Source: Rhodocyclaceae bacterium (GTDB taxonomy: Bacteria; Pseudomonadota; Gammaproteobacteria; Burkholderiales; Rhodocyclaceae). Taken from it: a stretch of 33,884 nucleotides of DNA. The stretch lies in the NCBI GenBank assembly GCA_030682175.1, contig JAUXOM010000056.1, positions 1-33,884 on the forward strand, read 5' to 3'. Numbering within the stretch: the first letter of the stretch is position 1; each line of letters begins with the position of its first letter. Shown one piece after another: positions 1 to 33,884 of this stretch. The notes beneath the pieces were generated by a model. It saw only the letters and a program-made list of their open reading frames with translations, was not told the origin of the DNA and made no database searches. Position numbers and translations under genes: made by a program.

Positions 1-81
1 TTTCAAAAACTGCCACAGGCGATCACCGCCGACGACTTCGAGGCCTTGCTGCCTTGGCACCTCGCCACGCCAGCAACCTGA
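1..81 (+). CDS. C-terminal end of IS66-type transposase (TnpC), partial
   Basis: Frame 1 is open from the first base to TGA at 79-81 and gives 26 residues containing TADDFEALLPWHL. IS66 TnpC proteins commonly finish with a short segment of the type (I/D)xELLPW followed by a few residues, which matches. The gene enters from outside the window, so start, catalytic residues and integrity cannot be judged. The assignment is supported by the IS66-like terminus 59 bases downstream. Confidence 0.55.
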   Translation, partial: FQKLPQAITADDFEALLPWHLATPAT

Positions 82-140
82 AACCTTCCTCTACTCCCCC
101 AACTCGCGTCAATCAATGGCGTCGTTGATTGAGCGCTTAC
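1..140 (+). mobile_element. 3' end of an IS66-family insertion sequence
   Basis: The stretch contains the last codons of a transposase-like reading frame and then, 59 bases later, the sequence GAGCGCTTAC ending at 140. Read inward on the other strand this is GTAAGCGCTC, the type of terminus (5'-GTAAGCG) known for IS66-family inverted repeats. An 8-bp inverted repeat TCAATCAA/TTGATTGA lies just inside the end. IS66 elements usually make 8-bp target duplications, so 141-148 (AAAACACC) would be one copy; the partner lies outside the window. The rest of the element is upstream of base 1. Confidence 0.6.
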
Positions 141-237
141 AAAACACCAACTCTCGCCCGCAGATTCGTCGATGCAGATCGCTGGATGAAATCAGGCAGG
201 AATGACATTACTGAGTTGTCGAAATATTTGACACTTG

Positions 238-252
238 GGCCAGAAACTGGCC
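238..252. promoter_or_regulatory. Candidate upstream activator site for the sigma-54 promoter
   Basis: GGCCAG-AAA-CTGGCC is a perfect 6-bp inverted repeat with a 3-base centre. It lies about 56 bases upstream of the -24 element. Sigma-54 promoters need an enhancer-binding protein at an upstream dyad, and PEP-CTERM genes in Rhodocyclales are known to be controlled by RpoN with PrsK/PrsR. Assignment to PrsR is inference. Confidence 0.35.
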
Positions 253-307
253 GGGGACAGCCGCAGTGGCAAGCGCTATTCATTAACTAACAATGACTTA
301 AATAATA

Positions 308-323
308 TGGCACCAAATTTGCT
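308..323 (+). promoter_or_regulatory. Sigma-54 (RpoN) promoter of the PEP-CTERM gene
   Basis: TGGCAC (308-313), five bases, then TTGCT (319-323) matches the -24/-12 consensus TGGCAC-N5-TTGCW with correct spacing. Transcription would start near 334, which gives a leader of roughly 55 bases before the ATG at 389. It also rules out the upstream in-frame TTG at 326 as the start, because that codon would lie before the transcript begins. Confidence 0.75.
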
Positions 324-388
324 AATTGAACATCGGGGCAAACGTCAATACAACTTTCAAGCATCCAACCCAGAAAGGTAGGGTCAAA

Positions 389-1174
389 ATGACCAAGAAA
401 ACTTCAATCAGTCTGGCCGTCGGCGCAGTTTTGATGGCGAGTGTCGCGACCAATGCCTCCGCCGCCTATCTTGCCGATGTGGCATTCGTCATCGACCAGT
501 CGGGCAGCATGGGGGGTGAGTACTCGTGGCTGGCGAACAGCATCAGCGCAATCGACACTCAATTGACCGCTGGCGGTATAGTTGCTCGTTATGGCCTTGC
601 CGGATATGTTTTCTATGCTGGCAATGAGTCCGGTACTCCGGCAACCAGCAAGTATGTCAACTTGACCAGCAACATCAGCAGCATCGTCAGCGCCCTTTCT
701 CCGGCCAATCTTTATGGCTCTGTGGAACGCGGCTACCATGCTGCCAGTTGGGCAACCACGGGTTTCAGTTGGTCGACCAACGCCTCGAAGATCATCATCC
801 TCATCACCGACGAGGCAGCCAACCAGGGTAGCGGCATCACCGAGGCCCAACTTGGCCTCGACATGACTGCCGGCAGCTTCCTGTTGAATGTAATCGCTCC
901 AGCTACCCGCATCGCCGAGTGGGATGATGCCGTATATTCCACCTCCGCCCCATATCTGGGGTTCTTCGATCTGGGCTTCCTGCAAACTAACCCGACTCAG
1001 TTCACAACTGACTTTACTGCAGCCAAGCTAGGGGAGATCGTCGATTTCTGCACCGCCAATCCCACTGCGCCGCAGTGCCAACAAAACGGCGTACCGGAAC
1101 CCGGTTCGCTGGCGCTGCTTGGCCTTGGCCTGGCAGGTCTCGCCGGGCTGCGGCGGCGGGCTCAGAAAGCCTGA
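389..1174 (+). CDS. Secreted VWA-domain protein with PEP-CTERM sorting signal
   Basis: 261 residues. Residues 1-25 form a signal peptide (basic MTKK start, hydrophobic core, NASA before the cut). A von Willebrand factor A domain follows, with the metal-site motif DQSGS at about 36-40 and a second metal-site region ILITDEA further on. The last 27 residues start VPEPGS, then a Gly/Leu-rich membrane segment and RRR: the PEP-CTERM signal that exosortase (EpsH/XrtA type) recognises. The product is probably exported, processed and attached to or released into the extracellular polymer matrix, where VWA domains usually mediate metal-dependent adhesion. The start at 389 is chosen for the A/G-rich RBS region (GAAAGGTAGGG) and because the sigma-54 promoter lies downstream of earlier starts. 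It is monocistronic, with a strong terminator 47 bases after the stop. Confidence 0.9.
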   Translation: MTKKTSISLAVGAVLMASVATNASAAYLADVAFVIDQSGSMGGEYSWLANSISAIDTQLTAGGIVARYGLAGYVFYAGNESGTPATSKYVNLTSNISSIVSALSPANLYGSVERGYHAASWATTGFSWSTNASKIIILITDEAANQGSGITEAQLGLDMTAGSFLLNVIAPATRIAEWDDAVYSTSAPYLGFFDLGFLQTNPTQFTTDFTAAKLGEIVDFCTANPTAPQCQQNGVPEPGSLALLGLGLAGLAGLRRRAQKA

Positions 1175-1221
1175 AACCAGCTGCATGGCGCGAACAGGGA
1201 GACCCTCCCTGCACCGCCCGT

Positions 1222-1262
1222 AAAAATACACCCCTGCCAGTATATGGCAGGGGTGTATTTTT
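1222..1262. terminator. Bidirectional intrinsic terminator
   Basis: A perfect 17-bp stem (1222-1238 with 1246-1262) with a 7-base loop AGTATAT. The stem starts with five A and ends with five T, so it gives a GC-rich hairpin plus U-tract on both strands. It serves the PEP-CTERM gene on plus and the small ORF ending at 1299 on minus. Confidence 0.9.
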
Positions 1263-1298
1263 ATGTTTTCAAGAATCAAGAATCGGGGCCGTGACCAG

Positions 1299-1559
1299 TC
1301 ACTGGCGCAGGCTGAAACGCTCGTCCAGGGTCTTGAGCTTGTCCATGATGCCCGTGTATTCGAGTTCCGACATGGGCAGCATCGCCGCGCCGAAGAACCC
1401 CTGCCGGCGCATCTCCATGGCCCTGGCAGCGACGTTGTCGCGCACGGCATTCCAGAAGGAAAGGTCGCGCAACATCGCCGTCTCGCCAGCGCCGACTTTG
1501 TGGGTCATCAGGATCGCGATAGCGTCGCCGCTGTGGCTGATGAAGCTGTCCGTCTGCAA
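1299..1559 (-). CDS. Small hypothetical protein, possibly a gene remnant
   Basis: At most 86 residues from a TTG at 1559. An in-frame TAG lies a few codons further upstream, and no good ribosome site is visible. The first ATG is at about residue 18. The frame contains one copy of the dispersed 21-bp word (1479-1499), read here as KVGAGETA. The rest (NAVRDNVAARAMEMRRQGFFG...) is amphipathic and soluble. No family is recognised. The lack of a proper start and the intruding repeat suggest the C-terminal part of a once longer gene, but the codon use is gene-like and the terminator at 1222-1262 follows it directly. Confidence 0.4.
   Translation of the reverse strand: MQTDSFISHSGDAIAILMTHKVGAGETAMLRDLSFWNAVRDNVAARAMEMRRQGFFGAAMLPMSELEYTGIMDKLKTLDERFSLRQ
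1479..1499 (-). repeat. Dispersed 21-bp word, copy 1
   Basis: Minus strand reads AAAGTCGGCGCTGGCGAGAC plus G. This is one of six copies in the window (others at 15480, 16146, 28171, 33377, 33647). Here it lies inside the small ORF 1299-1559 and encodes KVGAGETA. Confidence 0.75.
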
Positions 1560-1635
1560 GCCCGGACCAACGCCCTAACTTTCATGGTCGGCAAGGCCGC
1601 CCAGAATAATGAAAGTCTTACGTCATGCCAGTTAA

Positions 1636-1682
1636 TGTAGGTCGGGCGCAAGCCCGACAGTCGGGCTTGCGCCCGACCTACA
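1636..1682. repeat. Perfect 22-bp hairpin, REP-like palindrome
   Basis: TGTAGGTCGGGCGCAAGCCC plus GA (1636-1657) is followed by CAG and its exact reverse complement (1661-1682). It lies between two minus-strand genes. Palindromes of this GTCGGGC...GCCCGAC kind are common dispersed elements in proteobacteria. There is no T-run, so it may stabilise transcript ends rather than terminate. Confidence 0.8.
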
Positions 1683-1697
1683 CGGGTGTGTTTCACG

Positions 1698-2198
1698 CTA
1701 ACGCTGCCAGTGCACCCGCAGACGATTCTCGCCCTCGTTGTAGTGGAATGCGAGGTCGCCCTGATAGGCGTGGTGCAGGGCCTCGCCCAGATCACGTGCC
1801 AGATGCAGGTCCGTGGTGGTGACAAGCACGCCGGTCGGGGTGTCCGTGACGGCCATGATGCGGGCGAGCGGATGCTCACCTTTTTCCCGACCTTCATGAT
1901 GGCGCAGCAGGCTCATGATCTCGCCGCGGTGGGCGGAAAAGAAATCGCCGCCCACATCAACGTAGCCAGCCGGATAGTCATCGCGGATGCGCTGACAGGC
2001 CGGGCAGACAATCCGCTCCGCCCCAGCCGTCGGGGCGCCCCACTGCCAGCGCCCGGCATGATAGACGGCCCCGCACCCATCGCAGACCGTCGGCTCCGCC
2101 AGCTTTTTCTGGAGCTTGTATGTGTCATGGACGCGTTCCGGACGCAACTGGTCGCGACGCACCGGCTGGAAACCGGGCAGATCTGTTCGCGTGTTCAT
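1698..2198 (-). CDS. Zinc-ribbon protein resembling the BCAM0308 family
   Basis: 166 residues. The ATG at 2196-2198 is preceded by a good ribosome site (AGAGGAAC). Two CxxC pairs at about residues 39-42 (CDGC) and 65-68 (CPAC) form a zinc ribbon. A conserved WQWG and the C-terminal stretch with VLVTTTDLHLARDLGEAL and YQGDLAFHYNE follow. The arrangement recalls the BCAM0308 family from the low-oxygen-activated locus of Burkholderia cenocepacia; this is from memory of the family. No enzyme motif is visible. A role in translation or stress adaptation is plausible because HPF and DksA-like genes lie within 6 kb, but it is not shown. The gene appears to be single, with REP-like repeats on both sides. 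Confidence 0.7.
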   Translation of the reverse strand: MNTRTDLPGFQPVRRDQLRPERVHDTYKLQKKLAEPTVCDGCGAVYHAGRWQWGAPTAGAERIVCPACQRIRDDYPAGYVDVGGDFFSAHRGEIMSLLRHHEGREKGEHPLARIMAVTDTPTGVLVTTTDLHLARDLGEALHHAYQGDLAFHYNEGENRLRVHWQR

Positions 2199-2276
2199 GA
2201 TCCCGTTCCTCTTTTGATTAACAACCGTCGCCCACCCCGCAAATGGCGGGGACTCTATTTATCCTGGGAAAAGCAG

Positions 2277-2412
2277 TTCACCACGGAGGACACGGTGATC
2301 ACGGAGAAAAAGCCAGGCGTTACGAAATAAGAGCATGCCGCCCGTCGGGTGGGCCTGAATCTTGTGTGCTTGCGCCGTTGCTCCGTGTCCTCTGTGCTCT
2401 CTGTGGTGCGAA
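2277..2412. repeat. Imperfect long inverted repeat in the 2199-2549 intergenic region
   Basis: The left arm begins TTCACCACGGAGGACACGG. The reverse complement of the right arm, ending near 2412, reads TTCGCACCACAGAGAGCACA followed by GAGGACACGGAG. The arms are about 30 bases, with about 75 bases between. Sequences built from ACCACGGAGGACACGGAG units are dispersed non-coding elements in many proteobacteria. Apart from this and a small CCCCGC/GCGGGG hairpin near 2234-2250, the 350-bp interval holds nothing recognisable. Confidence 0.55.
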
Positions 2413-2549
2413 CCGGGGTTTTTAGGTTTACTCCAGGCCCCTACGTTATCAACGTAGAACAAGCGCCAACGATTGCAAGAGAAATCCCCGTTCAGTTACG
2501 TGGCAGACCCAATGCAGGCGCCCCGCCCAGGTCGTCGCTCAGTGGTCCC

Positions 2550-2825
2550 TCAGTGGTCTTCGAGGTGCGGGACGGATTCTTCGGCGAGTGCGCCGGTCTC
2601 CGCATCGATCCAGTCGGCGATGCCGATCTCGCTCTCGGCTTCGGCGAGCGATTCGCCGACTTCAAAATCCGCATCGGCGCTTTTCGAGTCGGCAACTGCT
2701 TCGCTCAGGGTGGCAAAAGGGCCGAATTCCTCGTCGCCTTCCGAGCGTTGCCAGTAGAAGCCGTCCGGGCGCTCGACGATGCGCGCGAGGTCTTTGCTGG
2801 CAGTGGTTTCGGTGATTTTTTTCAT
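2550..2825 (-). CDS. Small acidic hypothetical protein
   Basis: 91 residues starting at the ATG 2823-2825, with a GGGGAGGG ribosome site about nine bases upstream; this excludes the longer open frame to 3251. The N-terminal part (residues 1-45) contains a compact [18 protein letters not shown] stretch. The C-terminal half is strongly acidic and includes [10 protein letters not shown], which has the look of a short helix-turn motif. No signal peptide, membrane segment or enzyme motif. It is transcribed away from the exporter operon with 133 bp between, so the two may share a divergent promoter region. The function is unknown; the good start and codon use argue that it is real. Confidence 0.65.
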
Positions 2826-2958
2826 CTTGAAAGCCCTCCCCTTTGGTGTTCCACCGGCTCTTGCCGAACCAGGACTCGCGGCACGACATCCGGCCAGCCG
2901 AGAATACTCCTTTCGGACGCCGGCAGTTCTGCCACAATTAAACGGGGGGCAAGAGGCG

Positions 2959-3738
2959 ATGGATGAAGCATCCAGTTGCGTGTCAGGCGCGGTTTCTGCT
3001 GACGTTGATCGTGTGCATGAACACGCGGTGGTGGGTGGTTGTGTGTTTCGTGCGCGCGGGCTGACCAAGATATACACGATGGGCGAGGTGGAGGTGCCGG
3101 CGCTGCGCGGCATCGACCTCGAACTCGCCGCCGGGGAACTGGTGGTGTTGCTGGGTCCGTCCGGCAGCGGCAAATCCACCCTGCTCAACATCCTCGGCGG
3201 CCTCGACACACCCACCAGCGGCGAAGTCTGGTATCTCGACCACCAGCTCACCGGCGCGACCGAGCAGGACCTGACGCGCTTCCGCCGCGAGCATGTCGGC
3301 TTCGTCTTCCAGTTCTACAACCTGATTCCCAGCCTGACCGCGCGCGAGAACGTCGCGGCCGTGACCGAGATCGCCGAGTCGCCGATGCGCCCCGAGGAGG
3401 CATTGCGGATGGTCGGCCTGGGGGAGCGCCTCGACCACTTCCCCGCCCAGATGTCCGGCGGCGAGCAGCAACGCGTGGCCATCGCGCGCGCCATCGCCAA
3501 GAATCCGGCGGTGCTGCTCTGCGACGAACCCACCGGCGCCCTCGATTCGCAGACCGGCGTGGTCGTGCTGGAAGCGCTGGAGAAGGTCAACCAGACTTTG
3601 GGCACGCTGACCGTGCTGATCACCCATAACGCCGGCATCGCCGATATGGCCAACCGCGTGATCCGCCTGTCGGACGGCCACATCGTCGACATCCGCACCA
3701 ACGCGACCAAGAAGGCCGCGCGCGAACTGAGCTGGTAG
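2959..3738 (+). CDS. ABC transporter ATP-binding protein (LolD/MacB type)
   Basis: 259 residues with start ATG 2959 (AAGAGG just upstream); an earlier in-frame ATG at 2779 would overlap the divergent gene and adds no recognised domain. Walker A is GPSGSGKST, the Q-loop lies in FVFQFYNL, the signature is [14 protein letters not shown], Walker B is VLLCDEP and the switch histidine is in ITHN: a complete ATPase. The ENVA and [11 protein letters not shown] segments are typical of the LolD/FtsE/MacB subfamily that powers FtsX-type permeases. It is followed after five bases by the permease gene and then the adaptor, so the three encode one exporter. The 36-residue N-terminal extension before the domain is unusual and the true start could be somewhat later. 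Confidence 0.9.
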
Positions 3739-3743
3739 CCGCC

Positions 3744-6113
3744 ATGCGCGCCCTCGATCTCAAGCTGTTCCGCGATCTCTGGGCCATGCGCGGCCAGGTG
3801 CTGGCCATCGCGGCGGTGATCATGGGCGGGGTCGCCACGCTGGTGATGTCGCTGTCCACCTACGACTCGCTGGTGATCACCCGCGACCGCTTCTATCGCG
3901 ACTACCGCTTCGCCGACGCCTTCGTCAACCTCAAGCGCGCGCCAGAGTCAGTCGCCGCGCGGCTCGCCGCCATTCCCGGCGTCGAGCGGGTCGAGACGCG
4001 GGTGCGGGCCGGAGTGAAGCTGGAAGTGGAAGGCTTCAGCGACCCGATCACGGGTCTGCTGTTCTCCCTGCCCGAGGGGGCGGAGCCCCTGCTCAACACC
4101 CTGCACTTCAAGCGCGGCCGCTGGGTGCAGCCCGACAATGCCGACGAAGTCGTCGTCTCCGACACCTTCGCAGACGCCCACCGGCTCAATCCGGGCGACA
4201 AGCTCAGCGCCATCATCAACGGCAAGCGCAAGGCGCTGACCATCGTCGGCGTGGCGGTGTCGCCCGAGTATGTCTACCAGATCGCCCCCGGCTCGATGTT
4301 CCCGGACTTCAAGCGCTACGGCGTCCTCTGGATGGGGCGCAACGCGCTGGGCGCCGCCTACGGCATGCAGGGGGCCTTCAACAACGCGACCGTCAGCCTG
4401 ACCCCGGGCACGCCGGTCCAGGACGTCATCGACCGCATGGATGCGCTGCTGGGGACTTACGGCGGCACGGGGGCCTACGCCCGCAAGGACCAGTTCTCCA
4501 ACCGCTTCATCAACGAGGAACTCAACCAGCTGCAGATCACGGCCACCATCTTTCCGGCCATCTTCCTCGGCGTGGCGGCCTTCCTGCTCAACGTGGTGGT
4601 GGGCCGGCTGGTCGCCCTGCAGCGCGAGCAGATCGCCATCCTCAAGGCCTTCGGCTATTCCGGTTTGGAGATCGGCGGGCACTACGTGAAGCTGGTCATG
4701 CTGGTGGTGCTGCTGGGGGTGGCGGGCGGCGTGGCGCTGGGCGCCTGGTTCGGCCAGGGCCTGTCCAACGTGTATATGGAAACGACCTTCCGTTTTCCCT
4801 ACCTCGACTATCGGCTCGAAGCCGGGGTGATGCTGATCGCGCTGGCGGTGAGTGCCGTCGCGGCGCTGAGCGGCACCCTTTTCGCCGTCAACCGGGCAAT
4901 CCGCCTGACGCCCGCCGAGGGCATGCGCGCCGAGACACCGGCGCTGTATCGCGCCACCGTGTTCGAGCGCATCGGCCTGCAGCGCTGGCTCACCCAACCG
5001 ACGCGCATGATCCTGCGCAACATCGAGCGGCGCCCGGTGAAATCGCTGCTCACGGTGTTCGGCATCGCCTGCGCCTGCGGTCTGATGATGGTCGGCAACT
5101 ACCAGAAGGGCGCCATCGATTTCATGGTGGACGTGCAGTTCCGCCAGGCGTCGCGCGAAGACCTAGCGGTCACCTTCATCGAGCCGACCGGCAGCCGCGC
5201 GCTGCATGAACTGCAGGCGGTGCCGGGCATCCGCCATGTCGAAGGCTTTCGCGACGTGCCGGCGATCCTGCGCTTCCAGCATTATTCCTACCGTTCGGCC
5301 ATCTACGGCATCCAGCCGGCGGGCGAACTGCACCGTTCGCTGAATGCCGCCCTGCAGCCGATCCGCATACCCCCCGACGGCGTGGTGCTTACCGACCACC
5401 TGGCGCGCGAGATCCTGCACGTCAAGCCCGGCGACCTGCTGACGGTGGAGATACTCGAAGGCAGCCGGCCGGTGCGCCAGGTGCCGGTGCTCGGCATCAC
5501 CAAGCAATATCTCGGCGTGTCGGCCTACATGCAGCAGGATTCGCTGAACGCCCTGCTGCGCGAAGGCAATGTGGTGTCCGGGGCCTATCTGGGCCTCGAC
5601 CCGGGCATGGAAAGCGCCGTCTACGCCGAGTTGCACGAGCGCCCGCGCGTCCTCGGCATGATCGCCAATGCCGCTGCCATCAAGAGCTTCTACGCCACCA
5701 TCGGCGAGTTCGTGCTCTTCTACAACATGGTCGCCAGCCTGCTCGCCGGATCCATCGGTTTCGGCGTGGTCTACAACAGCGCCCGCCTGGCGCTTTCCGA
5801 GCGGGGCCGCGAACTCGCCAGCCTGCGCGTGCTCGGCTTCACCCATGGCGAGATCGCCTACATCCTGCTCGGCGAACTGGCCCTGCTCACCCTGATCGCC
5901 ATCCCGCTCGGTTTTCTGGTCGGCGTCGGGCTGTGCGGCATCCTGGTGCTCGCCTTCAAGAACGATCTCTACCGCCTGCCGCTGATCATCGAGCCGAGCA
6001 ACTACGCCCTGGGGGCGACGGTGGTGGTGGTTTCGGCACTGGTTTCCGGCCTGCTGGTGTGGTACCGGCTGGGCCGGCTCGATCTGGTGGCGGTGTTGAA
6101 AACCAGGGAATGA
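3744..6113 (+). CDS. FtsX-like ABC permease, fused double-domain form
   Basis: 789 residues. One membrane segment at about 18-38 is followed by a periplasmic MacB-type core domain, three membrane segments at roughly 265-400, a fourth near 430-450 starting the second half, a second periplasmic domain, and three C-terminal segments (about 645-785). This is the two-repeat FtsX layout (like LolC/E fused head to tail), so one chain could form the whole membrane channel. The conserved FtsX loop is seen as QREQIAILKAFGYS in the first half and ERGRELASLRVLGF in the second. Such permeases do not move substrate through the membrane but act as mechanotransmitters for lipoproteins, lipids, peptides or antibiotics. 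The substrate cannot be told from the sequence. Confidence 0.88.
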   Translation: MRALDLKLFRDLWAMRGQVLAIAAVIMGGVATLVMSLSTYDSLVITRDRFYRDYRFADAFVNLKRAPESVAARLAAIPGVERVETRVRAGVKLEVEGFSDPITGLLFSLPEGAEPLLNTLHFKRGRWVQPDNADEVVVSDTFADAHRLNPGDKLSAIINGKRKALTIVGVAVSPEYVYQIAPGSMFPDFKRYGVLWMGRNALGAAYGMQGAFNNATVSLTPGTPVQDVIDRMDALLGTYGGTGAYARKDQFSNRFINEELNQLQITATIFPAIFLGVAAFLLNVVVGRLVALQREQIAILKAFGYSGLEIGGHYVKLVMLVVLLGVAGGVALGAWFGQGLSNVYMETTFRFPYLDYRLEAGVMLIALAVSAVAALSGTLFAVNRAIRLTPAEGMRAETPALYRATVFERIGLQRWLTQPTRMILRNIERRPVKSLLTVFGIACACGLMMVGNYQKGAIDFMVDVQFRQASREDLAVTFIEPTGSRALHELQAVPGIRHVEGFRDVPAILRFQHYSYRSAIYGIQPAGELHRSLNAALQPIRIPPDGVVLTDHLAREILHVKPGDLLTVEILEGSRPVRQVPVLGITKQYLGVSAYMQQDSLNALLREGNVVSGAYLGLDPGMESAVYAELHERPRVLGMIANAAAIKSFYATIGEFVLFYNMVASLLAGSIGFGVVYNSARLALSERGRELASLRVLGFTHGEIAYILLGELALLTLIAIPLGFLVGVGLCGILVLAFKNDLYRLPLIIEPSNYALGATVVVVSALVSGLLVWYRLGRLDLVAVLKTRE

Positions 6114-6135
6114 AAAAACAGGCTAGGATGAAATC

Positions 6136-7335
6136 ATGACGCGTGGACGTTTCGGTTTGCTTATTCTGGGTCTGCTGTTGGCAGCCGGCCTGATTTACGG
6201 CTTCATGCCGCGCCCGGTGCCCGTCGATGTATTCACCACGGTAAAAGGGCCGCTGGCGGTCACCGTGGAGGAAGAAGCCAAGACGCGGGTGATGGAACGC
6301 TATGTGATCTCCGCCCCGATGTCGGGCTATCTGCGGCGCATTGACCTGAAAGTGGGCGACGCGGTCGAGCGCGAGCAGGTGCTGGCAGTGCTGGAACCGG
6401 TGCGCGCCGATGCGCTGGATGCGCGCAGCCGCGCCCAGGCGACGGCGCAGGTGAGCGCCGCCGAGGCAGCCCTGGCGGCGGCCCGCGAGAACGCCCGCGC
6501 CGCTGGCGCCGCAGACCAGTTGGCCCGGCAGGAACTGCAACGCATCGAGAGCCTGACAGCGGCACGTTTCCTTTCCGCCCAGGCGGTCGACCAGGCACGC
6601 AGCAACGCCAGCCGCAGCCAGGCCGTCCAGCAGGCCGCCGAGCATGCCGTCAATGTGGCCCGCTTCCAACTGGACACCGCCCGCGTTGCGCTGGCCGGAA
6701 CCGCCAGCCTGCAGTCGGGCGCCAAAGCCGAAACGCTGAGCGTGCGCGCCCCGGTCCAGGCCCGGGTGCTCAAGCTGCTGCGCGAAAGCGAAGGCACCGT
6801 GCGGGCCGGCGAGCCCCTGCTCGAAGTGGGCAACCCGGAGACCCTGGAAATCGCCGCGGAAGTGCTCTCCAATGCCGCGGTGCGCATCGCACCGGGTGGC
6901 CGGGTGCTGCTCGACCGCTGGGGCGGCGCGCCCCTGCAGGGCATAGTGCGGGTGGTGGAGCCGGCCGGCTTCACCAAGATCTCCGCCCTCGGCGTGGAAG
7001 AGCAACGGGTGCGCGTCATCGTTGATGTCACCTCGCCGCGCGAAGCCTGGCAGCGCCTCGGCGACGGTTATCGGGTAGAGGCGAGCTTCATCGTCTGGGA
7101 GGCTGGCGAGGTGTTGCAGTTGCCCACCAGCGCGCTGTTCCGGCACAACAACGGCTGGGCGGTGTTCGCCATCGCCGCAGGGCGCGCGCGGCTGCAGCCG
7201 GTGCGCATCGGCGAACGTTCCGGCCTGCGGGCGCAGGTGCTGGACGGACTGCAGGCCGGCGACCTTGTCATCGTGCATCCCGACGACAAGGTGCGGGATG
7301 GCGTGCGCATCGAGCTGCGCGACAGCGCCCATTAG
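6136..7335 (+). CDS. Periplasmic adaptor (HlyD/RND membrane fusion protein)
   Basis: 399 residues. One N-terminal membrane anchor (residues 7-25) with few charges, then a lipoyl-type half (MSGYLRRIDLKVGDAVEREQ), an alanine-rich coiled-coil hairpin at about 95-195 (many AQ/AR heptads), the second lipoyl half (LSVRAPVQARVLKL) and beta-barrel and membrane-proximal domains to the end (LPTSALFRHNNGWAVF). It begins 22 bases after the permease stop and completes a tripartite MacAB-like exporter. No outer-membrane factor gene is present here, so a TolC homologue elsewhere would be required. Confidence 0.88.
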   Translation: MTRGRFGLLILGLLLAAGLIYGFMPRPVPVDVFTTVKGPLAVTVEEEAKTRVMERYVISAPMSGYLRRIDLKVGDAVEREQVLAVLEPVRADALDARSRAQATAQVSAAEAALAAARENARAAGAADQLARQELQRIESLTAARFLSAQAVDQARSNASRSQAVQQAAEHAVNVARFQLDTARVALAGTASLQSGAKAETLSVRAPVQARVLKLLRESEGTVRAGEPLLEVGNPETLEIAAEVLSNAAVRIAPGGRVLLDRWGGAPLQGIVRVVEPAGFTKISALGVEEQRVRVIVDVTSPREAWQRLGDGYRVEASFIVWEAGEVLQLPTSALFRHNNGWAVFAIAAGRARLQPVRIGERSGLRAQVLDGLQAGDLVIVHPDDKVRDGVRIELRDSAH

Positions 7336-7371
7336 CGGCAAGCTGCGCAGAGTCATCGGCTGGAGCACGTT

Positions 7372-7455
7372 CTACGTGATCAGCACGTCATGCGCGATGC
7401 GCTCGCCGTCGATGGTGATGGAACCACATTCGCTGCCGTCGATCCCGGGTTTCAT
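7372..7455 (-). pseudogene. 5' remnant of an Mth938-like domain gene
   Basis: An ATG at 7453-7455 with GAAGG upstream opens a 27-codon frame, MKPGIDGSECGSITIDGERI followed by AHDVLIT, then TAG. The opening matches the start of small Mth938/NDUFAF3-like proteins (about 120 residues, of the MKPxIDG..FGSITIDG..xxHDVII type), but the rest of the domain is missing. It lies in the 171-bp gap between the exporter and the HPF gene. It is either a relic or a chance likeness; the agreement over about 20 positions favours a relic. Confidence 0.45.
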
Positions 7456-7506
7456 GGTCAGGCCCGCCTTCCCGTGAATATGGTTGGTGAGTGGGCAGCC
7501 GCCGCG

Positions 7507-8052
7507 TCAAGGAGATTTGTGCTTGCCCCGGCTCACGCGGTTGGCCTGCATCCCCTCGCCGCCCACCTCTTCGAGGAAGATCACCTCGTCGCCGACCTTC
7601 AACTGGTCGAAATCGGGATGGACGCAGTTGTAGAGGTGGAAATACAACTCGCTGCCGTCCGGCTTGGCGATGAAGCCGTAGCCTTCCTCGGAAAACAGTC
7701 GCACGACGCGTCCGTGCACTTCGACTTCATGCAGCTTGACGTCGCCGCGGATGCGCTGCGCATGATCCTCGATCCGGCGCTTCACGGCATCGAAAGCGTC
7801 GCGGATCGCGACGTAGATGTCCTCGGCCTTGTCGCGATTGACGACGATTTCGGCGCCCGGTACCGTCAGGTCGATGCGGATGTTGAACAGCTTGCCCTGG
7901 TGCTTGTGCTTCTGGATCATGCCCACCATCACCTTGCAGGCCATGATGTGCTCGGAAAAACGCTCCAGCCGCTCGGCTTTTCCCCGGATGGCGGTCTCCA
8001 CTGCCTCGGATTTGGCAATGTCGCGAAAGGTGATTTGTACTGGCAGTTTCAT
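7507..8052 (-). CDS. HPF/RaiA ribosome hibernation factor fused to a cold-shock domain
   Basis: 181 residues with ATG 8050-8052 and GGAGA six bases upstream, so the longer open frame is not used. Residues 1-105 form the S30AE/HPF fold (KLPVQITFRDIAKSEAVETA..., VVNRDKAEDIYVAIRDAFDAV), which sits in the 30S decoding region and stalls idle ribosomes. Residues 110-178 are a cold-shock domain with RNP1-like GYGFI and RNP2-like LYFHLYN, which binds single-stranded RNA. Normal HPF is about 95 residues and long HPF carries a different dimerising tail, so the CSD fusion is a distinct type. It lies 63 bases downstream of the DksA-like gene, probably in one operon. Confidence 0.88.
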   Translation of the reverse strand: MKLPVQITFRDIAKSEAVETAIRGKAERLERFSEHIMACKVMVGMIQKHKHQGKLFNIRIDLTVPGAEIVVNRDKAEDIYVAIRDAFDAVKRRIEDHAQRIRGDVKLHEVEVHGRVVRLFSEEGYGFIAKPDGSELYFHLYNCVHPDFDQLKVGDEVIFLEEVGGEGMQANRVSRGKHKSP

Positions 8053-8115
8053 GGCGGTCTCCAATTTGGCCATCCGGCCGGTGCCGGTTGCGGGTTGTCC
8101 CCACAACAACAATCA

Positions 8116-8511
8116 TCAGAGCGTATGCATCCCTTCGTGGGCATAGAGCCTTTCACGCTGCTGCTGGCAGACCAGGCAGCGCTTCGCCGTGGGATAGGCC
8201 TGCAGGCGCTCGAAGCCGATCGCGTTGCCGCAATCGATGCAAGCGCCGAAGCTGCCTTCACTGATGCGCCCCCGCGCCGCTTCGATATCGCGGATTGCCC
8301 TGATGTGCCGATCGATGATGGCGAGATTGATGTCGGCCAGCGCATCGCCGATCGCCGCATCGGCGCTGTCGGCCGGACCGCGATCGATCAGCTCGATGTA
8401 CTGCTGAAGCTCCGGCGCCGCCAGTTCACCGCGAACCTCCTCGAGGAGCAACTGGTAACTCCGGTCGAGGTTCTTCGTCAGCTTCGACAATTGGCTTTGC
8501 TTCAGGCTCAT
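8116..8511 (-). CDS. TraR/DksA-family zinc-finger regulator
   Basis: 131 residues with ATG 8509-8511 and a strong AGGAGGG ribosome site. N-terminal coiled-coil region (about 1-80), then the family signature DIEAARGRISEGSFGACIDC and a second CxxC (CLVC), giving a four-cysteine zinc finger. DksA-type proteins enter the RNA polymerase secondary channel and modify initiation, often with ppGpp. The coiled-coil tip here carries DSADAAIGDALADIN rather than a clear DxxDxA motif, so activity may differ from DksA proper. It is likely the first gene of an operon with the HPF-CSD fusion. Confidence 0.87.
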   Translation of the reverse strand: MSLKQSQLSKLTKNLDRSYQLLLEEVRGELAAPELQQYIELIDRGPADSADAAIGDALADINLAIIDRHIRAIRDIEAARGRISEGSFGACIDCGNAIGFERLQAYPTAKRCLVCQQQRERLYAHEGMHTL

Positions 8512-8697
8512 GATGCGTTCCCTCCTCGCTATCGGCCCACTCTCCCCCATGACTTCAAGGTAGCTGCTGGGCGGGCGGAGGGCAAGCGAACAATTCACGG
8601 GCCACGGCAACATTGACTGATGGCCCGGACAGAACTAGACATGAAGCAATGGCACAGGGCACGCAGCGTGCCGCCGAACCAATATAAGGAAATGATC

Positions 8698-9192
8698 ATG
8701 CGCAATGCAATCGAAGTCGAAGAACGGGTCAGCCGGGAACTGTCGACAGTGATCGAGGTGATGTGCGGCGACCCCGACAGCGACGCAGTGGTGACGCTCG
8801 GAGTCGTGCGTTACAGGATCAAGCGGGCCCTTGCCGGCTTTGCAGAGGCAGAGCGTACCCATCTGTTCGGCGACGAAGAGACGCTGGGTGCCGAGCTCGA
8901 CGCGCTGATCGACGAATACGGCGAGGATACCCTGGCCATTGATCTGGCCAGCGTGAAGGCGAGCGAGGACCTGTCCACCATCATCGAGGCCTTGCTGGAT
9001 GACACCGACCCGGACATCGTGCTGACCCTGGGCGCGGTGCGGGAAGCCATGGCCAATGGCCTCCTGGCGAGCCTGGCCGGCGACGGGCTGATCGAGGCTG
9101 ACGAGGAGCAGACGCTGCGGGCCGAAATCGATGCGCTCATCGAACGCCGCGGAGAAGAAACGCTGGCCGAGGACGTCCTGCGCTTCGAGTAG
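8698..9192 (+). CDS. Acidic hypothetical protein with two internal repeats
   Basis: 164 residues. Of the two adjacent ATGs, 8698 is chosen because AAGGA (8686-8690) is seven bases before it. The protein consists of two similar halves of about 75 residues: each has LST(V/I)IE, then a TLG.VR segment, an acidic EE.TL.AE(L/I)DALI(D/E) and ETLA/DTLA near its end. This is an internal tandem duplication. It is all-helical in appearance, pI is low, and there are no cysteines of note. It is divergent from the DksA-like gene (186 bp between) and may be co-regulated with it. No known family. Confidence 0.7.
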   Translation: MRNAIEVEERVSRELSTVIEVMCGDPDSDAVVTLGVVRYRIKRALAGFAEAERTHLFGDEETLGAELDALIDEYGEDTLAIDLASVKASEDLSTIIEALLDDTDPDIVLTLGAVREAMANGLLASLAGDGLIEADEEQTLRAEIDALIERRGEETLAEDVLRFE

Positions 9193-9228
9193 CCCGGGCG
9201 ACCGGAGCCAGCCGGCGCATCCGCAACC

Positions 9229-10419
9229 TCACTCCGCGATATCCGCTTCGGCCTCGGGCCACAGGGCCGGAAAGTAGAAACGCAGCGCATGCAACGGCAA
9301 GCCGAAGCGTACCCTGCCTTGCGGGGTGTCCGACTTGAGCAGGCCGCGCCGGATCAGGGCGGAGAGCACCGAAACGGCGGTGCGCTCGCCCAGGCTCATC
9401 ATCGCCTTGAACTCCCCGCGTTCGAGTTCGCGGCCGGCGAGGAAGAGGTAGTGCAGCGGGCGTAGCGCCTCGCGGCGCACGCCGGAGCGCAGGCTTTCTT
9501 CTTCGAAGGCCAGGCAGGCGGCGATGCGCCGCTCCATGGCGGAGATGTCGAGCAGGCCACCCATGAAGCTCACCTGGTCGAGACAGACATCGAGGACGTA
9601 GTCGATCCATGCCACTAGCGCCTGCTCGCTGAGGTTGCCCCGCCCATCAAGATCGCCATGGCGCGGCAGGTCCGCCTCGGCCAGCCGCGCGTAGTACTGG
9701 TCGACCGTGCGGGCGAAACCGCGCAACGGCGACCACAAGCCGTTGGTGTAGCCGAGGGCGCTCAGCACGGCATGGGTGTGCAGGCGCATGACGCGGCCGT
9801 TGCCGTCGATGAAGGGGTGAATCCAGCCCAGCCGCTGGTGGGCGGCGGCCATGGCGAGTAGTGCCGCTTCGCCGCGGCGAATATCGCCGAAGAACCCGGC
9901 CCAGCGCTCAAGCAGTTTCGTCAGGCTGGCATGGCCAGGTGCGACGTGGCGCCCCACCTGGACTTCGCGCCGGCGCAGTTCGCCGGGCACGATGGCCTCA
10001 CCCTCGGCGGTGACGAGGTCTTCCGGCGGCAGGCGGGAGAAGAGTTCCCGGTGAAGATCCTGTACCGCGATAGCGGTGTAGAGTTGCCGGCCACCCGCTT
10101 CCCCGCTGTAGCGTTGCTCGATGGCCGTTTCGGCCTCAATGTGTGCGATGGCAAGGCGTTGCCGCGAGGCGAGGTCCATATTGGCGGAAAAGTTTTTTGC
10201 AAGGGCCTGCTCGATTTCCAGCGGCCGAGTGTGCTGACCCTCGATACGGTTGGTGTAGTACGAGTTCATGCCGCGCAGCAGCGCGCGCAGCTCGGCGGCG
10301 ATGGGCAGCCCGGCAAGCTGGGTGGCGCTGCGCGCGAGATCGTGCGCCTTGGCGAGCAGGGGCTCCTGCTTATTCGGCGAGGGCAGCAGCGGTTCGAATT
10401 GATGGGGTGCGTCGTACAT
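9229..10419 (-). CDS. fic: Fic-domain protein, class II, with C-terminal winged helix
   Basis: 396 residues; ATG 10417-10419 with AAGAGGATC upstream. An N-terminal inhibitory helix contains the (S/T)xxxE(G/N) motif as TNRIEG (about 56-61), so the enzyme is self-inhibited. The complete catalytic loop HPFIDGNGRVMR (about 198-209) predicts AMP transfer to a hydroxyl side chain of a target protein. The last 90 residues form a winged helix (RTAVSVLSALIRRGLLKSD), seen in Fic proteins that bind DNA or their own promoter. It appears solitary: no antitoxin gene is needed in class II. The target is unknown. Confidence 0.9.
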   Translation of the reverse strand: MYDAPHQFEPLLPSPNKQEPLLAKAHDLARSATQLAGLPIAAELRALLRGMNSYYTNRIEGQHTRPLEIEQALAKNFSANMDLASRQRLAIAHIEAETAIEQRYSGEAGGRQLYTAIAVQDLHRELFSRLPPEDLVTAEGEAIVPGELRRREVQVGRHVAPGHASLTKLLERWAGFFGDIRRGEAALLAMAAAHQRLGWIHPFIDGNGRVMRLHTHAVLSALGYTNGLWSPLRGFARTVDQYYARLAEADLPRHGDLDGRGNLSEQALVAWIDYVLDVCLDQVSFMGGLLDISAMERRIAACLAFEEESLRSGVRREALRPLHYLFLAGRELERGEFKAMMSLGERTAVSVLSALIRRGLLKSDTPQGRVRFGLPLHALRFYFPALWPEAEADIAE

Positions 10420-10438
10420 GGCGGATCCTCTTGCCAAC

Positions 10439-10467
10439 ATTATGATCGCTAAATCACATTGTTTCAA
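10439..10467 (-). promoter_or_regulatory. Sigma-70-type promoter of fic
   Basis: On the minus strand TTGAAA, a 17-base spacer and CATAAT, about 20 bases before the fic start codon. The surrounding 80 bases are much more AT-rich than the window. Confidence 0.6.
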
Positions 10468-10483
10468 TTGAATATTACTCAAC

Positions 10484-10516
10484 TATTGCGAAATTGTTTG
10501 CGCACATTATTGCGAA
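10484..10516. promoter_or_regulatory. Direct repeats upstream of fic, possible operator
   Basis: TATTGCGAA occurs at 10484-10492 and again at 10508-10516, spaced 24 bases (just over two helical turns), with the related TTTGCGCA between. They lie directly upstream of the -35 box, where the winged-helix domain of Fic itself or another regulator could bind. The binding role is inference. Confidence 0.4.
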
Positions 10517-10574
10517 CTTGAGGAGGGGCGATCCGGCTCAAGCCATCCCGGTCGAATCCCCCGCGGCATGTCGC

Positions 10575-10832
10575 AGCCAGATCGTCGCAGCGTCGCGCCA
10601 CACTTCGCGCAGGCGGTGGAATGGGATGCTGCGATCGGGATCTGTAACGCCTGACGCAGCCTAAAACCCCACCAGGTCATCCACCGGCAGCGCCAGCTGC
10701 GCCGCGCCGGTGATGCGTCGTAGCGTGGTGGCGACCATCTCGACGTTGTTGTCGAAACCGCCATGGGAAGCATCCGCCTGCTGCTCTGCCACGGCGTCGC
10801 CAGCGCCGCGGCGGGTGACGATCTTTTTCTCG
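10575..10832. repeat. 258-bp direct repeat, copy A
   Basis: Matches 13389-13646 at a constant offset of 2814 bases without gaps and with about nine mismatches, most of them in the part downstream of the coding end. It carries the end of the four-domain protein gene and flanking sequence. The match stops abruptly at 10832, where a catalase fragment begins. Confidence 0.9.
10661..10832 (-). pseudogene. 3' fragment of the four-domain hydrolase gene
   Basis: The minus strand encodes the last 57 residues or so of the 975-residue protein (ending in LPVDDLVGF, TAG at 10661-10663), nearly identical to the intact gene at 13475. It has no start and is fused out of context to catalase sequence at 10833. 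It is a duplication scar. Confidence 0.85.
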
Positions 10833-11117
10833 TGCACTGCATCATCCGGAAGCTGCGCGGGATAGCAGGTCGGACATCACCCACATCAGCATGTGGGTGC
10901 TCTCGGGCATCAACGAGACGAAGTCTCAGAACGTGTCATGCGCCGAGGCCGCCTGCGGCATCGCGTTGTTCGGCTCGGTTTCACGGCGTGGACGAGGTCC
11001 GGGAACTTCATAGCGTCCTGGATGAAGAACACCGGGATGTTGTTGCCGACCAGGTCCCAGTTATGCCTGGGCACAGCAGCCTGAAGTTGTTGACCGGCAC
11101 GACCTGGCTGAAATGAC
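10833..11117 (-). pseudogene. Catalase gene fragment, frameshifted
   Basis: The minus strand carries the central part of a heme catalase: [12 protein letters not shown], then after a frame change [20 protein letters not shown], then [17 protein letters not shown], then [19 protein letters not shown] and IPRSFRMM. Reading through needs at least two frame corrections (one apparent base loss at the AVKP/EPNN junction). A tryptophan codon after HDTF has become TGA. Both ends are missing; the 3' end is cut precisely at the direct repeat (10832). It is non-functional. Confidence 0.85.
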
Positions 11118-11344
11118 CATCAGGCCAAGAGCTCACCATATGCTCTCAGGGATGTCGATTCTGTGCGATGACCCACTTAGGCAACGAATAATTGTCCCGC
11201 CGCTATGCGCGTCAGCGCACAGAGACTTGCCGAGCCCACGTCGAAAATTTATACCTCTGGTAAAGCCAAAGTGCAGCAGCCCCGCGGCGACAGGAATTGC
11301 GCTTCACCTGGCCGCTGCGAAACCGAATCTCATGAACCGTTCGT
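11118..11344. other. Intergenic region before the AsmA-like gene
   Basis: 227 bases without a supported gene. It is more AT-rich than the neighbours and must hold the promoter of the AsmA-like gene, but no convincing -35/-10 pair stands out. Confidence 0.3.
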
Positions 11345-13366
11345 ATGATGAAAATGCCAACTCTGGAAATCCCTAAATCTCGTTGGATAAGATTTTCCCG
11401 AGCCCATCCCTGGCTCGTTGGCATCGTCGTCTCGATTCTTGTCATCATCATCATCTTTGACTGGAGCTGGTTGCGGCGACCACTGGAATCCTACATATCG
11501 AATAAAACGCAGCGAACGTTCACCATCGCGGATTTAGACGTGAAGCTGGGGCGCAGGCCGACGATCGTTTTGGAAGATTTGGTATTCGCGAATTCCGACT
11601 GGGGCAAGCCTGAACCCATGGCAACAGCGAAGAAGCTCGAATTCTCCGTTTCCCTGCGCGATCTCTTCGAAGGAAAATTCTACCTTCCCCGCGTCGCACT
11701 CACCGACGCGCGGATCTTGATGGAACGGCTCAAAGATCAGCGCAAGAACTGGACCCTCTCCGATCCTGCGGACACGTCTCCATCGCGCTTCAGGATTGGT
11801 GCACTATCGGTCAACAACGGACACCTTGAATATTTCGACTACGGCATTCCCTTCGCGATCAAGGTGGATGCGAACACTTTCGATCCCGCTGTCCAGGATA
11901 AAGTCAAAGACGCTGAAGCAAAGCCCGAGAACACTCGCTACTCGGCGCGATTCAAGTTTGCTGGAAAGTATCGTGATGCGAGCTTTGCGGGCAACGCCTT
12001 GACCGGTGAAGTAATGAGTTTCCAGGGGACCGGCGTGCCGTTCCCGTTAAAAGGCAATCTGGTCGCCGGAACGACCAAACTCGATATCGAAGGCACCGTG
12101 GCTGACGCCGCGAATATCAGCGGCATTGACGTCGATCTGCGTATTGCCGGCCAAACCATGGCGAACCTTTATCCGTTTCTGTTATTGCCGCTGCCCGCAT
12201 CACCGCCCTATGATCTACGCGGGCACTTAATTCTCAAGGGAAACAAATACACCCTGGAAAATCTGAATGGCATAATTGGGGAAACCGACGTTCATGGTCA
12301 AGCTGCTTATGAGGAACGCGAGCCGCGTCCTTTGCTGACTGCCGAGTTGCACAGCAATCTCATCAATATGGCGGACTTGGGGCCATTGGTCGGGGTCAAG
12401 ACCAAAGCATCAATGGGTAAACCAAAAACCACCCAGGCTGAAACCAGCACCCAGGCCGAAGCGGCGGCGGCGGAGCGCCGTCAGAATGTCGAGCGTATCC
12501 TGCCGGCCGGATCGTTCGAAGGTAGCCGTCTGCAGGCGATAGATGCCGAAGTGACACTGGAGGCCAAGAAGCTCAAAGCGCCGACGGATTTACCATTTGG
12601 AAACATGCGCGCCGTACTAAAACTGCACGACGCTGTTCTGAAACTCGAACCGCTGGAACTAGGTTTCGCCGGTGGCACAATCATTTCGCAGGTCACGCTC
12701 GATGCCCGCCAACCCATTATCAAGGCCTCCGTTCAAACCGATGTGCGGCGCCTGCAGCTGGCGCAATTGATGCCGGAGAATCCCACGTTCGCTAAAGCGG
12801 CGGGCACCGTCGGCGGCAAAATCGATTTGCGCGGTGCCGGCAATTCCATCGCCGACATGGCGGCCAAATCGGACGGCAACCTGAGCGCCGTGGTTGCTGG
12901 CGGGCGCATTTCAAACCTGCAGGACGCCCTAAGCGGACTGCAAGGCGGTAAAGCCCTGCAGGTTCTCATGCGCGGTGATCAGGATATTGCAGTGCGCTGC
13001 GGAGGGGTTGCCTTCGACGTCAAGGCTGGCAAAGGGACAGCGTCCGTTTTCGTGATCGACACCGAGCAAACCCAAATAACCGGGGAAGGTGGTTTTGATT
13101 TTGATCAGGAGCGCCTCGATATGACGATCGAACCTAAACCCAAGAAACCGGGCATTCTTTCACTCCGTACACCCATACGAGTGCATGGCAGCTTCCGCAA
13201 TCCGGAGATGACACTTGAAAAAGGACCGCTTGTGCTAAGAGGCGGTGCCGCCCTCGCGCTGGCACTGATTAATCCTCTCGCGGCGCTTATTCCTTTAATC
13301 GAGACCGGGCCGGGTGTCGATACGGACTGCAAGGAGCTTTTAATGCCGCCGAGATCGCGCAAATAG
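11345..13366 (+). CDS. AsmA-family protein
   Basis: 673 residues; ATG at 11345, with a second in-frame ATG immediately after; the ribosome site is weak. One N-terminal membrane helix (about 24-43, very hydrophobic VVSILVIIIIF), then a long periplasmic body. Family features: the segment LDVKLGRRPTIVLEDLVFAN, LYLPRVALTDARI-like beta repeats, and the C-terminal AsmA region with VRCGGVAFDVKAGKGTAS and LDMTIEPKPKKPGI. AsmA-like proteins are bridge-type proteins between inner and outer membrane linked to phospholipid transport. The gene is less GC-biased in codon use than its neighbours and lies between the two 258-bp repeats with a catalase relic, so it probably arrived by transfer or rearrangement. 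Confidence 0.85.
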   Translation: MMKMPTLEIPKSRWIRFSRAHPWLVGIVVSILVIIIIFDWSWLRRPLESYISNKTQRTFTIADLDVKLGRRPTIVLEDLVFANSDWGKPEPMATAKKLEFSVSLRDLFEGKFYLPRVALTDARILMERLKDQRKNWTLSDPADTSPSRFRIGALSVNNGHLEYFDYGIPFAIKVDANTFDPAVQDKVKDAEAKPENTRYSARFKFAGKYRDASFAGNALTGEVMSFQGTGVPFPLKGNLVAGTTKLDIEGTVADAANISGIDVDLRIAGQTMANLYPFLLLPLPASPPYDLRGHLILKGNKYTLENLNGIIGETDVHGQAAYEEREPRPLLTAELHSNLINMADLGPLVGVKTKASMGKPKTTQAETSTQAEAAAAERRQNVERILPAGSFEGSRLQAIDAEVTLEAKKLKAPTDLPFGNMRAVLKLHDAVLKLEPLELGFAGGTIISQVTLDARQPIIKASVQTDVRRLQLAQLMPENPTFAKAAGTVGGKIDLRGAGNSIADMAAKSDGNLSAVVAGGRISNLQDALSGLQGGKALQVLMRGDQDIAVRCGGVAFDVKAGKGTASVFVIDTEQTQITGEGGFDFDQERLDMTIEPKPKKPGILSLRTPIRVHGSFRNPEMTLEKGPLVLRGGAALALALINPLAALIPLIETGPGVDTDCKELLMPPRSRK

Positions 13367-13388
13367 AAACACTGCCCCGAAGTGGCCG

Positions 13389-13646
13389 AGCCAGATCGGC
13401 GCAGCGTCGCGCCACACTTCGCGCACGCAGCGGAATGGGATGCCGTGGTCGGGATCTGTCACGCCTGACGCAGCCTAAAACCCCACCAGGTCATCCACCG
13501 GCAGCGCCAGCTGCGCCGCGCCGGTGATGCGCCGTAGCGTGGTGGCGACCATCTCGACGTTGTTGTCGAAACCGCCATGGGAAGCATCCGCCTGCTGCTC
13601 TGCCACGGCGTCGCCAGCGCCGCGGCGGGTGACGATCTTTTTCTCG
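13389..13646. repeat. 258-bp direct repeat, copy B
   Basis: Parent copy of the repeat at 10575. It spans the last 172 bases of the four-domain protein gene and 86 bases beyond its stop. The interval 10833-13388 between the copies contains the catalase fragment and the AsmA-like gene. Confidence 0.9.
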
Positions 13647-16402
13647 GGGTGGATGGTCAGGCGTTGCGCCAGGCCGTGGTCTTCCATGGCTGTCCGCCAG
13701 TTGAGCAGATCCTCGGCCGTGCTCGCCGCGCCGTCCCAGCCCGAATAGCCGGGGTCGAAGACATTCGCCAGCCCGAGGATGGGCATGCGCTTGTCCGACT
13801 CCAGCGCGTTCGAAACGAAGTACAGCAGCGACTTGCGATAGACGAAGGCGACGTTGTCGTCCTGCTCGACGTCGTCGGCGAGGATGTCGAGGTGCAGCAG
13901 TTGCATGATGTCCGCATGCGGCGCGAAGTGGCGATTGGCGAAGCCGACGGTGCAGGCCGGCGCGTACAGATGCGCCGACTTCACGCTGGGGATCAGGTCC
14001 TTCTGCGCCAGGCTGCCGAGCAGCCGCCCGAGCGCAATGGTCCCGGCGGAATGACCCACCAGATGCAGCTCGAACTGGTCGCCCCAGCTTCCCGCCAGCG
14101 CGCGCAGCGCGTCGGTCAGCAGGTCGCCGCCGCGGCCGCTGGCTGCGGCCAGCTCGGCGTTCTCCTTCATCTCGCTCCACAGCGGGCGGGCGAAGGGGCG
14201 GCCGATGGCCTTTTCGATCACCGGGTCGGTGAGCTTGTCGGTGATCCAGTCGAGCGGTCCGCCCGCCAGGCCCGCCGGGGCCGGCAGCGACTTGTCTTCG
14301 AGGATATGGCCCAGCGATTCGAGCAGGCCGCTCTTCCACACCAGGAACAGCGGATAGCAACCGTTGCCAAGGAAAAACCGCCCCATCGCCCGGGCGCGCT
14401 TGATCGCATCCTTTTCGCTGTTGAGGCCGCCATGCACATAGAGCACCAGCCGCTTCTTTTCTTCCGGGTGCGCGCGGAACCATCGGTCCGGCAGCAGACA
14501 GGCCTGGTTCTGCAGCGTGCGCGTCACCCCGTCCACCGTGTCGAAGCGGGCGACATGGCCGTTGTTGCCCAGCACGATGCTGTGTTCGTAAGCCTGCTCT
14601 TCGCTCCACCAGTTGGCGCCGGCAGCGGCCAGGCGAGCCGCAGCCGCGCCGCCGCCGCCCGTCGCCAACCGGCCCGCAACCACGCCCGGCACGCCCGTCG
14701 CCGCCACCCACGCATCCAGCGCATGCGCCAACCAGTCGGCATAGCCGATCACGGCGAAACCACCCGCCCCCCAGGCGGCGCCCCAGGAGTTCTGGATGAC
14801 GAAGCCGCTGCGGTTGAAACCCACCAAAGCAAAGGCATGACCGCCGCGCCGCGACGGCCGTCCCGCGTACTCGATGACCGGCAAATCGGCGTGGCTCCGC
14901 GGCGCCTTGGCGGCAGTCGCCACCTGGTCCCAGCCACTGTGGGTATAGGACGAAACGAAGATCGCCCCCACTTCCATGATCGCCGCCTGCAGGTCGGTAA
15001 TCTCCTTCGGGTCGATGCGGTAGTACACCCCCAGCGTCTGCTCGGTAGCTTCCTTGTCCCAGCCCGCCAGTGGCAGCGACTCCGCGCCTGCCGCGTAGGG
15101 CCAGCGCGAGGTGAGGCAGACGCCGTTGTGATACCAGCCCTTGAGCGCGCCGCGACAACTTGAACCGTCGTAGTCCTCGCCCTCGTATTCGTCGTAGCGC
15201 CGCGCGAAGTGGTAGAGCATGCGCGGGCTCACCGACTCCAGTTGCTTCGGCATCCTGGCACCGCGCCAGCGCAGGTAGTTCACCACGCAGGCCAGGCCGA
15301 AGCCGGTACACGCGCCTTCCTGCCCCTGGTCGAGAATCAGCCCGGCCCGGGTGTAGGCGCCCATGAAACGCTTGATGTCACCATCCGCCGGACAAATCGC
15401 CGGCAGCGAATGCGGCGGCGGCTGGTAAAGCCGGTCGCGCAAATCGGCCGGGTCGGCCTTCACGTTCAGGCTTTCGCGCCGTCCCGCCAGCGCCGACTTT
15501 TCCGCCCGCGCCGCAGCCGTGCCGGCGGCCCTGGCAAGCTTCTTCGCGACCGGCGCCCCGCCGCCCACGACCGGCGGCGCCGCCGCCCACGCTTGCCGCG
15601 CCGCGCGGAAAGTCCCGGCAAAGCGCTCCAGGCCGTGGCTGCCGCCATTCACCACCTTGCGCGCGGCCTTCAGGTCGTCCTGCGCCAAAGCCTTGTTCAA
15701 TGCCACCTGGTTGGCGGCAAGATAGGCCGCCAACAGGCAGGCCGCCACCTCCGGCGCGCACGCCGCGTCCGGGTTGTCGGCCAGCGCAATATCGAGCGCC
15801 TTGCCATACTTTTCATAATTGGCGCGCCCCGTCAGCTGCACAAAGCCGCGCCCGCGAAAGCGCGCACCGTCGCCAACCTGGCTATTGCCCAGGTTGCTTC
15901 TCTTTTCGTAGGCGCTGAAGGCTGCCTGACCCGGCAGGGTGTTGAAGTGCGACGGCAACTCGGCGATCGGCACGAAGCCCTCGGTCTCGGCGCGGATGGT
16001 GCCCAGCGCGACGGCGATCATGTCGGCATCGGTGAGGTCGAAGGCCGCCAGCGCCGCGCAGACATAGGGCAGGTTGCGGGCGATGCTGGAGGTGCGGGTG
16101 AAGGGGAAGAGCTTGCCCACCAAAACCGTATCGACGCTCACCGCCAAAGTCGGCACTGGCAAGACGCCGAGCACGGCCAGCGTGCGCGGCCCGGCAATGC
16201 CATCGGCCACCAGCCCGACGCCGGTCTGCCAGGCGCGCAGCGCGGTTTCGGTGTCGATGTCGAATCTATCGCCGCGCGCCAGCCCCCGGTAGGCCGCCGC
16301 ACCCTTGCCCAGCGCCTTGCGCAGGGCCTGCTTCAGTGCGCCGACCGTCTTGCCGGCGCTGCCCCGCATCAGCAGCGGGGTCTGCGTTGTTTTGCTAGCC
16401 AT
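13475..16402 (-). CDS. Four-domain protein: PG-binding, GH19-like, papain-like, alpha/beta hydrolase
   Basis: 975 residues; ATG 16400-16402 with AAGGAG upstream. Domain order: peptidoglycan-binding repeat (about 8-80; LLMRGSAGKTVGALKQAL, GLVADGIAGPRTL); GH19 chitinase/lysozyme-like domain (about 90-270) with the acidic RAETEGF and RFRGRGFVQLTGRANY; Ala-rich linker (270-305); papain-like C1 protease (about 310-560) with Cys in GQEGACTGFG (near 364), His in GGHAFALVG (near 516) and Asn in QNSWG (near 530); alpha/beta hydrolase (about 600-960) with HGGLNS as oxyanion region, nucleophile GHSAG (near 783) and a possible His in SHGGFDNN. All three triads look intact. No signal peptide or membrane helix, so export would need a dedicated system, phage-like lysis or a partner. 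It could be an antibacterial effector or a lysin. It carries two copies of the dispersed 21-bp word. Confidence 0.85.
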   Translation of the reverse strand: MASKTTQTPLLMRGSAGKTVGALKQALRKALGKGAAAYRGLARGDRFDIDTETALRAWQTGVGLVADGIAGPRTLAVLGVLPVPTLAVSVDTVLVGKLFPFTRTSSIARNLPYVCAALAAFDLTDADMIAVALGTIRAETEGFVPIAELPSHFNTLPGQAAFSAYEKRSNLGNSQVGDGARFRGRGFVQLTGRANYEKYGKALDIALADNPDAACAPEVAACLLAAYLAANQVALNKALAQDDLKAARKVVNGGSHGLERFAGTFRAARQAWAAAPPVVGGGAPVAKKLARAAGTAAARAEKSALAGRRESLNVKADPADLRDRLYQPPPHSLPAICPADGDIKRFMGAYTRAGLILDQGQEGACTGFGLACVVNYLRWRGARMPKQLESVSPRMLYHFARRYDEYEGEDYDGSSCRGALKGWYHNGVCLTSRWPYAAGAESLPLAGWDKEATEQTLGVYYRIDPKEITDLQAAIMEVGAIFVSSYTHSGWDQVATAAKAPRSHADLPVIEYAGRPSRRGGHAFALVGFNRSGFVIQNSWGAAWGAGGFAVIGYADWLAHALDAWVAATGVPGVVAGRLATGGGGAAAARLAAAGANWWSEEQAYEHSIVLGNNGHVARFDTVDGVTRTLQNQACLLPDRWFRAHPEEKKRLVLYVHGGLNSEKDAIKRARAMGRFFLGNGCYPLFLVWKSGLLESLGHILEDKSLPAPAGLAGGPLDWITDKLTDPVIEKAIGRPFARPLWSEMKENAELAAASGRGGDLLTDALRALAGSWGDQFELHLVGHSAGTIALGRLLGSLAQKDLIPSVKSAHLYAPACTVGFANRHFAPHADIMQLLHLDILADDVEQDDNVAFVYRKSLLYFVSNALESDKRMPILGLANVFDPGYSGWDGAASTAEDLLNWRTAMEDHGLAQRLTIHPEKKIVTRRGAGDAVAEQQADASHGGFDNNVEMVATTLRRITGAAQLALPVDDLVGF
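15480..15500 (-). repeat. Dispersed 21-bp word, copy 2
   Basis: Minus strand AAAGTCGGCGCTGGCGGGAC plus G, one change from copy 1. It sits in the linker of the four-domain protein between the GH19-like and protease domains, read as KSALAGR. Confidence 0.75.
16146..16166 (+). repeat. Dispersed 21-bp word, copy 3
   Basis: Plus strand AAAGTCGGCACTGGCAAGAC plus G. It lies in the linker between the peptidoglycan-binding and GH19-like domains of the same gene, antisense to it, and is read as VLPVPTLA. Confidence 0.7.
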
Positions 16403-16585
16403 GGTTCATTCTCCTTTTGGCGATCCGCACGGTCGCAACTGCTCAAGGAAATATAGGCTATGTGGAAAACGCGGTTGAAATATTTTATGTGGATCAGATG
16501 GTGGATATGGCGCTCTGGTTGGTCATGGATTGCCCTGCGGCATGGACTTTGGCTGAAGCAACCGGCCCACGCACCAAGACGACGC
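16403..16585 (-). promoter_or_regulatory. Intergenic region with likely promoter of the four-domain gene
   Basis: 183 bases, AT-rich at its centre. On the minus strand a weak -35-like TTTCAA is followed after about 17-18 bases by CTATAT (near 16455-16490), some 60 bases before the start codon. No hairpin terminator for hsdR is evident. Confidence 0.3.
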
Positions 16586-19753
<3,168 letters not shown>

Positions 19754-19761
19754 CGGCGGTT

Positions 19762-19839
19762 TGCGTCTAAATGAAAAACCCTTGATAAATCATTTGGTTG
19801 GATTGCGGAAAAAACACTTTGTCGTCCTGCATCTAAATG
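19762..19839. repeat. Direct repeats TGC(G/A)TCTAAATG before hsdR
   Basis: TGCGTCTAAATG (19762-19773) and TGCATCTAAATG (19828-19839) are 66 bases apart and fill the ends of the short gap between the regulator gene and hsdR. They may be operator sites or insertion scars. Confidence 0.4.
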
Positions 19840-19844
19840 GCGGC

Positions 19845-21254
19845 TTAAGCCCAGAACGGGATGTAGCTTCTGTAGCGTAACGATGTCTGTTCAGGATCAG
19901 ATACCTTGATTTTGCCCGCTTCTACTGAGTCCCGAATAGTGCGAGAAACCGCCTCGGCCTTCTTCTCCGGCAGCTTGAACCGCTCCCGCAAGCTTTGATT
20001 GGTCATCTTTTCGTTCATCACATAACGCAGGCAGCAATGCTGATAGGCGGCTCGAATGCGGTCGTTTCGATCCATGTCCTCAAAACTCTTGTGAGAAAAT
20101 AGGATCGCCGAAGTTCGTTTCTCCCCCACCCTGAAGTCGGGCGCAGGCAGTTGAAACACCTCGGCCGCCTGAATTACCTTGTCCACGCCGCTACCCTTTT
20201 CCTCGCAGATGCCCAGGCGTCGCATCAGATCGGCCAAGCGCTCATTGCGGGACTGGTATTCGTCAATAAACCGGTCCGGCGAAATGAAAGGCTTCCCGGG
20301 ATTTGAAATCTCCAGCCGGTCATCGTAAATCTCGACCATCACCGAGGTGCCCGTCTGGGTGAAATCCTGATGGATGAGCGCATTCGCCACCAGTTCGCGC
20401 ACCGCAATTTCCGGGAACATTTTCACCTCCCGTCGCAGCGCTTGCTCGATCACCTCATTCGAAGGCACAAGCCCATAGATGAACTCGACCAGCCCTTGAA
20501 AGCCGACCGCATAGCCTTTGGCGCCGGGCTTATCCAGCTTGGTCTTGAGTTTGTTCTTGCCCTCGTACACGATCACCCGTGCCGCCTTCCGTGCCATCCG
20601 GTCGAACTGCTCCAACTTCTTGGCAAACAGGATCGCCCCGAGGTTCGTGATCGTCCACCCGCCGTCCTGGCGCTGGATGAGCTTTTCACTCTCGAAGCGT
20701 TCCAACACACCGGTCCGGTTGACCGGATAGGGCAAATGCAACAGGTCGAAATAGCTCTGCGTATCCAGAAGCTGAATCACCTTGTTATCATCGCAGTCGG
20801 CCAGCGCAGGCTGAGAAAACCAGTCCGGTTGCCCCTCGGCAAAAATCGCCCGTAGCCGATCTTCGCTCATCGGCACCAGCTCTTCACCGGCGCGCATGAG
20901 GTAAGCCCCCTCGAAATCGTAAACCGTGCCGCGCGGGCGGCCCGGAATATGGAAGACCAGCACACGGCCATCGGGATGCAGGACTTCCTCAATTTCCACC
21001 CGAAAGCCCAAGGCCTGAAACATCTTCGCCGCCATCTCCACCGGATCGTTGAACGCCGCCGTGCCCACGACCTTGCGGGGTGGCTGGTCTTCGATGCCGA
21101 GCAGCAGATACCCGCCGCCTTCATTCGCCAAGGCCACACAGTATTTGTAGAGCTTGCGGTTATCGAACTGCGTCTTCGCTTCCTTGAACTCCAACCGCTG
21201 GTGCTCCGAATGAGCGGCCCGCCAAGTGTCGATTTGTTGAATTGTTGTCGCCAT
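19845..21254 (-). CDS. AlbA_2 (Schlafen-like) / GHKL-type ATP-binding regulator
   Basis: 469 residues from ATG 21252-21254; a TTG two codons earlier is possible. The N-terminal AlbA_2 domain (about 10-130) includes LEFKEAK and GGGYLLLGIED, a putative nucleic-acid-binding module. A linker follows, then a HATPase_c_4 domain with ELVANALIHQDF (near 290) and DRLEISNPG (near 315). The C-terminal 100 residues contain a winged helix (MTNQSLRERFKLPEKKAEAV). Such proteins (often called RecG-like or putative transcriptional regulators) occur as accessory genes in restriction and defence islands; their role is not established. The start follows the hsdR head fragment by two bases, so translation is probably coupled. 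Confidence 0.85.
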   Translation of the reverse strand: MATTIQQIDTWRAAHSEHQRLEFKEAKTQFDNRKLYKYCVALANEGGGYLLLGIEDQPPRKVVGTAAFNDPVEMAAKMFQALGFRVEIEEVLHPDGRVLVFHIPGRPRGTVYDFEGAYLMRAGEELVPMSEDRLRAIFAEGQPDWFSQPALADCDDNKVIQLLDTQSYFDLLHLPYPVNRTGVLERFESEKLIQRQDGGWTITNLGAILFAKKLEQFDRMARKAARVIVYEGKNKLKTKLDKPGAKGYAVGFQGLVEFIYGLVPSNEVIEQALRREVKMFPEIAVRELVANALIHQDFTQTGTSVMVEIYDDRLEISNPGKPFISPDRFIDEYQSRNERLADLMRRLGICEEKGSGVDKVIQAAEVFQLPAPDFRVGEKRTSAILFSHKSFEDMDRNDRIRAAYQHCCLRYVMNEKMTNQSLRERFKLPEKKAEAVSRTIRDSVEAGKIKVSDPEQTSLRYRSYIPFWA

Positions 21255-21256
21255 GG

Positions 21257-21382
21257 TCAAGCCATACCTTGCGCTAAAGTCTTAGTAGTACCCGTAGAAC
21301 CCGGCCAGTGGCCGATGGCACGTCCCAGTTCATTGAACCACTCGCTGGCGGTATTCTCGACGATGGATTCGTTGAGGCTCAT
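21257..21382 (-). pseudogene. hsdR 5' head fragment 2 (41 codons)
   Basis: ATG at 21380-21382 overlaps the RhuM2 stop as ATGA. The product begins MSLNESIVENTASEWFNELG and continues RAIGHWPG, matching the first 25-28 residues of the full HsdR ([20 protein letters not shown]), then diverges and ends TGA at 21257-21259, two bases before the AlbA_2 gene start. It is intact as a small ORF and may now serve translational coupling; equally it is the scar of an insertion into hsdR. Confidence 0.8.
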
Positions 21383-22443
21383 GGTTTGTCCCCGTTCTCT
21401 GGCAGCTCCTTGATCATCCGGTCAAAGTCCGACTCGAACAGCCGGTCCTGCACGATGCGGTATTTTTCAAACTCGCTCTCGGCGTAAGTTTTTGCCAGTT
21501 CCGCTGTCACTTTCCCAGCATCCTGCAAGACTTCCCGATCCCAGAGCTGAAGGAATCCGCTCAAGCGCTTTTCCCAGTCTTCCATGGTCATCGGGATTTT
21601 TCGCATCGCCTGCATTTCGGCCATGTCGAGATAGGCAGAGACAATGCGCTGCATTTGCCCCAACTCGAACGCCGAGAGGTAGTTCTTGGCGATGGAAACG
21701 TCGTAGCGATGGATTTTTCCCCTGGGTGCATCTTCCCAACTGGTCAGCCCCATGTTTTCTTGTTTGTGGTCGGCGCGAACCACGATCAATTCAGCCGCCG
21801 TTTGGCCGTGCACGGCGTAGTGCATCTTGTTTTGAACCGCTGCAAAGAAGCGCTTCGTTGCCGTTGCGGACGGGTCGTAATCCAGCGCGGTGGCGTAGAT
21901 GTCCGTGACTTTCTGGTAGAACTTGCGCTCGGAGAGCCGGATTTCCCGAATCTTTTCGAGTTGGCGCTCGAAGAACTCATCCGTCAGGTAGCCGCCGTGC
22001 TTGAGACGTTCGGCATCCATGGTCCAGCCCTGGATCGTGTAGTCCTTGACGATCTGGTTGGCCCACTTGCGGAACTGGACGGCGCGCTCGTTCTCGATCT
22101 TGAAGCCAACGGCGATGATCGCTTGCAAGCTGTAGTGCTTCGTCTGGTAGCCCTTGCCATCGGCGGCAGTGGTTAAGTATTGCTTAACCACTGAAGATTC
22201 TTCCAACTCGTTGTCGCTAAAAATGCGCTTCAGGTGCTGGTTGATAGCAGGGACAGAGACATCGTAAAGCGCGGCCATCATCTTCTGCGTTAGCCAGATG
22301 TTTTCATCTTCGTAACGCATTTCGACGCTGGCCTCCGAATTGCCTCCGGCTGCAACAAAGCTAAGGTATTCGGCCGCCGAAGAGCGAACCAGAGAGACCG
22401 TGGTGTTCTTTTTCGCGCGACCGCCGGGAGTGGGTTTGCTCAT
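21379..22443 (-). CDS. RhuM-family protein, paralogue 2
   Basis: 354 residues; ATG 22441-22443 overlaps the stop of paralogue 1 as ATGA. N-terminal DNA-binding-like part (WLTQKMMAALYDVSVPAINQH, residues 50-70), then the RhuM core: HYSLQAIIAVGFKI, QFRKWANQIVKDY, LSERKFYQKVTDIYATALDY, FFAAVQNKMHYAVHGQTAAEL, and YDVSIAKNYLSAFELGQMQR. RhuM is named after a gene of Salmonella pathogenicity island 3; members are frequent next to type I restriction genes and have no proven activity. It differs from paralogue 1 by a 17-residue N-terminal extension. A perfect inverted repeat lies within codons 84-92. Confidence 0.88.
   Translation of the reverse strand: MSKPTPGGRAKKNTTVSLVRSSAAEYLSFVAAGGNSEASVEMRYEDENIWLTQKMMAALYDVSVPAINQHLKRIFSDNELEESSVVKQYLTTAADGKGYQTKHYSLQAIIAVGFKIENERAVQFRKWANQIVKDYTIQGWTMDAERLKHGGYLTDEFFERQLEKIREIRLSERKFYQKVTDIYATALDYDPSATATKRFFAAVQNKMHYAVHGQTAAELIVVRADHKQENMGLTSWEDAPRGKIHRYDVSIAKNYLSAFELGQMQRIVSAYLDMAEMQAMRKIPMTMEDWEKRLSGFLQLWDREVLQDAGKVTAELAKTYAESEFEKYRIVQDRLFESDFDRMIKELPENGDKP
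22167..22193. repeat. Perfect inverted repeat inside RhuM2 coding sequence
   Basis: CAGTGGTTAAG (22167-22177), loop TATTG, CTTAACCACTG (22183-22193). It lies in codons 84-92 (SVVKQYLTT), the position that aligns exactly with the inverted repeat of RhuM1. Confidence 0.9.
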
Positions 22444-23489
22444 GGTTTCGGTGCCTTGGGTTTCTTCGGCTTTGGCAGCTTCTTCAATTCTGATGCAGCC
22501 CGTTCAAAATCCAAATCCACCGCCCGAGGCTGCGAATCCAGAAATACACGGTAGCGTTCGTATTCCAGCTCCGCTTTCATCTTCGCCTGCTCGGCGGAAA
22601 TCTTCCCCGCATGGTCCAGCAGCTCGTGCTCGGAGAGTTTCAGAAACTCATCGAGCTTCGTGATCCAGTCGTGCATCGTCATCACCTTGCGTTGCAGCGC
22701 ACGCAGCTCGGCAAATTCGATGTAGGCGTTCACGATCCGGTTCAGCGTGCCGAGCTCTTCGCCATCGAGATAGTTCTTGGCGATGGACACATCCTCCTTG
22801 CGGATGATGCCGCCGGGCCGCGTCGTCTTCAGCCCCATGAAAGGCTGGCTCGCATCCACCCGCGCGTGGATCACCTCCGCCGCCGTCTGCCCGTGCGCCG
22901 CCCAATGCATCTTGTTCTGCACTGTGGCGAAGAAAAGCTGCGACAACTCCGTGTTCGGCGTGTAGTCCACACTCGTCGCATAAATATCCAGCACCTTCTG
23001 GTAAAAGCGCCGTTCGGACGAGCGGATGTCGCGGATGCGCTCCAGTTGCTCGTCGAAGTAGTCCTTCTGCCCCTTGCCCGGCGGATTCTTCAGCCGTTCG
23101 TCGTCCATGGTAAAACCCTTGAGCAGATACTCGTTCAAGCGCGAGATCGCCCACTGGCGGAACTGCGTGCCGCGATGGCTGCGCACGCGGAAACCCACCG
23201 CGATGATGGCGTCCAGGTTGTAGTGCTCAATCTCCCGCGTCACCTCGCGCTTGCCCTCGATTCGAACTATTCGGAATTTCCGAATAGTTGCCCCCGCTGC
23301 CAGTTCCCTCTCGGCGTAAATGCCTTTCAGATGCTCGTTCACGGTCGGCACAGTGACTTGGAATAGCTCGGAAATGAGCGCTTGCGTCAGCCAGAGAGTC
23401 TCGTTTTCAAACCGGCACTGGATGCGCGTGCGGCCGTCCTCGGTCTGGTAGAGGATGAATTCGGATTGGGGCAAGGCTTCGTCGCTCAT
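22440..23489 (-). CDS. RhuM-family protein, paralogue 1
   Basis: 349 residues; ATG 23487-23489 overlaps the stop of the hsdR head fragment as ATGA. It has the same architecture as paralogue 2: WLTQALISELFQVTVPTVNE (33-52), IEHYNLDAIIAVGFRVRSHR, QFRQWAISRLNEYLLKGF, SSERRFYQKVLDIYATSVDY, FFATVQNKMHWAAHGQTAAE and DVSIAKNYLDGEELGTLNR, ending in a basic Lys/Pro tail. The paralogues are strongly diverged, so they probably entered separately or duplicated long ago. Codons 67-75 overlap a perfect inverted repeat. The function is unknown; a role in defence or in regulating the restriction system is inferred from context. Confidence 0.88.
   Translation of the reverse strand: MSDEALPQSEFILYQTEDGRTRIQCRFENETLWLTQALISELFQVTVPTVNEHLKGIYAERELAAGATIRKFRIVRIEGKREVTREIEHYNLDAIIAVGFRVRSHRGTQFRQWAISRLNEYLLKGFTMDDERLKNPPGKGQKDYFDEQLERIRDIRSSERRFYQKVLDIYATSVDYTPNTELSQLFFATVQNKMHWAAHGQTAAEVIHARVDASQPFMGLKTTRPGGIIRKEDVSIAKNYLDGEELGTLNRIVNAYIEFAELRALQRKVMTMHDWITKLDEFLKLSEHELLDHAGKISAEQAKMKAELEYERYRVFLDSQPRAVDLDFERAASELKKLPKPKKPKAPKP
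23265..23289. repeat. Perfect inverted repeat inside RhuM1 coding sequence
   Basis: AACTATTCGGAA (23265-23276), one central base, TTCCGAATAGTT (23278-23289). It covers codons 67-75 (ATIRKFRIV), exactly 17 residues before the equivalent site of RhuM2, which matches the 17-residue N-terminal difference. Confidence 0.92.
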
Positions 23490-23704
23490 GGCATGGTCGC
23501 CCTAAAACCGTAGGGGCTGCTACTCGAATTTGGGGAGCTCAAACCCAAATTCGGGGAGCTGGGTACCGAAATTCGGGGAGGTAGCCCGAAAACGTTCGCC
23601 GCTGGTTCGCCGGACGCGAAATGCGGCTCGTGCCCGATGGCATAACTCAACACCCCGAACCAGTCGGGGACGGCGTCTTCGACGACAAATTCGTTGAGGC
23701 TCAT
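23486..23704 (-). pseudogene. hsdR 5' head fragment 1 (72 codons)
   Basis: ATG at 23702-23704 overlaps the HamB stop (ATGA), and TGA at 23486-23488 overlaps the RhuM1 start (ATGA). The first 37 residues (MSLNEFVVEDAVPDWFGVLS, then YAIGHEPHFASGEPAAN) match the HsdR N-terminus, including GEPAA. After that the frame turns into Ser/Pro-rich sequence made from three near-repeats (23525-23580). It is a scar of cargo insertion that has stayed open and stop-coupled to its neighbours. Confidence 0.82.
23525..23580. repeat. Inverted repeat and three short tandem units in hsdR head fragment 1
   Basis: CGAATTTGGG (23525-23534), nine-base loop, CCCAAATTCG (23544-23553) is a perfect inverted repeat. The same core recurs as CCGAA-A-TTCGG at 23566-23576. 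Three AATT(T/C)GGGGAG units are spaced 21 and 22 bases apart. They read as the SSPNLGLSSPNSSSSP stretch of the small ORF. Confidence 0.8.
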
Positions 23705-25836
23705 GGCTCCGGTGTCTTGGCAGGTTCAATCCCTTCAAAGAAGTGGCGGGCGATGTATTTCTCAAAGTCCGATAGTGCTGGAAGTTGAAGGACTGCGTCC
23801 TTTCCCACCCTATTTATATTGGCTAAAGCGGCATGAAGGTCTTCATACCTTGCCTCGAAATCGATCAGGCCGGTTCCTTGGATCTTACGGGCGATCATTC
23901 GAGGAAGCCCGTATTCTTCCAATTGATAGACAACCGATGGAAGAAACCCATGGGATAGCTTGCTGACGAAACCACCGACGTCGACGCCAGTCTTCAGAAT
24001 CTCTTTTTGTAGTTCGTTAATGTCATGAACGAGCGATGCCAATCCGAACGTGACATCACGCTCCAGCTTGAAGAACAAGTTCACATCTACGTCTGGAGCA
24101 AGCGCCTGAAGAATCCGTGGCAACTTCCAGTCCCAGTTCCTCGAAAGCACCTGAACAAACTTCACGAACATGTCCCGCTTACGGCTCCAAGTCACATCTT
24201 GGGGAAATGAATGAACAATCTGTGTTTTAAATCCAATCACAAGCCCCAGCAACCTACCCCAGTCTGCTGGGTCCGATGAGTTGAGAAAGTTAAGCCCATT
24301 CCAAGTGGATCGATTTGCATGAAGATGCTCGGCGATCGTCAGTATGAGTTGGGAATCGTTTGATCGAAGCAGACCAGCTCCATCATAGAGCCGGCGGAAC
24401 CCTTCTGCGCCTACCAACTCTGTCATGCGCTCTCGGAATGTGATGATCTGCGCAATCTGGTCTTTCGTTAGGCTTTCCTTGTGCTCGGTCTCGTCAATTC
24501 CGCCGAGCATGGAATCCGGGAATTCAATTTCGAGCTGGGTATCAGTGTCTTCCGGCGGTTTTTCAAGTAAGTAAATCTGTCCGATGAAGTATTTAAACAT
24601 CCGACCGGCCCGACCAATAATGTTCTTGTATGTGAAAGCGTTTAACTTGCTGCGTCCCCGACCACTACCGTTCTTCCAAAGGATCACCACTTCAGCGGAA
24701 GTGTTGACGCCTTCAATGATCGATGACGTGGAAATTATTGTATCCAGCCCTCGCTTGGACTCAAACAGCTTGATCTGTATCTGACTCAGTGAACGGTGAA
24801 TCTGACCGTTGTGAATGCCAACGCCTTGCGTCACCAATTCAGTCAAGCTCCAGTCTGTCCCGTAGGACTCTGACAGCCACTTCGCAAACGCTGTCAGTAG
24901 TGGGCGCTCCAAAACTGCCATATTCTCGGCGAGGAGTTGCCCCACTTTGTCGATCTGGCTATATGACGCCGCGTAAATCAGTGTCTTTGTAGCGTTCGTT
25001 TTCAGCAGATTAACAAGAACCTCACCCTTCTCTTCCTCGTTCTTGATTCGCTTGTAGAGTTCGTGCTGTTTAAGGAAGACCGTGTTGAAATCGAGCTTGT
25101 CCACAAACTCCATGCCCCTCGTAAACACGTTCTCGCCGAGGCTTCGAATATTAGGTGCCAGAAAGTAGCGTTGTTTTGAAATCTTGCTGAGCTTCAAAAT
25201 CGCCTTCAGCAACGACGGGCATCTGTCCTGGTCAAAGTCTGAACTCGCTTTGTAGAACTCGTCCACGACCAGAAGATCAATGGAAGAAAGGATTTCTGCG
25301 TATCCAGCGGCACGCTCTTGCGGAAAGACAAATAGGTTCCTCTCACCCAGAGTGGCATCCGTGGTGGTGATGATTTTGTATTCCGCCCCAAATTTTCGGT
25401 AGATGCGTCTTCTAACCTCATCCATCAGCGCAATCGTCGGCACGATGATCATCACGTTTGCTGGCTGCGCAATTGCGATGAATGCGTCAATCACGAATGT
25501 CTTCCCAAAACTGGTTGGAGCACTGACCGCCAGGCTTTCGCCAGCGAGCAGCTTTTTCAACACAGCGGACTGCTCGCGGTGAAGAGTTTTATCTTCCGCA
25601 TCTCCCGAGTCGACCTTGAAAGCCTCAAAGACAAATCTCTCAGACCAATCCGCCGATTCGATTTCCATATACGGATACAGACCAGTCGCCCGTATGAAGT
25701 GGTTTACGCACCGCGAATACGGAAGAGCATTCCGCTTGTGATGATCGAGAATATTTATCAGACGCTCTCTTGCCTTGACCTCTTTGCCTGCCACAAGGAG
25801 ATCATTGATTACCGAGCATTCAGCAAAAACGTCCAT
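23701..25836 (-). CDS. hamB: Hachiman helicase HamB
   Basis: 711 residues. SF2 helicase: Walker A APTSFGKT (near 104-112), motif II VVDEFYK (near 191), motif Ia region IIVPTIALMDE, C lobe with STSSIIEGVNTSAE and NIIGRAGRMFKYFIGQIYLL (motifs V-VI). It starts two bases after the HamA stop. DUF1837 protein plus a helicase of this type is the Hachiman anti-phage system: HamB senses aberrant DNA ends or structures and holds the HamA nuclease inactive until triggered. The codon use is markedly more AT-rich than hsdM/hsdR, which supports separate acquisition. Its stop overlaps the next ORF as ATGA. Confidence 0.88.
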   Translation of the reverse strand: MDVFAECSVINDLLVAGKEVKARERLINILDHHKRNALPYSRCVNHFIRATGLYPYMEIESADWSERFVFEAFKVDSGDAEDKTLHREQSAVLKKLLAGESLAVSAPTSFGKTFVIDAFIAIAQPANVMIIVPTIALMDEVRRRIYRKFGAEYKIITTTDATLGERNLFVFPQERAAGYAEILSSIDLLVVDEFYKASSDFDQDRCPSLLKAILKLSKISKQRYFLAPNIRSLGENVFTRGMEFVDKLDFNTVFLKQHELYKRIKNEEEKGEVLVNLLKTNATKTLIYAASYSQIDKVGQLLAENMAVLERPLLTAFAKWLSESYGTDWSLTELVTQGVGIHNGQIHRSLSQIQIKLFESKRGLDTIISTSSIIEGVNTSAEVVILWKNGSGRGRSKLNAFTYKNIIGRAGRMFKYFIGQIYLLEKPPEDTDTQLEIEFPDSMLGGIDETEHKESLTKDQIAQIITFRERMTELVGAEGFRRLYDGAGLLRSNDSQLILTIAEHLHANRSTWNGLNFLNSSDPADWGRLLGLVIGFKTQIVHSFPQDVTWSRKRDMFVKFVQVLSRNWDWKLPRILQALAPDVDVNLFFKLERDVTFGLASLVHDINELQKEILKTGVDVGGFVSKLSHGFLPSVVYQLEEYGLPRMIARKIQGTGLIDFEARYEDLHAALANINRVGKDAVLQLPALSDFEKYIARHFFEGIEPAKTPEP

Positions 25837-25838
25837 AG

Positions 25839-26777
25839 TTATTGGTTCTTGAAATGCTCAACATTGCTAAGGAATCTATCGACGATCTTCTTTTTCTCAG
25901 GGACCGGAAAGAGAATCAGATGAAAAGTAATTTCTTCATAGAGGAACACTTTTGCTTTTAGCTCTTCGACCTGTTTCTTGAAATAGCTTTGTGCCCGCCC
26001 TTTGTGGTACGCAATAACATCATTTTTGTAAGCTGTGGTCAGCCGTGTGCATGCCTTTGTAATTGCACACTCATGAAGCATTAGAATCGGAACATGAAGC
26101 CGCGATTTCAGATCATCGATTGAAGCACCTGATTGAAGGCAGGATTTAATTGAAGACCTGAGGGTCGCATCACCAATCAGATAATCGAGATCGTTGATGT
26201 TCGTCACGATGCTGTTCTCCTTCTCCAGCTTGTCGCTTTGGAGTGCATTACCAACTGACTCGACAATGGAAGCGAGGCGGGCGTTCTTGATGTCGTTGTA
26301 AAACTTTGCTTCGCCTATCCAGATCGAGAAGTCATTCCCATCGACGACGATGTGAACGCTATCAGCGCCCTTCGCGTTATCTTGGTTGTTCTGTTTGTAG
26401 AATATCTTCGGTACCACCGGCAATGCCCTGTAGTGGTGCTTCATAATTCCATAAAGAACGATCTCAGCCAGTTCGCTGCCCTTCCCAATGTCATCGTCTG
26501 AATCGGTCAATCGCAGTTTCTTCGCGGCTTCGGCAAGCAACGATAAACTTTGGTTTGCGAGTGCGTTCCGTTCAGCGCTCGATAGAGCAGTATCGACGAT
26601 ATTGTCCCAAATGAATTTCTGAAAGCGAGAGAAACGCCAGTGCCCGTCCGCGAAATCATTGATGGCACTGACAACATGCTTATTGGTGTCAGGATCAATG
26701 CCCGAGTCAGTATTGAACGAGGAAAACTCATCATCAAAGATCACCTCAAACATAAGTGATGGAGCTGAAAGTGCCAT
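25839..26777 (-). CDS. hamA: Hachiman nuclease HamA (DUF1837)
   Basis: 312 residues; ATG two bases after the hsdS stop. PD-(D/E)xK-type residues are visible: Glu in GSELAEIVLYGI (near 102), Asp in GADSVHIV (near 137) and the core ExK in WIGEAKFY (near 153-155). The DUF1837 signature region FKxxG..LAE...HHY is present. HamA degrades DNA without sequence preference once freed by HamB, leading to abortive infection. It is AT-richer than the restriction genes, like hamB. It lies between hsdS and the hsdR head fragment, so the Hachiman pair sits inside the restriction operon. Confidence 0.88.
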   Translation of the reverse strand: MALSAPSLMFEVIFDDEFSSFNTDSGIDPDTNKHVVSAINDFADGHWRFSRFQKFIWDNIVDTALSSAERNALANQSLSLLAEAAKKLRLTDSDDDIGKGSELAEIVLYGIMKHHYRALPVVPKIFYKQNNQDNAKGADSVHIVVDGNDFSIWIGEAKFYNDIKNARLASIVESVGNALQSDKLEKENSIVTNINDLDYLIGDATLRSSIKSCLQSGASIDDLKSRLHVPILMLHECAITKACTRLTTAYKNDVIAYHKGRAQSYFKKQVEELKAKVFLYEEITFHLILFPVPEKKKIVDRFLSNVEHFKNQ

Positions 26778-26779
26778 GT

Positions 26780-28117
26780 TTAGAGGAGGTGTGCCAAAGA
26801 TTGAATGGCCGGCGCCGTGAGTTCCCCACTCAGCAGCTTCGGCAGCAGTGTGTCGCGTAGGGTGGCGAGGGTGCGGGATTGTTCGAGAGCGATGGTGCCG
26901 CGTTCATCCCATGTGCCTACAAGTTCAGCGAACCGCGACTGAAGTTCGGCGGGTGGGACAATTAAAGGCAGGGCTCCAAGTATCGAAGTGTTCAAATTCG
27001 GCATCGTCGCGCCCACTGCATGACGAACGATCCAGGATCGTGATTCCGATGTACCGAGGTAGGCTGCACCGAAGTGCGGGTTCAAGCCGCGTGGGCCGAA
27101 GCGCACCCGCAAGCATCCTGTTCCGCAGAGCCAGCCCTTCTCCGCATGGCGAATCAGCGAGCGGCGTTCGACATCACCGCGCCGGCTGTAAACAACATCG
27201 CCTGTCTGCACTCGATACACACTCAACCGTGCGGCGTCTTGCTCGCGGATACGAGCGATTGAGCTTGGGTCGATGCGGTTGTCGCGAAGATCGCTGGGCA
27301 TGATGGAAGGAATGCCCTCACTCACGTAGTCCGACGCGTGTAGCTGTGTGCCGAAAGGACCGGTCTGGATATTGCCTCCCCCTTTGTCACAGGCTTCACC
27401 AAGTGTCGTAAGTATCCATCCATGCGGGATATGCCCAACCTCTGAGTCGTGGAAGGTGGCAGGAAAGAGCGCGGCAGTGGCCGCATCGAGTCCGCCAGGT
27501 TCCCGCCCATCGAGTTTGGCGCGGACGGGGTCGAAATCGACGAACCAGCTCTGGAACAGCGCCCGCGCCATCGCCTCCAGCGTCGCGTTCATCCGCCAGT
27601 TCAACTCGATCTTGTCGTCCAGCGCCCCAAGCACCGCCGCGATGGCTTTTTGCTCGGCGAGGGGTGGGAGACGAAGTGGGAACTTCGGGAATTCTATTAG
27701 TGCGAGTCTCTCAACCGTACTCCCGTGAATCGTTCGCTCCCGGATGACATCTTGGAACTCCGGCCCGAGGTAGTAATAGAGCAGAAAGCGGCCGTCGGTC
27801 TTGTTTGGGTCTGGGCGCATAAGTGCCATTCGGCGACCGAGGCAGCACCGCAAGCCTTCAGGGATGATCGCTGCTTCACCCAATTTCGTCTCGTAAGAAA
27901 AGACAACGTCACCCGCTCGGGGCGTAACTCGACGCGTCCATTTCGCGAAGTCCTCTTCCGAAAGATGCTCGCTCCCTGCAAGGTCGATTCGGCCTTTGTT
28001 GAGACTTGTAATTCCAAGGAATATTGGCCCGACCGTGGTCTTCGTGGGCGTGGCGTGCGGTCCGTCAAAGACCTGACAGATATCCGCGACAGTTGTTTCT
28101 CGCAGCCTACCCGCCAT
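26780..28117 (-). CDS. hsdS: Type I restriction-modification specificity subunit
   Basis: 445 residues with two target-recognition domains (about 5-150 and 225-375), each followed by a conserved helical spacer. The central spacer reads PPLAEQKAIAAVLGALDDKI ... FQSWFVDFDPVRAK; the distal one ends TLATLRDTLLPKLLSGEL. The two domains set the two halves of a bipartite DNA site; the site itself cannot be predicted here. ATG 28115-28117 lies within the preceding small gene, with an 11-base overlap. Its first bases are also the end of the 26-bp duplicated hsdM tail, so the original arrangement was probably hsdM directly overlapping hsdS. Confidence 0.93.
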   Translation of the reverse strand: MAGRLRETTVADICQVFDGPHATPTKTTVGPIFLGITSLNKGRIDLAGSEHLSEEDFAKWTRRVTPRAGDVVFSYETKLGEAAIIPEGLRCCLGRRMALMRPDPNKTDGRFLLYYYLGPEFQDVIRERTIHGSTVERLALIEFPKFPLRLPPLAEQKAIAAVLGALDDKIELNWRMNATLEAMARALFQSWFVDFDPVRAKLDGREPGGLDAATAALFPATFHDSEVGHIPHGWILTTLGEACDKGGGNIQTGPFGTQLHASDYVSEGIPSIMPSDLRDNRIDPSSIARIREQDAARLSVYRVQTGDVVYSRRGDVERRSLIRHAEKGWLCGTGCLRVRFGPRGLNPHFGAAYLGTSESRSWIVRHAVGATMPNLNTSILGALPLIVPPAELQSRFAELVGTWDERGTIALEQSRTLATLRDTLLPKLLSGELTAPAIQSLAHLL

Positions 28118-28544
28118 AACCCAGCCCCTTCAGGTTTGCTGCACGAGCTACTAACGGCGGCCCACCCGCAAAAGTCGGCGCTGGCAAGACGGCGGCTGCG
28201 TCCTCATACCATTCCCTGTAGAAATGGACGTACTGAGCGGTGGCGGCCGGATCGATGCCGTAGTAGTAGCGGCAGAGGGATTTGAAAAGCAGCAGCCCCT
28301 GCGGGTGTCCGGCACAGGTGAACAGGTGGTCCAGCGTGTGCTCAATCTCATGGACATCCTGGGAACCGCTTTGGATGATGCTCTGCACGATTGGCGTGTA
28401 GGCAAGAGCCATTTGCCGTTGCAGGTCATTCAGCGAGACCACCAGCGCCTTGATTGCGTTCAAGGGTGCGTCAACCGCAGTGGGTTGAGTGGCGTGTTTG
28501 CGTCGGTTGGTCGTGCGGTGTTTGGCAGTTGTTTCACTCGTCAT
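28107..28544 (-). CDS. Small accessory protein of the hsd operon, hypothetical
   Basis: 145 residues from ATG 28542-28544, overlapping the DUF1016 gene by 11 bases. Basic, disordered N-terminus (TTAKHRTTNRRKHATQ), helical middle (DVHEIEHTLDHLFTCAGHPQ) and the segment CRYYYGIDPAATAQYVHFYR, a pattern I recall from small proteins in other type I operons; no biochemical role known. The C-terminal 30 residues are patched together: copy 4 of the dispersed word gives VLPAPTFAG, then ANLKGLGY, which is the end of HsdM. The stop therefore comes from the duplicated hsdM tail. Confidence 0.75.
   Translation of the reverse strand: MTSETTAKHRTTNRRKHATQPTAVDAPLNAIKALVVSLNDLQRQMALAYTPIVQSIIQSGSQDVHEIEHTLDHLFTCAGHPQGLLLFKSLCRYYYGIDPAATAQYVHFYREWYEDAAAVLPAPTFAGGPPLVARAANLKGLGYGG
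28115..28140. repeat. 26-bp direct repeat, copy at the small gene/hsdS junction
   Basis: Identical over 26 bases to 29656-29681. It begins CATAACCCAGCCCCTTCAGG on plus and encodes ANLKGLGY on minus. The copies flank the DUF1016 gene and the small accessory gene (about 1.54 kb). Confidence 0.92.
28171..28191 (+). repeat. Dispersed 21-bp word, copy 4
   Basis: Plus strand AAAGTCGGCGCTGGCAAGAC plus G, antisense to the small accessory gene, which reads it as VLPAPTFA. Confidence 0.75.
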
Positions 28545-29658
28545 GACCGATTTCCTTTTCAAGCTGTTTCAGGAAATTTTCCATGGCGGCTTTGTCCGGC
28601 ATTTCCACGGCGTAGTTGGAGACGAAGAGGCTATTGGGCATGTCTCCGAGGGCGAATTCGACGAGGGCCTGGTTTTTGCGGGTACAAAGCAGAATGCCGA
28701 CAGGGGGCTGGTCGCCAGCGGTCATTTCATGCTTTTTGTAATAAGCGACGTATGTATTGAGCTGGCCGAGATTTTCGTGGGAGAAGGCTTGGGTTTTCAG
28801 TTCGACGAGGATGTGGCACTTGAGGATGCGGTGGTAAAAGACGAGGTCCACGAAGAAATACTCACCGCCGATGAGTATCCGTTTCTGGCGCGCTTCGAAG
28901 CAGAAACCGTGGCCCATTTCGAGAAGAAACTCCTGCAGGCGTTCGAGCAGGGCATCTTCCAGATCGGATTCGCCCATGGTGTCCTGCGAGCGGAGACCGA
29001 GGAACTCGAAGATGTAGGGATCGCGGATGATCTGGGCGGGCTGGAGCGTTTCCGCTTTGGCATGCGCTGTGGCGGAGAGCTTGGTTTTGTTCTTCGAGAG
29101 GCCGCTGCGCTCGTAGTAGAGGCTGGCGATCTGGCGCTTGAGTTCGCGCACCGACCAGTTGCCGCGCAGGGCTTCGGCTTCGTAGAAGCGGCGCTGGAGG
29201 GGGGCTTCGAGTTCCACCAGTTGTTCGAAATGGCTATAGGAAAGACGGTTGATCAGCTTTTCCCCGTCCAGTGCCGGGGCATCCGGGAATTGTGCGGACA
29301 GTGTCCGCACTTTTTCTTCCAGCAGAAAGGGAGGTACGACTTGGGCAGATAGTGCGGACGCCGCCCGCACTATCTGGGGATAGGTGCGATAAAAGGCCAG
29401 GTAGCCATAAAGCTGGCGGCGGCCGGTATTGCTGACGGACTGATCGCGCAGTGCTCTGGATAACTCGGTAAGCAGTTTGTCGCCATAGCTGGCGCGGTCC
29501 GCGCCTTGCAACTCGAATTCGGCGATGTAGTAGCCGATGAACCAGTTGCGCAGCGTCAGGCTGAGATTAACGGCCTTGCTGGCTTGCTCCGCCAAGGCGG
29601 AATGCGTCCGCTCAATGGCAGCGACCAGACTGTCGAAATTCAGCGCTTCAGAGGTCAT
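28534..29658 (-). CDS. DUF1016 / YhcG-type PD-(D/E)xK nuclease-like protein
   Basis: 374 residues; ATG 29656-29658, overlapping hsdM by 11 bases. The N-terminal helical DUF1016 domain (about 10-95) contains [28 protein letters not shown] and [15 protein letters not shown]. The variable middle (95-125) carries two inverted repeats at DNA level. A conserved block [12 protein letters not shown]...[20 protein letters not shown] follows. The C-terminal nuclease fold has the active-site residues in FFVDLVFYH and HILVELK (D...ExK) and [10 protein letters not shown]. Members are common within type I restriction operons and phage-related loci; YhcG has been suggested to act on DNA junctions, but the function here is unproven. 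Confidence 0.88.
29292..29310. repeat. Perfect inverted repeat in DUF1016 gene (codons 117-122)
   Basis: GTGCGGACA, one central base, TGTCCGCAC. It overlaps codons reading VRTLSA and shares GTGCGGAC with the neighbouring inverted repeat. Confidence 0.9.
29346..29376. repeat. Perfect inverted repeat in DUF1016 gene (codons 95-105)
   Basis: CAGATAGTGCGG, seven-base loop, CCGCACTATCTG. Codons read [11 protein letters not shown]; the peptide LSAQ recurs after both inverted repeats. Confidence 0.92.
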
Positions 29659-31258
29659 AACCCAGCCCCTTCAGGTTTGCTTTGATTGCCTCCTCCAGCT
29701 TCGCCGATTCCTCAAACTGGGCGTGCAATTCGGCGACGAGGCGCGGCATCTTTTCCTCGAAGGGCTCGCCATCGTCTTCGATTTCTTCGGCACCGACGTA
29801 GCGGCCGGGGGTGAGGACGTGGCCGTGGGCGGCGATTTCGGCAGTGGTGGCGGATTTGCAGAAGCCGGCGAGGTCGGCATAAAAGGCTGGATTCCGGCTT
29901 TCGCCGGAATGACGAATCGGGGAATCTCCGCGCCAGGCGTGGTAGGTGGTGGTGATCTTTTGCAGGTCGGCGTCGGTCAGTTCGCGGTGGACGCGGTCGA
30001 TGAGGGTGCCGAGTTTGCGGGCGTCGATGAAGAGGGTTTGTTGGCGGCGGTCGCGGAAGCCGCGTTTGGCATCGGCCTTCTTGTTCTTCGCAATGAACCA
30101 GAGGCAGACGGGAATCTGCGTGCTGTAGAAGAGCTGGCCGGGCAACGCCACCATGCAGTCCACCAGATCGGCCTCGATCAGGGCGCGGCGGATCTCGCCT
30201 TCGCCGGACTGGTTGGAGGACATGCTGCCGTTGGCCAGGACAAAACCGGCGCAGCCGGCCGGGGCGAGGTGGTGGATGAAGTGCTGCACCCAGGCGAAGT
30301 TGGCGTTGCCCTTGGGCGGGACGCCGAACTGCCAGCGCACGTCGTCGTCGCGGCGGTGCCAGTCGGAATCGTTGAAGGGCGGGTTGGCGAGGACGTAGTC
30401 GGCGCGCAGGTCGGGATGCAGGTCGCGGCGGAAGGTGTCGGCGTGCTCGGCGCCGAAATCGGCCTCGATGCCGCGCAGGGCGAGGTTCATCACGGCAAGG
30501 CGGCGCGTGGTGGCGTTGCTCTCCTGGCCGTAGATGCTGATATCGCCGAGCTTGCCGCCGTGCGATTCGACGAACTTTTCCGACTGCACGAACATGCCGC
30601 CAGAGCCGCAGCAGGGGTCGTAGATGCGGCCCTTGTAGGGGCCGAGCATCTCGACCAAGCAGCGCACGACGCAGGACGGCGTGTAGAACTGGCCGCCGTT
30701 CTTGCCCTCGGCGCTGGCGAAGCGGGTGAGGAAATACTCATAGACGCGGCCGAGCAGATCAACCGAGCGGTGGGTCTTTTCTCCTTCGCTGGCGGCGGTG
30801 AGGGTGATGGTGGCGATGAGGTCGATGAGTTCACCGAGGCGCTGCTTGTCGAGACCGGGGCGGGCGTAGTCCTTGGGCAGCACGCCTTTGAGGCGCGGGT
30901 TGTCGCGCTCGATGGCGACCATGGCGTCGTCCACGATCTTGCCGATGCCGGGCTGCTTGGCCGCTGCCTGAAGGTGCGACCAGCGCGCGTCGGCGGGCAC
31001 CCAGAAGACGTTCTCGGCCTTGTATTCGTCGGGGTCTTCGGGGTTGGCGCCGGCGTAATCCCCCTGGCCCGCAAGGAGCTTGGCGCGGTGTTCCTCGAAG
31101 GTGTCGGAGATATATTTGAGGAAGATGAGGCCGAGGACGACATGCTTGTATTCCGCCGCGTCCATGTTGTTACGCAGCTTGTCGGCGGTAAGCCAGAGCT
31201 TGGCTTCGAAGCCGAGATTGGCGGAGGAGTCGCTCTTCTTCGTTGGCGTTTTCGCCAT
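29648..31258 (-). CDS. hsdM: Type I DNA methyltransferase, M subunit
   Basis: 536 residues; ATG 31256-31258 with AAAAGG upstream. HsdM_N helical domain (about 15-150), then the N6-adenine methylase core with the SAM motif [11 protein letters not shown] (near 214-224) and catalytic NPPF in [12 protein letters not shown] (near 291). It makes N6-methyladenine and with HsdS protects host DNA. It is the first gene of the operon. Near residue 450 a REP-like palindrome is translated in frame as [12 protein letters not shown], between HAWRG and [11 protein letters not shown], which are normally a few residues apart. The reading frame is kept, so the enzyme is probably active. The end [10 protein letters not shown] is duplicated 1.5 kb downstream. 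Confidence 0.95.
29656..29681. repeat. 26-bp direct repeat, copy at the hsdM end
   Basis: Partner of 28115-28140. It is the genuine 3' coding end of hsdM. Confidence 0.92.
29887..29916. repeat. REP-like palindrome inserted in hsdM
   Basis: ATTCCGGC (29891-29898), loop TTTC, GCCGGAAT (29903-29910), with flanks CTGG and GACG. This is the widespread element translated as [10 protein letters not shown] related copy lies in the intergenic region at 31497-31522. Confidence 0.88.
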
Positions 31259-31653
31259 CAGATTGCCTTTTGCCTGGTGAGGGTGTTCATGGGCGCGCTA
31301 AATGCAATGTCGGCAGCATTTTAGCGGACTTGCGTGACCTTCGTTGTCCGCTTCGCGCCAGAAATCGCGACGTAGGCTTTCGAATTGAGCTCACATCGTC
31401 GGGCCGAATGGCCGAACTATTGAGCGAAATCCGGCTGAACCGAAGGTCTTCTTCGATATTTGGGCATTAGGGAAATGCTGATCGAGTCCGGATTCGCCAT
31501 TCCGGCACAAGCCGGAATCCAGGAAAATCAACAAGCGGGACACCGGCTTGCGCCGGTGTGACGGACTTGATCAGTGCTGCCCGGGAATATTGTTTTGCCG
31601 GGCAGGCCGCAGCCAGGTTGGCGGCGCGTGGAGCGGCGGCATGAATAAACCGA
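31259..31653. repeat. Intergenic region with a tandem pair of REP-like palindromes
   Basis: 395 bases between rtcB and hsdM with no supported gene. ATTCCGGC-ACAA-GCCGGAAT at 31499-31518 and ACACCGGC-TTGC-GCCGGTGT at 31540-31559 form two hairpins 21 bases apart. A third weaker stem CTGCCCGG/CCGGGCAG lies at 31577-31605. The hsdM promoter should be in 31259-31400; a TAAAAT -10-like box near 31318 has no clear -35. Confidence 0.75.
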
Positions 31654-33096
31654 TCAACCCTTGATGCAGACCAGCGGCGCGAGGCGCGCGACCTTGCCGG
31701 CCAGCCCGGCTTGCGCGGAGGCATCGACCACGGCGCCGACGTCCTTGTAGGCGAGCGGCGCTTCCTCGGCGACGCCGCGGGCGCTCGGGCTGCGGATCAG
31801 GATGCCGCGCGCGGCGAGCGTGTCGATCAGCGCGCGGCCCTGCCAGCGGCGCACGGCCTCGTGGCGACTCATGGCGCGGCCCGCGCCGTGACAGGCCGAG
31901 CCGAAGGCACGTTCTTCCGCATTTCTTCCCGCGGCGGCGGCGCCGGCGAGGATGTACGAAGCCGTGCCCATGCTGCCGCCGATCAGCACCGGCTGCCCGA
32001 CCTTGGCGTATTCCGGCGGCAGTTCGGCATGCCCCGGCCCGAACGCCCGCGTCGCGCCCTTGCGATGCACGAACAGCCGGCGCTGCTGGCCGTCGACCCG
32101 GTGTGTTTCTTCCTTGCAGGTGTTGTGCGAGACGTCGTAAAGGAGGGGCAGCTGCGCGCCGGGGAACACGGCGGCGAAGGCCTGGCGCGCCAGGTGGGTG
32201 AGGATCTGCCGGTTGGCCAAAGCGCAGTTGATGCCGGCGCGCATGGCGCCGAGATAGCGCTGGCCGAGCGCCGACTGGATGGGGGCGTAGGCCAGTTCAC
32301 GGTCGGGCAGTGCGATGCCGGCCGCCGGCGCGGCGATGACCATCTCGCGCAGGTAGTCGGTGCCGATCTGGTGGCCGAGCCCGCGCGAACCGCAGTGGAT
32401 GCTCACTACCACGTCGCCGACAACCAGTCCGTAGGCACTGGCGGCAGCCGCGTCGAAGATCTCGCTCACCTCCTGCACCTCGAGGTAGTGGTTGCCCGAG
32501 CCCAGCGTGCCCATCTCGTCGCGCTGGCGCTTTCTGGCCTGCTCGGAGACGGCGTCCGGGTCGGCCCCGGCGACGCAGCCGTGCTCCTCGATGTGCGCGA
32601 GGTCGGCGGCCAGTCCGTAGCCTTCCCCCACTGCCCAGCGCGCGCCGCCCTTGAGCATCGCCGTCATGCCGGCCGCGTCGAGGCGGATGCCGCCGGTGCT
32701 GCCGACGCCGGCGGGAATGCGCGCAAACAGCAGGTCGGCGAGGCGCGCCTGCTGCGCCGCGATGTCGGCGCGCTTGAGCCCGGTCAGCAGGGTGCGCACC
32801 CCGCAGGAAATGTCGAAGCCGACGCCGCCGGCCGAGACCACGCCGCCGTCTTCGGCAGCGAAGGCGGCGACGCCGCCGATGGGAAAGCCGTAACCCCAGT
32901 GGGCATCGGGCATCGCATAGGACGCCGCGACGATGCCCGGCAGCCCGGCGACGTTGGCCACCTGCTCGGCCACCTTCTCGTCCATCGCCAGGACGAGCTC
33001 GCGCGAGGCGAAGATCACCCCCGGCACGCGCATGCGGCCGGACTTGGGCAGCTCCCATTCGAATTCGCCGCGTTGTCTCAGTTTGTTCAGGTCCAT
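31654..33096 (-). CDS. rtcB: RNA-splicing ligase RtcB
   Basis: 480 residues; ATG 33094-33096 with TGAGGAC upstream, so the longer open frame reaching into archease is not the start. Metal and GMP-site motifs: VSAGGVGFDISCGVRT (Cys near 96), GSGNHYLEVQ, HCGSRGLGHQ, YDVSHNTCKEE, and the guanylylated histidine in CHGAGRAMSR (near 403). It joins RNA 2',3'-cyclic phosphate (or 3'-phosphate) to 5'-OH using GTP and manganese. It follows archease by seven bases, the usual RNA-repair pair. The sigma-54 regulator RtcR that often accompanies it is not in the window. Confidence 0.95.
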   Translation of the reverse strand: MDLNKLRQRGEFEWELPKSGRMRVPGVIFASRELVLAMDEKVAEQVANVAGLPGIVAASYAMPDAHWGYGFPIGGVAAFAAEDGGVVSAGGVGFDISCGVRTLLTGLKRADIAAQQARLADLLFARIPAGVGSTGGIRLDAAGMTAMLKGGARWAVGEGYGLAADLAHIEEHGCVAGADPDAVSEQARKRQRDEMGTLGSGNHYLEVQEVSEIFDAAAASAYGLVVGDVVVSIHCGSRGLGHQIGTDYLREMVIAAPAAGIALPDRELAYAPIQSALGQRYLGAMRAGINCALANRQILTHLARQAFAAVFPGAQLPLLYDVSHNTCKEETHRVDGQQRRLFVHRKGATRAFGPGHAELPPEYAKVGQPVLIGGSMGTASYILAGAAAAGRNAEERAFGSACHGAGRAMSRHEAVRRWQGRALIDTLAARGILIRSPSARGVAEEAPLAYKDVGAVVDASAQAGLAGKVARLAPLVCIKG

Positions 33097-33103
33097 GTTG
33101 TCC

Positions 33104-33529
33104 TCACACGTCAACGATGCATTGCGCCAGCCACTGGCCATCCGCCTGCTGCCGCACCGCCAGTTCGCAGAACGACGCGCCCTTGACCTCCGCCGCGGGT
33201 TCGTGCCGCGCCACATCCACCGCTTCGCCCCATGCCGTGGCGACCAGGCGATGGTTCTCGATGACGACATCAAAGCGCGCGAACAGCATGCGCCGCGTCG
33301 CCATCTCATAGACCAGCGCATTCAGCCAGTCGACCAGCAGCTGCTCGTCGTCGGGCGCCGTGCATTCGATGTGCGCCGTCTCGCCAGCGCCGACTTTTGC
33401 CGGATCGCAGATCGCCGATGTCATGGCCAGGGCCGCGCCGACGAAGGCCTCGGCCAGCGTGGCGCCGCGGCCGCGCACGCCGATATCAGCCTCGTGCGGA
33501 AAGGTTTCCCACTGGATTGCCGAATTCAT
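33104..33529 (-). CDS. Archease, RtcB activator
   Basis: 141 residues; ATG 33527-33529. HEADIG at residues 12-17 and the C-terminal Asp in CIVDV provide the metal-binding residues; the middle has the family segment LLVDWLNALVYEMATRRMLF. Archease speeds RtcB guanylylation and allows multiple turnover. In a surface loop (residues 43-50, KVGAGETA) it contains copy 5 of the dispersed 21-bp word, at a place where archease sequences vary. Operon with rtcB. Confidence 0.93.
   Translation of the reverse strand: MNSAIQWETFPHEADIGVRGRGATLAEAFVGAALAMTSAICDPAKVGAGETAHIECTAPDDEQLLVDWLNALVYEMATRRMLFARFDVVIENHRLVATAWGEAVDVARHEPAAEVKGASFCELAVRQQADGQWLAQCIVDV
33377..33397 (-). repeat. Dispersed 21-bp word, copy 5
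   Basis: Minus strand identical to copy 1 over the 21 bases. It lies inside archease and is read as KVGAGETA, the same peptide as in the unrelated ORF at 1299. Confidence 0.8.
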
Positions 33530-33646
33530 TTGCGCACCTTTTCCCGCTGCCGCCGCAGCTCGGGCAGCAAAAGGCTTCGAGCGGATTGCGCCATCCCCTC
33601 CCCTCCCGAAAATGATTGCCTACCGACAAGATAGGTCGAAAGGCGC

Positions 33647-33667
33647 CGTCCCGCCAGCGCCGACTTT
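33647..33667 (-). repeat. Dispersed 21-bp word, copy 6
   Basis: Minus strand AAAGTCGGCGCTGGCGGGAC plus G, identical to copy 2. It lies between the archease gene and the gene stub ending at 33678. Confidence 0.78.
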
Positions 33668-33677
33668 CCGCGCCGTG

Positions 33678-33764
33678 TCAGTTTTTCGGCGGCTGCCCCT
33701 GCAGTGCCCGCAGCGTTTGCAGTGCGCCGGGGTAGTCGAAGTTCGCAGGGCCGGAGCATGAAAA
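33678..33764 (-). pseudogene. 3' stub of an interrupted gene
   Basis: The minus strand reads SGPANFDYPGALQTLRAL then QGQPPKN and TGA at 33678. Codon use is gene-like up to about 33760, then changes abruptly to AT-richer sequence with a different character. This suggests a gene upstream of archease whose 5' part was cut off by an insertion from the right. The family is not recognised. Confidence 0.35.
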
Positions 33765-33779
33765 GTCGTTAACAGTCAG

Positions 33780-33806
33780 CCCCTTACGACAAGGGGTTGT
33801 AAACCC
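33780..33806. promoter_or_regulatory. Two overlapping hairpins near the right edge
   Basis: CCCCTT-ACGAC-AAGGGG (33780-33796) and GGGTT-GTA-AACCC (33794-33806) share bases, so only one can form at a time. They precede the ORF starting at 33847 and may belong to the end of a mobile element. Confidence 0.35.
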
Positions 33807-33846
33807 TGTTGAAATCACGTTTACTCGCGCATTTTGGGAGCGAGAA

Positions 33847-33884
33847 ATGGCGGAGAAAGAGTCGATCACCGGACTGATCGAGCG
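33847..33884 (+). CDS. Start of an ORF running out of the window
   Basis: ATG at 33847 with GGGAGCGAG upstream opens MAEKESITGLIE..., cut by the window edge after 12 codons. Too short to identify; given the disrupted gene at 33678-33764 it may belong to a mobile element. Confidence 0.3.
   Translation, partial: MAEKESITGLIE

Follow-up and report, generated by a model that had tools for sequence, protein, structure and literature searches.

Putative operators inside the coding sequences of RhuM and DUF1016 genes appear to match the recognition helices of the encoded proteins

The window, i.e. the whole stretch of 33,884 nucleotides that was analysed (Rhodocyclaceae bacterium, contig JAUXOM010000056.1), contains two RhuM genes and one DUF1016/YhcG gene, which are listed with their inverted repeats in Table 1. 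The RhuM proteins matched PF13310 with 343 and 375 bits (curated Pfam cut-off 33.7), and the DUF1016 protein scored 91 bits for PF17761 (cut-off 32.8) and 183 bits for PF06250 (cut-off 32.5). The sequence-only reading of this DNA had claimed a perfect inverted repeat in each RhuM paralogue at aligned codons, offset by 17 residues. Both repeats were found as claimed; their centres coincide with the third position of codon 71 in RhuM1 and of codon 88 in RhuM2, which confirms the offset, and the Pfam RhuM match starts at the repeat in both proteins. The arms had also been called unrelated, which held for the inner bases but not for the outer part, since a CAACT/CAGTT-like stretch recurs in most of the RhuM members listed. 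The two repeats proposed for the DUF1016 gene were both present, although only the second dyad is perfect; they have the half-site GTGCGG(A/G)C in common and their centres are 60 bp apart. A further repeat in the hsdR head fragment, proposed to be of the same kind, was rejected as a member of the class, because it is imperfect (23519-23559, 16-nt arms, 88% complementary), sits in a gene remnant and reads, as judged by eye, as units resembling CTCCCCGAATTT or CTCCCCAAATT placed head to tail. The hsdM gene of the same genome holds a REP-like repeat.

Table 1. Genes, dyads and helix codons in the window.
Feature	Position	Strand	Details
RhuM1 gene (PF13310)	22440..23489	-	Pfam match, ORF translation
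Dyad within RhuM1, codons 67-75, half-site CCGAAT	23265..23289	-	12+1+12, perfect
RhuM1 codons 47-53 (VPTVNEH), start of predicted recognition helix	23331..23351	-	
RhuM2 gene (PF13310)	21379..22443	-	Pfam match, ORF translation
Dyad within RhuM2, half-site CTTAAC	22167..22193	-	11+5+11, perfect
RhuM2 codons 64-70 (VPAINQH), aligned recognition helix	22234..22254	-	Alignment; position counted from translation
DUF1016/YhcG gene (PF17761 + PF06250 PDDEXK nuclease domain)	28534..29658	-	Pfam matches
DUF1016 first dyad, centre 29361, half-site GTGCGG(G)C	29346..29376	-	15+1+15, 93% complementary
DUF1016 second dyad, centre 29301, half-site GTGCGG(A)C	29292..29310	-	9+1+9, perfect
DUF1016 codons that align with the family helix GFSxxNLxxM	29392..29424	-	Position counted from translation

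The phenomenon is much more general than the one window. Using arms of at least 10 within 15 nt of the place, a perfect inverted repeat was found at the same codons in 146 of 226 RhuM genes and in 58 of 4520 synonymous codon shuffles, while the rest of the gene gave repeats in 2/226 genes and 49/4520 shuffles. With arms of at least 9, the homologous region of DUF1016 contained a repeat in 74/124 genes versus 0.2% of 1240 shuffles; the genes are related by descent, so that the shuffle comparisons overstate independence. Fixed-place dyads were also far above synonymous shuffles in the few Bro-N genes available. Homologues did carry repeats at this place and shuffled controls did not give them equally often, the two points on which the sequence-only reading had been staked, and a chance origin of the dyads was rejected on the shuffle comparisons in RhuM, DUF1016 and Bro-N. 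The RhuM dyad is odd-centred and 25–27 bp long, with 39 different inner 6-mers among 212 genes; as judged by eye, 3 of the 226 genes appear decayed and 7 have a shifted dyad. DUF1016/YhcG and Bro-N genes share the RhuM-type arrangement, with a weaker code in DUF1016, whose genes vary in length and in dyad number. Arms of at least 11 were present in 21/2104 other ORFs of the fetched loci, and the 18 distinct cases among these included 5 RhuM/DUF1016 pieces and 1 Bro-N. E. coli K-12 yhcG has three dyads, at gene offsets 315, 354 and 393. When four yhcG alleles of K-12 type were compared, the arms showed no clear excess of conservation over the remainder of the gene (1-2 of 48 versus 22-37 of 1080), and three of the four break a pair in dyad 2.

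Selection for an mRNA hairpin acting in translation control or stability, perhaps bound by the encoded protein, had been one option for these repeats. They would fold, and the centre of 1–7 nt is frequently unpaired, but G-U mismatches were no commoner than A-C mismatches (21 versus 24 in RhuM, 9 versus 23 in DUF1016). Since G-U is not favoured over A-C, the constraint looks like one on DNA rather than on an mRNA hairpin; the dyad moreover depends on residues of the helix-turn-helix (HTH) domain, and we regard the hairpin as very improbable. For a cruciform, likewise suggested earlier, no dependence on helix residues would be expected.

The inner 6-mer of the RhuM site tracks residues of the recognition helix in the N-terminal HTH of the same protein (partial Mantel 0.642, 0/500 permutations), while the C-terminus given the helix reached just 0.031. 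The mutual information between site position 3 and residue 52 was 1.02 of 1.12 bits, that between position 6 and residue 48 was 0.71 of 1.03 bits, and that between position 7 and residue 47 was 0.99 of 1.18 bits, with column means of 0.08-0.15. Among disjoint close pairs whose sites differ, the helix key differed in 34/34 cases. In addition, the synonymous choice between the Arg codons CGG and CGA within the site follows helix residue 48 in 97/99 genes. A code trained on RhuM was applied to 20 genes outside the set, of which 18 encode proteins with a Fic domain (mostly RhuM-Fic architecture), and 116/120 half-site bases were predicted correctly, compared with 49/120 by taking the commonest base. 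The proposal that the encoded protein reads the site is thus strongly supported: half-site and helix covary, even where the base change is synonymous, and the half-site could be predicted in a different domain architecture. The helix key is incomplete, since distant RhuM pairs with an identical four-residue key differ in the 6-mer in 8/33 cases and some helices (e.g. VRTISE) pair with two or three 6-mers; site positions 10-13 track local codons and not the helix. In DUF1016 the C-terminus given the helix (partial Mantel 0.454) exceeded the helix given the C-terminus (0.285). Site bases set by recognition-helix residues were found in RhuM, in part in DUF1016, and by table in Bro-N.

Two further readings were weighed against this covariation. 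The site encodes the strand adjoining the helix, and the wing strand could coevolve with the recognition helix at the protein level, leaving the palindrome as a by-product. However, the symmetry extends to wobble bases, the choice between CGA and CGG follows residue 48 while the amino acid stays unchanged, and the palindrome is lost in synonymous shuffles; the synonymous-codon result contradicts a protein-only explanation, and we give it hardly any credence. An origin from mobile palindromes that entered the genes in frame, as with REPs or the palindromic elements of Rickettsia, seems equally far-fetched. Protein-coding mobile palindromes do exist: the Rickettsia elements are described in PMC4316617 as dispersed mobile protein-coding repeats of about 100–150 nt, and like the dyads they lie within open frames; the REP-like repeat in hsdM is a further point in favour. 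The dyads differ from them in being about 25 nt long, in occupying one place per RhuM gene and in following the helix of the host protein, which sets the site sequence. Each of the two RhuM dyads matches once in the genome at up to 3 mismatches, and the RhuM sites replace aligned codons and add none, so that single copy number and covariation contradict a mobile element for RhuM.

An AlphaFold2 model of RhuM has helices at 36-43 and 47-59 and strands at 69-78 and 81-91, i.e. a winged-HTH fold with a helix at the code residues. The predicted recognition helix begins at residue 47 and the dyad codes for the next strand. A sequence search at E 1 found no RhuM relative in the PDB. Foldseek support for the fold is weak: RhuM matched DdrC of Deinococcus (prob 0.94, E 0.018) and the DUF1016 model matched Noc (prob 0.99, E 0.15), both of them DNA-binding proteins and both as likeness of fold only. 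The best fold matches of DUF1016 were nucleases such as NucS (E 5e-6), which probably concern its other domain.

Taken together, protein and site appear to change together, with the dyad matching the DNA-reading helix, and each gene very probably carries, within its coding sequence, a putative operator of its own protein. The recognition helix of the N-terminal HTH-like domain would read the half-sites of an odd-centred dyad that lies directly downstream of the helix codons, in a codon register fixed per family. The protein may bind the dyad as a homodimer and block RNA polymerase within its own gene, resulting in autorepression, and such negative feedback would travel with the gene whatever promoter precedes it. 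In many neighbourhoods, though not in all, a methylase gene was seen before RhuM and a specificity or restriction gene after it, with counts made per family and not per locus. At loci where RhuM stands between modification and restriction genes, an arrangement present in the window, the restriction gene downstream might be restrained by the same block.

Toxin-antitoxin and phage repressors are autoregulated dimeric HTH proteins with operators. The genes studied here resemble them in the HTH-like domain, the dyad site, the helix residues that set the half-site and the likely negative feedback, but the site is inside the coding sequence, in fixed codon register beside the helix codons, and occurs in three domain families. 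A second operator near the gene was also rejected: in 215/216 loci the fetched flanks held no second copy of the site beyond control (best 11-16 of 20), and both scores of 16 of 20 belong to a single locus, whose two RhuM genes account for them. The sole exception, locus L101, has a second match of 19 of 20 at -275. Controller (C) proteins are small DNA-binding proteins with genes beside modification and restriction genes. RhuM may be similar to them in its place, in many neighbourhoods, between methylase and specificity/restriction genes; it belongs to another protein family, and a candidate operator ahead of the gene was found in the fetched flanks only at L101. E. coli K-12 yhcG, in contrast to C proteins, is not tied to restriction-modification. 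No description of such intragenic sites was found in the literature searched.

Residues about 38-85 are exchanged like a cassette together with the site, against a conserved C-terminus. Such exchange, the 39 half-sites in 212 genes, the varied effector domains (nuclease, Fic, RhuM) and the presence of the genes in viral contigs and mobile settings would also suit a dyad that serves as an address label. A resident protein would bind its own dyad and silence incoming elements that bear this cassette, or would direct its effector to genes of its own type, with escape driving diversification. A viral-contig scan with a single DUF1016 protein found no relative, and a scan with a single Bro-N protein found one. 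We consider the address label rather unlikely, because in K-12 the yhcG gene sits beside nanQ as an ordinary chromosomal gene and autorepression is simpler. Returning to the intragenic operator, the chances seem about even that RhuM HTH, DUF1016_N and Bro-N form a class of self-addressed genes that co-encode a candidate operator in codons adjoining the recognition helix. In such a class, helix and site would pass as a single cassette from one effector domain to another, specificity would diversify in the manner of immunity groups, and genomes would contain a large natural table linking helices to DNA.

RhuM and DUF1016 turn up repeatedly in defence islands but have, to our knowledge, no settled role, and they now gain a concrete testable activity, the binding of a named DNA site. 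Protein and candidate site adjoin in one gene and change together across phyla. Since each such gene supplies one helix-site pair, sequence databases would provide a large natural table from which an HTH recognition code could be read, with use in predicting DNA specificity. Should the site block transcription, it would act as a feedback element that is portable and does not rely on the promoter of the host.

On its minus strand the window holds a type I restriction-modification locus, as assigned by gene calls and Pfam (Table). Inverted repeats inside the RhuM, DUF1016 and hsdR head coding sequences had been reported by the sequence-only reading and were recovered in the window where it had placed them. 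The dyads were centred on a third codon base in the RhuM genes (codon 71 in RhuM1, codon 88 in RhuM2) and on a first codon base in DUF1016 (codons 100 and 120). The repeat of the hsdR head fragment, previously described as perfect, turned out to be imperfect; it arises from a run of three CTCCCCGAATTT-like units, each about 21 nt long and arranged head to tail, with which the fragment ends (23519-23600). The HamA-domain and DEAD-helicase pair resembles the Hachiman defence system. A REP-like repeat, ATTCCGGCNNNNGCCGGAATGAC, was present at 29891-29913, in frame within hsdM, with a second copy downstream at 31496-31518; at up to 2 mismatches it had 42 forward and 40 reverse matches in the genome, a few being counted on both strands.

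Table. Genes of the restriction-modification locus in the window.
Feature	Position	Strand	Basis or remark
hsdM	31258-29648	-	Pfam
DUF1016/YhcG	29658-28534	-	Pfam
Small gene	28562-28107	-	no Pfam match; after DUF1016
hsdS		-	Pfam; after the small gene
HamA-domain gene and DEAD-helicase gene	23701-26777	-	Pfam; within the restriction-modification gene row
hsdR head fragment		-	named from translation; after the helicase, before RhuM1
RhuM1	23489-22440	-	Pfam
RhuM2	22443-21379	-	Pfam
AlbA-domain gene		-	Pfam; between RhuM2 and hsdR
hsdR	19753-16586	-	Pfam

RhuM genes were collected from three sources. In a phylum sample, 94 of 398 genomes had a match; only the best-scoring places were fetched there, which leaves fragments and weak matches under-represented. 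For GTDB contigs of many phyla 80 of 586 were retained, and for viral contigs 80 of 268. Discarding duplicate proteins and any containing unknown residues reduced 245 to 230, and 226 of these aligned at the site (phylum sample 71, GTDB 83, viral 72). The earlier claim of a conserved position held against homologues and synonymous codon shuffles: perfect repeats with arms of at least 10 were found within 15 nt of the aligned place in 146/226 genes versus 58/4520 shuffles, and elsewhere in the gene in 2/226 versus 49/4520. The dyad centre was identical in 144 of the 151 genes with arms of at least 9. When mismatches were allowed, 9 or more of the 13 pairs were symmetric in 216/226 genes; of the other ten, judged by eye, seven had a shifted dyad and three were apparently decayed. 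Helix-site analyses used 212 genes, 4 of the 216 being left out for lack of a complete aligned HTH; the 212 carried 147 distinct 25-mers and 39 distinct inner 6-mers.

Once the codons of the site itself were set aside, the best predictors of the inner bases were columns where the second HTH helix begins: residue 52 for site positions 3-5, residue 48 for positions 5 and 6, and residues 47 and 51 for positions 7 and 8. Positions 10-13 followed the local codons, not the helix. The helix VRTINE was accompanied by the half-site CCGGAT in 11/11 genes, KSTISR by TGCAAC in 11/11, KQNISL by CTTGAC in 8/8, VPAINQ by CTTAAC in 3/3 (window RhuM2 included) and VPTVNE by CCGAAT in 3/3 (window RhuM1 included), while a few helices, e.g. 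VRTISE, had two or three close 6-mer variants each. With C-terminal similarity partialled out, half-site similarity correlated with helix similarity (0.642; 0/500 permutations, maximum 0.044); with the helix partialled out, the correlation of half-site similarity with the C-terminus was close to nil (0.031). The right-arm CGN arginine codon was CGG in 40/40 genes with R or K at residue 48 and CGA in 57/59 with another residue (Fisher 1e-25), which is a synonymous choice tracking the helix. Among disjoint close pairs with different sites (C-termini at least 80% identical) the four-residue helix key differed in 34/34, and distant pairs (<50%) with the same key shared the 6-mer in 25/33 disjoint pairs versus 339/9325 of all distant pairs.

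Prediction was performed on 20 fetched ORFs in which RhuM was matched over a short stretch only (Pfam: RhuM 20/20, Fic 18/20), using the nearest helix among the 212 genes and a centre picked by symmetry among three neighbouring codons, independent of the prediction. It was correct for 116/120 half-site bases and 17/20 whole 6-mers, versus 49/120 bases for a commonest-base guess; many of these helices are present in the training set too, as the test requires. Among RhuM pairs whose C-termini were at least 80% identical, 108 had different sites; in these overlapping, non-independent pairs, protein identity was 0.64-0.79 for windows that start between residues 8 and 32, fell to 0.47-0.58 at starts 38-80 and was 0.88-0.91 from 92 on, versus 0.73-0.95 throughout in 77 same-site pairs. 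The pattern suggests cassette-like exchange.

The other two families also carried the dyad. Of 130 unique DUF1016 ORFs 124 aligned, and arms of at least 9 occurred in the homologous region in 74/124 versus 0.2% of 1240 shuffles; in 85/86 the first base of a codon formed the centre. Helix dependence was clearest for site position 7, which followed the residue four places downstream of the G in GFS (1.05 of 1.60 bits, z 6); helix 47-59 of the DUF1016 model starts near this motif. In partial Mantel tests the helix reached 0.285 (0/500), less than the C-terminus with the helix held fixed (0.454); code and descent are therefore not cleanly separable in DUF1016. Several genes, that of the window among them, had two or more dyads sharing one half-site. 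At locus L339, a RhuM-site piece (ITVKEYLTV, dyad AACTGTCAAGGAATACTTGACAGTT) precedes the DUF1016 frame, in frame, in an ORF from about base 1294, apparently a remnant of an adjoining RhuM. For Bro-N (one query, PF02498; few genes), 24/25 ORFs aligned, and arms of at least 9 were found in 11 versus 0.6% of 960 shuffles, and of at least 7 in 19 versus 5.1%. YWRKLK went with GTGAC, YWKVLK and YWRVLK with GTTAC, YLKK with GGGAC and YIK/YVK with GGTAC; no convincing in-register dyad was found in two of the ORFs (L133, L407).

A selected mRNA hairpin, one of the roles suggested earlier, should favour G-U pairs. G-U on the mRNA was not above A-C in RhuM (21 versus 24; positions 3-12, 216 sites) or in DUF1016 (9 versus 23; 107 sites), which argues for DNA rather than RNA. 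About one helical turn separates the half-sites, as would suit a dimer. In the AlphaFold2 model of RhuM1 (pLDDT 81, pTM 0.51; helices 36-43 and 47-59, strands 69-78 and 81-91), the site is predicted to code for the last part of a short helix and for strand 69-78. The best PDB fold match, a weak one, was DdrC.

In E. coli, yhcG was matched in 4417/5426 genomes, and the K-12 gene has three dyads with one half-site, 39 bp apart. Eight alleles were compared, two of them annotated as broken. Between two allele types, some 40% of the bases in 280-430 differed, against some 4-5% outside this stretch; both helix and dyads were changed, and the second type (two alleles) was without the third dyad. Within the four K-12-type alleles the arms were not clearly more conserved (1-2/48 changes versus 22-37/1080 in the rest) and a pair of dyad 2 was broken in three, giving no support for strong within-species constraint. 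In several genomes (matches H32-H39; BL21, L417) yhcG was broken inside the third dyad, at base 385 or 406, and in BL21 a transposase gene follows; the palindrome may be a favoured target of insertion elements.

Both autorepression and single operators within genes have precedents. To our knowledge, an own operator in fixed codon register within the gene, changing with the recognition helix in three domain families, has not been described; the literature searched yielded no description of such sites, subscription papers lying mostly outside the search, which is no proof of absence. The working is likely that of an ordinary repressor.

Same-strand neighbours of RhuM at GTDB loci were scanned for 57 of 81 upstream and 60 of 81 downstream ORFs, excluding opposite-strand, short or duplicate ones. 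Upstream were N6_Mtase (9), N6_N4_Mtase (7) and Eco57I (6), and downstream ResIII (13), Methylase_S (9), SWI2_SNF2 (6) and HSDR_N (2); these counts overlap and many neighbours were unrelated. As in the window, RhuM often, though not always, had a modification gene before it and a gene for specificity or restriction after it. No second RhuM site was found beyond control in the fetched flanks (almost nothing to about 1.5 kb) except at one locus, L101, where a near-identical dyad (19/20 positions) lies 275 bp upstream of the site. Each window RhuM dyad had one genomic match at up to 3 mismatches. Since the intragenic dyad is thus the only evident target, we propose that RhuM bound there would form a roadblock and repress its own gene; the same roadblock might be polar on the downstream restriction gene. 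On the basis of its neighbourhoods, RhuM was previously proposed to be a toxin domain, and its fusions to Doc were pointed out (PMC3710099), which would fit an autorepressed effector.
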